Below, piece by piece: positions 1 to 58,773 of a stretch of 58,773 nt of DNA. The notes under the pieces are model-generated. The model was not told where the DNA came from, did not search any database, and worked only from the letters and a program-made list of their open reading frames with translations. The position numbers were made by a program, and so were the translations under genes. The first letter of the stretch is position 1. Each line of letters starts with the position of its first letter. The DNA is from Armatimonadota bacterium (lineage in GTDB: Bacteria; Armatimonadota; Zipacnadia; UBA1398; JAKPQA01), in the NCBI GenBank assembly GCA_029547025.1, contig JAKPQA010000081.1, forward strand, positions 1 through 58,773, written 5' to 3'.

Positions 1-621
1 GGCCAGATCGACGAAGGTGATGTCGGCGGCCAGGCCGGGCTCGTGGTTTGACCCCAGCGCCAACGAGTTCCCCACGATCAGCGTGTTGTTGGCCTCACAG
101 AGGGTTGCGAACTTGGGCTCGCGCACAACGGGGATCCGCGCAGTCTCCTTCATCTGGGCCGCGTCGACCACCGAGACATCGTGGGTGAAGCGATTGCACA
201 CATAAAGTGTCCTGCCGTCGGACGACAGGGTCAGGCCCCATGGATAGGCGCCAACCGGCACCTTCTGCCCGGCGCGGCCCGATGCAGGATCCACGGCGAC
301 CACGGCGTTCTGCTCGGCGCATGCCACGAATACGCGTTTGCCATCGGGCGCCACGGCCACGCCGGATGGGGCTCCAGGGACCCGGATCTCCTTCGCCACC
401 TTGCCCGAGTGTATGTCCACCGCGGCAAGGCGGGCGCCGGTGTGCTCGGTGACGTAGAGCAGCGAGCCATCCGGAGACAGTGCCACGCACAGAGGCGAAA
501 GGTAAGTGGCGCCCTGCGAGGACGCCGGAGTCTGCCCACCCAATGTAGCCACCAGGACAGATGCCATTGCGATTGCGGCGGAGCAGACACCGGTCCTCCG
601 CCATGCAGACGAGCGCATCAT
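1..621 (-). CDS. Exported YVTN-type beta-propeller protein (partial, 3' end outside window)
   Basis: The reading frame is open to the window edge, so only the first 207 residues are present. It starts at tandem ATGs (621 and 618) with GGAGAGG about 11 nt upstream. Residues 1-36 form a signal peptide: arginines, then a hydrophobic stretch ending near GGQTPASSQG. The mature part shows repeats typical of YVTN/NHL propellers: VALSPDGSLLYVTEH, VAVAPDGKRVFVAC and LTLSSDGRTLYVCN, each followed by a VxVVD-type strand. Such exported propellers usually mediate binding or scaffold a redox centre; no catalytic motif is visible here. It lies 132 nt downstream of the MttB-like gene on the same strand and may share its transcript. 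The fold is secure; the role is unknown. Confidence 0.8.
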   Translation of the reverse strand, partial: MMRSSAWRRTGVCSAAIAMASVLVATLGGQTPASSQGATYLSPLCVALSPDGSLLYVTEHTGARLAAVDIHSGKVAKEIRVPGAPSGVAVAPDGKRVFVACAEQNAVVAVDPASGRAGQKVPVGAYPWGLTLSSDGRTLYVCNRFTHDVSVVDAAQMKETARIPVVREPKFATLCEANNTLIVGNSLALGSNHEPGLAADITFVDLA

Positions 622-753
622 CGCGGACTCGTCCTCTCCAACAGACATTCGGTCCCGTGCGCGAACCCGCACGGGACTCGTGTGCACGTTCCGCGGGTAC
701 CGCCCCCGCGCCTGCACCAGGCCGATGGCGGCGCAGGGCTTCCGCCCGTCAGT

Positions 754-2157
754 CTACCCCAAGTAGCGCCGTTCTGCCCTCCGGTAGATGGAACCCAGCG
801 CGCGCCGGGAGGTCTCGGGCAGTTCAAAGTCGTGCTCGGCCACGAGCTGTCGCGCCCGGTGGCGGGCGCGAACGCGCATGTCCTCGGCCCCCTGCATCCG
901 CCATGTCTGGAGCATCCGGTGGTCGAACAGCGTCGGCTCCCAGAATGCCTCGCGGAAGCTCGCGAGCGTCGACTCGTGATCGAGGAAGCCTCCCCCGATC
1001 CCCACCTCTCGGATGGCGTCGACGGACAGAGCGGCATCGGTGAACTCGAAACCTCGGAGCGTCGCCCGAACGTATTGCACGATCTCGTAGTCGATGACGA
1101 GCTGCTCGGGCGAGCAGATCTCATCGACGGAGATCAGTCCCGCGTTGGTGAACAACCGGGCGCCGGCCAGAGCCGCGGCCAGCGTGTGCGCGCACTTCTC
1201 CGCCGCCGCCTGCGGACCCGGCAGCTTGTCCCAGGTGAGCAGCGACTTGGCACAGATCGGGATTCCATAGCGGGGGTTCAGCTGGCACTGGATCAGCGTG
1301 GCCAGGATGTCTTCCGGGGATCCATAGACGAAGGTACCGTAGCGCATGTCGAACGGGTAGGCTCGCACGCTGTCGATGACCGAGCAGTAGATGGGGCCGC
1401 CGCGCGATATGAGGTGGAGCACGGTGAGGCCGGCTAGGAGTTCAGCCAGGCTCTGGACGTAGGCGCCCACATGCGAGATGGGGCACGTGGCACCCATGAT
1501 CGGCATGGTGGCGACCCACATGGGCACGCGCCGGTCGAGGAAGCGATAGATGATGTCGAGCTCGTCGGCGTTCGCCCGGAACGGGCTGATAATCCAATAG
1601 CCCAGCGAGAAGTCACGGCCGAGCGCCTGTGCCATCTCGTAGACGTACTCGGCGACCTCCGGGGTGGACCGCGGGTTGGCGTCCAGGGGGCCGCAATCCT
1701 TGCGGGGGCTGTTCTCCCAGGCAATGCGCTGCAGCGCGATCTCCTGCAACTCGGGGCTCGGTATGTCCGTCGGCCGCGCCGGCGCCGAGCCCCAGCAGCC
1801 CAGCTGATCGGCCAGCTTCACCAGGAACCGCAGATCGTCTGTCGTCGCGGGCCGGATGTGACCGTCGCCGGGGTCGGTGACGTTGAGGGCGTAGGCGCCA
1901 GCGACCATCTCGTAGTCGAACTGGCTCAGCTCGGGCGGGTAGTACTGGGCCGCCACGGCCGCCTCGACACGGTCAGGAGCGAAGCGCACGACCTCGCCAT
2001 CGACCGTGACGCCCTCGTGGTCGGCCAGGATGCCGCGGATCTCCCGGTGGCCCACATGGAGGCCAACGGTCTCGATGAGGCCCAGGGCTTCGTCGTGCAT
2101 CCGGCCGATCTGCTCGTCGCTCAGGCCTCCGGCAAGCGAGTACGTGACGTGTGGCAA
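754..2157 (-). CDS. MttB-family (trimethylamine/betaine:corrinoid) methyltransferase, non-pyrrolysine type
   Basis: The 467-residue product matches the MttB superfamily along its length. It has the N-terminal block LSDEQIGRMHDEALGLIETV and the barrel segments typical of the family (PIMGATCPISHVGAYVQSLA; GGGFLDHESTLASFREAFWEP near the C terminus). Known members move a methyl group from a quaternary or tertiary amine to a corrinoid protein. No in-frame TAG interrupts the gene, so it belongs with the non-pyrrolysine homologues such as glycine betaine methyltransferases. I place the start at a TTG (2157) because AAGGAGAGG lies 9 nt upstream and the conserved N terminus begins there; the longer frame to 2388 would overlap the kinase gene by 143 nt. 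A UroD/MtaA-like gene lies two genes upstream, but no corrinoid-binding protein is in the window. The substrate cannot be deduced. Confidence 0.85.
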   Translation of the reverse strand: MPHVTYSLAGGLSDEQIGRMHDEALGLIETVGLHVGHREIRGILADHEGVTVDGEVVRFAPDRVEAAVAAQYYPPELSQFDYEMVAGAYALNVTDPGDGHIRPATTDDLRFLVKLADQLGCWGSAPARPTDIPSPELQEIALQRIAWENSPRKDCGPLDANPRSTPEVAEYVYEMAQALGRDFSLGYWIISPFRANADELDIIYRFLDRRVPMWVATMPIMGATCPISHVGAYVQSLAELLAGLTVLHLISRGGPIYCSVIDSVRAYPFDMRYGTFVYGSPEDILATLIQCQLNPRYGIPICAKSLLTWDKLPGPQAAAEKCAHTLAAALAGARLFTNAGLISVDEICSPEQLVIDYEIVQYVRATLRGFEFTDAALSVDAIREVGIGGGFLDHESTLASFREAFWEPTLFDHRMLQTWRMQGAEDMRVRARHRARQLVAEHDFELPETSRRALGSIYRRAERRYLG

Positions 2158-2245
2158 CGCGTGGGTCCTCTCCTTGACCGGCCCCGGCCTGGCGCCCCAT
2201 GGCGCTCTTGGCGCCAAGCCACCACTGATGGTCTGACAGCCGCCC

Positions 2246-3274
2246 CTACGGGCCGACCGCGCCCAGCCGCTCGAGTACCTGCTCGGGCGTGGCGGTGCCG
2301 GTGGTGCCGAGTTGCTGGATCGTGATCGATGCCACCAGGTTGCCGACGAGGGCCGCCTCGGTGAGCGAAGCCCCCGCGCAGAGCGCACTCACGATCCCCG
2401 CGGTGGTGCTGTCGCCCGCGCCGACGATGTCGATGGGCCCGGTCACCGGGATCGCCGGGACGTGAGCCATCCCGCCCTCATCCACCACCACGATTCCCCG
2501 TTCACCCGCGGTGACGAAGACCGGTCGGCCCGAGCGCTCCATCAGGCTCCGGGCTCCGCGGGCCAGATCCTCCAGGGCGTCGGTCGACTCGAGCCCCACC
2601 GCCGCGGCGGCCTCGTGAGAGTTCGGCTTGATGATGGCGTGCCGGAACTCCCCGATATGCATCCGCGAGTCGACGAAGAACACCGTGCCGGGCCGGGCCG
2701 CGGCGCGCTGGGCCAGCCCCTCGCGTACCGCATCGGTGATGACGCCGTGGTTCCGCTCCTGCACCTGGTCGGCGATGACCACTGCGTCGAGCTGATCGAG
2801 GCACGCATCGAGCTGGGCCATGATGGCCCGCTCGATCTCCGGTGTCGTGGGCTGCCGCCACTTCACGTCCATCCGATTGATCTCGCGCTCGCCGCCAGGA
2901 TGGTCGGCGTCGATAACCATGGGCTTGGTGTAGGTCGGCGTGTAGCGCTCGCTCAGCGACAGCAGGTGGGTGTGATCCACGCCGCGCGCGGAGAGGCCCT
3001 GCCGGAGCTCATAGCCGTCCCCATCGTCGCCCACGGCGCCAATGGCCAGCAGGCGACCCACGCGGAGTGCGGCCAGGTTGCTGCACACGGTTCCCGCGGC
3101 GCCGGGGCTGGGGCGCTTCTCGACGACCTGGAAGGCCTCGAGCCCGGTCTCCAGCGACCGCTCGGCCAGTGCCGGATCGATGATCAAGTACTTGTCGAGG
3201 AAAAAGTCTCCAATGACGCCGATGGTGGCCTTCTCGAAGCCTCGCAGGAGCTCAAGTAGCCGATCCCGGGTCAT
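2246..3274 (-). CDS. PfkB-family sugar kinase (HldE/RfaE N-domain-like)
   Basis: This 342-residue protein has the ribokinase/PfkB fold. It shows the N-terminal IGVIGDFFLDKYLI segment, the substrate-side SPGAAGTVCSNLAALRVG motif and the ATP-site block GPIDIVGAGDSTTAGIVSAL with the catalytic Asp of GAGD. The sequence most resembles the heptose-7-phosphate kinase branch (GDxxLD start, PKG/DYxKG region modified), so the acceptor is probably a phosphorylated or free sugar. The ATG start is preceded by GGAGAGG at 10 nt. The gene begins 7 nt after the UroD-like gene stops and lies 88 nt upstream of the MttB-like gene, so these are probably one operon. No heptose pathway gene is nearby, so the HldE assignment should not be taken literally. 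Confidence 0.85.
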   Translation of the reverse strand: MTRDRLLELLRGFEKATIGVIGDFFLDKYLIIDPALAERSLETGLEAFQVVEKRPSPGAAGTVCSNLAALRVGRLLAIGAVGDDGDGYELRQGLSARGVDHTHLLSLSERYTPTYTKPMVIDADHPGGEREINRMDVKWRQPTTPEIERAIMAQLDACLDQLDAVVIADQVQERNHGVITDAVREGLAQRAAARPGTVFFVDSRMHIGEFRHAIIKPNSHEAAAAVGLESTDALEDLARGARSLMERSGRPVFVTAGERGIVVVDEGGMAHVPAIPVTGPIDIVGAGDSTTAGIVSALCAGASLTEAALVGNLVASITIQQLGTTGTATPEQVLERLGAVGP

Positions 3275-3281
3275 GTGCGTT

Positions 3282-4430
3282 CTACCTCTCCGCCTCCAGT
3301 GTCTCCATCATGGCCCAGAAGTTGGCCATGGGCGTCCCTGCCACGATCTGGTTCGAGCAACCAATGACGCACCCTCCGTGCTCACGCGCGGCCCGGAGGG
3401 CACGCCGAGTCTCGCCGATCACCTGCTCAACGGTTCCCTGGTGCAGCGTCGCCGAGTTGATGCCACCGAGCAGGGCCAGGTGCGGGAACGTGGTCCGCAG
3501 CCGCGTCAGGTCCATCCCGGCCAGGCAGTCTACCTCATAGAAGAACCGCACACCGGACTGGCCGAAGAGGTCATCGGCGACGGGCCACAGGTTGCCATCG
3601 CTGGCGAAACCGTGCAACGCACCCGCGGCGTCGCAGGCCCAAGAGACGCGCTCGAGCTGCGGCAGCACCAGCTCGTGGAACGCACGGGGCGAGTACATCG
3701 GCCCACGGGGCGAGCAGAAGTCGCCTCCGCCGTAGGCGTAGGTCAGCCCGAGCGCGGCACCGAGAGCCACGTTCCGCTCGGCGATGATGGCCTGCGTCGC
3801 CAGGTAGCGCCCGACCAGGTCAGGCCGGAGGGCCGTGGCCTCCAGCCACACGGGCTCTCTTGGAATGCCCAGGCCGACTGGGATGCCGCCGTAGGGCACG
3901 CCGTCGTCGCCGAACTCGGCCTGCGCCCGCAGGACCGCGTCGAAGGTCTCCGGGCCAGGCCGGTAGGCCTCGGCATGTGCCTCCGCACCCTCGACGACGG
4001 GCTCGAGGCCATCGATTGTGGCCTCGGGCTCCGGGCTGCGGGCGACTACCTGGTAGAGCTCGCTGGCCGGATCGTGCCGCATGATCCGCCACGGTCCGCG
4101 TGTCTCGTCACCGTAGGCGAAGGTGTGCTCGTCGATGCGGCGAGTCGGCCGCTCCGGCATGCGCCAGTAGGTCGTGCGCACGACGTCGAGTTCGAGGGCG
4201 CGGCAGAGGTCGACGGCGTCGCGCCAGCAGCGGGTGAGGTACTCCTCGTGGGCATCGGGGCCCTCCCACAGCGCGCAGGCCTCGAGATACTGCGCATGGC
4301 CACCGCCGACATAGGCGGGGCGCCCCAGGATCTGCGAGGCGACGGTAGCCGAGAACCCGGCCTGGTAGATGGGCACCCGGTCGGGGATCCGGCAGTCGAA
4401 GGCGGCGCGGACGCGCTCGCGTGCGGTCAC
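3282..4430 (-). CDS. Uroporphyrinogen decarboxylase/MtaA-like methyltransferase-superfamily protein
   Basis: The 382-residue product begins TARERVRAAFDCRIPDRVPI, the usual opening of the UroD/MtaA superfamily, and ends with the family pattern GGINSATLHQGTVEQVIGET followed by GGCVIGCSNQIVAGTPMANF. Members are heme-pathway decarboxylases or zinc enzymes that move methyl groups between corrinoid proteins and thiols. The divergent sequence and the MttB-like gene two genes away favour a methyl-transfer role over heme synthesis. The GTG at 4430 starts the family-conserved part, with GGAG close upstream; the frame stays open to 4802 with an alternative ATG at 4535, but that extension is low-complexity and unlike the family. 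First gene of the UroD-PfkB-MttB run. Confidence 0.8.
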   Translation of the reverse strand: MTARERVRAAFDCRIPDRVPIYQAGFSATVASQILGRPAYVGGGHAQYLEACALWEGPDAHEEYLTRCWRDAVDLCRALELDVVRTTYWRMPERPTRRIDEHTFAYGDETRGPWRIMRHDPASELYQVVARSPEPEATIDGLEPVVEGAEAHAEAYRPGPETFDAVLRAQAEFGDDGVPYGGIPVGLGIPREPVWLEATALRPDLVGRYLATQAIIAERNVALGAALGLTYAYGGGDFCSPRGPMYSPRAFHELVLPQLERVSWACDAAGALHGFASDGNLWPVADDLFGQSGVRFFYEVDCLAGMDLTRLRTTFPHLALLGGINSATLHQGTVEQVIGETRRALRAAREHGGCVIGCSNQIVAGTPMANFWAMMETLEAER

Positions 4431-4997
4431 CCCACTCCACCCCCAAAGCTCCCAGTGCCGGCGGGCGTCCTCGCCCGCCGCCCGTGGGTCAGAACCAAAC
4501 ACGCGGGGGCCCGCGGGCCCAGGGACTCCGGGCATGGCCTTGCCGCAGCCCCATTCGCGCCCCGTGCCACGCGAGTCCTCCTCACCGCAGCGGCATCGAG
4601 GGCGGCCGCACGCCCAACGCGATTGGGACGGCCGGGCCGCCAGATGGCCTCGGGTGCCGTAGAGCCGGGACAGGATCCCCCTCGCCCGCCCGGCGGCCAG
4701 GCGGGGGAACCACATGGCCAGCGTGGCCCATGAAGGCACCATCGCACGGCCGAGTGGCAGCATCGGGAAGCGCGCGAAGGCACGTCGGGCAAGATCAGGC
4801 ATGCCGTCAGCGTCGCGTCATATTCCGTGGGTCTTCCTCCAGCTTGGCCGCGCACGCATGTGCCAGACAGATCCCGTCCAAGGTTTCGATCGCTGGGGCA
4901 GAGGCCCTCGGGCGGTAATCCCTGAGTGGAGGCCGTTGGGCCCCGACCCCTCTGCCCGGGGCAGGCGCTCCTGGCGGCCCACTCGAACCATGTCCGT
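4431..4997. other. Divergent intergenic region without a recognised gene
   Basis: This 567-nt stretch separates the minus-strand UroD-like gene from the plus-strand tatD. It must hold promoters for both directions, but I cannot pick a convincing -35/-10 pair. Open frames cross it on both strands, as expected at this G+C, and none has family-like sequence. A 5' extension of the UroD-like frame covers part of it and is judged non-coding. Confidence 0.5.
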
Positions 4998-5825
4998 ATG
5001 GCTCAGCTCTCTCTCGTCGATGCCCATGCGCACCTCCAGGAGGAAGTGCTCGAGGGCCACGTGCCCGGCGTGATGGCACGCGCCGCCGAGGCAGGCGTTC
5101 GGTGGATCGTCTGCAACGGCACCCACGAGAACGACTGGGAGCAGGTCGCTGAGCTCGCACGCACCTACCCGGGTGTCGTCCCCTGCTTCGGCTTGCATCC
5201 CTGGTTCGTGGCCGAGCGCAGCCCTGAGTGGCTCGATCGGCTCGAGGAGCATCTGCTGGCCATGCCCTCCGGCGTGGGCGAGATCGGCCTCGACCGATGG
5301 CACGAGCCCCGCGACGAGGCCGCACAAGAGATCGTGTTCCGCCAGCAGATGGCCCTGGCGTGCCGCCTGGAGCGGCCGGTGGTGATCCACTGCCTGCGCG
5401 CGTGGGGGTGGCTGATGGATGTACTCCGCGACACTGGTGCCCCGCGTTCCGGGATGCTGCTGCATGCCTACGGTGGGCCACCCGATCTCATCGGGCCGCT
5501 GGCGAGCATGGACGGTTACTTCTCCTTCGCGGGCGATGTGCTCGAGGAGCGCAGGAAGAAGAAGCGAGCGTCGCTGCAGGCCGTCCCGCTCGACCGCTTG
5601 CTGATCGAGACCGATGCCCCGGCGATGATGCCTCCGGAGGCCGCTCGACCGCACGTGGTGCGCGGGGCCGATGGCGAGGCATGGAACGAGCCGGCGAACC
5701 TGCCGAGCATCCTGGAGGGCGTGGCCGGCCTGATCGGCGTGACGCCGGAGCGGCTCGCCGAGATTACGCGCGAGAACGCACAGCGCCTGCTGGGAGGCAT
5801 CGGGTGTCGGCCGATCGGTTCCTGA
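4998..5825 (+). CDS. tatD: TatD-family metal-dependent hydrolase
   Basis: This 275-residue TIM-barrel amidohydrolase belongs to the TatD deoxyribonuclease family. Metal ligands are visible in order: the HxH pair of LVDAHAHLQ (His10, His12), Glu in GEIGLDRW, His in VVIHCLRAW, His in MLLHAYGG and Asp in LLIETDAPAM. Characterised members are Mg-dependent 3'-5' exonucleases or deacylases acting in the cytosol. The ATG at 4998 fits the family N terminus; the open frame runs further 5' but without family similarity, and no strong ribosome binding site is visible. It overlaps the next gene, tcdA, by 22 nt, so the two are cotranscribed and probably translationally coupled. Confidence 0.88.
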   Translation: MAQLSLVDAHAHLQEEVLEGHVPGVMARAAEAGVRWIVCNGTHENDWEQVAELARTYPGVVPCFGLHPWFVAERSPEWLDRLEEHLLAMPSGVGEIGLDRWHEPRDEAAQEIVFRQQMALACRLERPVVIHCLRAWGWLMDVLRDTGAPRSGMLLHAYGGPPDLIGPLASMDGYFSFAGDVLEERRKKKRASLQAVPLDRLLIETDAPAMMPPEAARPHVVRGADGEAWNEPANLPSILEGVAGLIGVTPERLAEITRENAQRLLGGIGCRPIGS

Positions 5826-6550
5826 GAACGCGGCAGATTCTGGGCGACGAGGCCCTCGCGCGGCTGGGGGCGGCCCACGTCGCGGTGGTCGGAATCGGCG
5901 CCGTGGGGAGCTACGCCACTGAGGCCCTGGCGCGGTCCGGTGTCGGCCATCTGAGACTGGTCGACGGTGACCTCGTGCAGCCGAGCAACATCAACCGGCA
6001 GCTCATGGCGCTGGAGTCGACGTTGGGCCGACCCAAGGTCGACGTCGCGGCCGCGCGTGTGGTCGACATCAACCCTCAGTGCGCGGTCGAGCCCCTCCGG
6101 CTGTTCGTCGACGCGGATAGCCTGGGGCCGGTGCTCACGGCCCCACTCGACCTCGTTGTCGATGCCATCGACTCGGCCGGGCCCAAGCTCGAGCTCATCG
6201 CGGCGGCTTTGCGGAGTGGGATCCCGATCGTGTCCTCGATGGGCGCTGCCCTGCGGGTCGATCCCACGCGTGTGCGTACTGGCGTGATCGCCGACGTCCA
6301 GGGGTGCCCCTTGGCCCGGCGGTTGCGCAGGGGCTTGCGCGGCCGCGGGCTGGGCCTCGACGTGCCCTGCGTGTTCAGTGAGGAGCCGGCCACACGGGCC
6401 TGGATCGGGCCTTCTGAGGATCCGCAAGGCCCGGGCCCGACGGCTCGCCGTCGGGCGCTCGGTAGCCTGCCCACAGTGACGGGCACCTTCGGCCTGGTGC
6501 TGGCTGCACTGGCGCTGCGGATGCTTTCTGTGGAGCGCCCTGGGCCGTAG
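5804..6550 (+). CDS. tcdA: tRNA threonylcarbamoyladenosine dehydratase-like E1 enzyme (TcdA/CsdL)
   Basis: The 248-residue protein is a ThiF/MoeB-fold E1-like enzyme: nucleotide-binding GIGAVGSYATEALARSGVG at residues 30-48, then VDGDLVQPSNINRQL and DAIDSAGPKLELI. The order and short length match TcdA, which uses ATP to cyclise the t6A base at position 37 of tRNAs. A hydrophobic C-terminal helix (TFGLVLAALALRML) also fits TcdA. Translation starts at GTG 5804 with GGGAGG about 7 nt upstream, inside the 3' end of tatD. Assignment within the E1 superfamily rests on overall pattern, so a different adenylating role remains possible; two further E1-like proteins lie at 20216-25402. Confidence 0.82.
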   Translation: MSADRFLRTRQILGDEALARLGAAHVAVVGIGAVGSYATEALARSGVGHLRLVDGDLVQPSNINRQLMALESTLGRPKVDVAAARVVDINPQCAVEPLRLFVDADSLGPVLTAPLDLVVDAIDSAGPKLELIAAALRSGIPIVSSMGAALRVDPTRVRTGVIADVQGCPLARRLRRGLRGRGLGLDVPCVFSEEPATRAWIGPSEDPQGPGPTARRRALGSLPTVTGTFGLVLAALALRMLSVERPGP

Positions 6551-6650
6551 GCCAGCAGAGCCCGTGCTTTCGTTGTGGCCCGGCAGACGGGTCGCCCCCC
6601 TCTTCCGTCGGCCCTGAGGAGCGACGCGCAGGGGCAAGGCGGACGCTCGC

Positions 6651-7811
6651 CTACCGCATGTCCGCCCTTGCCCGCGAGGTATCCTCGAGCAGCGACACGA
6701 TGGGGTACAGCTCGTTGTAGTGCTTATGGATGAACAGCGCGTTGCGCTTCTTGAAGAGCCGCTCCGCCACCCGGTCGGCGATGGGTATCACGATCCGCTC
6801 GTGGGCGCACAAGACCGGCGACACGCGGTCGATGCGGCCCGTCGCTTGGCGGTTGAGGCATCCGCAGTAGTGGTTACACCGGTCGCGGATCGCGCACTCG
6901 GCGCACGACTCCTTCTCCTCGCCGTTGGCGGCATAGAGCCGCCAGCGCGCCTCCGCGTCGATGCCCGAGAACACGTCGCCGATGGCGTACTCGTCGTCAG
7001 TCCCGTCGCCAACGAACTGCACGCACGGATAGAGCTTGCCGTTCGGCGCCACGGAGATCTGCGTGCGGCCCAGCTCGCACCGTTCAGCCTTGCAGCTCCC
7101 CGGCCGAACGTGCGAGCCGATCTTCACCTCAAACGGGCTGAAGTAGAACTTCTCCTCGCGCATCATGGCTTCGTAGTACCAGCCGCCGAGAGACTGATAC
7201 TGCCGCCTCAGCTCGGCCAGCGATCTCTCATCCCACTCGGCCCCGTAGTTTGGGGTCGTGATCAGGTACGTGAACCCACGACGGTGCAGGTAGCGAACCG
7301 AGTTGGCGAAGTACTGCACCGTGTCCGGGTTCGTGACGAGCAGGACCGGCGCATAGGGCCTCCGGGCGAGAAGGCGGTCGATCACTGGCTCAAGCCGGTC
7401 GAAGGTGCCCTGGCCGGCGGCGTCGACCCGGTGGGCGTCGTGGGACTCGCGCAGCCCGTCATGGCTCATGGCGACGAACACGTCGCGGGTCTCCGGGCTC
7501 GTGAGAAACTCCTCGTCGAGCAGCGTGCCGTTGGTCGTGATCTTGTAGTGGAAGAGCTGCCCCGTGCTGGTCTCGATCTCGCGGCACCAGGCCAGGGCCT
7601 GGTGGATCAGGTCGCGCCGCAGCAGTGGCTCGCCGCCGAAGAAGACGATGCCCAAGCTCAGCCCCGGCCGCTCGCGCTGGTTCATCGCCACGGCCATGTC
7701 GATCGCGGCCCGGAGTACCTCGGGCGTCATGTCTCCGCCGGCGTGAGGCGCGGCATAGCAGTAGCGGCACCTTAGGTTGCAGCGAGCCGTGAGATGCAGT
7801 GTCAGATGCAC
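6651..7811 (-). CDS. Radical SAM/SPASM maturase-type enzyme
   Basis: The 386-residue enzyme has the radical SAM cluster motif C11-NLR-C15-RY-C18 almost at its N terminus, the GGEP motif (FFGGEPLL, residues 58-64) for SAM binding, and a cysteine-rich SPASM domain. SPASM cysteines include C240, C245, C263, C303, C306, C312, C316, C318 and C335, enough for two auxiliary [4Fe-4S] clusters. Enzymes of this architecture install Cys-, Ser- or thioether-type modifications on peptides or proteins. The GTG start lies one base after the stop of the upstream lipoprotein gene, so translation is coupled and that lipoprotein is the prime candidate substrate or partner. No short precursor peptide was recognised nearby. 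The family is certain, the reaction is not. Confidence 0.88.
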   Translation of the reverse strand: MHLTLHLTARCNLRCRYCYAAPHAGGDMTPEVLRAAIDMAVAMNQRERPGLSLGIVFFGGEPLLRRDLIHQALAWCREIETSTGQLFHYKITTNGTLLDEEFLTSPETRDVFVAMSHDGLRESHDAHRVDAAGQGTFDRLEPVIDRLLARRPYAPVLLVTNPDTVQYFANSVRYLHRRGFTYLITTPNYGAEWDERSLAELRRQYQSLGGWYYEAMMREEKFYFSPFEVKIGSHVRPGSCKAERCELGRTQISVAPNGKLYPCVQFVGDGTDDEYAIGDVFSGIDAEARWRLYAANGEEKESCAECAIRDRCNHYCGCLNRQATGRIDRVSPVLCAHERIVIPIADRVAERLFKKRNALFIHKHYNELYPIVSLLEDTSRARADMR

Positions 7812-7812
7812 G

Positions 7813-8613
7813 TCAGATGACGCCTTCGGCCTTCAGCCACTCGATGAAGCCCTTCACTTGCTTCCGCAGCTGCGCCTTGGCGCGTTCCTTGGCGTCCTTC
7901 TCGGCCTGCTGCCAGTCGACCCCGCCGGCCACCTGGTCCGTGTCCTCGAGGTAGCGCTCCATGGGGTCGTAGAGGACGGCAACCGTGCCGTCTTCCGCGG
8001 CGTGGGCTACGGCGAGCCCATCGCGCAGGACCTTGGCCGTGCCGATCAGGTCGAAGCTCGACACGGTCGACATCGGCCCGCCGTCGTCCGCCTTCCAGGC
8101 CTCGTAGTCGTCCTGCGAGACGTACTCGAAGGAGATGCGGCGCTCGCGATCGGTGCCATCGAGCTTGAGCTCGCGCACCTTGGTCCGGGGCTCCTCCCCC
8201 TCGTCTGGCAGGACGGAGCCGTTCTCCGTGGTCTCTGGCACGCGCACCTCGGGCAACGTGAGCACATCGGTCTCGAAAACTATGCCCGCCGTTTTCGCTT
8301 CCTCGATGATGACGCCCCGGGCCTCTTCCTCGCTCAGGAACACCGGAGGATTGACGGCGACGCAACCGAAGGCGCCCCGCCCATCGCCGTGCGTGAAGAT
8401 GGGCGCCACCTTCAGCTCTCCTTCGAACGTATCGGCCCAAGAGGGCCGACATCCCGCCAACAACAACCCGCCGGTAGCGGCCAGCCCGGCCAGCACGAGG
8501 GAGTTGCTCCGCCACCGCCGGGGCAGCAACCGTAGCAGCTCGGGATGGGTGTCGAGCGCGCTCGCGGCCGGGTAGCGCGGGTCCGTGTAGCGGCGGACCG
8601 GTTGCACACGCAT
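7813..8613 (-). CDS. Putative lipoprotein coupled to radical SAM/SPASM enzyme
   Basis: This 266-residue protein of unrecognised family has an unusually long basic N terminus of about 37 residues (RRYTDPRYP, PELLRLLPRRWRSN), then one hydrophobic segment (38-54) ending in the lipobox-like LLAGC with Cys55. The mature part carries a distinctive block, VAPIFTHGDGRGAFGCVAVN (residues 69-88), with its only other cysteine at Cys84, then FLSEEEARGVIIEEAKTAGI, and ends in a charged, probably helical tail (QQAEKDAKERAKAQLRKQVK). The ATG is preceded by GGGGGGAG at 7 nt. The stop is followed after one base by the GTG of the radical SAM gene. I infer that the protein is a substrate or docking partner of that enzyme; the long N-terminal extension also allows a plain membrane anchor. 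Confidence 0.7.
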   Translation of the reverse strand: MRVQPVRRYTDPRYPAASALDTHPELLRLLPRRWRSNSLVLAGLAATGGLLLAGCRPSWADTFEGELKVAPIFTHGDGRGAFGCVAVNPPVFLSEEEARGVIIEEAKTAGIVFETDVLTLPEVRVPETTENGSVLPDEGEEPRTKVRELKLDGTDRERRISFEYVSQDDYEAWKADDGGPMSTVSSFDLIGTAKVLRDGLAVAHAAEDGTVAVLYDPMERYLEDTDQVAGGVDWQQAEKDAKERAKAQLRKQVKGFIEWLKAEGVI

Positions 8614-8683
8614 CGGGACACTCCCCCCTGGCTACGGACACGAGGTTGGACCCTCGGCGCCACGGATTGGTTCCACCCGCGTC

Positions 8684-9631
8684 CTACGTCGCCGGACTCC
8701 AGCCCCACATGTTGCTGCTGAAGTCGAGCAGGCGGCTCACCTCGAGCCCTGCCTCGCTGATCTCCTCCTGCTCTTCCGGTGTCAGGCTCCACCCGATGCC
8801 ACCCAGGTTCTCCTGGAGCTGCGAGGGGCGCCGGGCACCCACGATCGTGCAGGTGATGCCCGGCACAGCCAGCGCCCATGCCAAGGCGGCCTGCGGCAGC
8901 GACTTGCCGTGGGCGGCCGCGATCTGAGCCAGCCGGTCAACCGTGGGAAGGCACCGCTCGAGTATATCGGGCGCCAGCAGCTTGCTGCGGGCACGGATGT
9001 CGTCGGGCACATCGGCCACGGACCGGAAACGCCCCGCCAAGAGCCCTTGGGCCAGAGGGCTATACGCCAGCACCGCGATGTCGTTCTCGCGGCAGAAGGG
9101 GAGCACGTCGTCGTCGATCTGCCGCCAGAACACGTTGAACGGTGGCTGACAGGTCTCGATCCGCGCCGTCGCCACGGCTTCCCGCATCTGCTCCAGCGAG
9201 AAGTTCGACACGCCAATCCAGCGGATCTTGCCGGCTTTCTGGATCTCTGCCATAGCCCCGATGGTCTCACAGACGGGGTACCTGGGGCTCGGGTAGTGCA
9301 CCTGATAGAGGTCGATGCAGTCGGTGCCCATGCGCTGCAGGCATCCATCGATGGTCTGCGGGATCGTGGTCGGATCGCCCCAGCACTTGCTGGCGAACAG
9401 CACGTCGCCCCGCCGGTTGCCCACGGCCCGGGCCACGATTGTCTCCGAGTAGCCGTCGCCATAGCCCACGGCGGTGTCGATCATGTTGATGCCGGCATCG
9501 AGCGCGGCGTGGATGGTTGCCACCGACTCGCTGTCGTCAATGCCCTTCCAGTAGGCCTGGCCGTACTGCCACGCGCCCAGGACCATGGCCGACACATCGA
9601 CGCCTGTTTGGCCCAACTTGCGGTACTCCAT
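8684..9631 (-). CDS. Aldo/keto reductase
   Basis: The 315-residue protein has the full aldo/keto reductase tetrad: Asp52 and Tyr57 in MIDTAVGYGDGYSE, Lys82 in FASKCW and His112 in YQVHYP. The C-terminal NADPH region (CTIVGARRPSQLQENL) is also typical. Such enzymes reduce aldehydes, ketones or sugars with NAD(P)H in the cytosol. The ATG start has GAGG upstream. It is the third gene of a same-strand run that begins with rhamnulokinase, so a role in deoxysugar or aldehyde reduction is plausible. Substrate specificity is not readable from the sequence. Confidence 0.9.
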   Translation of the reverse strand: MEYRKLGQTGVDVSAMVLGAWQYGQAYWKGIDDSESVATIHAALDAGINMIDTAVGYGDGYSETIVARAVGNRRGDVLFASKCWGDPTTIPQTIDGCLQRMGTDCIDLYQVHYPSPRYPVCETIGAMAEIQKAGKIRWIGVSNFSLEQMREAVATARIETCQPPFNVFWRQIDDDVLPFCRENDIAVLAYSPLAQGLLAGRFRSVADVPDDIRARSKLLAPDILERCLPTVDRLAQIAAAHGKSLPQAALAWALAVPGITCTIVGARRPSQLQENLGGIGWSLTPEEQEEISEAGLEVSRLLDFSSNMWGWSPAT

Positions 9632-9670
9632 TGCCTTGCACCTCGTCCCTCTCGCAGCGTCCCGCCGCCA

Positions 9671-11015
9671 TCACTCGGACGGCGCCGGTCCGTTCAGACC
9701 TCCGAACTGGTGGTAGACCACGTCGTGGAACATGCGTAGCTTCATGGCCACGTACTCGTCGTGCCAGTAGTCGAGCATCTCCGGTGAGTAGGGTTCGCCT
9801 TCGGGATGCTCGGGCGTGTAGTGCAGCAGCGTGCGGTCGTAGTATCTAAGGCCGCCCTGGCACCATCGACTCCAGTCACCAAACACCCACCAGGCCAGCG
9901 CTACCCAAGGCCCTGCTTTCAGCTCCTCGTAGTAGGCCTCCATGGTCTCGATTGGAGTCGTGTACGTCGGCGGGTCCTGGCTCGCCGTTACGCCGAGCTG
10001 GCCCGAGATCCCTATGTACCACATCATCGCGTTTCGGGCGCCTGCCAGTTCAATGGCGGCCATGAGCGCGTGCGTGTCATTCCAGTACTCGGGGATCCAC
10101 GTGGCCGGATCACTGCTGTCCTTGCCCACGTGGACCCGCAGGCCCTCCGTATAGTACCGGGTCCGCAGCCGTTGCCACTCGCGCGAGTGCTCCCGCACAC
10201 GCTCACGCGGGATGCTCAGGTCGGCCGGGTCGAATGGCTCCAGGAATGCCCCAGTAGTGGTACACGTCAACACCGATCGCCTGGGTGTTCTCGGGCAGCT
10301 TCACCCGGCCATGCTTGTCGACATCGTCCTGCGTCGCGGCATAGCCACCATTGTAGGCGAAGGCGGCATAGCCGACCATGGTGTACCAGGCCTTGATGTG
10401 GCGGAAGGGCTGCTCGCCGTCGACCTCGCGCAAGCGAATGACGCGGTCGAAGTCCGCGTAGACCCGGCGAAGACCCTCGGTCCCCAAGCCCGCTTCACCC
10501 TCATCGCCGCACTTGTTGGCGAGCACGTTGTTAATGAGCTGCCGCCCGGTTGCCGAGTCGCCCTCGGCGTTGGTGAGTCGTTCGTCGCGCCGCTCCCAGA
10601 GCGACAGGAGCAGCCGTTCCACGTTGCCGTACGGGCCTCCGTCCCGGCGCCCGCGGTCGTGGTAGTTCGCGAACACAATCAGCTGCCGGTGGCCGTAGCA
10701 CCGCAACATGAGCCGGATAAGCTCCTCGCGCCACTCGTCGTACCGGGCATGCAGCAGGATCGCGGTCGACCATTGGCTGGCGATGTCGATTCGGCGTACG
10801 TTCTCCGCGTGGAGCTGCTCGAGCGGCGCATCGAAGTCCGCGGCCATGAGGTGGTACTCGAGCAGGTACGGGAGAACCCCGATGCCCTCCTCTGGCGCCC
10901 ACGTGTGTATGGGCACGTACGAGTGGCTGATGACGTCGCCCTGAACGAAACCCGGGGGCAGCACCCCGGCTGTGGGCACGACGGCCCACAGCAGCGCCGT
11001 CACCAATGCGCCCAC
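9671..11015 (-). pseudogene. Exported TIM-barrel (glycoside-hydrolase-like) protein, frameshifted
   Basis: Two adjoining frames together make one protein of about 447 residues. The first frame (GTG 11015 onward) gives a signal peptide and runs to GVDVYHYWG; the second frame (from about 10250 to 9671) continues GAFLEPFDPADLSIP. Joining them needs one extra G in the run read as GGGG (CCCC at 10249-10252 on the plus strand), after which the sequence is seamless. Features suggesting a secreted glycosidase-like barrel are the signal peptide, aromatic-rich loops (SYVPIHTWAPEEG, KAWYTMVGYAAFAYNGGY, MMWYIGISGQLG) and the position 45 nt after rhamnulokinase. No catalytic pair can be named. A homopolymer indel is a classic sequencing error, so the gene may be intact in the organism. 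Confidence 0.7.
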
Positions 11016-11060
11016 GGGATCCTACCTCGTTCGCGGCCTCGGCCGTGCATGCGGTGCGCT

Positions 11061-12560
11061 CTACAAGGCCTTGTCAGCCGCTGCCGAGACGCGCACATAC
11101 CGGGCATACGCCTCGTCCCATGGTTCGCGTGGACCGGGCTCGTACGTCAGGACGTCGAAGGACCGCCGCACCATCTCGCGGCCCTCCTCGAGCGATCCCA
11201 CGTACCCCAAAGCCATGGCCTGCATGATGGCGTTGCCGATGGCCGTGGCCTCGACGGGGCCGGCGACGACCGGCCGGCCGGTGGCGTCGGCGGTGAACTG
11301 GCACAGCAACGCATTCTGGCAGCCGCCGCCCACAATGTGGATGGTGTCCAGCGGGTGACCGCTGATCTCCTCGAGCTTCTCCAATACCCACCGATACTTG
11401 AGGGCGAGGCTCTCGAGCGCACAGCGGACCAACGCCCCCTTGGTCTCCGGCGGGTCCTGGCCGGTTCGGCCGCAGAAGGTCCGGATGGCCGCCGGCATGT
11501 CGCTCGGAGCCAGGAACGCCCCGTCGTCCGGCTCGACGAAGGCCTTGAAAGCTGGCGCCTCTGCGGCCATCTGCGCCAGCTCCGAGTAGCTGTGGGCGTC
11601 TCCCTGGCGCTCCCATGTGCGCCGGCACTCCTGCACCAGCCACAAGCCCATGATGTTCTTCAGGAAGCGGAACGTGTCGCACACGCCGCCCTCATTGGTG
11701 AAGTTGTAGTCGAGTGCGGCGTCCGTGATAATGGGCTCGGGGACCTCGATGCCCATGAGCGACCACGTGCCCGAGCTGATGTAGGCGTAGTGGTGGCCCC
11801 GGGCGGGCACCGCCGCCACCGCCGAGCCTGTATCGTGGCAGGCCGGAGCCACTACGGTCGCTCCTCCGATCCCCGTCTCAATGGCCACGGCGCGCACCAA
11901 CGGCCCCAACCGAGTGCCGGGCGGCACGATGGAGTCCACCAGGAAGTGAGTGGGCAGCCCCAGGCCAGTCAGAAGGTCTCGCGCCCAAGCGCGGGTCCGC
12001 GGGTTGTAGAACTGGGTGGTCGTTGCATTCGTGAACTCGCAGACCGTCTCGCCCGTCAGCCAGTAGTTCAGTACATCGGGCATGGTGAGTAGCTTGTCGG
12101 CGACGTCCAGCAGTGGGGATCGGGTAACACCCATGGAGAAGAGCTGGAAGAGCGTGTTCAGCGGCATGAACTGGATGCCGGTCTGCTCGAATATCTCGCG
12201 CCGTGAAAGACGTTGGCACGCGGCTTCCACCATGCCCTCGGTGCGATGGTCGCGGTAGTGATAGGGGTTCCCCAGGAGATTCCCGTCTCGATCCAGCAGG
12301 CCGAAGTCGACGCCCCAGGTGTCCACACCCAGACCCATGACCGGGCCATCGGCCTCGGCCGAGCAGAGGGCTAGTCCCCGCTTGACTTCGTCATAGAGCC
12401 GCAGCACGTCCCAGTGCAGATGGTTCAGCACGCGCACCGGACCATTCGGGAACCGGTGCACCGGTTTCAGCGTCAATCGGCCGGAGTCGATGGTCGCGAG
12501 GATGGCGCGGCCGCTCTCGGCTCCCAGATCCAGCGCAACCAGATGGATGGCCTCGGGCAT
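11061..12560 (-). CDS. rhaB: Rhamnulokinase (FGGY family)
   Basis: The 499-residue FGGY kinase carries the RhaB hallmarks: LVALDLGAESGRAI at the N terminus (phosphate-1 loop), HRFPNGPVRV, GVDTWGVDFGLLDRDGNLL, PYHYRDHRTEGM and the C-terminal ATP-site segment IHIVGGGCQNALLCQ. Rhamnulokinase phosphorylates L-rhamnulose at O-1 in L-rhamnose breakdown. The length matches the family, and the ATG has GGAGGGGG at 7 nt. No rhamnose isomerase or aldolase lies in the window, so the pathway is completed elsewhere or the kinase serves another ketose. It probably heads a minus-strand operon that includes the secreted barrel protein and the aldo/keto reductase. Confidence 0.9.
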   Translation of the reverse strand: MPEAIHLVALDLGAESGRAILATIDSGRLTLKPVHRFPNGPVRVLNHLHWDVLRLYDEVKRGLALCSAEADGPVMGLGVDTWGVDFGLLDRDGNLLGNPYHYRDHRTEGMVEAACQRLSRREIFEQTGIQFMPLNTLFQLFSMGVTRSPLLDVADKLLTMPDVLNYWLTGETVCEFTNATTTQFYNPRTRAWARDLLTGLGLPTHFLVDSIVPPGTRLGPLVRAVAIETGIGGATVVAPACHDTGSAVAAVPARGHHYAYISSGTWSLMGIEVPEPIITDAALDYNFTNEGGVCDTFRFLKNIMGLWLVQECRRTWERQGDAHSYSELAQMAAEAPAFKAFVEPDDGAFLAPSDMPAAIRTFCGRTGQDPPETKGALVRCALESLALKYRWVLEKLEEISGHPLDTIHIVGGGCQNALLCQFTADATGRPVVAGPVEATAIGNAIMQAMALGYVGSLEEGREMVRRSFDVLTYEPGPREPWDEAYARYVRVSAAADKAL

Positions 12561-12646
12561 GGTGGATCCCCCTCCGCGGAAGTGCCTCGGGGGGTGTCTG
12601 TTCAGTCAGATCCGCCGCGAATCCTGCGACGCCTGGGTTGTGGCGC

Positions 12647-13309
12647 TTAGGTCAGGGGCTCCTCGGGGGGCCGGGGCGGAACCAGGAAGGCATCCGCGAG
12701 CATCAGTTCGGAGGCGCGAAGTGGATCCCCCTTTACCCGGGCGCGAATGGCGAGCGAGTAGGACCCGGGTGTCAGGCTCTCGATTGGGTACGTCGCTTGG
12801 TAGTGGCCCCCATCGCCTGCCACGGTGGGGAGGCTGATGGCGGTGCCTCCGGGGCCGGTGACCACAAACTCGACCTCGAGCTCCTCGCCGGTGCCGTAGG
12901 TGACCGTGGCGGCGCCTGTGACCATGGGGATACCGTCGATGACCGATAGCGCCGCCGTCGGCGTCTCGATCGAGGGGCCCACGGCAACGGCTGTGAAGTC
13001 CCGCCCGGTGGCGCTGGGCCCCACGGTCACCGTGAGCGAGGCCGGGCTGATCTCGTACCCCGACCTCGAGGCGGCCACGATGTAGGTGCCGGCCGAGAAG
13101 CCCGCGATGGTATACCGGCCCTCGGCGTTCGTGGTGGCAGAGAGGCCGCCCGCGGTGACGGTGACGCCGGCCAGCCCCGCGCCGTCGATGGTCACCGAGC
13201 CGCTGATGCTGTAGGTGGTGCCGCCGGGCTCCCCCGGCCCGCCGCCGCACCCTACGGGTGCCACGGACAAGGCAATGATGATCCACACGGGTCGGACGCG
13301 AGTCCACAT
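12647..13309 (-). CDS. Lipoprotein with one carboxypeptidase-regulatory-like (Ig-fold) repeat
   Basis: The 220-residue product starts at ATG 13309 (the open frame continues upstream without similarity), has a hydrophobic signal segment (VWIIIALSVAPVGC) and a lipobox-like cysteine followed by GGGPGEPGG. Residues of about 35-110 form one Ig-like repeat (TYSISGSVTIDGAGLAGVTV to GPSATGRDF) of the same family as the eight repeats in the adjacent subtilase. A second beta-rich domain follows (PTAALSVIDGIPMVTGAATV). The gene begins 11 nt after the subtilase stop, so it is cotranscribed. A cell-surface adhesive or structural role is inferred; no enzyme motif is present. Confidence 0.75.
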   Translation of the reverse strand: MWTRVRPVWIIIALSVAPVGCGGGPGEPGGTTYSISGSVTIDGAGLAGVTVTAGGLSATTNAEGRYTIAGFSAGTYIVAASRSGYEISPASLTVTVGPSATGRDFTAVAVGPSIETPTAALSVIDGIPMVTGAATVTYGTGEELEVEFVVTGPGGTAISLPTVAGDGGHYQATYPIESLTPGSYSLAIRARVKGDPLRASELMLADAFLVPPRPPEEPLT

Positions 13310-13319
13310 CGAGGTGCCC

Positions 13320-16300
13320 CTACCTCCCGACCGTGACGCGTACCGCCGCCCGGGCCCGCGCCCCCGCCTCACCAACGGCCTCGAGCTCGATCACATACTG
13401 GCCGGGCGGCAGCGACGAACCCGACAGCCCCTGGCCGGTCCAGCTCAGCGTCTGAGCGCCCGACACCTGCGTCTCACCCCGCAGAGGCTCGGCCACCACA
13501 CGCCCGGCCGCGTTCAGCACCCGAGCGGAGACGGTCGCCGAGGCGGTCAGCGAGTAGGCGACCGCCACCCCGCCGCTGCGGAGCACGTCGGCCCGGGCAG
13601 CGATGATCCGGAGTCCGGCCGTATTCCGCCGGATCGCGACGCGAAACCGGCGCTCCGTCCCGTTCTGCCCCGTCCGGAACGTGTACGCACGGGTGGAGCG
13701 GAGCAGGACGCTCTCGTGGGCGTCGACGTCGGTCAGCACAGCTTCATACTCGCGCGGGAGGCCGCGCAGGTCGCTCCAGGTCAACACGACCGGCCGATTC
13801 GCGGCTGAAGACCGCACCACGGCGTCATAGGCCCACTCGTCTGCGGCCGAAACCTTCTCCCGCATGTCCACGGCATAGCCGCCGGAGGCCTGCGGTGGGA
13901 TCAGGGTGAGACTTAGGTCACTTGATAGCGGGGGCGGCTCGGCGACGCGCAAGTCGCCGGATGCCCCCTGCGGCCGCACGCCCAGCACGTTGAAGCCGTC
14001 CGCCGATGTCCCGCATCGCGCGGACAAGTTGATGGTGAACCCGCCACTCTCGGCTCGGAGCAGCGGCACCGTCGATCGGCTCGACGTCGAGGCGCCCGGC
14101 CTGTGCAGGACCAGTGTCACCGGGCTGTGGGCATAGACGAAGAAGCCCGACCACGGCGCAATCGTCGTCTCCGCACCGGGCACTCTGGGATCCACGAGCA
14201 TGAAGCTCTGGGTCTCCGAGTCGAACGCCCATGCGTATGGCGTGACTGCGGAGGACTGGGCCAGGGGTACTTCGGCCCCGCCTGGCACGCGAACCGTGGT
14301 GGTCGACCAGTCAATGGCCTCCTCAAACGGGTTCCCGGCCATCTGCCAGCCGGCGTCCAGCGCCACCTCGACCTCACGGCCTGATGCCGGCGTTCCCGCC
14401 GCCTGTACCGTGCGTCCCCCCGAACCCACATGGAACCAGTACCCGCGCCCCAGAACCGGCGGCCCGGCCAGGGGGGCGTAGGAGTTCGTGCCAGCATCCC
14501 ACCACGCCGCGTACTGCCGCGTATCGCCGAACAGCTCACCCGCTGTTACGCCACCGGTGCTCACCGGAACAGAGAACAGCGCCCAACCCGCTGCGAACTG
14601 CCTCGAGTAGACGCGCGATGCCGCGAAGTCCTGCTTTGTTGCGCTGGGCCCCACGGTGACTTTCAGTGTGGCCGGCACGAAGGTGTACTCGGGCTTGCTG
14701 GCCGTCAGCGTGTACTCCCCCGCCACCAGCCCGGCGATGGTGTAGGTCCCGTCGGCGCCCGTGATGGCCGTATGGCCGCCGCCCGCGTCGACGGTGACCC
14801 CGGCCACCGGCACACCATGGGCCGTCACCGTCCCGCCAATACTGTAGGTCGCCTGCGTGGCCGTGAAGTCCTGTCCCGTGGCGCTGGGCCCCACGGTGAC
14901 CTTCAGTGTGGCCGGCACGAAGGCATACTCGGGCTTGCTGGCCGTCAGCGTGTACTCCCCGGCCACCAGCCCGGCGATGGTGTAGGTCCCGTCGGCGCCC
15001 GTGATGGCCGTATGGCCGCCGCCCGCGTCGACGGTGACCCCGGCCACCGGCACGCCATGGGCCGTCACCGTCCCGCTAATGCGGTAGCGTGGGTCGCCTG
15101 TGAAGTTCACGTCGGTGACGCTCGGGCCGACGGCTACAGCGGCCGACGGGGGATCGAAGACGAAATCGTCCGATGCCGGCGTCACGTTGTACGTTCCTGC
15201 AGGCAGGCCTGTGATCGTGTAGGCACCGCTCGCCTGAGACACCGCGGTTTGGCCGCCGGCCTCGACGATCACCCCACCCAGGCCGACTCCGCCGGACGAG
15301 ATCGTGCCGGATATCGAATAGGTGACAATGCGGGCACTGAAGTCCTGGCCGGTGGCATCCGGCCCCACGGTGACGTTCAGCCAGGGCGGATCGAACGCGT
15401 GCTCGGCCATGCTGGGTGTCACCCGATGGGTTCCGGCCAGCAAACCGGTGACGGTGTACGTGCCGTCCGGCCCTGTGATCGCCGTGCGGCCCGGGCCGGC
15501 CACGATCTCGACGCCAGGCAGCCCTTGCCCGTTGAGTCGAATGGTGCCCGATATGCTGTACGTGACCAAGTCGGCCTCGAAGTCCACCGCCGTGGCGCTC
15601 GGGCCGAGGAGGACACTGCGCGTTTCCGGCGTGAAGGTGTACTGCGCCTTCGCCGGGGTGACGGTGTAGGTGCCCGCCAGGAGACCCGACAGCGACCATG
15701 TGCCGTTCGATGTTGTAGTGGCCGTCTTGACACCGCCGGCCCCATTGTCGACCGTCACGGTGACGCCGGCCAGTCCCGCCCCGGTGGCTGTGACCCGCCC
15801 CGACATGCTGTACGTCACCAGCGTACCGTTGAAGTCCTCTCCCGAGATGCTGGGGCCCAGGTTCACGGTACTATGCACTGGTGTGAACGTGTACTCGGGC
15901 TTCGTCGGCGTTAGTGTGTAGGTGCCCGCCACGAGGTCCGATACGATGTACTTGCCATCTGCCCCGGTGGTCGCCGTCCCAACATGACCTGCCCCGTCAT
16001 CGGCCGTGAGCACGACCCCACTCAGGGCTTTGCCGGCGCTCGTGACGGTGCCGCGGATGGTGTACGTGACTACCGTCGCCGCGAAGTCCTGCCCGGCGAC
16101 ATCCGGACCGACGGTCACCTCGAGTGCCCCGGGAGCAAACGTGTACTCTGCCTTGCTCGGAGTCAACGTATAGGTGCCCGCCACGAGACCTGAGAGCGAG
16201 TAGGTGCCGTCCGCTGCCGTCGTTGCCGCGCGGCCGCCCCCCGCGTCGATCACCACACCCGCCAGCGGGTCCGCGCCGACTCTCACGGTCCCCGACACAA

Positions 16301-17972
16301 CGTATGTGTTGCGGGTGCCAGCGAAGTCCTTGCCCGTGGCATCCGGCCCGATGGTCACGAGCATGCTGGACGGGCTGAAGGTGTACTCGACCTTGTGCGG
16401 CGTCACCACGTAGGCGCCTGGCGGAAGGTCCGCAATGATGAATGTGCCATCGGCAGCCGTCGTGGCGCCCCCAACGTGGCCCGCCCCGTCATCTGCGGTG
16501 AGGCTCACGCCCTCCAGCCCCACCCCCCCGGCCGTCACGGTGCCCGTGATGGAGTAGACAGCCCCCACCGCGCTGGCCATGTTCAGTCGGCCAGCCCCCA
16601 GCGACCGATCGGAGATCGCGTCGCTCGTCCCGCACAGCAGGTCTCGGACCTCTCTGTTGGACAGGTGGCCGTGCCGAGTCATCACGAGCGCCCCAGCCCC
16701 GGCCGCAATGGGCGACGAGAAAGACGTGCCGCTGGCCGTCGCGGTCGCATTGCCAGGTCCTGGAACATAGCCGGTGGTGAGCACCGACTGGCCCGGAGCC
16801 GACAGGTCCACCAGGCCGCTCCCCGCCGTTGCGTAGTTGGAGAACGAGGCTCTCGTGTCCGACGAGTTCGTCGCGGCCACTCCGAGTACCCAGTTCGCGG
16901 GTCCGTCGTTGCAGACGGGACTGCGCGGTGACGACGACAGATCGACCCCGTCATTCCCCGCTGCGGCCACGATGAGGATGCCCGCATTGTAGGCGGCGGC
17001 GATGGAGGTATCAAAGGCCGATGTGTAGTCTCCTCCGAGGCTCATGTTGATGATCCGGAAGCCCGTGGCCGTGGCATACTCGATCCCGGCGATGACGTCG
17101 CTGGCGACGCCCTTCCCGTCGGAGCCCAGCGCTCGAATCGAGCCCACGCGCGCCCGCCAGCACGTGCCCGTAACACCCGTCGCGTTGTTGCCGACGGCGG
17201 CGATGCAGCCCATCACGCAGGTTCCGTGCCCGGTTCCGCCGTCGACGTCCCATGGGGTGTTGTCGTCGTCGATGAAGTCCCAGCCGTGGACGTCATCCAC
17301 ATAGCCGTTGCCGTCGTCGTCGATGCCGTTACCGGCAACCTCGCCGGCGTTGATCCATCGGTTGCCGTTGAGGTCGGGATGATCGGGGTCTACGCCACTG
17401 TCGATTATGGCGATGGGAACAGCGCTCACTGTCCCATAGTCCCATGCGGCCGGTGCGTCGATCCGGGGCAACCACCACTGGCTCGGATAGCTCGGGTCGT
17501 TCGGTGTCGCGGTACCGCGCAGGACCGAGTTTGGGCAGGCCAGGGCGACCTCGGGCATACGCTGGTAGAGCTGGATGGCGGCCTCGACCGTCATGCCTGG
17601 TGGAGTCCGGACGGCCTGAATGCGGCACCGCCGCACCTCCTGGAGGACTGCAGAGCCCAAAGCTCGGTGGCGGTCCATGAGCGATGCGCGAGCCCCGGAA
17701 CGGAAGACGATGAGGATCTCATTCTCGGCGCACTCGACGCGGCGCCCGGTCTCCGGGGACACAGCAAACGTGGTCCGGAGTGGCAGTGCCGCCTGGCATG
17801 CATCTTGCCCGGACATGGCGGCCAAGAGGCACCCTGCGAGGGCCACAGCGAGCCTTGCTTGGGCGTGGCCTGCGGCCGAGCCGGGGCGTATGGGGGGCGT
17901 CCGGCTGCCCGGCCGGGGCGAGGACTCCGGCTGCATCCCGCCGGGCGTGTGGAGTACCTCAGGCGCGCTCAT
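13320..17972 (-). CDS. Large exported subtilisin-like (S8) protease with eight Ig-like repeats
   Basis: From ATG 17972 the protein has 1550 residues. Order: a signal segment at about 40-62 after a basic leader; a propeptide-like stretch to about 160; an S8 catalytic domain with Asp191 (AIIDSGVDPDHPD), His249 (GTGHGTCVMG) and Ser417 (ASGTSFSSP), plus an Asp-rich DDDGNGYVDD calcium-type loop at 218-227; eight repeats of about 80 residues (about 472-1112) of the form TYSISGTVT...GADGTYTIAGLVAGTYTLTP...VTVGPSATGQDF; then a beta-rich region and a C-terminal part resembling FlgD-type or secretion-sorting domains (SLPPGQYVIELEAVGE). The protease is presumably cell-surface or secreted. The frame stays open to 18224, but GGGGGGA next to the 17972 ATG and the signal sequence favour that start. 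Confidence 0.85.
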   Translation of the reverse strand: MSAPEVLHTPGGMQPESSPRPGSRTPPIRPGSAAGHAQARLAVALAGCLLAAMSGQDACQAALPLRTTFAVSPETGRRVECAENEILIVFRSGARASLMDRHRALGSAVLQEVRRCRIQAVRTPPGMTVEAAIQLYQRMPEVALACPNSVLRGTATPNDPSYPSQWWLPRIDAPAAWDYGTVSAVPIAIIDSGVDPDHPDLNGNRWINAGEVAGNGIDDDGNGYVDDVHGWDFIDDDNTPWDVDGGTGHGTCVMGCIAAVGNNATGVTGTCWRARVGSIRALGSDGKGVASDVIAGIEYATATGFRIINMSLGGDYTSAFDTSIAAAYNAGILIVAAAGNDGVDLSSSPRSPVCNDGPANWVLGVAATNSSDTRASFSNYATAGSGLVDLSAPGQSVLTTGYVPGPGNATATASGTSFSSPIAAGAGALVMTRHGHLSNREVRDLLCGTSDAISDRSLGAGRLNMASAVGAVYSITGTVTAGGVGLEGVSLTADDGAGHVGGATTAADGTFIIADLPPGAYVVTPHKVEYTFSPSSMLVTIGPDATGKDFAGTRNTYVVSGTVRVGADPLAGVVIDAGGGRAATTAADGTYSLSGLVAGTYTLTPSKAEYTFAPGALEVTVGPDVAGQDFAATVVTYTIRGTVTSAGKALSGVVLTADDGAGHVGTATTGADGKYIVSDLVAGTYTLTPTKPEYTFTPVHSTVNLGPSISGEDFNGTLVTYSMSGRVTATGAGLAGVTVTVDNGAGGVKTATTTSNGTWSLSGLLAGTYTVTPAKAQYTFTPETRSVLLGPSATAVDFEADLVTYSISGTIRLNGQGLPGVEIVAGPGRTAITGPDGTYTVTGLLAGTHRVTPSMAEHAFDPPWLNVTVGPDATGQDFSARIVTYSISGTISSGGVGLGGVIVEAGGQTAVSQASGAYTITGLPAGTYNVTPASDDFVFDPPSAAVAVGPSVTDVNFTGDPRYRISGTVTAHGVPVAGVTVDAGGGHTAITGADGTYTIAGLVAGEYTLTASKPEYAFVPATLKVTVGPSATGQDFTATQATYSIGGTVTAHGVPVAGVTVDAGGGHTAITGADGTYTIAGLVAGEYTLTASKPEYTFVPATLKVTVGPSATKQDFAASRVYSRQFAAGWALFSVPVSTGGVTAGELFGDTRQYAAWWDAGTNSYAPLAGPPVLGRGYWFHVGSGGRTVQAAGTPASGREVEVALDAGWQMAGNPFEEAIDWSTTTVRVPGGAEVPLAQSSAVTPYAWAFDSETQSFMLVDPRVPGAETTIAPWSGFFVYAHSPVTLVLHRPGASTSSRSTVPLLRAESGGFTINLSARCGTSADGFNVLGVRPQGASGDLRVAEPPPLSSDLSLTLIPPQASGGYAVDMREKVSAADEWAYDAVVRSSAANRPVVLTWSDLRGLPREYEAVLTDVDAHESVLLRSTRAYTFRTGQNGTERRFRVAIRRNTAGLRIIAARADVLRSGGVAVAYSLTASATVSARVLNAAGRVVAEPLRGETQVSGAQTLSWTGQGLSGSSLPPGQYVIELEAVGEAGARARAAVRVTVGR
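14626..15085 (-). repeat. 240-bp near-identical tandem duplication inside the subtilase gene
   Basis: Bases 14626-14845 and 14866-15085 are almost identical, with an exact 240-base period and only scattered differences. They encode repeats 7 and 8 of the subtilase. The other six repeats are diverged at the DNA level, so this pair is a recent duplication or has been homogenised by recombination. Confidence 0.9.
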
Positions 17973-18028
17973 CTTCCCCCCACCACACTGCACCGCGTCG
18001 TGCGCGTTACAAGAACCCATATATGATG

Positions 18029-19072
18029 TTACGTTCGCCAGACCATGCACGCAAGCAAGACGGCCCAAGGGCCGATCGGTGCTACGCCTCCGCGCTCTCC
18101 TCTGCGTAGGTCCAGCACGACCTCGGGCCCTCGTCCTTCCGGTGCCCGCAGGAGGAGCATCGCGGGGTCCGTGTGCGCCACCGTGCCCATAGCCAGGACG
18201 TATCGCGCGCGCCCGGCCGCCCACTCACCATGGGACTCCAGGCCCGTCCCAGGGCCCTCGAAGAAGTGCACGAGAGCCCACACCCCTCAAGCTCGTCTGG
18301 GCTTGTGCTGGCAGTATCCATGCTCATTGCCATGGCCGGAGTGCCCGCATCGCGCGATCCCAGGCCTTCCGCCGAGCTTCCGCTCCGGTGCCCCAGTACA
18401 CGGCCTCGGCGAGGATGACTGCGTAGCGCCGCGCTGCGTCGCGACGCATCTCCAACAGCCCTCGATGTAGTTCATCGGCTGGGTTGACGTTGCACTGTAT
18501 GGCGTACCGCCCGGACTCCGGGTGCCCGGCGAACTCAGGGAGTGACAGCCCGTCGGTCTTGTGAACGGCGATGGGGTGATGCCGGTCGTCCGTCTCGCGG
18601 ATCACTGCGGCGAGGTCCCGTACGCCAGCGGCACTGAGCGCCTCGGCGTACTCCTCGGCGACTCACCAGATCAGGGGTGTGTGGTGCTTGGGCTGGCCGA
18701 ACCCCGCACGGATGAACGCGCGCTCGAGCCCCAGTCCGTGGGCCACACCAGAGTGCTGTCGCCCTACAAGAACACGAAGGCCCCGACCCCCGCCCAGTCT
18801 ATCGCCGAGAGCCACTGGTCCCACTGGTCCAGGGTCTGAGGGCCCACTCATTGGGCCGGGTCGTGGTCCACGACTGGGGTATCCGCGCCGCTACCATCCC
18901 CCTGTGGGATCGGACCACGGTCATGGAGACCGGATGGGCGTCCTTCTCCTGCTGCTGCTGGCGGACCAGCCCGGGTTGGTCGCCGGGACGGGTCCCGTCA
19001 GGCCCCAGTTTGTCGCGACAAGAGGAGCCCTCGGGATCGCCCGGCTCGCACAGCGGCGCCGGACCACCGACG
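18029..19072 (-). pseudogene. Degenerate exported hydrolase-like gene with C-terminal collagen-binding-like domain
   Basis: Fragments of one protein lie in order in changing minus-strand frames. Upstream come LDQWDQWLSAIDWAGVGAFV and then a TAG; next, in another frame, LGLERAFIRAGFGQPKHHTP ending in a TGA; then in the same frame VAEEYAEALSAAGVRDLAAV, HHPIAVHKTDGLSLPEFAGH and WGTGAEARRKAWDRAM up to 18324; then from 18283, in a third frame, LVHFFEGPGTGLESHGEWAA and ARYVLAMGTV. The pattern resembles barrel hydrolases that end in a putative collagen-binding domain; that comparison is from memory and moderate. At least two frameshifts and two stops make a functional product unlikely. The 5' limit is uncertain. 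The 17973-18028 stretch next to it contains an AT-rich patch upstream of the subtilase start. Confidence 0.6.
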
Positions 19073-19074
19073 CA

Positions 19075-20187
19075 CTACCGCCGGCCTCCCGCTGCGCCTG
19101 GGTCTGCCACGATCTGGCCAGCGGGGCCCGCAACCGTCGCGACGAGAAGGCGCAGCGCTTCGTTCTCCGCTTCGCGACCATCGATGCGAGCGTCATTCCA
19201 GCTTGCCACCAGGTCCAGGCTTGGGATCACCACCATCGCCCGTGGCCCGCCGTGCCCCAAGGCGCCATACGCATCGGGCGGGGCGTCGGGCCAGTGCCGC
19301 CTGCCGTCGCCGTCAGTTCCGTTCGTCCACCACAGCCAGCTGTAACTGCCCAGGTGGTCACACTGGTCATCGGGTACCGTGCGCGAGCCCATGGTGCGCT
19401 GCCCGGGAAGCATCGCTGCCGCGTGGCCGGACGTCCGTGGGAAGTCGCCGGGTAGTGGACTCGACACCAGCATTCGCGCGTGCTCGGAGCTTAGGAGCTG
19501 GCGGTCACGCCAACGTCCCTCGCGCAGGAACAGCAGTCCGAACCGCGCGAAGTCGCGGACCGATACGCTGAGCCGGCCGGGGCGGTCGCCCGGGCCGAAA
19601 GCCAGGAAAGTGGGGGCGTCCTCGCACTGCAGCACATCGGTCAGCAGGGGATGTAGTACGTCCGCGTCGATGGTGTTCCATGGCGCCCCATAGGCGCGGA
19701 CGAACAGCGTGTCGAAGAACAAAGCCATCTGCCAGTCGCTGTAATCGAAGGCGGTGCCGGGTGCCTCCGTGACGCCGTAGCATGACGTTTGGGTCGCCAG
19801 GTGGCGCCAGGTGATGCCTCGATCCTTGTGGCCAAGGTCGGGGTTCAGGTCGGCGAGCCCGGGCACCAGTGGTGCGATGGGGTCGTCGAGGGTGCCGATG
19901 CGTCCGTCTTCAATGGCCCGGAGCAGGAAGTAGCTATACCACGGCTTTGCGGCCGATGCGACGTCGGCGCGCTCTGAGACGTCGCCCCACGTGTAGGCGA
20001 GCCGGCCGTGGCGGGACACGCAGCCGCGGCCGCCGGCAAAGTCGCGGAAGGCATCCAGCCTCGCGGCATCCAGCCCGACCTCGGCCGGCTCGCAGAGGTC
20101 CCATGTCGCGCCCGGGTACGTGGGCGGTGGCGCCGCGAGCGCCGAAGACAACGCCAACAGCACATGCGGCACGGCCAGCAACGGCAC
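19075..20187 (-). CDS. Exported serine hydrolase of the beta-lactamase (S12) fold
   Basis: From GTG 20187 the 370-residue product opens with a signal peptide (LLAVPHVLLALSSALAA). It has the SxxK motif Ser78-AA-Lys81, an FDYSDWQ segment in the place of the YxN motif, and a GHGGPR motif near the C terminus in the place of KTG/HxG. This is the layout of class C-like serine hydrolases: esterases, D-aminopeptidases or penicillin-binding relatives. GGGGGGAG precedes the GTG by 5 nt; the longer frame to 20244 would overlap the ThiF-like gene. The YxN asparagine is replaced by Asp, so ordinary beta-lactamase activity is unlikely. Last gene of the E1/ABC run. Confidence 0.82.
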   Translation of the reverse strand: MPLLAVPHVLLALSSALAAPPPTYPGATWDLCEPAEVGLDAARLDAFRDFAGGRGCVSRHGRLAYTWGDVSERADVASAAKPWYSYFLLRAIEDGRIGTLDDPIAPLVPGLADLNPDLGHKDRGITWRHLATQTSCYGVTEAPGTAFDYSDWQMALFFDTLFVRAYGAPWNTIDADVLHPLLTDVLQCEDAPTFLAFGPGDRPGRLSVSVRDFARFGLLFLREGRWRDRQLLSSEHARMLVSSPLPGDFPRTSGHAAAMLPGQRTMGSRTVPDDQCDHLGSYSWLWWTNGTDGDGRRHWPDAPPDAYGALGHGGPRAMVVIPSLDLVASWNDARIDGREAENEALRLLVATVAGPAGQIVADPGAAGGRR

Positions 20188-20215
20188 CGCGACTCCCCCC
20201 GACCGGACACCTCGC

Positions 20216-20959
20216 TCAGCAACCGCAGACAGGGCAGTCCGCACGGCGAGTTAGCGAGTAGCGCCCGAATGTGCCCGCTTCCAGATCCATGGTCAGCATC
20301 ACGCCGGCCAGGGGCTCGCCGAACCCCGTGATCACCTTGATGGCCTCGAGGGCCATGAGATTGCCGAGGCACCCGGGCACGGCCCCGATGACGCCAAAGC
20401 CCGCGGGGTCCCACCAGTCGGGGGGTTCGGGTACCAGACACTCCACACAGGGAGTGCGGCCCGGCACCATCGTCGTGAGCTGGCCCTCCATGCCGTTCAT
20501 CCCGCCGTGCACCAGCGGTTTCCCCTGCCGGACGCACTCGCGGTTCAGGACGTAGTGCTCCCTGAAGTCGGGCGTCGTTGCACACGCGACATCGACCTGG
20601 CTAACCCACTCGCCGACGCAGTCGTCCGAGACATCTCTGGCGTAGGTGACGATCTCCAGGTCGGGCGCGAATCGCCGGAGTGTCTCCTCTGCCTGGGGCG
20701 CACGTGGCTGGCCGACGCTGTCGCCCCGCATCAGGATCTGGCGGTTCAGGTTCGACGGGGTCAGCACCCCTCCGTGTGCGATCACGAGCTTGCCCACGCC
20801 CGCGGCGGCTAATGCGAAAGCCGTCGGCCCGCCAAGCCCCCCAAGCCGCGTGACCAGCACGGCGCTGGATTTCAGCCGCCGCTGTGCCTCCACACCGAAT
20901 CCCGGGAGCTGGATCTGGCGCTTGTACTTCTCAATTTCGAGCTGGGTGAGTTCAGCCAA
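20216..20959 (-). CDS. HesA/MoeB/ThiF-family adenylyltransferase
   Basis: The 247-residue protein opens with IEKYKRQIQLPGFGVEAQRR, the standard start of stand-alone E1-like enzymes, followed by the nucleotide loop LGGLGGPTAFALAAAGVG, TPSNLNRQILM, and the zinc cysteines CVEC in mid-sequence and CPVCGC at the very end. E1-like enzymes adenylate the C-terminal glycine of a ubiquitin-like sulfur carrier. It starts at TTG 20959 with GAGGAG 8 nt upstream and overlaps the 3' end of the ABC ATPase gene by 88 nt in another frame. The usual aspartate after the loop (VDxD) is replaced by AHGG, which may weaken magnesium binding. This is the second E1-like gene of the cluster. Confidence 0.85.
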   Translation of the reverse strand: MAELTQLEIEKYKRQIQLPGFGVEAQRRLKSSAVLVTRLGGLGGPTAFALAAAGVGKLVIAHGGVLTPSNLNRQILMRGDSVGQPRAPQAEETLRRFAPDLEIVTYARDVSDDCVGEWVSQVDVACATTPDFREHYVLNRECVRQGKPLVHGGMNGMEGQLTTMVPGRTPCVECLVPEPPDWWDPAGFGVIGAVPGCLGNLMALEAIKVITGFGEPLAGVMLTMDLEAGTFGRYSLTRRADCPVCGC

Positions 20960-22023
20960 CCGTCGGTCTCCTCATAGCAAGTGGCTCGTTCAGGCGCAAA
21001 CGATGCCCACACGGTTTGTCCTGGCTCCAGCTGCATCTGCTCAGCCTCGTCCAGGTCGACCTCGGCGTGCAACGCCACGGCCCCCTCGACCGTCACGCGG
21101 ACGGCTTGGCCGACGTACGTGAGCCCGGCCACGGTCCCCTCCACACGATTGCCGGCGTGGCCAGGCGCCTCGCGTCCGATCCACACATCCGAAGGCTTGA
21201 CGGTGAGACAAGCCGGGGCGTCGACCCGGCCAGTCGCCACGAACCGTTGCCCGCCGCACTCGACCTCACTGAGGTGCTCCGAGATCGGCCGAGCTCGCCC
21301 GTGCAGGAGGTTCAGCCCCATGAACTCGGCCAGGAAACGGCTCCGCGGCCGCCACAGCAACTCGCGGCGGGTGCCGGCCTGCAGGATCCGGCCCTCGTGC
21401 AGGACGCAAATCAGATCCCCCAACGTCAGGGCGTCCTCTGGGTCATGCGTGACGATCACCGAAGGGATGCGGATGCGCCGGAATAGCGACCGCAGCTCGA
21501 ACCGGACCCGGCGCCGGGTCCGGGTGTCCAACGCGGCCATTGGCTCGTCGAGCAGAAGCACTTCCGCCTGGCTCGCCACGGCCCGAGCCAGGGCTGTTCG
21601 TTGACGTTGTCCGCCCGAGATCCGGTCCGGCCGCTGTCGCTCGAGATCTCCAATCCCCAGTAGGGCCATCGCGTCCCGGGCCGCACGGTGGGCCGCCGAA
21701 CGGCTGTGGCCCAGCGCCCGTGCCCCGTATGACACATTCTCGAGCACCGTCATGTGGGGGAAAAGCGCGTAATCCTGGAACACGAAACCCACGCGCCGGC
21801 GCTCAGGGGGCTCATCCACCGCATTCGCGCTGTCAAACAGCGTGCGGCCCGCGAACTCCACCCGCCCCACGTCGGGCCGTTCGAGCCCGGCAATGCAGCG
21901 CAACGTCATGGACTTCCCGCACCCCGTGGGCCCGATGAGGGCCACGCAGCCTGTGTCCTCGAGACCAAACGCCACTTCGAGCGTGAAGTCCCGCAGTTTC
22001 TTCGTGATCTGGACCCCGATCAA
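20872..22023 (-). CDS. ABC transporter ATP-binding protein, ModC-like
   Basis: The 383-residue ATPase has Walker A GPTGCGKS (31-38), Q-loop FVFQDYALFPHM, signature ISGGQRQR, Walker B VLLLDEPMAALD and the switch His of VTHDPEDAL. A C-terminal TOBE-type region (VEGTVAGLTYVGQAVRVTVE) is typical of ModC/PotA importers for oxyanions or polyamines. I choose TTG 22023, with GGAG 7 nt upstream, because the conserved IGVQITKKLRDFTLEV start follows; an upstream start at 22074 is possible. No ABC permease is adjacent. The substrate-binding protein at 25725 lies five genes upstream in the same run, so a molybdate- or tungstate-type importer with a remote or replaced permease is inferred. Confidence 0.87.
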   Translation of the reverse strand: MIGVQITKKLRDFTLEVAFGLEDTGCVALIGPTGCGKSMTLRCIAGLERPDVGRVEFAGRTLFDSANAVDEPPERRRVGFVFQDYALFPHMTVLENVSYGARALGHSRSAAHRAARDAMALLGIGDLERQRPDRISGGQRQRTALARAVASQAEVLLLDEPMAALDTRTRRRVRFELRSLFRRIRIPSVIVTHDPEDALTLGDLICVLHEGRILQAGTRRELLWRPRSRFLAEFMGLNLLHGRARPISEHLSEVECGGQRFVATGRVDAPACLTVKPSDVWIGREAPGHAGNRVEGTVAGLTYVGQAVRVTVEGAVALHAEVDLDEAEQMQLEPGQTVWASFAPERATCYEETDGWLNSPSSKLRSTSARSSSRDSVWRHSGG

Positions 22024-22049
22024 ACTACCCGCTCCGCCCCGGCCGTCCT

Positions 22050-22583
22050 CTAGCCCCCGATACCGGGCCACCACAGCACGAACCCCAGCAGCCCGCTGCC
22101 CACGACGACCAGACTGGCATCAACGCCAAACCGAACCATGGCCACGAGAGCCGCCAACGCCAGCACGCAGCCGCGCCAACTCTCCAGGCCCCCGTGATAG
22201 GCCAGGATCACGGCCGCCGCCGCCATCAGCCCGATGACTGCCGCCTGGATGCCCTGAAGCGCCGACCGAACGCGGGGGCTGCGCTGCAGCCGCGAGAGCT
22301 GCCGCGAGCAGGCCACCGTCATCAGAAACGACGGCAGGAACATGGCGATCGTGGCGAGGAAGGCGCCCGGTAGCGCCGCCACCTTGTAGCCAATGTACGT
22401 AGCCGTGACCAGTAGCGGACCGGGCGTGATCTGACCCATGGCTACGGCATCCATGAACTCGCCGTGAGTCACCCAGCCATATCCCACCACGTCCGGCTCC
22501 ATCAGCGGCACCATCACCATGCCGCCGCCAAAGGCGAGGGTGCCCACTTTGAGACACACACCGACAAGCCGAAGGAGCTCCAT
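22050..22583 (-). CDS. chrA: Chromate transporter-type (ChrA) half protein, C-terminal partner
   Basis: The 177-residue membrane protein matches the short-chain ChrA half: KVGTLAFGGGMVMVPLMEPD, the MGQITPGPLLVTATYIGYKV block and several hydrophobic segments. Short ChrA proteins work in pairs, and the partner lies directly upstream; its TGA stop shares one base with this ATG, so the two are made together. ChrA proteins are oxyanion carriers, best known for chromate efflux; many homologues have unknown substrates. Their position between ModA-like and ModC-like genes suggests transport of another oxyanion. Confidence 0.88.
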   Translation of the reverse strand: MELLRLVGVCLKVGTLAFGGGMVMVPLMEPDVVGYGWVTHGEFMDAVAMGQITPGPLLVTATYIGYKVAALPGAFLATIAMFLPSFLMTVACSRQLSRLQRSPRVRSALQGIQAAVIGLMAAAAVILAYHGGLESWRGCVLALAALVAMVRFGVDASLVVVGSGLLGFVLWWPGIGG

Positions 22584-23215
22584 CAGCTCGGCTCCCCGTC
22601 CCGTCGCCCCTCGGCCGACGCCGCGGCGGGCCCGCCACGGGGCGCCGGGTCCGCACCCGGCGGGCACAGCACGATCCCGAAAACCGCAGCGGCCGCCACG
22701 AGGAACGCCTCCACCGGCACATAGGGCTTCACCCATTGCGACCCGGGCCCCGTGCGACAAGCAACCGCCAGTACGAACACCAGGCCGGCGATCACACACT
22801 GAGGCTTGCCCTTCAGTATCTTCCCACCCATGCGGACACACACGGCAGCCACGACCGCAATCACGGCCGCGCGAGCACCCCGGAAGAACATCTCGGCTTG
22901 CGGGATCTTGCCATAGGCAATGTAGAGGGGCGAAAGCACCAGCATGATCACGAACGCCGGGAGCACCACGCCTCCGGTCGCCACCACGGCGCCGGCCAGG
23001 CCACGCAATCGGTAGCCGATGTGCGTCGCGGCATCGACGGCCACAGGGCCGGGCAGCACCTGGCCGACGGCCACCGCCTCAGCGAGCTCCTCACTCGTAA
23101 CCACACGCTGCCGCTCGACGAGTCGCTCCTGCATCAGGCCGATGAGCGCCAACGCTCCCCCGAACGCCGTGGCTCCGACTGCGAGGAACTGGGCGAATAT
23201 CCGACTCAGCGCCAC
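22583..23215 (-). CDS. chrA: Chromate transporter-type (ChrA) half protein, N-terminal partner
   Basis: The 210-residue half transporter has GATAFGGALALIGLMQERLV, AVAVGQVLPGPVAVDAATHI and hydrophobic helices in the ChrA pattern, followed by a soluble tail rich in Pro, Gly and Arg. It starts at GTG 23215 with AGGGGA upstream. It is paired with the second half, which starts at its stop codon. The two halves are diverged from each other, as in other two-gene ChrA systems. It lies 15 nt downstream of the cysteine-desulfurase-like gene in the same run. Confidence 0.88.
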   Translation of the reverse strand: MALSRIFAQFLAVGATAFGGALALIGLMQERLVERQRVVTSEELAEAVAVGQVLPGPVAVDAATHIGYRLRGLAGAVVATGGVVLPAFVIMLVLSPLYIAYGKIPQAEMFFRGARAAVIAVVAAVCVRMGGKILKGKPQCVIAGLVFVLAVACRTGPGSQWVKPYVPVEAFLVAAAAVFGIVLCPPGADPAPRGGPAAASAEGRRDGEPS

Positions 23216-23230
23216 TCCCCTGTCCCCTCT

Positions 23231-24373
23231 CTACACGGCACCCGCGATGGCCGCCACGGCGTCCACGGCGGCACGAACGTCGGCCTCTGTCGTGAACGGC
23301 CCCGGGCTCATCCGGACCGTACCCACAGGGTACGTTCCCAGCGACTGGTGGGCCAGTGGCGCGCAATGCAGCCCAGGCCGAGTGGCGATGCCAAACGACG
23401 TGTCTAGCACCGCAGCGACGTCGCGTGGGTCCATGTTCTCCAGGCTGAAGCTCACCACGCCCGCGCGGCGCACGAACCGGCGTGGACCGTGGAGTGTCAC
23501 GCCAGGAACCCGCGCCAGACCCTGCTCGATCGCCTGAGCCGCCGCAAGCTCGTGCTCGCGGATCCCCTCGACGCTGCGCTCCATCACGTGACGAACACCT
23601 TCAAGGAGACCTACCAAGCCCGACACGTTCATGGTGCCGGCCTCCAGCCGCTCGGGCAACTCGTCCGGATGCTCCACCGACTCCGACCGGGTGCCCGTTC
23701 CCCCCTCGCGCAGTGGCCGCGGATCCGCCCGCATCCCGAGCACGAGGCCCCCGGTCCCCGGCGGGCCCAGGGTGCCCTTGTGACCGGCGAAGGCCAACAG
23801 GTCGATGCCCATGTCTGCGATGTGAACCGGAACGGCTCCTGCCGTCTGGGCTGCGTCGACCAGGAGCAGGGCATCGCGGCATCGCGTCACCGCCGCAACC
23901 TCCTCAACCGGCTGCAGGGTGCCCGCCACATTCGAGGCGTGAATCATGGCCACCAGGCGCGTCTCCGGCCGCAAGGCGCCGATCACATCGGCGGCGCGAA
24001 CTTCGCCCTTGGCCGACGCCGGCACATAGGTTACCTCGACCCCCTCGGCCTCCAGCCGCTTGAGCGGCCGCGCCACCGCGTTGTGCTCCATGAGCGTCGA
24101 TACCACGTGGTCCCCGGGCCGCACGAGCCCCTTGATCGCGGTGTTGATCGCGTCCGTGGCATTCAGCGCGAACACCACCCGGTCGACCGAAGGCGCACCG
24201 AGAAGGCCTGCCACGGCTTGCCGGCACTGCGAGACCACCCGCTGGGACTCCACAGCCATCCGGTGCCCACTCCGGCCCGGGTTCGCGCATGATGTGCGCA
24301 GGAACCGGTCCATGGCCGAGTAGACACCCTCGGGCTTCGGGAAGGTCGTCGCCGCGTTGTCGAGGTAGATCAT
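23231..24373 (-). CDS. Cysteine desulfurase-like class V aminotransferase
   Basis: The 380-residue PLP enzyme shows MIYLDNAATTFPKPEGV at the N terminus, the PLP aspartate region LLLVDAAQTAG, Lys199 in AGHKGTLGPPGTGG and a conserved Cys337 in RPGLHCAPLAHQSLGT. This is the layout of the SufS/CsdA group, in which the cysteine carries persulfide sulfur from L-cysteine. It starts 6 nt after the E1-like gene stops. With the MoaD-like carrier and the E1 upstream it could form a complete sulfur relay: desulfurase to E1 or carrier thiocarboxylate. No SufE or IscU partner is present nearby. Confidence 0.87.
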   Translation of the reverse strand: MIYLDNAATTFPKPEGVYSAMDRFLRTSCANPGRSGHRMAVESQRVVSQCRQAVAGLLGAPSVDRVVFALNATDAINTAIKGLVRPGDHVVSTLMEHNAVARPLKRLEAEGVEVTYVPASAKGEVRAADVIGALRPETRLVAMIHASNVAGTLQPVEEVAAVTRCRDALLLVDAAQTAGAVPVHIADMGIDLLAFAGHKGTLGPPGTGGLVLGMRADPRPLREGGTGTRSESVEHPDELPERLEAGTMNVSGLVGLLEGVRHVMERSVEGIREHELAAAQAIEQGLARVPGVTLHGPRRFVRRAGVVSFSLENMDPRDVAAVLDTSFGIATRPGLHCAPLAHQSLGTYPVGTVRMSPGPFTTEADVRAAVDAVAAIAGAV

Positions 24374-24379
24374 CTTGGA

Positions 24380-25402
24380 CTACGTCCCCACGTATTCGGC
24401 ATACAGCTTCCGCGCCAGCGCCTCATCGGTGGTCCCCTTGATAATGGCGCGTCCGTCGGCGAAGACGTTGATCTCGCGGCCGTCCACACAGAACCGGACC
24501 ATGAATGGACTCTCCTGCACCGGCGCGAACCCGCGGATCCGGGCCGCCAGCTCCGTCAGCACCAACGGCTGCGTCCGGGGCACGCTGATCTGGATCGCCT
24601 CACGCCCGCACAACGACACCGTCTCTGCCGTCGACTCGGCCCGCAGGTAATCGTAGCGGGCCTGAACGCACGTCGGGCAGTCGCTCTGGCGCGGCACGTC
24701 GACGACCGAGAGCTCACGATCCCACACGTCGAACTGAGCCAGCCCGCCACACAGCTCGTCCGTCCGGCCGAGCAGCAGCTTCAGCGCCTCGGTCACCTGT
24801 AGGGCCGCGATACACTCGACCACCGGCCCCAAAATGCCCGCTGTGGCGCAGGTGTCCACTGACCCCGGTGCCGGCGCTTCGGGCAACAGGCACCTCAGAC
24901 AGGCAGTCTCGCCGGGCCGGATGGTCATGGTGAGTCCGTAGGTCGCTATGACGGCCCCGTAGACCCATGGTATCGAGTGCTTCACAGCGACGTCATTGAC
25001 CAGGAAGCGCGCCTCGAAGTTGTCGATGGCATCGACGATCACGTCGACATCCCGCAGCAGCGCCTCGGCAGACGAAGCCGTGAGATCCGCCACCCGCGGC
25101 TCGACACGAACCGAAGTGTTGGCCCGCTGCAGCTTCTGCGCAGCAATGGCCGCCTTGGGCATGCCCGATGCCACGTCGTCCTCGTCGTAGAGTGTCTGAC
25201 GCTGTAGGTTCGAGGTTTCAACAAAGTCGCGGTCGATGATGCGGACGTAGCCCACGCCAGCTCGCACTAGAAGGGTCGCGCTGGCGGAGCCAAGAGCACC
25301 GCACCCGGCCACCGCGACGCGACTCCGGCCCAACCGAGCCTGACCCTCTGTCCCCACTTGCGCCAGGATTGACTGTCTCGCGTACCGCGATAGGTCCTCC
25401 AG
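24380..25402 (-). CDS. MoeB/ThiF-family E1 enzyme with C-terminal extension
   Basis: The protein has the E1 loop VAVAGCGALGSASATLLVRA, the ligands RDFVETSNLQRQTL, the DAIDNFEARFLVND segment, zinc cysteines CLRC and CPTC, and a C-terminal extension ending NVFADGRAIIKGTTDEALAR. The family-conserved opening LSRYARQSILAQVGTEGQAR is encoded upstream of the first GTG (25357), but no ATG, GTG or TTG precedes it after the in-frame TGA that ends the MoaD gene. I therefore place the start at CTG 25402, with GGAAGG about 12 nt upstream. Without it the enzyme would lack the RYxRQ motif. It presumably adenylates the MoaD-like protein encoded 24 nt upstream. Confidence 0.83.
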   Translation of the reverse strand: MEDLSRYARQSILAQVGTEGQARLGRSRVAVAGCGALGSASATLLVRAGVGYVRIIDRDFVETSNLQRQTLYDEDDVASGMPKAAIAAQKLQRANTSVRVEPRVADLTASSAEALLRDVDVIVDAIDNFEARFLVNDVAVKHSIPWVYGAVIATYGLTMTIRPGETACLRCLLPEAPAPGSVDTCATAGILGPVVECIAALQVTEALKLLLGRTDELCGGLAQFDVWDRELSVVDVPRQSDCPTCVQARYDYLRAESTAETVSLCGREAIQISVPRTQPLVLTELAARIRGFAPVQESPFMVRFCVDGREINVFADGRAIIKGTTDEALARKLYAEYVGT

Positions 25403-25426
25403 GACGGCCCCGACCCTTCCGGCGCC

Positions 25427-25702
25427 TCACGCGCCCGCCACAGGCGGAATGATGGCAATGACGTCGCCGTCGCTCACGGGAGTGTCCAACCCGCCGAGCC
25501 CTCGGATGTCCTCGGCACCGACGAACAACCGGGCGTCAGACCGCAGAGAACCATCGGGCCTCTGCAGGCCGGCCCGCACGTCGGGGAATATCCCCGTGAG
25601 TTCGTCCAGAGCTGCCCCCACCGTGTGGGCCTCAACCGTCACGGTGCGCCGGCCACCCGTGAATCGACGTAGTGGCGTCGGAATCTGGATTACAACCGGC
25701 AC
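25427..25702 (-). CDS. MoaD/ThiS-family sulfur carrier protein with Gly-Ala C terminus
   Basis: The 91-residue ubiquitin-fold protein shows the MoaD pattern: IPTPLRRFTGG, TVGAALDELTGIFP, LFVGAEDIRGLGGLDTPVSD and GDVIAIIPPVAGA. Carriers of this type are adenylated at a C-terminal Gly-Gly and loaded with sulfur for molybdopterin, thiamin or cysteine synthesis. Here the last two residues are Gly-Ala, not Gly-Gly. It lies 22 nt downstream of the ModA-like gene and directly before the E1-like gene, with which it shares a reading frame. Whether a Gly-Ala tail can be activated is unknown. Confidence 0.85.
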   Translation of the reverse strand: MPVVIQIPTPLRRFTGGRRTVTVEAHTVGAALDELTGIFPDVRAGLQRPDGSLRSDARLFVGAEDIRGLGGLDTPVSDGDVIAIIPPVAGA

Positions 25703-25724
25703 TGCTCTACCTCCTATCGGGCCG

Positions 25725-26546
25725 CTAGCCCCTCGCCCCAGACTGGCCGCCGGGTCGCTCCGGCTTCAGCCCATGGCGCATGAGGACCTGGCTTCCCTCG
25801 TCGCCGAGCGCGAAGTCTCGGAAAGCAGCCGCAGCCGGCGCTGCGGCTCCCTTGGTGATGCCCATCAGGACGCGAATCGGGTCGTGACTCTCGAGCGGAA
25901 CCAGGCAGGCCAGCTCGGCGCTGGTCTCTGTCTTGTTCGTCAGACAGAACTCATATACGAACCCCGCGTCAGCGTCTCCGAGAGCAAGTGTCTTGAGCAC
26001 CTCACATCCGGTGCGACACCCAGTTATCTTCTCTTTCACCGAATCCCATACACCCGCGGCGCGCAGGGCCTGCTCCGCGTAGTGACCTACAGACACGTTG
26101 GACGGGTCACCCAGCAGGACACTCCGGATCCCCGGCTCGGCCAGATCCTCGACCCGGGCCACGCTCGCCCTGGAGCCTCGCCGCACGACCAGCGCCAATC
26201 GCGTGCCACCGATGTCCCTCACGCTATCCGGATCGATCAGGCCGGCGTGGACCATCCGGTCCATGTCAGGCGACCCGATCGAAACCACCACATCGAAGGC
26301 GGCAGGCTCGGTGTGGCGCAGCGGCATCATGCACAACGGGCACGTCGCGTTGGTGACCACTCGAATCCCCTGCCGGTGCGCCTCGAACGCTTCGGCCAGC
26401 TCGCAGACCGCATCGCCCAGCACCGGTCCCGCTCGAACCTGAACCACATCAGCTCCGGTTCGCGCCGACGACCGGCAACCCATCAGCGTGGCGACAAGCA
26501 CCACCGCCGTGCAGCACAGCACCCACATCGCCTTGCCGCGTGCCAC
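25725..26546 (-). CDS. ModA-like substrate-binding lipoprotein, cysteine-rich
   Basis: The product (about 273 residues from GTG 26546) has a short basic start, a hydrophobic segment and a lipobox (ATLMGC, Cys24). The mature part follows the periplasmic binding fold of molybdate/tungstate-type proteins: LGDAVCELAEAFEAH, FDVVVSIGSPDMDRMV, LALVVRRGSRASVARVEDLA, VLLGDPSNVSVGHYAEQAL and a C-terminal FRDFALGDEGSQVLMRHG. Unusually it holds seven mature cysteines (48, 69, 72, 177, 181, 201, 214), including a CPLC motif and a GCRTGC motif. GGAGG lies 12 nt upstream; ATG 26528 is an alternative start. It heads the gene run that contains the ModC-like ATPase. Disulfides or metal binding are inferred, not shown. 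Confidence 0.8.
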   Translation of the reverse strand: MARGKAMWVLCCTAVVLVATLMGCRSSARTGADVVQVRAGPVLGDAVCELAEAFEAHRQGIRVVTNATCPLCMMPLRHTEPAAFDVVVSIGSPDMDRMVHAGLIDPDSVRDIGGTRLALVVRRGSRASVARVEDLAEPGIRSVLLGDPSNVSVGHYAEQALRAAGVWDSVKEKITGCRTGCEVLKTLALGDADAGFVYEFCLTNKTETSAELACLVPLESHDPIRVLMGITKGAAAPAAAAFRDFALGDEGSQVLMRHGLKPERPGGQSGARG

Positions 26547-26551
26547 AGGTA

Positions 26552-26746
26552 TCACCCGCCTCCAGGCCCTCGCGGCAACGGGAACACGGCGACACGCCAC
26601 GACGTCGCCGCCAAACCCACGCGGGCCCCGAGCCCATGGTACAACACCAGCCACACGGCGGAGGCGACCAAACCAACCGTCGGCCCGAAGGTTGCCACGG
26701 TACGTCCGATCCATCGGGCCCTCCCGGCCGGCTGTGCTCCCCCCAT
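26552..26746 (-). CDS. Possible small membrane protein upstream of the ModA-like gene
   Basis: This 64-codon frame has a basic start (GRARWIGR) and a hydrophobic span (TVGLVASAVWLVLYHGLGA). Its stop lies just before the ModA-like start, next to that gene's ribosome binding site. It is too short for an ABC permease and I recognise no family. It may be a leader, a small membrane subunit or chance coding in G+C-rich DNA. Confidence 0.25.
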   Translation of the reverse strand: MGGAQPAGRARWIGRTVATFGPTVGLVASAVWLVLYHGLGARVGLAATSWRVAVFPLPRGPGGG

Positions 26747-27105
26747 TCACCGCATTACATTGGCGTCGGCCTCACGGAGTATGACGTGTTTCTGTGCCGC
26801 GTGCGAACCGTGGTGGGACAAGGCCGACCGCGGGGCCACCCGGCTCGGCAGATCGCATCCAGGCAGCTCCGCGGTCCACTCGACCGTCCGGCCCGCCAAC
26901 GGGACCGTGGGCGCCGCTCCATTGCGGCGGAGCACGAGGGCGAGGCCTCGACCCTCCTTCCCGCGCCCGGTCACCTCGACACGGGCCAGGGCTGTACTCG
27001 CCGCCGTACCGGAGCTGCTGCTCCGTGGAGCTGCTGCGGCAGGTCGGGCGCCCCAAGCCGCCGAAGTGGTCGGAGCCGCTGCATCTGCCCGTGGGGGGGC
27101 GCCCT
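26747..27105. other. Divergent intergenic region, no recognised gene
   Basis: These 359 nt separate the minus-strand ModA run from the plus-strand sulfatase. Open frames cross the region but none resembles a protein family. Promoters for both directions are expected; I cannot assign boxes with confidence. Confidence 0.45.
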
Positions 27106-28623
27106 ATGGCATCGCGACCACCGGAAGCGCCCGAACCCGCGTCCCCTGACCGCCGGCGGCTGCTCGGGGCCGTGGGTGCGGGCTGCGTGGCCGCGCTCGG
27201 AGGGAGCCACCTCATGGCGGAGACGCCCATCAGCCGCCCACGGCGCCCGAACATTGTGTTCGTCTTCGCCGATCAGCTCCGGGCTCAGTCCGTCGGGTTC
27301 ATGGGCAACACTCAGGTGCGGACCCCGAATCTGGACTCCTTCGCCAGCGAGGGCGCCGTGTTCACCCACGCCGTGTCCTGCTGCCCCGTCTGCACGCCCT
27401 ACCGCGCCAGTCTGCTGACCGGCCGCTATCCCCTGAGCACGGGGGTGGTGCTCAACGATGTGCCCCTGCCCGAGTCCGAGACCACCATCGCCCAGGTACT
27501 GCGACGCCAGGGCTATGCGACGGCCTATATCGGCAAGTGGCACCTCGACGGCCCCCGCCGGGGCGGGTTCACGCCCCCCGGCCCGCGCCGCCATGGGTTC
27601 GATTACTGGGCCGCCGCCAACTGCACGCATGACTACATGCACTCACACTACTACCGCGACGACCCACAGCCCATCTGGATCGAGGGTTATGATGCGGACC
27701 ACTACACCGGCCTGGCCGTCCGCTACATCGAGCGCCACGCCGCTCGCGGACCGTTCTGCCTGTTTCTGTCATGGGGGCCGCCGCACGATCCATACGCACT
27801 GATGCCCCCCGAGTACCGCGTCTACCGCCCCGAGGACATCGTCCTTCCTCCCAACTGCACCCTGGACACCCGGGATGATCTAGCTGGCTACTACTCTCAC
27901 ATCACAGCCCTCGACCGCTGCTTCGGCCGCATCCTCGGCGCTCTGGCAGCGACCGGGGTCGCCGATGATACCATCGTCGTGTTCACTTCCGATCACGGGG
28001 ACATGCTGGGCTCACAGGGCTGTCATCGCAAGCAGAGGCCGTGGGATGAGTCCATCCGGGTGCCCTTCGCCCTGCGTTACCCGGGGCGGGTGCCATCCGG
28101 CCTTCGAACGCCCGTGCTGCTGAATGTGGTGGACCTCATGCCCACCATGCTCTCGCTGGCCGGAGTGGCGCCGCCCAGTTCTTGCGAGGGCCTCGATCTC
28201 AGCCATGTGGCGTGCGGATCAGAACGAGGCGCACGGCCCACTTCAGCCTTCCTGCAACACTGCTGCACCTTCGCCGATGCCCGCGACCTTCCCGTCTGGC
28301 GAGGGGTGCGCACCGAGAGGTACACGTATGCGGAGACACGAGACGGGCCCTGGTTGCTCTATGACAACGACCAGGACCCGCACCAGTTGCACAACCGTGT
28401 GGCCGACGCCGATCCCGTATGGCGGCGGCAAGCTCGCACGTTGCGCGACGAGCTACACGCATGGCTGGACCGGGTCGACGATGACTTCGCCCCCCGCGAG
28501 GACTACTGGCGGCGCTTCGGCTACACCGTGGACCCGTATGCCCAGGCGCCCTACACCGTCGACGTCGGGGAACCTGGAGGGGCCGCCTCCCCTACTCCCA
28601 ATGGGCCAGGGTCGCGATGGTGA
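27106..28623 (+). CDS. Tat-exported sulfatase (type I, Cys-type)
   Basis: From ATG 27106 the protein has 505 residues. It starts with a twin-arginine signal (SPDRRRLLGAVGAGCVAALG). The catalytic domain begins PNIVFVFADQLRAQSVGFMG with a metal-site Asp56. The sulfatase signature Cys96-TPYR-100 within CCPVCTPYRASLLTGRYP supplies the cysteine that is oxidised to formylglycine. Downstream come YIGKWHLDG and the VVFTSDHGDMLGSQG metal site. Substrates are probably sulfated polysaccharides outside the cytosol. No formylglycine-generating enzyme is in the window. The open frame extends 5' to 26794 without similarity. The 3' end overlaps the convergent GGDEF gene by 32 nt. Confidence 0.92.
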   Translation: MASRPPEAPEPASPDRRRLLGAVGAGCVAALGGSHLMAETPISRPRRPNIVFVFADQLRAQSVGFMGNTQVRTPNLDSFASEGAVFTHAVSCCPVCTPYRASLLTGRYPLSTGVVLNDVPLPESETTIAQVLRRQGYATAYIGKWHLDGPRRGGFTPPGPRRHGFDYWAAANCTHDYMHSHYYRDDPQPIWIEGYDADHYTGLAVRYIERHAARGPFCLFLSWGPPHDPYALMPPEYRVYRPEDIVLPPNCTLDTRDDLAGYYSHITALDRCFGRILGALAATGVADDTIVVFTSDHGDMLGSQGCHRKQRPWDESIRVPFALRYPGRVPSGLRTPVLLNVVDLMPTMLSLAGVAPPSSCEGLDLSHVACGSERGARPTSAFLQHCCTFADARDLPVWRGVRTERYTYAETRDGPWLLYDNDQDPHQLHNRVADADPVWRRQARTLRDELHAWLDRVDDDFAPREDYWRRFGYTVDPYAQAPYTVDVGEPGGAASPTPNGPGSRW

Positions 28624-29512
28624 CTCGGTTCCGCCCATTGCCCTTCGACTCGTACAACGCCCGATCTGCCGCGCGAACCATGACCGTCGAGCTCACGTTC
28701 AGCCGGTCCTGGTTCGATGCCGCGCCCACACTTACCGTGACCGATGCCGCCCCTTCGGGGGTCAGGATGTCGCAGGCGGACACGGCGCACCGAAGGCGCT
28801 CTGACACGTCGAACGCCGCGTCGCTCTCGCACCCCGGCATCAGCACGACCATCTCCTCGCCACCATAGCGCCCCACACGGTCGTAGGACCGGCACGCCGA
28901 AGTCAGGCGGGACGCTACTTCGGCCAGGACCACATCGCCGGCAAGATGGCCGAGCCGGTCGTTCACCTGCTTGAAGTGGTCGATGTCCACCAGGGCGATG
29001 GCAAAGGGTTTGTACTCCCGCCGGCTGCGGTTCACCTCGCCCTCCAGGAGGCGGAGAATGGCCGGGCGATTCCAGACCTTGGTGAGTTCGTCGCGCGTGG
29101 CGATCAGGCGAAGCTCGTCCTGCGTCTCCCGCAGCGCCCGTTCGAGCATCACGATCCGGATCCCGGTGCGCACTCGAGCGCTGAGCTCCTCCGGACGAAA
29201 GGGCTTGGTCACGCAGTCATCGGCGCCCGCGTCAAGGGCCGCCACCACGTCCTCAGTCTGGTCGCGGCCGGTGACGACGATGACATACACGTACCCCAAC
29301 ATGCCCGCCTCGCGAACGCGCCGGCAGATCTCGATACCGTCCAGTCCGGGCATGACCCAGTCGATCAGCGCAATGCGCGCCTCACCCTCCTGAAGCACCT
29401 CCCACGCGTCCTGGCCGTTGTCGACCACGACCACGTCGTACCCCATGTCCCGAAGTGCTGCCTTCATCAGATGCCGAGAGACCAGCTCGTCATCCGCGAT
29501 CAGTATCTTCAC
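28592..29512 (-). CDS. Response regulator diguanylate cyclase (REC-GGDEF)
   Basis: The protein pairs an N-terminal receiver (VKILIADDELVSRHLM with the acidic pair, IDWVMPGLDG with the phospho-acceptor Asp, VTKPFRP with the conserved Lys) with a GGDEF domain whose active-site motif reads YGGEEMVVLMP. It is PleD-like and should make cyclic di-GMP when phosphorylated. The inhibitory RxxD site before the GGEEM is not obvious. GTG 29512 starts the receiver as in the family; GTG 29527 would add five residues. No histidine kinase is adjacent. It converges on the sulfatase gene with overlapping 3' ends. Confidence 0.9.
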   Translation of the reverse strand: MKILIADDELVSRHLMKAALRDMGYDVVVVDNGQDAWEVLQEGEARIALIDWVMPGLDGIEICRRVREAGMLGYVYVIVVTGRDQTEDVVAALDAGADDCVTKPFRPEELSARVRTGIRIVMLERALRETQDELRLIATRDELTKVWNRPAILRLLEGEVNRSRREYKPFAIALVDIDHFKQVNDRLGHLAGDVVLAEVASRLTSACRSYDRVGRYGGEEMVVLMPGCESDAAFDVSERLRCAVSACDILTPEGAASVTVSVGAASNQDRLNVSSTVMVRAADRALYESKGNGRNRVTIATLAHWE

Positions 29513-29704
29513 CGCGCCGCACACCACCGTCCCACAGCCAACGTACTAACCCCTCCATACAGGGCCGCCGCAGCCCCTTTGACGATGTAAGCGTCTTCGG
29601 CGCTGCCCGGGGCGAATCCTGGCGAAACCGGTAACATACCTGACCGCCTCCAGGGCCGTGAGGCCAGTCCGCGCCCGCTCGGACTGGCCCGCACAGCCCG
29701 TGCC

Positions 29705-30544
29705 CTAGGGGTGCGCATGACCGCCGTAATGGCGCGTGCACCCGCCGCCCCAGAGCGCGGTGTACGACACGGTCCGCGTGCCACGCACCCCAGCAGCCCA
29801 CGCCGGCGCATCGGCGATCTCTGCCGTCCGGCTATACAGGTCGTGGAGCGTCGCGATATCGTTGCCAGTCAGGTCAGCAGCCGTGCTGGCGTAGTACATA
29901 ACGTCCTGCGAGCCGGGGCTGTGTCCGGCCATGCCCAGGGCGTGCCCGATCTCATGAATGGCCGTGGTCTCCAGTTCGGCGTCGGGCAGCGTCATGCCCC
30001 CCGCGCGGAGGGCGAGCTCAACATCAGGGGGCCAGAAGTAGGAACTGGTCATCGAGATCCGGGTCACTCCGGTTACCAGACCGCCGCCGGAGGAGGAGAT
30101 GCTGTCGACCCAGCGCACGTTCACGTCACCAACGCCGCCGTTCACCACCGCAACCGTGAATGCGCCCCCCGACTCCCGCGCCCACTCTTGGCACCCCTCG
30201 ACCACGTACTGGGCCATGTAGGCCTGCCAACCCGCCGGAACTGAGGACGTGTCGATGGCGACGCGGATCTGGCTCTTGGTCCAGCGGCGAACCGAGCCAC
30301 TCTCCAGCACGTGGTTGAGGTAGCTCGTGCCGGTACTGGGCGCCGCTGTCCCCCATCCACCAGAACCGGATGCCGCGCCGGTGCCTGCGGCAGTGCCGCT
30401 GCCGCTGCCCCCACTGCTTGTGCCGACCCCCTCGGGCCACCCCAGGCCGCCCATCACGGGGAACGAGATGCAGCCGGCCAATAGGGCCAGCAGAGCGACC
30501 GGGACCAAAACGACGAGGGCTGTGCGCGCGCGCTCTGCGATCAT
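29705..30544 (-). CDS. Matrixin-like zinc metalloprotease lipoprotein
   Basis: From ATG 30544 (GGAGG 9 nt upstream) the 279-residue product has a lipoprotein signal (LVPVALLALLAGC, Cys25), a Gly/Ser-rich linker at about 39-65, and a metzincin-like catalytic domain. The zinc motif is HEIGHALGMAGHSPGSQDVM (197-216), with DVMYY as the Met-turn. The third histidine falls one residue later than in the usual HExxHxxGxxH, as in the GxxGHS form of some bacterial M10 proteases. The chain ends with a His-rich tail (HYGGHAHP). It is probably anchored outside the membrane. There is no prodomain cysteine switch. Confidence 0.85.
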   Translation of the reverse strand: MIAERARTALVVLVPVALLALLAGCISFPVMGGLGWPEGVGTSSGGSGSGTAAGTGAASGSGGWGTAAPSTGTSYLNHVLESGSVRRWTKSQIRVAIDTSSVPAGWQAYMAQYVVEGCQEWARESGGAFTVAVVNGGVGDVNVRWVDSISSSGGGLVTGVTRISMTSSYFWPPDVELALRAGGMTLPDAELETTAIHEIGHALGMAGHSPGSQDVMYYASTAADLTGNDIATLHDLYSRTAEIADAPAWAAGVRGTRTVSYTALWGGGCTRHYGGHAHP

Positions 30545-30786
30545 CGAGGACCACCTCCGCAGCCCGCTCGGGACTACTGTAGATGCCAACGATCGCCCAT
30601 GAATGCAACGAACCTGCCATGCCACCGACCGCGCACTGGAGCCAAGTGTCGATATGCCATCATCGCAGGGCTCCAGCCCAGGGCATTGCTCAAATGCCAA
30701 CAGCTGGCCGGTTCGTCGCCCACTAGCCGGCAGGCCAACCCAGTCCCGACAGCCAATCTCCTACTCGTCAAGAGGGAGGCGCTGCT

Positions 30787-32199
30787 GTGGGACATGAGAC
30801 CGATGTGTGTGTCACCGGCGCCCGGGTCTACTTCCTGCCTGTGACCACCCGGGTGCCCCTGAAGTTTGGCGCAGAGACCCTGACCCACGTGACTTGCGTC
30901 CGAGCCCGCGTGAGGGTCCGGTCTGGCGATGGCCGAACCGCCGATGGATGGGGCGAGACGCCCCTCAGTGTCCAGTGGGCATGGCCCGGAGCGGAGACCT
31001 ACGAGGCACGCCACCGCGCGATGCAGAGCCTGTGCCTTCGCATCGGCCAGGCCTGGAGCTCATGGCCAGTAGCCGGGCACCCGCTGGAGATCGGCTACAG
31101 ATTCCTCGAAGGATGCTTGCCTGAGCTGCTCGAGGCGGAGCGCGGTGCGCGGCCCGATCTCGAACCCATGCCCTGGCTTGCCGCGCTCATCTGCAGCTCG
31201 GCCTTCGACCTAGCCCTCCACGACGCCTACGGTCAGGCGCGAGCTCTACCGGTCTATGAGACCTATGGAGGGGAGCTCATGGCGCACGACCTGGCCGCCT
31301 ATCTCGAGCCCGCCGCCGGCTCGGCGGTCCAGTTTGGCGGCCGGTACCCGTGCGGCTTCCTGTCCCCGGCTCCGCCCCGTCGTCTGCCCGCATGGCACCT
31401 GGTCGGAGGCAGGGACCCCGTGTCGCCCGATGAGCTGACCGGCGACGAGCCTGACGATGGCTATCCCGTCCTCCTGCGCGACTGGATCCGTCGTGACGGT
31501 CTCAGATGCCTCAAGGTGAAACTCCGTGGTGATGATGACCTATGGGACTACGGGCGCCTGGTGGCCGTAGGGGAGATCGGCCTCCAGGAGGGCGCCATCT
31601 GGCTCTCGGCGGATTTCAACTGCACGGTCCGCGACCCCGCCTACGTCACCGAGATCCTCGACCGTCTCATGACCGATCACCCGCGGATCTACCAGATGAT
31701 CCTCTACGTCGAACAGCCGTTCCCATACGACCTCGAACGCCACCCGATCGATGTCCGGAGCGTCTCGGCGCGGAAGCCGCTGTTCCTGGATGAGAGCGCC
31801 CACGACTGGCGGCTCGTCCGCATGGGGCGCGAGCTGGGGTGGACGGGGGTCGCGCTCAAGACCTGCAAGACGCAGACGGGTGCGCTGCTCTCTCTCGCAT
31901 GGGCCAGGGCCCATGGCATGACCCTCATGGTCCAGGACCTCACGAACCCTATGCTCGCCCAGATACCGCATGTGCTGCTCGCGGCCCATGCGGGCACCAT
32001 CATGGGCGTCGAGACCAATGCGATGCAGTTCTACCCCGAGGCCTCGGCACCGGAAGCCCGCGTCCATCCGGGACTCTACCGGCGCCATGAGGGCTGTGTG
32101 GACTGGACCTCGGTCCGAGGGACTGGATTCGGGTACCGGCTGGACGAGATCGAACGCGAGCTACCGCCGGCAGCCGGAGCCTGGGGGGAGCTCGCATAG
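30787..32199 (+). CDS. Enolase-superfamily enzyme (mandelate racemase/muconate lactonizing type)
   Basis: The 470-residue protein begins at GTG 30787 with GAGGGAGG about 7 nt upstream. The capping domain lies first. The barrel then shows CLKVKLRGD (the KxK catalytic pair), WLSADFN, LYVEQPFPYD and FLDESAHDW for the metal-binding acidic residues, and ALKTCKTQTG for the opposite base. This is the mandelate racemase/muconate lactonizing pattern, which acts on alpha-carboxyl substrates such as acid sugars or dipeptides. The protein is longer than typical members (about 370-400 residues), with an insertion around LRDWIRRDG and preceding residues. It stands alone between the metalloprotease and the glycolytic operon, so its substrate is unknown. 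Confidence 0.85.
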   Translation: MGHETDVCVTGARVYFLPVTTRVPLKFGAETLTHVTCVRARVRVRSGDGRTADGWGETPLSVQWAWPGAETYEARHRAMQSLCLRIGQAWSSWPVAGHPLEIGYRFLEGCLPELLEAERGARPDLEPMPWLAALICSSAFDLALHDAYGQARALPVYETYGGELMAHDLAAYLEPAAGSAVQFGGRYPCGFLSPAPPRRLPAWHLVGGRDPVSPDELTGDEPDDGYPVLLRDWIRRDGLRCLKVKLRGDDDLWDYGRLVAVGEIGLQEGAIWLSADFNCTVRDPAYVTEILDRLMTDHPRIYQMILYVEQPFPYDLERHPIDVRSVSARKPLFLDESAHDWRLVRMGRELGWTGVALKTCKTQTGALLSLAWARAHGMTLMVQDLTNPMLAQIPHVLLAAHAGTIMGVETNAMQFYPEASAPEARVHPGLYRRHEGCVDWTSVRGTGFGYRLDEIERELPPAAGAWGELA

Positions 32200-32204
32200 G
32201 CGTC

Positions 32205-32268
32205 GAAGACCGAGGGCAGGTCCGGCTCCTCGCAGTCCCGCAGGGAACCGAACCTGCCCCCGGTCTTC
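32205..32268. terminator. Bidirectional hairpin between convergent genes
   Basis: Left arm 32205-32221 (GAAGACCGAGGGCAGGT) pairs with right arm 32252-32268 over 17 bp with one mismatch and a 30-nt loop. It lies 5 nt after the enolase-superfamily stop and 33 nt beyond the tpiA stop. No T tract follows, so termination is inferred from position and stem strength. Confidence 0.6.
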
Positions 32269-32301
32269 AGTAATGCAACCCCAACCGCCAGGCTGCGCTC
32301 G

Positions 32302-33108
32302 TCACCGCGCCGCCCGAACGATGGCGGCGAAGCTGTCTACCTTGAGGCTGGCGCCGCCGACCAGAGCCCCGTCGATGTGCTCCTGGCCCAGTAGCTCGGC
32401 CGCATTGTCCGGCTTCACGCTGCCGCCATACTGGATGCGAATGCCGTCCGCCGCCGCCTGCCCAGCCACCGAAGCGACCACCGAACGGGCCAGGCCGCAC
32501 ACGCGATTGGCCTCGGGCGCGTCGCACGTCTCACCCGTGCCGATGGCCCACACGGGCTCATAGGCCAACACGAGCTGGCCGATAGTCGCGTTGTCGATGC
32601 CCGCCAACGCTGCCCGCACCTGTGCCTCGCAGACGGTATCGGTCTGACCCGCCTTGCGCTCACCGATGGTCTCGCCAAAGCAGATAATGGGTGTCATGCC
32701 AGCCGCCAGGGCCTTCTTCGCCTTGGCGTTCACCGTGGCGTCGGAGTCGCCAAACAGCGCCAGCACCTCCGGCGTCATCCAGTCCTCGATAGTGCCGAAG
32801 CGGCCCCGTCGTTCTGAGTGACCCACGATCACGTAGGTGCAGCCCAGGTCGGTGAGCATCCCGGGAGCCACCATGCCCGTGAAGGCGCCGCTGTCCTGGA
32901 TGAACAGGTCCTGGGCGCCCAGGGCAATAGCCGAGCCCTGTGACCGGAGCGTCTCGCCCACGGCCGCCAACGCCGTGAATGGCGGGCACAGCAAGGCATC
33001 GGCCCCGGTGAAGCCCGCCAGCTCGGTGATCAGACCGGACGTCAGCGCTACCGCGTCTCCGGTTGTCTTGTTCATTTTCCAGTTCCCAGCTACCAACGGT
33101 CTCCTCAT
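32302..33108 (-). CDS. tpiA: Triosephosphate isomerase
   Basis: The 268-residue enzyme has VAGNWKMNKT (catalytic Lys), VIVGHSERRGRF (catalytic His), the glutamate of VLAYEPVWAIGTGET and the phosphate loop GGSVKPDN with DGALVGGASLK. It interconverts glyceraldehyde-3-phosphate and dihydroxyacetone phosphate. After SERR the chain carries extra residues (FGTIEDWMTPEVLALFGDSD) before the usual VNxK, which explains a length about 15-20 residues above the norm. The ATG has GAGGAGG closely upstream. It is the last gene of the gap-pgk-tpiA operon, 33 nt after pgk. Confidence 0.97.
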   Translation of the reverse strand: MRRPLVAGNWKMNKTTGDAVALTSGLITELAGFTGADALLCPPFTALAAVGETLRSQGSAIALGAQDLFIQDSGAFTGMVAPGMLTDLGCTYVIVGHSERRGRFGTIEDWMTPEVLALFGDSDATVNAKAKKALAAGMTPIICFGETIGERKAGQTDTVCEAQVRAALAGIDNATIGQLVLAYEPVWAIGTGETCDAPEANRVCGLARSVVASVAGQAAADGIRIQYGGSVKPDNAAELLGQEHIDGALVGGASLKVDSFAAIVRAAR

Positions 33109-33141
33109 GCGTCCTCCTCAAGCGTCCGACGGCGGTGGGGC

Positions 33142-34326
33142 CTACTTGTCGGTCAGCGCTGCGACACCGGGCAGTTCCAGCCCCTCCATCAGCTCCAGTG
33201 ACGCCCCGCCACCTGTTGAGATGTGCGTCATCTGGTCGGCAAAGCCCATCTGTGTCACCGCCGCCGCCGAGTCTCCCCCACCGATGATGGTGATGGCCGG
33301 CGAGTTGGCCATGGCCTGTGCGATGGCACGGGTCGACTTGGCGAAAGGCTCCATCTCGAACACGCCGGTGGGGCCATTCCAGATGATCGTCCCGGCCCCC
33401 TCGAGCGCCTTCACGAACAGCGCAGTTGTCTCGGGACCGGCGTCCAATCCCTGCCACCCCTCGGGGATGCTCGATGCCGGGACGATCCGTGTCTCCGCGT
33501 CCGCCTTGAACTCCCGGGCGGCGACCACATCCACTGGAAGCAGTAGGGGTTTGCCCATGGCCTTGGCGCGCTCAAGGACCTGCCCGCACCACTCCACCTT
33601 GCTGGCGTCGAGCAAGCTTGCTCCGACCTCGTAGCCCTGGGCTTTGAGGAACGTGTAGGCCATTCCGCCACCGATGATCAGTTTGTCGGCGATCTTCAGC
33701 AGGTTCTCGATGACACTCAGCTTGTCCGCCACCTTGGCGCCACCGAGAATGGCGACCAATGGGCGCACCGGTTCCTGGATCGCCTTGAGGAGGACGTCGA
33801 GCTCCTTCTGCACCAGAAAGCCTGCCGCCGACTCCGACACGTAGTGCGTCACGCCCTCGGTCGTCGCGTGCGCCCGATGGCATGTGCCGAATGCATCATT
33901 GACGAACACATCAGCCAGCGACGCCAGCTTCTTGGCCAGCTCGGGGTCGTTCTTCTCCTCGCCCGCGTGAAAGCGGCTGTTCTCGAGCAAGATGATGTCC
34001 CCCGGGCTCATGGCGGCCACCGCGGCCTCGACCTCAGGTCCGATGCAGTCATCGAGTTTGGTCACCTTGGCCGTGACCAACTCGCTCAAGCGCTTCGCCA
34101 CCGGATCCATGCGGAACTCGGGGCTTGGCCCTCCCTTGGGCCGACCGAGGTGAGACACCAAGATCACCTTGGCCCCATGCTCGGTCAGATAGTTGATGGT
34201 GGGCAGGGCCGCCCGAATTCGTGTGTCGTCGGTGATGGTCTGCCCGTCGAGTGGCACGTTGAAATCGACCCGCACCAGTACCCGCTTCCCCGCGACCTCC
34301 AGGTCGGTAACCGACTTCTTGGCCAT
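33142..34326 (-). CDS. pgk: Phosphoglycerate kinase
   Basis: The 394-residue protein starts at ATG 34326 with GAGGAGG upstream. It shows [20 protein letters not shown], the SHLGRPKG substrate motif, [38 protein letters not shown] and [12 protein letters not shown] at the nucleotide site. It catalyses transfer between 1,3-bisphosphoglycerate and ADP. The open frame extends to 34563 but that part has no similarity. The gene lies between gap and tpiA; a palindrome and hairpin sit in the leader between gap and this gene. Confidence 0.97.
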
Positions 34327-34357
34327 GGATGCCTCCTCTGCGTCCCGGCGTGGATGA

Positions 34358-34375
34358 TGGCCGGCGCGCCGGCCA
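34358..34375. repeat. 18-bp perfect palindrome in the pgk leader
   Basis: TGGCCGGCGCGCCGGCCA is its own reverse complement. It lies about 32 nt upstream of the pgk ATG, between gap and pgk. It could fold as a tight hairpin in the mRNA or serve as a binding site; chance is possible in G+C-rich DNA. Confidence 0.45.
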
Positions 34376-34386
34376 GTCGGACAAGC

Positions 34387-34416
34387 GAGAGGGCGACCAC
34401 CCGGGGCCGCCCTCTC
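34387..34416 (-). other. Intercistronic hairpin between gap and pgk
   Basis: Arms GAGAGGGCG (34387-34395) and CGCCCTCTC (34408-34416) form a 9-bp stem, extendable by three inner pairs including one wobble. No T tract follows on the minus strand. It may stabilise the gap mRNA end or attenuate read-through into pgk. Confidence 0.4.
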
Positions 34417-34502
34417 CACAACAACCTCAGTCTCGTCAGCCGCTAGCCGCACAGGCTGCCAGGCACGGCCTGGGCCGGCTCGACCGACGGGTTGCCAGCA
34501 AC

Positions 34503-35522
<1,020 letters not shown>

Positions 35523-35636
35523 TTATCTCCTCCATCTGGCATACGGGATGGGTGCGGGCCGGGGTCAGCGGCGTGCAGCGCGCCCCAGCGCGCGCTCCCG
35601 GCGGCGCTGTGTGCTGCATTCGCGCAAGTTCGGCGA

Positions 35637-35666
35637 ATACTAGCGCGCCCCTCCGGCCTTTGTCAA
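35637..35666 (-). promoter_or_regulatory. Sigma-70-like promoter for gap-pgk-tpiA
   Basis: On the minus strand TTGACA (35661-35666) is followed after 18 nt by TAGTAT (35637-35642). The -35 box is perfect and the -10 box matches four of six consensus bases. It would give a leader of about 110 nt before the gap start. Confidence 0.6.
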
Positions 35667-35767
35667 TCAGCCGCGGCAGCCACACCACACCTATTCAGCT
35701 GTGGATCATGTGCAATTGGTAATGTATACAGCACGACTCTTCACCTGAGCCGTTCTGCTCTTCGGCG

Positions 35768-37972
35768 CTACTGCACTCCCGACGCCCCGAACGCCAGCTC
35801 GACCCTGCGGCTGCGCCACTCGCTCCCGGTGGTCCCATCGACCACCTGGACATATAGCCCATATGTCCCGTCGGCGTGCAGCGCCAGATCGTCCGGCGCG
35901 CCGGTGGTCAGGCGCCGGAGCAGCACCACATACCACCACCCGTCCGCGTAGGCCGACGCGGCACGGACACTCGCCCGACTGCCACTCGGATCCAAACAGA
36001 TGACCCCGGGAACTGAAGGAATTACTGAAATATAGGCAATCACATCCTCTGGCGAGACCGCCGTCAGAGCTTGGGCGTGAGCGGCCTCCTCCAGCTTGCT
36101 CCTCAGGGCTTGCTGAGACCCGCCTTCACGGACCGCCAGCCCCGTCGTGACGCCCGCCTGATCCGCCGGCGCGTCGGGACCGTGGCAGCGGATACATCGC
36201 TGGTGGAATGTCTCGCGCCCCCCTAGTGGGTTACCGCGCAGCTCCGCCACGCTCTGGTCCGAGAGAACCCCTTCCCCGTAACGGCCCACACGCCCATCAG
36301 CCACAAAGGCCGGACCCGTTGCTTCCTTATTCAGATTCGCCACATACGGTGGACGTCCCACATCGCCGCGGAGGCCCTCCGGGCCGATGTACAGGTCGTC
36401 GGCGCAACGTTGGCGGTCGGTGGCACCGGCCCGCCAGTGCCAAACATCCCCCTGTCCCCACTCGATCCTGGATGACAGCCCGACCATAGCCGGAGACCTT
36501 GTGAACAGGTCGGCGCCAGTGCGTATGTCTTGGTCCCACACCACAAAGAAGCGGTCATCGCCGCCCGCGAGGTGGAAGCCAGACTCCCCCAGCTCCCATC
36601 GCGGCGGCTCGCGATCTTCCGTTCCATCGCGGATCGCCAGCAGCAGGCAGAGCGCGCTCTCTGTGTATGCCGCGGCTATGCGGGCTTGGAGCTCCGGCGC
36701 GCCGGCATCACCGGCCTCGAAGGGGATCCTTCGGCACCCAATGGCGCGCCACGCCGCGTCCGTGGGCTCGGTGGGGGCCCTGGCCTGCCATACGGCCACC
36801 ACCGGGCCCTCGCCAGGCGCCACGCTGCCCGTCTCCGGGCGCACCGCAGCCGGGGCGACGCTCTCCGGCGTTGCCGACGGTTCGCTGGCTTCGCCCGAAA
36901 GCGCCCGAAGCAGCTCCGTCACCTCGGGCGCGTCCGGCCAGATCTCGAAGGCCTTCAGCACGAACTCCCGCGCGCGCCGCCGGTCGTCGAAGCTGAGCTC
37001 GCGCCGCGCGCGTGCGACCAGGTCATCCAGGTGGGCCCGCTTCACGTTCGCCAGCCAAATGACCGCCGTGTTGTCCTCCGGGTACTGCTCCGCCAAAGCC
37101 GAGAAAGTCGCGGCGGCATCCTCAAACTGCCGATCCGTCAGTTGCTGGACCCCCTTGCCATACTCGGCCGAGTAGGCGCGGTACCGATCGCCGTCGGGGC
37201 CGTAGGGGCCAAAGGCGTGGAAGAACACCTGCTCCATGGTGGTCGCGAAGACCACCCGAACCCTCGGAAAAGCCTTCCGGACAACCTCGGCCATGGCTTC
37301 AGGAGTCGTCTTGGCGTTCTCGTAGGGCAGGATCATCGTGCCCGTGTGCGAGCGGATGACGCCATCGATCTTGGTCGCGATGTCGCCCACGCTCTTCACC
37401 AGGCCGTCGCGTGTGACGGCCCCGGTCACCGCCACATCGTCCAGGACTGGCGTATTCGTGAGCACTGAGTAGGCCGCCACCGCAAGCGCCGCGCCCGCCG
37501 AATCGCCAGCCACCACCGAGTCCGCATCCACAAAGTCGATCTCATAGCGCCGGCCGGTCAGCAGGTCGCCCGGCAGTTTGAGCTTGCCCCCGGCCGAAGC
37601 CGCCGCCAGGTACGCGAACGCATCAGTAATCATGCGCTGGCCCACCTCGTCGATGGGCACATTCGTGTGCCAGCGCCATCCCGTGTCCGCCGGATCGACG
37701 GCCTCAGCGCGCACCTCGATCGGGAACACCAGGCCCTCCTCGTAGGTGCCCTCGATGTCGCCCGCCACCGAGAGACCGTTCACCCGCCCGACCGTCGCCG
37801 GTGGGCCCCCATCGGCAGACCACGCCCATGCAAAGACACACAGGGCAGCGACGAGAGCCAGCCCCGCGCGCCCGATCCGGCCCAACGCACCCGGCGAGGT
37901 CCCCCCCGCGGCCTGGGCCTGAGACTCGTTGTGAGGTTGATCGCTCATGCCTCCCAGGTGTTGGACGATCAC
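35768..37972 (-). CDS. Membrane-anchored Lon-type (S16) proteolytic domain fused to heme-binding and CxxCH region
   Basis: The 734-residue protein has one N-terminal membrane segment (about 34-52, GRAGLALVAALCVFAWAW), so most of it should lie outside the cytosol. Residues of about 60-250 match the Lon proteolytic domain without its ATPase: Ser158 in VVAGDSAGAALAVAAYS and Lys201 in VGDIATKIDGVI, spaced 43 residues as in classical Lon. A helical TPR-like region follows (about 265-360). Residues of about 390-540 resemble the heme-binding domain of ethylbenzene-dehydrogenase gamma subunits (DDRFFVVWDQDI, DVWHWRAG). A c-type heme motif CIRCH follows at 593-597. GTG 37972 has AGGAA upstream; ATG 37948 is an alternative. 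The fusion is unusual; its role is unknown. Confidence 0.8.
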   Translation of the reverse strand: MIVQHLGGMSDQPHNESQAQAAGGTSPGALGRIGRAGLALVAALCVFAWAWSADGGPPATVGRVNGLSVAGDIEGTYEEGLVFPIEVRAEAVDPADTGWRWHTNVPIDEVGQRMITDAFAYLAAASAGGKLKLPGDLLTGRRYEIDFVDADSVVAGDSAGAALAVAAYSVLTNTPVLDDVAVTGAVTRDGLVKSVGDIATKIDGVIRSHTGTMILPYENAKTTPEAMAEVVRKAFPRVRVVFATTMEQVFFHAFGPYGPDGDRYRAYSAEYGKGVQQLTDRQFEDAAATFSALAEQYPEDNTAVIWLANVKRAHLDDLVARARRELSFDDRRRAREFVLKAFEIWPDAPEVTELLRALSGEASEPSATPESVAPAAVRPETGSVAPGEGPVVAVWQARAPTEPTDAAWRAIGCRRIPFEAGDAGAPELQARIAAAYTESALCLLLAIRDGTEDREPPRWELGESGFHLAGGDDRFFVVWDQDIRTGADLFTRSPAMVGLSSRIEWGQGDVWHWRAGATDRQRCADDLYIGPEGLRGDVGRPPYVANLNKEATGPAFVADGRVGRYGEGVLSDQSVAELRGNPLGGRETFHQRCIRCHGPDAPADQAGVTTGLAVREGGSQQALRSKLEEAAHAQALTAVSPEDVIAYISVIPSVPGVICLDPSGSRASVRAASAYADGWWYVVLLRRLTTGAPDDLALHADGTYGLYVQVVDGTTGSEWRSRRVELAFGASGVQ

Positions 37973-38049
37973 ATCCCGGTTTCCTGCCCCCCTATGCCGA
38001 AGGCCCGGCGCCCTCGAGGGCGAACTCGTCGCGGACTGCGGGAGGTCCC

Positions 38050-38262
38050 ATGACCGGCCTGAAGCCCGAGACGCCGGCCACGCGCCACGAACTGCCCGGC
38101 CGCGGGCCCACCGACGCGATCGGCCCCGAGCCCGTCGTCGAGGCCGCCGTCTTCCTGCACGTGCCGGTCGAGCAGGTCGACGGCTGCCCGGGTCCCGATG
38201 GCCGGGTCATCGCACCGGCCTGCTTGGGCGCGATATCCGTGCGCCCGATGGCTCGCCGCTGA
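38050..38262 (+). CDS. Short protein, possible remnant of a secreted-protease propeptide
   Basis: A 70-residue frame starts at ATG 38050 with GGGAGG about 4-5 nt upstream. The sequence (TRHELPGRGPTDAIGPEPVV, then AAVFLHVPVEQVDG) is weakly reminiscent of the start of the pro-domain of kumamolisin-type (S53) proteases, but nothing downstream continues it. It may be a truncated gene, a real small protein or noise. It precedes the nitrilase gene by 34 nt on the same strand. Confidence 0.35.
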   Translation: MTGLKPETPATRHELPGRGPTDAIGPEPVVEAAVFLHVPVEQVDGCPGPDGRVIAPACLGAISVRPMARR

Positions 38263-38296
38263 CCGAGTGGGAATGAGTAGAGGGGGCCTCGAACCC

Positions 38297-39052
38297 ATGA
38301 CCATCCGGCTCGCCACCGCACAAATGCCTGTGCTGCCCCATCTCGAGACCAACCTGCCGCGGATCCTCGGACACATCGAACGAGCCGCCGCCGAGGGCGC
38401 CGAGTTCGTGCTGTTCCCCGAGGGGGCTCTCACGGGGTACCACGGCGACACCGATCCTCTCCTCACCGAAAGCGGTCTCGTGCGAATCGGTGCCGCGTGC
38501 GCCAACTTCGGCGTCTGTGCCCTGGTCGGAACCACCTACCGGGACGGGCAGACCGTCCACAACCAGGTTCGCATCTATGACGAGACGGGACTGCTCGTCG
38601 GCGCCTACTCGAAGACGATCCCCACCCGTGGCGACCTCCACTGGCACCAGCCCGGCGGCGGCCCCCAGGTGTTCGAACACCGCGGGCTGCGCTTCGGTGC
38701 ACTGATCTGCAACGATCTATGGTGTACGCCTCCCGCCCCTCTGCCGGACACGCACCTCGTTCAGCAGCTGGCCGAGGGGGGGGCTCAGATCGTCTTTCAC
38801 GCGATCAACTCAGGCTTCGATCCCCGGTACCTCAAGTGGCACACCGCGCACCTCGAGATGATGGCTTGGGCGCACCGGATTCACATCCTCACCGCCAACG
38901 CCAGCGGCGATCGGCCGCTCAACGCCCCATCGGGCCTGGTCGGCCCGACGGGCGAGTGGCTGGCCCAGGTGGACCCCGTCGGGGAGCACCTGCTGGTCGT
39001 GAACGCCGACCTCCCCGGCGAGGCCGCCGAGCGCGATTCGACAGGACTTTGA
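38297..39052 (+). CDS. Carbon-nitrogen hydrolase (nitrilase superfamily)
   Basis: The 251-residue enzyme has the Glu-Lys-Cys triad in order: Glu of VLFPEGALTGY, Lys of AYSKTIPTRG and Cys of GALICNDLW. Such enzymes hydrolyse amides or N-carbamoyl compounds in the cytosol. ATG 38297 starts the family-conserved TIRLATAQMPV segment, with GAGGGGG upstream. The next gene, an acyltransferase, begins 63 nt later on the same strand and is followed by an SGNH hydrolase, so the three may work on acylated metabolites together. The substrate is unknown. Confidence 0.88.
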   Translation: MTIRLATAQMPVLPHLETNLPRILGHIERAAAEGAEFVLFPEGALTGYHGDTDPLLTESGLVRIGAACANFGVCALVGTTYRDGQTVHNQVRIYDETGLLVGAYSKTIPTRGDLHWHQPGGGPQVFEHRGLRFGALICNDLWCTPPAPLPDTHLVQQLAEGGAQIVFHAINSGFDPRYLKWHTAHLEMMAWAHRIHILTANASGDRPLNAPSGLVGPTGEWLAQVDPVGEHLLVVNADLPGEAAERDSTGL

Positions 39053-39115
39053 GCGGTTCTCGCGAAGCAGCAGTCATCCCGCACGGCCCCTGGCCGGCGT
39101 CACTGGCGAGGTGCG

Positions 39116-40381
39116 ATGACACTCGAGGTCGTACTCCAGCAGCTCGCGGCGCCTCAGGCGCTCGAAGCCCTGTCCGCCCACTGGGAGGACTCGGCCGCCT
39201 CTCTGCCGCCCGGTCTGCCGGACTTCCTACAGCCCGAGTCCTTTCTCGAATGGCGGCGCTTCTGCGAGCTCGATCCCAGCGCCGACGCGGCGCTCCTGGC
39301 CGGTGCGGAGAGGGTGCGGACCGACCCGGCCCTCCTCCGCCTGACCTGGCACTGCTACCGACGGCTCTACCATCACACGGACAGCGGCGGCTTCAACGCC
39401 TGGCCCGACCTGGAGAGTGTCCTCGGAGACCTCGCCGGCGTGCCCTACCTGCTTGTCACGCTCGCCATGGTGCCTCTGGTCCGCCAAGCCCACGCCGCCA
39501 TGGGCGTGCCCGACGACGTCACTCGCGAGACGTGTCTGCAGGCCCAGTCGTTCTCGCTCAACTACCGCGATGCTCACCGGGGCCGATGGGGCGTCTTCCG
39601 GAACCAGCTCTACTGGCTGCGCCACTACCCTGCCTGCCGGCTGTTCCGGCTGGGACGCTTCGAGTTCATGCTGCAGCCGTTCAGCGGCGCCGTCGAGGTC
39701 TATCGGCGTCGCGACACGGGGCAGGCGCTTGCGCTGTCCGAAGACGGCGTCCGTTACGATGCTCAGGGCTACCGGCCCATCAACGACGCCGAGCCCGAGG
39801 GCGGCTTCACCGGCCAGCTCCGGCACGGCGACGGCCTCGTCGAGGGCACTCCAATCAGCCCGCTCGGCATGGCCATCGATCGCACCGTCCGGCTCGATCT
39901 GACCCACTGGGAGCCGGTACTGAAGCGGGGGGATACCGTGCTCGATATGCACATCCCGGCGGGCGGGAACATGACCCCCGAACGAGCCAAGGACTCCTTC
40001 GAGCGTGCCGTGCGGTTCTTCGCGGAGCAGTTCCCCGATCGCCCCGCCCACGCCATCGCGTGTGGCTCTTGGATCTACAACACGCAGTTCGAAGAGCTCC
40101 TCGGCCCCGAGGCGAACCTCGTCAAACACATGCGCGAGGTCTACCTGTTCCCGATCGCTTCCAGCGGGCGGGATGGCCTCTGGTTCCTCTTCTACACGGA
40201 CGATGTGGACCCCGCGACTGCTCGGCGCGACTCGAGTGTCCGCCGGGCCGTCCTCGATCACCTGGCCGCCGGCAAACACCTCCGTGCGGGGGGCATGTTC
40301 ATGCTCACCTGCGATGTGTGCCACTATGGCACCCAGTGGTACCGCCAGAACAGCTCGTTCGAAGGGGGGTGGGACGCGTGA
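39116..40381 (+). CDS. Putative acyltransferase with GNAT-like C-terminal domain
   Basis: The 421-residue protein resembles the two-domain acyltransferase family known from actinobacteria and other phyla (N-terminal helical domain plus GNAT-like C-terminal half). Recognisable parts are LTWHCYRRLYHHTDSGGFNA, SLNYRDAHRGRWGVFRNQLY, VLDMHIPAGGNMTPERAKDS and IACGSWIYNTQFEELLGPEA. The substrate is unknown. It starts at ATG 39116 with GAGGTG closely upstream. Its stop overlaps the start of the SGNH hydrolase gene by 4 nt (GTGA), so the two are translationally coupled. A transfer-then-removal relation between the two proteins is only inferred. Confidence 0.75.
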   Translation: MTLEVVLQQLAAPQALEALSAHWEDSAASLPPGLPDFLQPESFLEWRRFCELDPSADAALLAGAERVRTDPALLRLTWHCYRRLYHHTDSGGFNAWPDLESVLGDLAGVPYLLVTLAMVPLVRQAHAAMGVPDDVTRETCLQAQSFSLNYRDAHRGRWGVFRNQLYWLRHYPACRLFRLGRFEFMLQPFSGAVEVYRRRDTGQALALSEDGVRYDAQGYRPINDAEPEGGFTGQLRHGDGLVEGTPISPLGMAIDRTVRLDLTHWEPVLKRGDTVLDMHIPAGGNMTPERAKDSFERAVRFFAEQFPDRPAHAIACGSWIYNTQFEELLGPEANLVKHMREVYLFPIASSGRDGLWFLFYTDDVDPATARRDSSVRRAVLDHLAAGKHLRAGGMFMLTCDVCHYGTQWYRQNSSFEGGWDA

Positions 40382-41034
40382 CACGATGGGCCCTGCTTCT
40401 GGCCCTATGCGGGCAAGCCCGCCTCTGGGCCGCCCCCGCCCCGCCGGATCCCGCCCGGTTCGAGGCGGTCATCCAGGCCTTCGAAGAGCGAGATCGCGAG
40501 CAAGCCCCGCCCCAGGGCGCGATCCTCTTCTACGGCAGCTCCAGTATCGTCGGGTGGGACACGGCAGCGAGCTTCCCCGATCTGGTCACCATCAACCGTG
40601 GGTTTGGCGGCAGCCACATGTCGGATGCGGTCCACTTTGCCAATCGCATCGCCATCCCATACAAGCCCCGGCTCATCGTCGTCTACGAGGGAGACAACGA
40701 CCTGGCTTACGGCACGCCGCCCGAGACCGTGCGAGACGGCTTCCTCGAACTGGTCGCCAAGGTCAGAGCCGCGCTGCCCGACACCCGCTTCGCCTACCTG
40801 TCGACGAAGCCCAGCGCGGCCCGGTGGAACATTGTCGAGAAGATCCGCCAGGCGAACGAGCTGATCCGCGAGGCCATCGCAAGGGATCCGCTCTGCGCGT
40901 ACGTGGACGTCTTCACCGCGACCATGAACGGGTACGGGCGGCCACGCGCGTCCCTGTTCCAACCCGACGGCCTTCACCTCAACGCCGAGGGCTACAGGGT
41001 CTGGACGCGCGTGCTCCGGCCCTACCTCGACTAG
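40378..41034 (+). CDS. Exported SGNH/GDSL-type esterase
   Basis: The 218-residue product starts at GTG 40378 and has a signal peptide (RWALLLALCGQARLWAAPAP). SGNH blocks are clear: nucleophile block ILFYGSSSIVGWDTA (GSSS in place of GDSL), glycine block NRGFGGSHMSD, asparagine block VYEGDNDLAYGTPPE and the His block FQPDGLHLNAEGYRVW. Members remove acyl or acetyl groups from glycans or lipids. It is coupled to the acyltransferase-like gene by a 4-nt overlap. The catalytic set appears complete. Confidence 0.9.
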   Translation: MTRWALLLALCGQARLWAAPAPPDPARFEAVIQAFEERDREQAPPQGAILFYGSSSIVGWDTAASFPDLVTINRGFGGSHMSDAVHFANRIAIPYKPRLIVVYEGDNDLAYGTPPETVRDGFLELVAKVRAALPDTRFAYLSTKPSAARWNIVEKIRQANELIREAIARDPLCAYVDVFTATMNGYGRPRASLFQPDGLHLNAEGYRVWTRVLRPYLD

Positions 41035-41052
41035 ACGGGCCCAGCCCTGGCC

Positions 41053-44000
41053 TCAGCCGCCGTCTCGCCCGAGCGCTTCCCGGACTTTGGCCGCCAGTGC
41101 ATCGGCCCTGAATGGCTTCTCGATGAAACACACATCCGGGTTCAGCACACCGTGGTGGGCGATCGTACCGGCCGGGTAGCCCGACATGAATAGCCACCGC
41201 AGACCCGGGTGGATGGCCCGCAAGCGTTGGGCTAGCTCCAGGCCGTTCATCTCCGGCATGATCACATCCGTAATCAGCAACTCAATATCTCCGGTGTGCT
41301 CCTGGGCCAAACGGAGCCCCTCGCTAGGCGTGCCCGCCGCAAGGACCGTGTAGCCCCGGCCCTCGAGCATCGTCTTGACCAGCTCGAGGACCGTCGGCTC
41401 GTCCTCGACCAGCAGAATGGTCTCAGGACCGCCCGAAGCGGGTCCGGCGGCGTCCTCGTCCGCTGATGACCCCACCTCGCCCGGGTGGCGGGGGAGGTAG
41501 ATCCGGAACGTGGTGCCCTGGCCCGGTTCGCTGTCTACATTGATGAACCCCTCGTTCTGCCGGACGATGCCGTAGACGGTGGCCAAGCCAAGGCCGGTTC
41601 CCTCGCCGACGCCCTTCGTCGTGAAGAACGGCTCGAACAGGTGCGAGCGCGCCTCCGCATCGATCCCGCAGCTGTTATCGGTCACCGACAGCAAGACGTA
41701 CTCGCCCGGCGCGAAGCTGCCGATCTCCGACGAGTACGCCTCGCCGGGTGCCATCGTGGCCGTCTCGATGGTCACCTGGCCCGTGCCGCCGATGGCGTCC
41801 CGCGCGTTCACGCACAGGTTCGCCAGCACCTGGTCGATCTGCGACGGGTCGATGTTCACCAGGCACGGGCCCGGGCACGGCACCCAGACCAGGGCGATGT
41901 CCTCCCCGATGAGGCGCCGCAGCATGCTCAGCATGGCCCCAACCGCCTCGTTAAGGTCGATGACCCGGGGCGCCACCGTCTGTTTCCGCGCGAAAGCGAG
42001 CAACTGGCGCGTCAGGTCCGCCGACCGCTCGGCGGCTTTGCGGATCTCGCGCAAGCTCGCCGCGAGCTCTTGAGAAGGGTCGACCTGCTGCAGCGCCAGC
42101 TCGGCATGGCCCAGGATCACACCCAGCATGTTGTTGAAGTCGTGAGCCACACCGCCGGCCAGCCGGCCAACCGACTCCATCTTCTGGGCCTGGACCAACT
42201 GCGAACGGAGCCTCTCCTGTTCCTCCTCAGCACGCCGGCGCTCGGAGATGTCGCGGTCGAAGGCGACCGCGTTGAAGCGCCCGGCGAACGGGATGTAGTT
42301 GCTCGAGACCTCCACCGGGAACACGCGCCCATCCTTGGTGCGGTGCCGCGACTCGAAGCGCATCGTCCCCTCGCGCTCCATCCGCGCGACGTGGTCCGCC
42401 CATTCCTCGCGAGGGAAGTCGGGGTCGATGTCAAACACCGTCAGGCTCAGAAGCTCCTCGGGCGTATAGCCCATCGATGCACAAGCGGCGTCATTCGCGT
42501 ATGTGATCTCACCGTTCTCCCCGACCCACAGGATGCTGTCGGGCGCGTGGTCCATCGCGAACTGCGTTCGTCGCAGCGCCTCTTCGATCCGCTTCCGGTC
42601 GGTGATGTCCTCCATGCACGCCATCAGCGCCGTGACCTGGCCACTCCGGTCGCGCACCGGCGCCGTCGAGAGGCTGACGTGGATCAGCGTGCCGTCCTTT
42701 CGCGGCCGCGCGACCTCCACGCGCGACAGCGTCTCCCCGGCCAGGACGCGATCCATCATCTCGTGGGCCTCGCGCGCCCACTCCTCGTTGCCGTCGCCCA
42801 GATAGGGCAGCGGACGGCCCAGGACTTCGGAGGCCGTCCAACCGAACATGCGCTCGGCGGCCGCATTCCAGCTCCGGACCCGCCGCTCCAAGTCCACACT
42901 GATAATAGCCAGCGGCGACGCATCGATGATGGTGCGCTGCAGCTCCTCACTCTCGCGCAGCGCCGCCTCCAACCGCTTCCGATCCGTCACATCGCGCGCC
43001 GCGGCGTATATGGTTGCCCCGACTGGCGTCGACCGCCACTCGATCCACCGGTACGTTCCATCCTGGCACCGGTACCGGTTCTCAAAGCTCAGCACGTCTT
43101 CCTGAGCGGCGAGCCGCGATACGGCCTCCAGAGTGGCCTCGCGGTCATCCGGGTGGACGAGATCCAGGAACGCACGTCCCTCCAGCTCGGACACCGGGTA
43201 GCCGAGCACGCGCTCCCACTCGGGGTTCAGCCGGATGAACCGGCCGCGGGTGTCGGCAATGCACAGCAGATCGAGGCTTCGGCTGAAGTAGCGCTCCATC
43301 TCCTCGGTCTGCCGGCGGAGCGCCTCCTCCGCCCGCTTGCGGTCCGTGATGTCCTCGAACACCACCGCCATTCTGTTCGGGGCGATCTGGAACGCGTAGA
43401 CTTCGAACGCGCCGCGGATCCGTTCGTCCTCATAGGCGACCTCATCGGTGTGCCAACGCTCACCGTCTCGCGCTACGCGCCGGTAACGGTCGGGTATCCC
43501 GGCCTCGACTAGCGGCGGGAATGCCTCCTCGATGGCCTTGCCCGCAAACTGGGAGCTATCGGCACCGGTCAGTCGGTCGGCGGCGGGATTGCCCGCCTCA
43601 AAGATGAGTCGGCCGGCTTCGTCGAGGCGGTACAGATAGATGCCCATCGGTGACGCCTCAAACAAGGCGCGCCACCGCTCTTCGCTCTCCCTCAGCGCCT
43701 GCTCCGCTCGCCTGCGTTCGGTGATGTCCCGGGCGATCTCCCAGAGGCAGTCGAGGCTACCATCGCCATGGCGCACCGCATAGACCTGCACCTCGACCGG
43801 GAAGACCGTGCCATCCTTGCGGATGTATTCCTTTTCATACACCTTGGAAATGCCGCCATCGAGCTGGCGTTCGCCCAGGATCTCCTGAGTCTCCCACGGG
43901 TGCCAGCGCTCCGGGGTGATGGTCAGAAAAGAGGGGAGAGCCCGCAGCTCCTCGAGGGAGTAGCCCACCATGGCGCAGTAGGCTGGATTGGCGTCCAGAA

Positions 44001-44199
44001 ACCGCCCGTGGGCGTCCAGCACTACGAACCCGTCTCGGCTGCGTGCGAACAGCTCGCGGAAACGCCGCCCGCCTTCGGTCAGCTCGTCGCCCTGCCGTTC
44101 GCGGATCCTGCTGCCGTCGACCTCAGCACCACCCACCGGAGCTACCCCCTTACCGAATCCGCCCGATGGGCCTGTCATAGCACCGGCAGAGCCCACCAT
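41053..44199 (-). CDS. Hybrid sensor histidine kinase with five PAS domains and a C-terminal receiver
   Basis: The 1048-residue protein has no membrane segment, so it senses cytosolic signals. Five PAS/PAC units run from about 44 to 670, each closing with a D(I/V)(T/S)(D/E)R(K/R)R-type linker. A histidine kinase core follows: H-box GVAHDFNNMLGVILGHAELA, N-box VLANLCVNARDAI, G1 DNSCGIDAE and G2 GEGTGLGLATVYGIV. The C-terminal receiver (from about 925) holds ILLVEDEP and LITDVIMPEMNG with the phospho-acceptor Asp and IEKPFRAD with the Lys. ATG 44199 has a GGGGG run upstream. No cognate response regulator or DNA-binding gene is adjacent. Confidence 0.93.
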   Translation of the reverse strand: MVGSAGAMTGPSGGFGKGVAPVGGAEVDGSRIRERQGDELTEGGRRFRELFARSRDGFVVLDAHGRFLDANPAYCAMVGYSLEELRALPSFLTITPERWHPWETQEILGERQLDGGISKVYEKEYIRKDGTVFPVEVQVYAVRHGDGSLDCLWEIARDITERRRAEQALRESEERWRALFEASPMGIYLYRLDEAGRLIFEAGNPAADRLTGADSSQFAGKAIEEAFPPLVEAGIPDRYRRVARDGERWHTDEVAYEDERIRGAFEVYAFQIAPNRMAVVFEDITDRKRAEEALRRQTEEMERYFSRSLDLLCIADTRGRFIRLNPEWERVLGYPVSELEGRAFLDLVHPDDREATLEAVSRLAAQEDVLSFENRYRCQDGTYRWIEWRSTPVGATIYAAARDVTDRKRLEAALRESEELQRTIIDASPLAIISVDLERRVRSWNAAAERMFGWTASEVLGRPLPYLGDGNEEWAREAHEMMDRVLAGETLSRVEVARPRKDGTLIHVSLSTAPVRDRSGQVTALMACMEDITDRKRIEEALRRTQFAMDHAPDSILWVGENGEITYANDAACASMGYTPEELLSLTVFDIDPDFPREEWADHVARMEREGTMRFESRHRTKDGRVFPVEVSSNYIPFAGRFNAVAFDRDISERRRAEEEQERLRSQLVQAQKMESVGRLAGGVAHDFNNMLGVILGHAELALQQVDPSQELAASLREIRKAAERSADLTRQLLAFARKQTVAPRVIDLNEAVGAMLSMLRRLIGEDIALVWVPCPGPCLVNIDPSQIDQVLANLCVNARDAIGGTGQVTIETATMAPGEAYSSEIGSFAPGEYVLLSVTDNSCGIDAEARSHLFEPFFTTKGVGEGTGLGLATVYGIVRQNEGFINVDSEPGQGTTFRIYLPRHPGEVGSSADEDAAGPASGGPETILLVEDEPTVLELVKTMLEGRGYTVLAAGTPSEGLRLAQEHTGDIELLITDVIMPEMNGLELAQRLRAIHPGLRWLFMSGYPAGTIAHHGVLNPDVCFIEKPFRADALAAKVREALGRDGG

Positions 44200-44301
44200 C
44201 GAAGCCCCCCGCAGATCAGCCCACCAACGAACTCCGGCCTGCCGTAACGAGGTGATTCGCCGACCGGGCCGCCGCGCCCTTCGGGCGGCGTCGGTCGCCA
44301 G

Positions 44302-44943
44302 TCACGGCCGTGTCGGCTGGTTTGGAACTGATGGCTCCCCAAACTCAAGTCCCAGCGGCCCCACTCGGCTGATCTCGGCCTCCGTCGAAACTCGTATCAA
44401 CTCGAATGCCTCCTCCGCGACCAGAGGCGCGAACGGGAGGACCATCCAGCACATCCGGGTCCGAGGCGACCACGCGGCGGCGCGGATCGAGTATGACACC
44501 CCCGTGAGCAGCCCGCAGCCCAGTCGCTGGTAGAAGCCGATACGCCGCCACGCCAGGTCCGAACGGGGCCCTTTCAGTGCGTCCGGGTCCTCCACCTCGA
44601 GCACCAGCGCGCGCACCGTACCCCTGCGCCGGAAGCGGTCCACCAGGTCGCGGAGAAGCGCCGCCCCGTGACCTCTGCCGCGCATCTCCCAGTGGACGGC
44701 CAGGTACCAAAGCCAGATCGCCCCGTGGTCGGTACCGCCAGCCATGTCCACGTACCACGCCATCGCGCACACCCGGTCGTCGATGCTCCCCGCCACGAAG
44801 TGGTGCGGCGAACCCGAGCGGCCGAGTTCACAGAGCACCCGCGAGAACGGCACCAGTTCCTCCGCCGGGAACGCTGCCTGCCAGATGTCGAGCCAGTCCG
44901 GCAGCCTCGGGTCGTCGAACCCTTTGATCTCCGCGATGTCCAT
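44302..44943 (-). CDS. GNAT-family N-acetyltransferase
   Basis: From ATG 44943 (AGGAG 6-7 nt upstream) the 213-residue protein has the acetyl-CoA loop WEMRGRGHGAALLRDLVDRF preceded by the beta-strand IWLWYLAVHW, then ALVLEVEDPDAL and RRIGFYQRLGCGLL. This is the normal GNAT order of motifs A and B. The open frame runs to 45393 without similarity. The substrate is unknown. The gene is upstream of the hybrid kinase on the same strand with a 102-nt gap. Confidence 0.85.
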   Translation of the reverse strand: MDIAEIKGFDDPRLPDWLDIWQAAFPAEELVPFSRVLCELGRSGSPHHFVAGSIDDRVCAMAWYVDMAGGTDHGAIWLWYLAVHWEMRGRGHGAALLRDLVDRFRRRGTVRALVLEVEDPDALKGPRSDLAWRRIGFYQRLGCGLLTGVSYSIRAAAWSPRTRMCWMVLPFAPLVAEEAFELIRVSTEAEISRVGPLGLEFGEPSVPNQPTRP

Positions 44944-45256
44944 GCCACGCTCCTGAGCTTCGCGCCCGCGGGTCCCGCTGCCCCCACAGCCGAACCCGGC
45001 CGACAAGGGCATCCTCCCAGCCGCATAGGCATGGGCGCCAGCTGGAGGCACCCGCTCCGGGGACTGGGGCCCGCGAAGGTCGCGCCGCACGCGCAACCTC
45101 ACTCTGCCGAGGGGCCCCAGCGCGCCCGGGGTCGCCCGTGTCAGCGTGTCCGTTCGCCCTGAGCCGCGCCGGGCTGCAGCGCATGACGAAGGGCCGGCCG
45201 GGCGCGGGCAAGGCAGCGGGGCGGGGCCCCGTCGTCTCGGGTGGCACGGTGGCCCC
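44944..45256. other. Intergenic region between same-strand genes, no recognised gene
   Basis: These 313 nt lie between the stop of the LamG/beta-propeller glycosidase gene and the acetyltransferase start. I find no convincing gene, hairpin or promoter. Confidence 0.4.
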
Positions 45257-47419
45257 CTACGGCTCGTCAGCAATGGTGTGCACGCGAATCGATTCGAACC
45301 CCACCCGCGCGTCTTGGGCGTAGGCGCCGAGTCGAGCTCCCGATCGGCTGGGACATCGGGCGATGATGGTGCGGCGGTGGTCGATGCACACATCGACGAT
45401 GTCGCCCCTCGTCACGATCTCGATCCGGAAGGGGTTCTCAAGCCCCATCACGTTGGCGATCTGGGCCAGTGGCTCCGTCCCTCCATCGGGCTGACGGCAC
45501 AGCAACTCGACCGTCTGGGCCGCCGGCGTCATCCGGATCTCGCACCCACCAGCCATCCGCTCATCCGTGTGCACAACCAGCCCGTACTGGAGGGCAGCGG
45601 AGCCGGGACGGATCTGGAGCGTGATCACGGCGTCATCCGGAACCGGACAGGTGGCCGCTTCGAACCCTCTGCCCCGCCGGAGCGACAGCCGGTTCGTGCC
45701 CATCTCCGGTTCTCCCGTGACCGGGGTGAACCGCCCCGGGATCGCGTGGTGACTGGGGGGAATGAGCTCGTCAGGGAAGCACGTCCCCAGCCGGCCGTCC
45801 GGGAGCTGGACCAGCTCGCGGAACACGAGGTCGCCGCCCCAGCCCTGGTCCGGAAGCCACGATGCGTAGATCCGGCGGCCCTCACGGAATGGGGCGGTCT
45901 TGGGCACATAGAGCACATCGAGCCGGTTCGGGTCCGGCTGGACCCACGGGCCCTCGAGACGACGGGACACCCAGTAGCAATGCTCGGCCAGTAGGTAGTA
46001 CCAGCCGTTCCACTCGAAAACGTCCGGGCAGTCGGTGACACGGCCCAAGATGAGGAATGGCTCCGCCATCTGCCAGTGCCGGAGATCGGTGGAGGTGAGC
46101 TGCGCCAAACATCCGTCACGCCCGTCGGTGAGGCGGGCCGTCACGATGAGCCGGAACAGGCCTGCCGCTTCGTCGAGGAGCGCGAAGGGATCTCGGAAGT
46201 GCAGCGGGTCGTACCCCTCGGGCGGCGATGCCAGTGGCGCGGGGCCCTGCTTCTCGAAATGCACCCCATCGGCGCTGGTGGCCAGGCTCAGGTGCTGACT
46301 GCCGTCCGGAAGCCGGGTGGCATAGAACGCGTAGTAGGTTCCCTCATGGAAGAGGACCGACCCCGTGCAGATCGAGCCCTCCCGCTCGTCGGTGATCGGG
46401 ATCGCCATCGGGTGGTGCTCCCACCGGATCAGATCGGTGGTCGAAATGTGCGCCCACTGATGGGCGCCCAGGCCCCACTTGCTGCCGTGGTGGCGCCGGT
46501 CGAACAAGTAGAACAGGTGGAAGCGCCCATCGTGCCAGAAGGGCATGCAGTCGCCCACGGCCGCCCCGATCTGCCGCGGACGCCAGTACTGCAGGTGGGT
46601 GCGCTCGGGACCGAGGACCTGTCTGTCCCGCAGCGCCACGTGGGCCGCACCGCCACTGAGCGTCACGATCTCGTCGTCGGTGAGTGCCCGGTTCCAGAGA
46701 GCCGCGTGGTCTACGAGCCCCCGGAAGCCCGCCTTCACCGCTTCGCCACTCCACTCGGCCCCGACCAGGCACGGCACGGTGTTCCCACTGCGGAGCGAGC
46801 CCATGGGCCACTCCTCGTCCACGAGCACGCCGTCCACGAACAGCTCCAGCTTGGCGCCCGAGTAGCGCACGATGAAGTCGTGCCAGTCGCGTGCATCGAT
46901 CCTCGTCAGAGGCACACTCACCCGCAGCGGCTGCGCCGACCAGTCGGTCCCAAGCTCGAACCCCACCACAGCGCCCTCGCCCAGGTCGGCCGAGAACAGG
47001 TTGTACGTTAGCACCGCATGGCCGCCGTGCTTCGAGAACAGCGGCGAGTCCCACTTCCCCGACGGGTCGCGCGCGCGGAGGCACAGCGTGAGGGCCTTGC
47101 CCTGAAGGTTCACCGCCCCATCGCACCCTGCGTCGAGGTAGCCACCATCGAACCGCGCGGCGTAGCCGTCCCCGCCACGGGTGATGGACGCGGTCCGCTC
47201 CTCGCCCTCCAGCGCCACGCCGAGAGCCACATCGCCAACGGCACGCAGGTCGGCGTTCCCGCTCCCATCGGACCCGTCGCGCATATGCCAGGCGGCTACG
47301 GCGTCGCCGAAGACGCTTCCGGAGTTCGCGCCTTCGCCCGCCAAGAGCACCGCGGGCGAGAGCACCAGAGGCGCGGTGAGAGCAGACAGCATCAAAGGGA
47401 CACCCTTCCTTCCCCGCAT
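45257..47419 (-). CDS. Exported LamG plus five-bladed-propeller glycosidase (GH32/GH43-like)
   Basis: The protein (about 720 residues from ATG 47419) has a basic signal peptide. A concanavalin-like LamG domain follows (about 35-240; RFDGGYLDAGCDGAVNLQGK, GLVDHAALWNRALTDDEI). The propeller domain then shows GDCMPFWHDGRFHLFYLFDR, AHISTTDLIRWEHHPMAIPI, HFRDPFAL (the RDP motif) and VTDCPDVFEWNGWYYLLAEH. This is the arrangement of beta-fructosidase-related enzymes, with Asp where the acid/base Glu of the ECPD motif normally stands. A C-terminal beta-sandwich completes it. TTG 47440 and ATG 47392 are alternative starts. It probably acts on extracellular glycans. Confidence 0.82.
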   Translation of the reverse strand: MRGRKGVPLMLSALTAPLVLSPAVLLAGEGANSGSVFGDAVAAWHMRDGSDGSGNADLRAVGDVALGVALEGEERTASITRGGDGYAARFDGGYLDAGCDGAVNLQGKALTLCLRARDPSGKWDSPLFSKHGGHAVLTYNLFSADLGEGAVVGFELGTDWSAQPLRVSVPLTRIDARDWHDFIVRYSGAKLELFVDGVLVDEEWPMGSLRSGNTVPCLVGAEWSGEAVKAGFRGLVDHAALWNRALTDDEIVTLSGGAAHVALRDRQVLGPERTHLQYWRPRQIGAAVGDCMPFWHDGRFHLFYLFDRRHHGSKWGLGAHQWAHISTTDLIRWEHHPMAIPITDEREGSICTGSVLFHEGTYYAFYATRLPDGSQHLSLATSADGVHFEKQGPAPLASPPEGYDPLHFRDPFALLDEAAGLFRLIVTARLTDGRDGCLAQLTSTDLRHWQMAEPFLILGRVTDCPDVFEWNGWYYLLAEHCYWVSRRLEGPWVQPDPNRLDVLYVPKTAPFREGRRIYASWLPDQGWGGDLVFRELVQLPDGRLGTCFPDELIPPSHHAIPGRFTPVTGEPEMGTNRLSLRRGRGFEAATCPVPDDAVITLQIRPGSAALQYGLVVHTDERMAGGCEIRMTPAAQTVELLCRQPDGGTEPLAQIANVMGLENPFRIEIVTRGDIVDVCIDHRRTIIARCPSRSGARLGAYAQDARVGFESIRVHTIADEP

Positions 47420-47757
47420 TCGCTGGACGAGGGCCGGCAATGTCTCTGTGTGTTCGCCAAGCCCCGGCCTTCAGGCCTTCGTTTGGGAGGTCGTGGCCGG
47501 CAGGTGATCGCAGCGTCCGGGCCTGGGGCGCCCGGCCGGCGAGCCGCTCCGCGCCGCCCTCCACCTCGTCCGTTCGTGGCCGGTCGAGGCCAAGGGGGGA
47601 CGCGGGCAGGCCAAGATGGTACATTGGACCCCGGAGCCGCCACGGCGTGGCGAATGCCGTCCCGCGACATGCGGAGGGCTGACACGAGCACCGCGACCGG
47701 CTCCGGAGGTCCGCTCGCCACGCCGACGCAGTCCCACTCCCGAACGAGGAGACGGCC
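47420..47757. other. Divergent intergenic region, no recognised gene
   Basis: These 338 nt separate two secreted glycoside-hydrolase-like genes transcribed away from each other. It presumably contains their promoters, but no clear -35/-10 pair was found. The overlapping minus-strand frame crossing 47392-49095 is a shadow of the next gene. Confidence 0.45.
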
Positions 47758-48942
47758 ATGCGCCCCGAATGGCTCTTCTGTTCGCTCTTCGCCACGCCCC
47801 TGGTGCTCACGGCTGCGGCCGGAGCCCCGGGCATCGAGCCGCTTTCCGAGCTCGATCGGCTCAACTGGTGCATCGGCACTCAGACATTCGGCGCGGCGTA
47901 CCGGTTCACCCGGGAGACCCGTCTCGTCGAGACGGCTCAGGCGATTCTCGACATGGGTTCGAACGTCCTGAAGTTCGGGCTTGAGAAGAACTACTTCGGC
48001 CCGGGACGCAACGTGGATGACCCCGATCCGCGCGTCCACTCCCTGGCCGAGCTCGCGGCCTACGAGCCGTCCCACCGCCGCGTGCTCGACATGCCTTTTG
48101 CTTACTACATCATCTGGGCCTATGGCTTCACCCCGGGTTGGTGGAGTGAGGGCTTCTCCGTGGCGGACCAGAAGCTCGAGTACGATGAGATGAGGGCCCT
48201 GGCGGCGCATCTGCTGACAACCTATAGCGGCTCCGGGAAGACGTTCTACCTGGGTCACTGGGAGGGCGATTGGCACCTCCGTCCGAGCCTGAACCCGGCG
48301 GACGCAGTGAAGCCCGAGGCCATCGAGGGCATGATCGACTGGCTGAACGTGCGGCAAAGGGCCATCGATGACGCCAAACGGGATGTGCCGCACCAGGACG
48401 TCGAGATCTACGGCTATTGCGAGGTGAACCTCGTCCGCATCGCCATGGAAGGTCGCCAGTCGGTCACCACCGATGTCGTGCCTCGGACGACGATGGACTA
48501 CGTCTCCTATTCGAGCTACGACAGCGGCCTCGACCTGATCCCGGCCCTCGACTACATCGAGTCCAAGCTGCCCCCCAAGCCGGGCATTCCCGGCAAGCGC
48601 GTGTGGATCGGCGAGTACGGATTCCCGGCCTTTGCCCACTCGCCGTCCGAGCAGGATCGACTCTCGCGGCAGGTGATGCGTGCCGGGCTGGCGTGGGGAT
48701 GCCCCTTCGTTCTCTACTGGGAGGTGTACAACAACGAGGTCGGCAAGGACGGCGCACAGCGCGGCTTCTGGCTCATCGACGACAAGGGCAACAAGCAGCC
48801 GGTCTACGAGACACACCACGCCTACTACCAGTGGGCCCGCCACTGGGCCACCGACTTCCGCGCCCGCGAGGGCAGGCTCCCCACCTTCGACGAGTTCCGC
48901 GAGGCCGCGGTCGCGTACCTGGATGCGCTGCCGGGGGCCTGA
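47758..48942 (+). CDS. Exported TIM-barrel glycoside-hydrolase-like protein
   Basis: The 394-residue protein starts at ATG 47758 with GAGGAG 6 nt upstream and has a signal peptide (LFCSLFATPLVLTAAAGAPG). Barrel strands carry plausible catalytic glutamates: Glu in FYLGHWEGDW on strand 4 and Glu in VWIGEYGFP on strand 7, the positions used by clan GH-A glycosidases. Other blocks are GYCEVNLVRIAMEGRQS and FVLYWEVYNNEV. I do not recognise the exact family. It diverges from the LamG glycosidase gene and may be expressed together with it. A retaining glycosidase is inferred. Confidence 0.75.
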   Translation: MRPEWLFCSLFATPLVLTAAAGAPGIEPLSELDRLNWCIGTQTFGAAYRFTRETRLVETAQAILDMGSNVLKFGLEKNYFGPGRNVDDPDPRVHSLAELAAYEPSHRRVLDMPFAYYIIWAYGFTPGWWSEGFSVADQKLEYDEMRALAAHLLTTYSGSGKTFYLGHWEGDWHLRPSLNPADAVKPEAIEGMIDWLNVRQRAIDDAKRDVPHQDVEIYGYCEVNLVRIAMEGRQSVTTDVVPRTTMDYVSYSSYDSGLDLIPALDYIESKLPPKPGIPGKRVWIGEYGFPAFAHSPSEQDRLSRQVMRAGLAWGCPFVLYWEVYNNEVGKDGAQRGFWLIDDKGNKQPVYETHHAYYQWARHWATDFRAREGRLPTFDEFREAAVAYLDALPGA

Positions 48943-48971
48943 CCCGCGGCGTGGCCGGCAGCCGCCCGCTT

Positions 48972-49115
48972 CTACCCCTGGTCGTTCTGCGACAGCCGCT
49001 TCAGCAGCGCCGCCACGTCCAGTGCCCCACGGTAGGTCACAATCACGGCGAGCACGGCGAACAGCGCCAGCCCACCAAACCACATGACGGCCCACAACGC
49101 CTTCCAGAAGCCCAT
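48972..49115 (-). CDS. Small accessory membrane protein of sodium/solute symporter
   Basis: The 47-residue protein begins GFWKALWAVMWFGG and has one membrane helix (WFGGLALFAVLAVIV) followed by a short charged tail. Its ATG lies one base after the symporter stop, with GGAGGTG upstream. Short single-helix partners of this kind follow other sodium/solute symporter genes and are thought to be subunits of the transporter. It is too short for many gene finders. Confidence 0.8.
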   Translation of the reverse strand: MGFWKALWAVMWFGGLALFAVLAVIVTYRGALDVAALLKRLSQNDQG

Positions 49116-49116
49116 C

Positions 49117-50631
49117 TCACGCCACCTCCTGCGAGGCATCGGACCGGCGGTCTGGGAACAGCAGCGATCCGGCCACCATGGCCACTCCGGCCAAGGCCGC
49201 ACACGAGAGTCCCACGATGGCCGAGTACAGCATGCCGCTCTCTCGCTGGATGCCCAGTGCGTCGGCCACCGGGGTGAGGCTGATGATGTTGAGGAACCCG
49301 CACGCGAACGCCGCGTATGCGCCCACCCGGCTGGCTCGCTTCCAGTAGAGCCCCGCGGTGAGCACCGCGAAGGCTCCGGTGAAGTAGATGGCGCCCGTCA
49401 CCGCCATGTAGTCCCACAGATGCTGCCCAAGCGGGTACCACAGGCCCCAGACCAAGAGGAAGACGCCGATGAGGAGCATGATGCCGCGGGCGATCCAGAT
49501 CCGCTGGGTGCTCCCGAGCTCCCGGTGGGCCAAAGGCGCCACCAAATCCTGGGTCAGCACCGCGCTCCACGTGTGGAGGTAGGTGTTGTAGGTTGACATG
49601 GCCGCGGCCAACATGCCGGCGGTCAGCACCCCGATGGCCCCCATGGGCAGCAGGTTCGCCAACGCCACCGGCATGGCCCGCAATGACTGATCGGGGACTC
49701 CCTCGCCCAGCAGATCCGGGCGTTGCAGCAGGTACGCAAAGGCGCAGATACCCCAGAAGTAGGGAACCATGAACCGGATCAGGAACCCGAGCGAGCCCCA
49801 CGAGAAGGTGATCCTGACCGTTCGCGTGTCCTCGGCCGATGCGGCGCGCATCACCGACGTCTGCCACACGCACGCGCCGATCAGGCCGAGGAAGGCCATC
49901 CAGATCATGTAGACGGGCCCCATGCCCCCGGGGGCAAGCGGATCGATCGCCGCCAGGCCCTTCTGGGCCTCGACCGTGCTCACCAACTGGCCCCACGAGA
50001 ACTGGGCCATCAGGAAGACCGACACGGCCACGAGCGCGATCGACATGATCACGAACTGCATGTAGTCCGTGATCAGCACCGAAATCATGCCGCCCAGCAG
50101 CGTGTAGGTGAGCACCAGGCCGAGCATCACCGTCATGGCCAGTTTGAGCTGCTCACCCGAGAGCATGCCCATCACGCTGGTGACGAACAACGAATCAGCC
50201 TTCAGGAACATGCCCATGTTCAGGATGCCGGAGAAGGCCAAGATGAGACCGCCGCAGACGCGGACATCCCGGCCGAACCGCTGTTCGTAGAACTCCGGTA
50301 TGGTCATGACGCCTCGAGCCCGCAGCGGCACGATGATGAACCCCGTCAATCCGACCACCAGGGAGGCGACGGCGGCCGAGAGGGCCAGGTAGAAGGCCGC
50401 GAAGCCGGTGGTGTAGCCCTTCTCGGCCGAGTACATCACGGTCACGAGTCCCATCTCGGACGCGATGATGCTGGCAACGCCGAGGTAGGGCCTCACCGCC
50501 CGGCCGGCCACGACGTAGGCCTCCATGTTGCGCATGTAGCGCCAAGCCCACATGCCCAGGCCGGTTGAGATGACGAGGAAACCGACAACGATGGCCCAGT
50601 CGGCAGTCGAGAAGTTGGTGTGGCCGATCAC
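49117..50631 (-). CDS. Sodium/solute symporter (SSS family)
   Basis: The 504-residue membrane protein has about 13 hydrophobic segments and the SSS pattern: LGMWAWRYMRNMEAYVVAGR near the N terminus, SIIASEMGLVTVMY, IPEFYEQRFG and the long helix AMSTYNTYLHTWSAVLTQDL. Family members import sugars, amino acids or organic acids with sodium. It starts at GTG 50631 with GGAG 9 nt upstream. The neighbouring secreted glycosidase genes suggest a sugar or uronate substrate, but specificity cannot be read. A one-helix accessory protein follows at once. Confidence 0.92.
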   Translation of the reverse strand: MIGHTNFSTADWAIVVGFLVISTGLGMWAWRYMRNMEAYVVAGRAVRPYLGVASIIASEMGLVTVMYSAEKGYTTGFAAFYLALSAAVASLVVGLTGFIIVPLRARGVMTIPEFYEQRFGRDVRVCGGLILAFSGILNMGMFLKADSLFVTSVMGMLSGEQLKLAMTVMLGLVLTYTLLGGMISVLITDYMQFVIMSIALVAVSVFLMAQFSWGQLVSTVEAQKGLAAIDPLAPGGMGPVYMIWMAFLGLIGACVWQTSVMRAASAEDTRTVRITFSWGSLGFLIRFMVPYFWGICAFAYLLQRPDLLGEGVPDQSLRAMPVALANLLPMGAIGVLTAGMLAAAMSTYNTYLHTWSAVLTQDLVAPLAHRELGSTQRIWIARGIMLLIGVFLLVWGLWYPLGQHLWDYMAVTGAIYFTGAFAVLTAGLYWKRASRVGAYAAFACGFLNIISLTPVADALGIQRESGMLYSAIVGLSCAALAGVAMVAGSLLFPDRRSDASQEVA

Positions 50632-50790
50632 AGATACCCGCTCCGGACGTGGGGGGGGAATGGGCGCCGAGTACGGAAGTCACAGCGCCAGCAGCCGTAT
50701 TCACCGCCTCGCTATGAGGCTCCTGGTAGCGTTTGCATTACAGATCGACGGTCATGCACTGGCCATATGAGCAGACAAGCGAACCAGCTG

Positions 50791-52428
50791 CTACGGGAGC
50801 GTCGATGCGGTGGTCGAGAGCTCAACTTCGAACATCCGCGGCCAGGGCAGGTGTGCATCGAAGGTGCGGAGCCGCAACCGCGCGGGCGCGCCGTAGAGGT
50901 CGATCGCCGCATGGCCGAACTCCTGTCGCCACAGCGCCTCACCCGCGGGGATCAGTCGAGCCGCCACTGCTGCTTCGACCGAGGTCCAGTGGTCGCCGAG
51001 CCGGAGTGAGTAGCCCCGAACGCCCTGCGCCTCCGCAACCTCGGGCCGCACCAGCGACAGGTAGGCGTAGTCGTCGGCGAACCGCTCGGCCAGGAACACC
51101 AGGTTGGCCCGTTGGGCCGAGGCCCGCTCAGCGCCGCGGAGCCGGTTCCCGGCCACCGCCTGGAGCCCCTGAGCCAGGGCGCTGCCCAGCGCATTGGCCG
51201 GCGTGCCCCACCCTGAGTAGCCGGCCAGCTCAGAGAGGCGCATGTGGCGCCTGAGGGCGCCGACCAGCGGCCGGCTGGCCATGTTGACTGTCGCGATGTC
51301 GGCGACGGCCACCGCGCGCCCCGATTGGGCCAGCGACGCGACCCGCGCCGCGGCGGCATCGACCCGGGCTGCGTACTCGGCTTCGGCCATCCCCTGGGGC
51401 GCGCGGGCCACGACGACCAGGTGCAGATCGGCCAGGGAGCCGGGCGCCACCCATCGGGCCCCGGCCGCGCGGATCTCGTCGCGGACCGTGTCAGCCAGCG
51501 GCCGCTCCTCGTAGGGCTGTATCTCCCCGGCCGCGGCTTCGGGCACGATCCGGACATCGACGCGCAGCCGAGTGCCCCGGACGGCCTGCGTGGCACGGGC
51601 GATGAGGACCATCGCCGCCTCGTCGGCCGCCGGATAGAGGCCCAGGCGGTCCCAAAGGCGCCATTCGGCCGCCACGGCCCGCAGCCGCGCGACCTCGGGC
51701 ACGTGCGGTCCGTAGACGGCCGTGTCATCCAGGCCGAGCACCGCGAAATCCACGATGCCCTGGCGGAGCTGCTCCAGGAGGGCCAGGTTGATCTGGTGGT
51801 TCCTCTGCCGCGCCCGGTAGTAGTCCTCGAGGGCGCCCGCGGGTACCCGCTCGCGGAGCCGGATGGCACGAGCGACGGTATCGGCATCCCCTGTGGCTTC
51901 TGCCTCCGAGGCGCAGTGAACATACTCGGCGATACGCGCCGCCAGGTCGCCGCTTTCGGGGTCGAGTGTGGTCGGCGCGATTCGCTGGATTGTGTCAAAG
52001 ACGAACAGCGGCGCGCCGGGCGGCAGGAGCCGTCGGATGTCCGCGAGCTGCCGGACGCGCCCGAGCGCCACCTCGGCCGGCGTCGCCGGCGTCCGTGATG
52101 CCACGAGCCCGCCGTCGGTGACCATGTCGAGCGAGACGACGGCTGCCTGGCATCGTGGCGCCTGGGCCGAGAGCCACTCGAGGATACGTTCGCAGTCGCC
52201 CGGACGCTCGAGTGTGCCCAGCCACTCGCGCGGGGGCGTGACGACTTGGGCGCCGCCGGCCTGGCCCACGAGTATGGCCATCGAGTGGCAAGGCGGGCGC
52301 GAGTCGAGGGGGACCAGCGCGACGCGCGGAGCTCCAGAAGAAGCGGTGGTGCAGCAGAGCAGAAGAAGGGGCCAGGCCCCGTTTCCGAGCGAGCGCCCCC
52401 GAGAATGGGCTAGGCCCCGTTCCCGCAT
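50791..52428 (-). CDS. Exported DUF4127-family protein
   Basis: From ATG 52428 (GGAGG 9 nt upstream) the 545-residue protein has a signal peptide (NGAWPLLLLCCTTASSG), then the DUF4127 opening RVALVPLDSRPPCHSMAILV. Further typical parts are AAVVSLDMVTDGGLVASRTP, FAVLGLDDTAVYGPHVPEVA and YSGWGTPANALGSALAQGLQ. The family is widespread, uncharacterised and probably enzymatic, with conserved Asp, Arg and Asn residues in a barrel-like fold. The Asp-Ser-Arg-Pro motif replaces the more usual DDRP. It is followed by the symporter gene after 159 nt. The function is unknown. Confidence 0.85.
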   Translation of the reverse strand: MRERGLAHSRGRSLGNGAWPLLLLCCTTASSGAPRVALVPLDSRPPCHSMAILVGQAGGAQVVTPPREWLGTLERPGDCERILEWLSAQAPRCQAAVVSLDMVTDGGLVASRTPATPAEVALGRVRQLADIRRLLPPGAPLFVFDTIQRIAPTTLDPESGDLAARIAEYVHCASEAEATGDADTVARAIRLRERVPAGALEDYYRARQRNHQINLALLEQLRQGIVDFAVLGLDDTAVYGPHVPEVARLRAVAAEWRLWDRLGLYPAADEAAMVLIARATQAVRGTRLRVDVRIVPEAAAGEIQPYEERPLADTVRDEIRAAGARWVAPGSLADLHLVVVARAPQGMAEAEYAARVDAAAARVASLAQSGRAVAVADIATVNMASRPLVGALRRHMRLSELAGYSGWGTPANALGSALAQGLQAVAGNRLRGAERASAQRANLVFLAERFADDYAYLSLVRPEVAEAQGVRGYSLRLGDHWTSVEAAVAARLIPAGEALWRQEFGHAAIDLYGAPARLRLRTFDAHLPWPRMFEVELSTTASTLP

Positions 52429-52458
52429 GAGACCCGACCTCCGTCTGAGCAACCGCCA

Positions 52459-52488
52459 GAGAGCCGGTCTCGCCTGAGACCGGCTCTC
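52459..52488. terminator. Perfect 13-bp hairpin after the por operon
   Basis: GAGAGCCGGTCTC (52459-52471) and its exact reverse complement (52476-52488) flank a GCCT loop. It lies 30 nt beyond the porB stop and 30 nt upstream of the DUF4127 start. The T-rich side (GTTCTT) is on the plus strand, but its position suits ending the minus-strand por transcript. Confidence 0.65.
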
Positions 52489-52518
52489 GTTCTTACTGGG
52501 CGTCCAGTGCTCGGGCCG

Positions 52519-53475
52519 CTACTCCGCCGCTGCCGCCTCGGTGCCGGCCTTCGCCACAGCCTCGAGGGTCTGGAGCTGGGCCCACTTCATGTCGACCTCG
52601 GCCTGAGCTTCCTCGAGCAGGGCGGCATTGTCCGGGCGCAGCATGTGACGGAACCGGGCCTGGGCAGCGAACCAGTCCTTCACAGGCTTCTTCTCCTTGG
52701 GTTTGTAGGAGATGGACACTATGCCGTTCTCAATCTCATAGCACGGCCACACACAGGTGTCGCGCGAGAGCCTGGCCATATTGACGGTCTCGTCACTTTC
52801 ATATCGCCAACCCCGAGGGCACGGGGCCAGGATGTTCAGCAAGGCTGGCCCTTCGGCTTTGAACGCCTTTTCGGCGCACTTGACCACGTCGCGCCAGTTG
52901 GCGATGGTCGTTTGTGCGGCGTAGGGGATGCCGTGCGCCGCGCAGATCTGGGTGAGGTCCTTGCGCCGCTGCGTCTTCCCCGGCCGGGCCGAGCCGCACG
53001 GGGTCGTGGTGGTATCGGCGCCAAAGGGCGTGGCACTGGACCGCTGGATCCCTGTGTTCATGTAGGCCTGGTTGTCGTAGCACACATAGACGAAGTTGTG
53101 GCCGCGCTCGAGGGCACCGGACAGGGCCTGGAGACCGATGTCGTAGGTTCCCCCATCGCCGCCCAGGGCCAGGAAGTACACTTCATCGCTGTACTTGCCC
53201 TGGCGCCGGAGTGACCGATAGGCCGCCTCAAGCCCGCTGGCCGTAGCCGCCGAGTTCTCGAAGGCGCTGTGGATGAAGGGCACGGCCCATGCGGTGTATG
53301 GGAAGATGGTGGTGGCGACCTCAAGACACCCGGTGGCGTTGGTCACGATCACAGGCTTGTCGGCCGCGAGCAGGACCTGCCGGATCGCGATGGGCGCACC
53401 GCAACCGGCGCAGAGCCGATGGCCACCCGTCAGTCCTTCTGGTTTGCACGATAGCTCCTTTAGGTTGACTGCCAT
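52519..53475 (-). CDS. porB: 2-oxoacid (pyruvate):ferredoxin oxidoreductase, beta subunit
   Basis: The 318-residue subunit binds thiamin diphosphate and an iron-sulfur cluster. It shows GGHRLCAGCGAPIAIRQVLL, NATGCLEVATTIFPYTAW, the ThDP/Mg block LALGGDGGTYDIGLQALSGA and YDNQAYMNTGIQRSS. Cysteines C22, C25 and later ones fit the [4Fe-4S] ligands. Pyruvate oxidation to acetyl-CoA reduces ferredoxin in the cytosol. It starts at ATG 53475 with a purine-rich AGGAGGCAAGGG upstream and is the last gene of the por operon, 57 nt after porA. Confidence 0.95.
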   Translation of the reverse strand: MAVNLKELSCKPEGLTGGHRLCAGCGAPIAIRQVLLAADKPVIVTNATGCLEVATTIFPYTAWAVPFIHSAFENSAATASGLEAAYRSLRRQGKYSDEVYFLALGGDGGTYDIGLQALSGALERGHNFVYVCYDNQAYMNTGIQRSSATPFGADTTTTPCGSARPGKTQRRKDLTQICAAHGIPYAAQTTIANWRDVVKCAEKAFKAEGPALLNILAPCPRGWRYESDETVNMARLSRDTCVWPCYEIENGIVSISYKPKEKKPVKDWFAAQARFRHMLRPDNAALLEEAQAEVDMKWAQLQTLEAVAKAGTEAAAAE

Positions 53476-53532
53476 CTGCAGCCCTTGCCTCCTATCGTCG
53501 GTACAAACTCGGGAAACCCGGGGGGCTCTCGG

Positions 53533-54711
53533 CTACTCGCGCACGCCGATCCAGTAGATGCCCTCGCCCTTGACGCCCTCGGCCGCCGTGGTCTCGAGGG
53601 TCGTAAAGATGCCCTCGATCTCCGCCATGGTGATCTCGCGGCCGCCCAGGCCATACATGAAGTTGAGCACCGGCACGGTGGTCTTACCGTATAGCGCGGA
53701 CCGGACGGCGGTGAAGAGCGGCGCGCCGTAGGAGCCCAGGGCCGCGTGGCGGTCCATCACGCCGATGCACTTGAGGTGCTGGATGGCGCCGACGATCTTG
53801 TCGACGGGGAACGGCACGAACATGCGGATGCTGAGCAAGCCGACCTTGTGGCCCTTGGCCCGCATGGAATCGACCACGTCTTTGGCCGTCCCCGCGGTGG
53901 ACCCCAGCAGAACGATGCCCACCTCGGCGTCCTCGAGCCGGTAGGCGTCGACGACGCCGTACTGACGGCCGGACAGCTTGCCAAACGCCTCGCCCACGTC
54001 CTCGACAACGGCCTCGACGTTCTTGTAGACCTCCGCCTGATTGCGCTTGTGCTCGAAGTAGTAGTCCTGCAGGTCCAGCGGCCCGATGGTCTTCGGATTC
54101 CGGATGTCCAGCAGCGGCGCCACGGGCTCGAAGGGCCCGATGAACTGCCGTACCTCGGCGTCCGACAAGATGTCGACGACCTCGACGGCGTGGCTGATGA
54201 CGAACCCGTCGTAGCACACCATGACGGGGAGCTGGACGTTGGTGTTCTCGGCGACGCGGACCGCCTGGATCGTCGTGTCATAGATGCCCTGGGTGTTCTC
54301 GCAGAAGAGCTGGATCCAGCCCGAGTCGCGTGCCCCCATGGCATCGCTGTGGTCACAGTGAATGTTGATGTTGCCCGAGAGCGCGCGATTGGCCACGGCC
54401 ATGACAATGGGACGGCGCAGCGAGGAGGCGATGTAGAGCATCTCCCACATGAGCGCCAAGCCCTGGGAGGACGTGCCGGTCATCACGCGGGCGCCGGCGC
54501 AGGAGGCACCGATGCAGGCGCTCATGGCGGAGTGTTCGCTCTCGACCGCCACGAACTCGGTGTCGACCTCGCCGTTGGCGACGTAGTTCGAGAATTCCTG
54601 AACGACCTCGGTAGCGGGCGTGATGGGGTATGCGGCCACCACGTCCGGGTTCACTTGCTTGAGGGCGAAGGCGACGGCCGCATTGCCCTCCAGAAGGACG
54701 GTCTCGGCCAT
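53533..54711 (-). CDS. porA: 2-oxoacid (pyruvate):ferredoxin oxidoreductase, alpha subunit
   Basis: The 392-residue subunit carries the pyruvate-binding region AAYPITPATEVVQEFSNYV, FVAVESEHSAMSACIGASCA, VMTGTSSQGLALMWEMLYIA and GNINIHCDHSDAMGARDSGW. The C-terminal half has LLGSTAGTAKDVVDSMRAKG and CIGVMDRHAALGSYG. It pairs with the beta subunit encoded downstream and the delta subunit encoded 3 nt upstream. The operon order gamma-delta-alpha-beta is that of four-subunit PORs of archaea and thermophilic bacteria. Pyruvate is the most likely substrate, but related 2-oxoacids cannot be excluded. Confidence 0.95.
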   Translation of the reverse strand: MAETVLLEGNAAVAFALKQVNPDVVAAYPITPATEVVQEFSNYVANGEVDTEFVAVESEHSAMSACIGASCAGARVMTGTSSQGLALMWEMLYIASSLRRPIVMAVANRALSGNINIHCDHSDAMGARDSGWIQLFCENTQGIYDTTIQAVRVAENTNVQLPVMVCYDGFVISHAVEVVDILSDAEVRQFIGPFEPVAPLLDIRNPKTIGPLDLQDYYFEHKRNQAEVYKNVEAVVEDVGEAFGKLSGRQYGVVDAYRLEDAEVGIVLLGSTAGTAKDVVDSMRAKGHKVGLLSIRMFVPFPVDKIVGAIQHLKCIGVMDRHAALGSYGAPLFTAVRSALYGKTTVPVLNFMYGLGGREITMAEIEGIFTTLETTAAEGVKGEGIYWIGVRE

Positions 54712-54714
54712 GGG

Positions 54715-55017
54715 TTAGCCTTCCTCCCCTTCGCGAATCATGGTGATGGCCTTCTCTTTGGGGGGACATACTTTGGCGCAGATGCCACAACCCTTGCAGT
54801 AATCGAGGTTGGGTCCGCACACCTTCTGGTCCCTGACGATCACGGCTGAGTCCGGGCAGTAGACCCAACACTGGAGGCACTGGATGCACTTGTCTTCATG
54901 CCAGACGGGCCGCATGGCGCGCCAGTCACCCGTGTGGAACTCGAGGGCCGTGGCGGGTTCGTTGATGAAGCCACCGGCGGGCAGATCCTTCCAGCCGGCA
55001 CCCGGTTTGATCTTCAC
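54715..55017 (-). CDS. porD: 2-oxoacid (pyruvate):ferredoxin oxidoreductase, delta (2[4Fe-4S]) subunit
   Basis: The 100-residue ferredoxin-like subunit starts at GTG 55017 with GGAGG about 10 nt upstream. Two cluster motifs are complete: CIQCLQCWVYCP and CKGCGICAKVCP. The N-terminal part (WKDLPAGGFINEPATALEFH) is typical of POR delta subunits. It passes electrons from the thiamin site to ferredoxin. Its GTG overlaps the porG stop by 4 nt, so the two are translationally coupled; porA follows after 3 nt. Confidence 0.95.
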   Translation of the reverse strand: MKIKPGAGWKDLPAGGFINEPATALEFHTGDWRAMRPVWHEDKCIQCLQCWVYCPDSAVIVRDQKVCGPNLDYCKGCGICAKVCPPKEKAITMIREGEEG

Positions 55018-55586
55018 GTTGACTGTACCTCCTGGTAGGCGCGGTCGATGGCCGTCAGATTGCCCTGGAGCACCTCGGCTTTGAGCTTGGTGCCGAACTT
55101 GTGGGTGACCTTGCTCTTGAGCCGCTCGAGGTCGAGCAGGCCGGTCGCCCTGGCCAGCGCGCCTAGCATCACCGTGTTTGGAATGGGCCGGCGGATGGTG
55201 TCCATGGCGATCTGTGTGGCCGCCACCGTCCACACCTTGCGATTGCCGGCACCGAGGAGTTTGGCCAGCTCCTGCGGCGACTGATCGCTGTTGATGATGA
55301 TGGTGCCATCCTCGGGCACGCCCTCCAGCACATCGACTTTTCCGATGAGTGTGGGGTCGAGCACGACGACGACACCCGGAGACGTGACTGGGCAGTGCAT
55401 GCGGATCGGGGTGTCACTGATCCGGACGAAGGCGCGGATGGGCGCCCCCATACGCTCGGGGCCGTACTCGGGGAACGCCTGGATGTTCTGGCCCTCCCCC
55501 ATGACTGCTTCCGCCAGCAAGTATGCGGCGGTCTTGGCGCCCTGACCACCGCGTCCGTGCCAGCGTACTTCGACCATGCCCGCCAT
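55014..55586 (-). CDS. porG: 2-oxoacid (pyruvate):ferredoxin oxidoreductase, gamma subunit
   Basis: The 190-residue subunit begins VEVRWHGRGGQGAKTAAYLL, the hallmark start of the gamma (KorC/PorG) subunit, followed by AFPEYGPERMGAPIRAFVRI, VVVLDPTLIGKVDVLEG and a C-terminal NTVMLGALARATGLLDLERL. I choose ATG 55586 with GGGAGG 6 nt upstream; ATG 55592 would add two residues. It is the first gene of the operon, so the promoter lies in 55587-56133. Confidence 0.94.
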   Translation of the reverse strand: MAGMVEVRWHGRGGQGAKTAAYLLAEAVMGEGQNIQAFPEYGPERMGAPIRAFVRISDTPIRMHCPVTSPGVVVVLDPTLIGKVDVLEGVPEDGTIIINSDQSPQELAKLLGAGNRKVWTVAATQIAMDTIRRPIPNTVMLGALARATGLLDLERLKSKVTHKFGTKLKAEVLQGNLTAIDRAYQEVQST

Positions 55587-56133
55587 GAGCATCCTCCCAC
55601 TGGAGTGGCTAGTCTACAGCCGCCCGCGCGGGGGCGGCCACGGGTTACGGAACAGCCCGTCCCCGGAGCCCAATCACCTCACGGCGAGCAGCCCACGCCA
55701 TCGCCGATTGGGGCGGGCGCACCAGGGGTCTGGCACCACTACACTAGCAGGGGAGGCTAAATGGCAAATAAGAACATCTCTGTCGCGGGCACCAACCGCA
55801 CCAGTAGTTTCGTGGGCCACAAGAGCCCATCTTGGGCAGACGATAGGGTTAGGTGCTGCGCGCAGCCTCTCTCCTGCAGTGCCGGAGAGCCCGACCGACA
55901 AAGGGTACCCTCCGCCTGAGGGTGTGTCAACAGCAGGGGCGAGGGGTCAGGCCCTCCGCGCTCTAGAACCAGCCTACGCGCGCGCCGGAGCGCGGACGGC
56001 CTCGTTTGCGGTGTCGAGCGGGACGCCCAACCTACGCGCCGATGGCTGAGCCAGGTCCTTTGACAAGCTCAGGACGGTCGGGTCCCGCCTGCCAAGTTGC
56101 TCCGCAAGCCCGTGGAGTGCGTTGCGTGCGGCC
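55587..56133. other. Intergenic region upstream of the por operon, AT-richer patch, no recognised gene
   Basis: These 547 nt contain a markedly AT-richer patch around 55755-55785 (AATGGCAAATAAGAACATCT). On the minus strand TTGCCA in this patch could be a -35 box for por, but no good -10 box follows at the right distance. Open frames here have no family-like sequence. A repeat-like element is listed separately at 56056-56077. Confidence 0.45.
56056..56077. repeat. Possible dispersed repeat half-site
   Basis: The sequence TTTGACAAGCTCAGGAC resembles the CTTCGACAAGCTCAGG core of small palindromic repeats common in bacterial intergenic DNA. Ends GTCCT and AGGAC form a 5-bp inverted pair. Only one copy is recognised in the window, so the call is weak. 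Confidence 0.25.
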
Positions 56134-57093
56134 TCAGCCCCTCCTTCGCCGCAGGCAGACGAGGGCCACGCTGAGCACGAGCACCAGCAGTGCGGCGGCT
56201 CCGCCGGCCCAGGGGACCCACGGGCGCGGCGCGGCATGTGCCGGCATGTCAGTTGTGGCTGGGCCGATAGGGCTCCGCGGCGCCTGACCCGGTGCACCGG
56301 CCGCGCTGTCGAAGGTCGCCGTACGCAGTACCTCGCCGGTCCACGGATCCACCCACACGCCGCGATCGACGTAGGTTCCCCCATGGGCACCGTACCACCG
56401 GCGCCTGAGGTACACCTGCCAGGCGGGCCGCACGTTCGTTCGGTTGATGACGCATCGGTCCTTGCATACTTCCAGCCACCCCCCGCCCAGGTCGCCGAGC
56501 GCGCGGCGGGCGGCTTCCTCAGCCTGAGCGGCCGTCACAGTCTCGGGGCGCCGCCACTCGTCGGGAGTGGGTGGGCAGCGTGCCGCAACCTCGAAGATGG
56601 CACGGTCCTGCCAGCAGTACTCGACCCGGCACGTTGCGCTGTCGCGAAACCCGTTCTCGGAGATGACCCGTGCCCAGCCCGCTCGCACACGCCCTGTTCC
56701 GGCGACCACCTCGGTGGACGTCAGTGTCATCTCGCGCATATCGATCCCGGGGAAGACACGCTGTACGAGCTTCTGGCCAACGCGGAGGATCTCGGCCGAC
56801 TCTGGTGACTCATTGAGGACATGACGGGCGTGCTCCGACTTGGCGAAGTCGTCATCGGCGACCGAGCGCACCTCGCCGCTGCCGTCCAGAAAGGTCACGT
56901 GCCATCTCCCGTCCACAATGACCCAGGTGGACGGCGGAAAGCGCTTGATGCCGGTAACTGCTTTCGCCGTCCCAGCGGCCCGCCGAACCGCGGCAAGCGC
57001 GGCCTGCTGGCGGTGCTGGTCCGTCACATCGGCCTGGCACAGGCCCACCGCCAGGCACACCAGCACCATTGCCTCGAGCACCCGTTGGTTCAT
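56134..57093 (-). CDS. Exported protein of unknown function with C-terminal membrane anchor
   Basis: From ATG 57093 (GGGAGGT 6 nt upstream) the 319-residue product has a signal peptide (LEAMVLVCLAVGLCQADV) and a C-terminal hydrophobic helix (WAGGAAALLVLVLSVALVC) followed by RRRRG, a typical stop-transfer or sorting tail after a Pro/Ala-rich linker. The central part has six cysteines in three close pairs (TCRVEYC, RCPPTP, VCKDRC), suggesting disulfides outside the membrane. The region GTYVDRGVWVDPWTGEVLRT resembles PepSY-type strands, but weakly. It overlaps the upstream caspase-like gene by 4 nt (ATGA), so the pair is cotranscribed and may act together. No family was recognised. Confidence 0.7.
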   Translation of the reverse strand: MNQRVLEAMVLVCLAVGLCQADVTDQHRQQAALAAVRRAAGTAKAVTGIKRFPPSTWVIVDGRWHVTFLDGSGEVRSVADDDFAKSEHARHVLNESPESAEILRVGQKLVQRVFPGIDMREMTLTSTEVVAGTGRVRAGWARVISENGFRDSATCRVEYCWQDRAIFEVAARCPPTPDEWRRPETVTAAQAEEAARRALGDLGGGWLEVCKDRCVINRTNVRPAWQVYLRRRWYGAHGGTYVDRGVWVDPWTGEVLRTATFDSAAGAPGQAPRSPIGPATTDMPAHAAPRPWVPWAGGAAALLVLVLSVALVCLRRRRG

Positions 57094-58773
57094 GTCTGCA
57101 CCTCCCAAAGGCCACGGTGGCCGCCGCCACTGATCCAGACGTTGTACTTGCCGTGGATATCCCACTCGGGGTCAGTGTCCTTCATGTGCTTGATGGCCTC
57201 GTTGACGGTCATCCCCCAGTCGCACAGACAATGCATGAACTCGATCCAGCCCGTCTCATCCGAATCGATCTCGCCAGCGAAAGCGACGACGCAGAGGGCC
57301 CCGCTGTACGACAGGGCCGGTCCGAACGTCTGTGGCCGACAGGCAGCACTTGAGGAACACGAACCTGGCCTGAGATGGGGCTGTCTGCGCTCGATCCAGG
57401 ACATCCTGTGCGGTAGTCGGGTCGCTGTGGCGGTTGAAGATCGCGTCGAAGGTCCCGTGGCCGTTGAAGACCACGACATCATCCGTGAACAGCGCCTCGA
57501 GTGTCTCCGCTTTGGTCGGCTCGACTTGATAGCCGCCACGGGCAACCGGCCCCTGTGGGCCATACTCGTACCGAGTGCAGAAGAACTCAGCATCACTCGG
57601 CTGCTGACTGGGCGCATCCACCAGTCCTAGGGCCTCGTACCACTCCTGAGCCCGGGCCCGTGCGTCGTTGTAGGGTGCCCCGCCCTGGTTGTCCCCCGCG
57701 ATGCACGTCGCCGACGGTATACCGAACGACACCAGAGCCGGCTCCACCGGGTGCTCGACGTTGCCGGCGTACTTGGACACCCCTCCATGGCCATCGTAGC
57801 CGGTCACGGCGACCCAGTAGGTGCCGGCCGCCTCGAGCGGACCCACGTTGGGCACGTAGTCCGTGTGCTCCCCGGGCGAGCAGACCAGCGCCGAGCTCGC
57901 CACCGGCTCGATCGGGACGGTCCGTACCACCGTGGCAGCGAGCGTCGAGGGAGGAGTCGCGTCCGTCACGACGTTCGTGTGCGCCACCCGCACGCACATG
58001 GTCCGCGAAGCGGTAACCGCCTCGCGAGCGGCCGAGACTCCATGGACCTCGACATACGGCGAGTACCACGAGTGGGAGTCCTCGTCGACCTCGAGAGCTC
58101 CTGCGGTCGGCGCGTACACTGCCGTGTCACTGTCCTGCGCCCACGGCGTGAACTGCCTCGGCCCCCCAAGCGGCTCGTTCGGGTAGTTCGCCGACCAGGT
58201 GAGCCCGTTCAGCCCATCTGGCCCGATGTGGCACAGGGCGATGCCCGCATTCCCAATGTCCGACGTCGCGCCGTGCGGATCCAGCGCGTCCGACAGGTTC
58301 ACCGTCAGTGTGTGTGTCGGCGAGTCCGGTGCGAACGCCACGAGCCCCCAATCCGATAGACACGAGTCGTTCGTCACGCTGACCACCGTCAGGTTTTCGG
58401 ATTCACACGAGCAGGAGACGGTGAAGGATTCGGTGCTTTGGTCGCTGGGGAAGGTCTTCTTCCTGCTCGTTCCGGTCCCATCTGCCTCGATGCTGATCAG
58501 GCCATTGGTGTCGAGGAACGACCGCCAGAGGTAGGCCACGGCCTTGCCACCCGGTAGCGGCACGCCGGCATCGAACTGCACCGGAATGGTGTGTTGGCCC
58601 CGCTTGTCGGTGACGCGGATCTGCTGCAGGCTCACGCTCACGACGGTGCGCTGGGGCGGTGGGGGTGGAGGCGTGTACTTGACGCAGATGCGCATGACTC
58701 CCGAGGCCGTGCCCTGGAGAGTCACCCAGTTCCCGTTGCTGAAGTATCCGACTTCGAGCGAGGCCCCCGCGTG
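57090..58773 (-). pseudogene. Caspase-like exported protein, frameshifted and truncated at the window edge
   Basis: The frame is open to the right edge, so the N terminus lies outside. The part seen has beta-rich repeats (about 58725-57900), then a catalytic-looking segment with a His in VVFNGHGTFDAIF and a Cys in FVFLKCCLSA, in the order found in clan CD (caspase, gingipain or CHAT) proteases. Just after the Cys the coding sense moves to another frame: TFGPALSYSGALCVVAFAGE continues to the stop at 57090. Removing one base near 57327 restores the frame. The downstream gene starts at the stop codon of the restored frame, which supports a single intact gene with a sequencing error. Pfam-type assignment is only by motif order. 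Confidence 0.65.

Follow-up and report, generated by a model that had tools for sequence, protein, structure and literature searches.

We analyzed a window of 58,773 nucleotides, that is, the whole stretch of DNA taken from one contig of an Armatimonadota bacterium. An uninterrupted reading frame is present on its reverse strand at 35768-37972, as the initial annotation had claimed, and it comprises 734 codons when counted from GTG 37972. The sequence upstream of ATG 37948 reads CTGGGAGG, and this ATG, with GGGAGG upstream, is probably a better start than the GTG. Residues are numbered here from ATG 37948 and are thus eight lower than those used in the initial annotation. The features of the encoded fusion protein are listed in Table 1.

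Table 1. Features of the fusion gene and its product in the window
Feature	Coordinates	Strand	Evidence
Whole gene	35768..37948	-	ATG start, 726 aa; open frame, RBS-like GGGAGG, high GC3 in both halves
Putative signal peptide, residues 1-42, AWA/W site	37823..37948	-	sequence reading; shorter ones with AxA sites in orthologs
Lon (S16) proteolytic domain, residues 53-250	37199..37792	-	Pfam Lon_C 2.6e-12; AF2; Foldseek
Catalytic Ser150 (Ser158 in the initial annotation)	37499..37501	-	invariant in 10/10
Catalytic Lys193 (Lys201 in the initial annotation)	37370..37372	-	invariant in 10/10
TPR-like helices, residues 253-350	36899..37192	-	weak TPR_14 0.0017 (below cut-off); AF2 helices, pLDDT ~83-94
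EB_dh-type beta-sandwich, first part	36242..36754	-	Pfam EB_dh; DMSO_red_II_gam 3e-5; Foldseek 2ivf_C, 7b04_C
Inserted class-I-like cytochrome c, residues 570-645	36014..36241	-	CxxCH; Cytochrome_CBB3 4.8e-5 in ortholog L006; same insertion in L064, L069
CIRCH heme c attachment motif	36182..36196	-	3/3 orthologs
His624, candidate distal heme ligand replacing Met	36077..36079	-	invariant, 3 orthologs; no Met beyond residue 488
EB_dh-type beta-sandwich, last part	35789..36013	-	Pfam EB_dh positions to 232/236

Full-length orthologs with 32-33% identity were found in both other genomes of the order, namely Armatimonadia bacterium Bin_177 (L025, the same gene as L006) and Armatimonadetes bacterium UBA1398 (L026, the same gene as L007). 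Among the 291 Armatimonadota genomes searched, the whole fusion occurred in three, which are all the genomes of this order in the set. When 84,980 species genomes were scanned by pattern, a procedure that reaches close relatives only and may omit the window's own genome, only the two orthologs and one ordinary Lon were returned; tblastn against a plasmid collection gave no match. In L026, positions 11732-11733 are NN, probably an assembly gap, which causes a frameshift close to the end of the fusion gene and places the remaining EB_dh strands in another frame. The window gene comes from a draft genome of 369 contigs, as would suit two genes joined by assembly or annotation, or a chance CxxCH motif. 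However, the full-length architecture recurs in two other assemblies at ~33% identity, and the gene contains no stop and no N, with coding-type composition across both halves; CxxCH arose in 22 of 20,000 composition shuffles (0.1%). An assembly join was rejected because full-length orthologs exist in other assemblies, and an artefact of either kind can practically be discounted.

The fusion gene lies upstream of gap-pgk-tpi and is divergent from a nitrilase-type gene. A promoter-like site (10/12) precedes gap, between the fusion gene and gap-pgk-tpi, and the gene order differs in the other family; an operon with the downstream genes was therefore rejected. At L026:7887-9908, the fusion gene stands divergent to a TPR-bearing Ser/Thr kinase gene, an arrangement not present in the window, and L006 has an open frame at the equivalent place. 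A CheX-like gene follows the fusion gene in L026, and a downstream SDR gene is common to L025 and L026. Neighbors differ between families, no redox partner gene is shared by the three ortholog loci, and no cytochrome complex is co-located at the fusion locus. An Rfam search of the window returned nothing. Elsewhere in the window, 13320-18224 encodes a subtilase (S8) of 1634 aa in which the protease is followed by at least five CarboxypepD_reg-type beta domains, and 41053-44199 encodes a hybrid histidine kinase with several PAS domains and a receiver.

Lon proteolytic domain, TPR-like helices and predicted export

The Lon_C and EB_dh domains both scored above their curated Pfam cut-offs in one chain, as was expected from the initial annotation. 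For Lon_C, the score was 47.2 bits against a gathering score of 21.1. In the window protein, the match covers the profile from position 108 onward; the profile's first half was matched in ortholog L006 (26-174) and by fold. The NCBIfam LonB and LonA models matched the protease part only, from residue 60 of the longer frame, and no AAA match was found in Pfam, indicating that an AAA+ ATPase module is absent. A PDZ domain was likewise not found in Pfam at E up to 10, and the Lon domain contains no cysteine. The AF2 model reached pLDDT ~85-94 over much of residues 150-250, with parts of the first half of the domain lower. When this model was compared by Foldseek, E. coli Lon proteolytic domains ranked at the top (3wu6, E 4.4e-11, target TM ~0.8). 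As modeled, residues 53-250 are a complete Lon proteolytic fold that matches solved Lon domains.

Alignment with PDB sequences placed the Lon part alongside the Lon domains of E. coli, A. fulgidus, and B. subtilis. The catalytic serine stands in GDSAG, and the Lys follows 43 residues on, so that the proposed Ser/Lys dyad and its spacing correspond to those of E. coli and A. fulgidus Lon. The usual Lon motif before the catalytic Lys is GGxxxK, and the fusions carry GD or AH in place of its GG.

TPR-like helices, which were absent from the initial annotation, sit between the Lon and EB_dh halves. A long low-confidence linker separates the two halves in the full-length AF2 model. At the N-terminus, the hydrophobic stretch had been regarded as one membrane anchor. 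Instead, it ends in AWA/W in the window protein and in ALA/V or ALA/A in the orthologs, as a cleavable signal peptide would, and it looks like such a peptide rather than an anchor. By sequence reading, the signal peptides of the orthologs are short and of typical form, with AxA sites. We infer that the fusion protein is exported.

EB_dh module and inserted cytochrome c

The last 330 residues matched EB_dh by sequence (Pfam E 4.6e-15, 56.7 bits against a cut-off of 33.3). The C-terminal half was not resolved in the full-length AF2 model and, when modeled separately, gave a low-confidence beta-sandwich with a mean pLDDT of 56. EB_dh relatives, which the full alignment misplaced onto the Lon region, were cut for the modeling. 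Foldseek analysis of this low-confidence model returned EbdC (2ivf_C, E 1.1e-6) and NxrC (7b04_C), followed in rank by family 9 carbohydrate-binding modules. Since the latter also match, a sandwich fold by itself is no evidence of heme.

The CIRCH motif is conserved in all three orthologs, as a CxxCH had been reported. It had been placed after the EB_dh domain; rather, a cytochrome c of ~75 residues is inserted within that domain, and L064 and L069, two further exported EB_dh proteins from this phylum, carry the same insertion. The Pfam cytochrome c match was weak in the window protein (0.084) and better in L006. Met and Lys ligate heme b in EbdC (PMC8840923). The EB_dh relatives L063, L065, L071, and L076 of the phylum appear to have these two residues, which stand out, whereas in a sequence alignment without EbdC itself they were absent from the window protein, its orthologs, and the cytochrome-bearing subgroup. 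A heme-b role of the EB_dh part was rejected on this basis, and of the heme-binding domains proposed in the plural, one cytochrome c with CxxCH stands. The second GCxxCH site of the cytochrome-bearing subgroup (L064, L069, and L078) is also lost in the window protein. Because both the heme-b ligands and this additional site are absent, a single heme c is predicted in the fusion protein.

His624 lies at about the position of the Met of L064, in a stretch where alignments are not unique, and bis-His ligation of the heme c may be proposed from these sequences. Cytochrome c assembly proteins were found in all three genomes of the order. The fusion is the only EB_dh protein found in the window genome. 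In the order of the fusion, L069:724-2166 (G001 C45) encodes a lipoprotein-like EB_dh protein with two CxxCH motifs and an inserted cytochrome c, which is likely related to the fused heme module.

Apparently exported Lon-TPR proteins of Armatimonadota and known Lon systems

Seven more Lon-TPR proteins (L008-L012, L059, and L060) were found in three other families of the phylum (f7, f8, and f24). Their N-termini are signal-like, or their starts are truncated. The Lon domain, an FxxAFGxxGP junction, and the first TPR are common to these proteins and the fusions; the C-termini of the seven differ, consisting of TPR arrays and Ig-like or other beta domains, with no heme module. In L010 and L012, GGGSGAA replaces G[DP]SAG as the catalytic serine motif, and both Ser and Lys are retained. 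The dyad is invariant in all ten members of the family (three fusions and seven without heme module), so the conservation on which the initial proposal depended is observed. These ten sequences have a median pairwise identity of 28%, and of their 227 columns 16 are invariant, including Ser150, Thr175, Gly176, and Lys193; invariance at this divergence argues for retained catalysis. In a tree with long branches, the ten sequences were set apart from LonA of the same phylum (support 99/98), and the three fusions clustered together (99/97). The simplest history would be that, in the ancestor of the order, an exported Lon-TPR protein gained its C-terminal module from an EB_dh-cytochrome protein that was likewise exported. 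No description of this Armatimonadota family was found in the literature.

SepM of Streptococcus, which has a PDZ-Lon architecture, and YlbL of Bacillus resemble the fusion in having a Lon domain outside the membrane, no AAA+ module, a Ser/Lys dyad, and an accessory domain on the same chain. However, their accessory domain is a PDZ domain located N-terminal to Lon, with a membrane anchor, whereas the fusion protein has C-terminal TPR and EB_dh/cytochrome c parts and probably a cleaved signal peptide. The ATP-free Lon domain of YlbL acts outside the membrane, with its activity undetected in vitro (PMC6051672), and SepM cleaves the pheromone CSP-21 (PMC11197336). LonC (MtaLonC, TTC1975) is similarly an ATP-independent Lon-type peptidase with LonB-like residues flanking Ser, and MtaLonC degrades unfolded substrates without ATPase activity (PMC3391209). 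In contrast to the fusion protein, which lacks an AAA-like part and is probably exported, LonC bears a large, degenerate AAA-like part at its N-terminus and lacks a transmembrane region. LonA and LonB differ by their AAA+ module. As for the other half, its modeled beta-sandwich is of the EB_dh fold seen in EbdC (2IVF chain C) and NxrC (7B04), and the alternative NxrC of Nitrospina likewise combines EB_dh with heme c sites (PMC3578206). Unlike the EB_dh family, the fusion lacks the heme-b Met/Lys, has no molybdoenzyme partner nearby, and is joined to a peptidase. A survey of Lon architectures, old and of few genomes, listed AAA, Sigma54, Mg-chelatase, DnaB, and PDZ as partners, and neither heme nor TPR (PMC2605481). 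No earlier Lon-heme fusion was found in open-access full texts, a search in which absence is not proof, in agreement with the initial annotation. The ATP-free exported Lon is already known, and its joining to a cytochrome c module appears to be new.

Possible functions of the fusion protein

Our slightly favored reading is an exported Lon-type Ser/Lys peptidase that works independently of ATP and carries an exchangeable C-terminal module, here a monoheme cytochrome c. The protein would form a ring through its Lon domain and, needing no ATP, cut short or unfolded polypeptides in the cell envelope; MtaLonC does so with unfolded substrates, and YlbL/SepM work outside the membrane. The region after it would serve as an exchangeable recognition or regulatory module, which in this order would be a monoheme c protein, possibly bis-His, through which the peptidase would bind redox partners or substrates, or which would signal how oxidized or reduced the envelope is. 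The match of Lon in sequence and fold, the invariant dyad, the two orthologs, the Lon-TPR relatives, and the c maturation proteins favor this exported peptidase, whereas the lost GG, the variable neighbors without a redox partner, and the low confidence of the C-terminal model count against it. Gene context and sequence gave no direct evidence for the redox-controlled proteolysis or maturation role suggested initially.

In another reading, the peptidase would perform quality control or processing of envelope electron-transfer proteins, with the EB_dh/cytochrome part docking to or mimicking partners whose faulty forms the Lon domain removes. The relation of the module to exported multi-heme EB_dh proteins, including the one in an order genome noted above, is consistent with this, but the window genome has no such protein besides the fusion, and a cytochrome complex is not co-located; we regard this role as rather unlikely. 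A protease gated by redox or ligand, in which heme c would turn the Lon domain on or off according to its oxidation or ligation, also appears unlikely. A distal His replacing Met would lower the heme potential or permit ligand exchange, and a candidate for such a His is present; moreover, the heme c motif and the dyad are co-conserved on one chain in all three orthologs. Nevertheless, the gene context is not of sensor type, and the halves are set apart by the low-confidence linker. The disulfide switch of E. coli Lon (oxidized/reduced 3wu3-3wu6) was excluded because the Lon domain has no Cys. It is quite doubtful, specifically, that this is an envelope protease controlled by heme c, its ATP-free Lon ring being gated by a bis-His cytochrome according to the redox or ligand state of the latter. 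Loss of the GG near Lys and the presence of a redox module would also fit an inactive, ring-forming Lon scaffold that displays cytochromes for electron transfer, although such a scaffold would not need the Ser, Lys, and TG motif that are invariant across the family, and we consider it distinctly improbable.

Few architectures are known for Lon domains outside the membrane (PDZ-Lon). The fusion exposes an apparently exported Lon-TPR family of Armatimonadota in which C-terminal modules have been swapped, and its conserved Lon-cytochrome chain would be a first candidate for a Lon peptidase that is directly redox-controlled or targeted by a cytochrome. If true, gating by heme c would link respiratory state directly to proteolysis outside the membrane.
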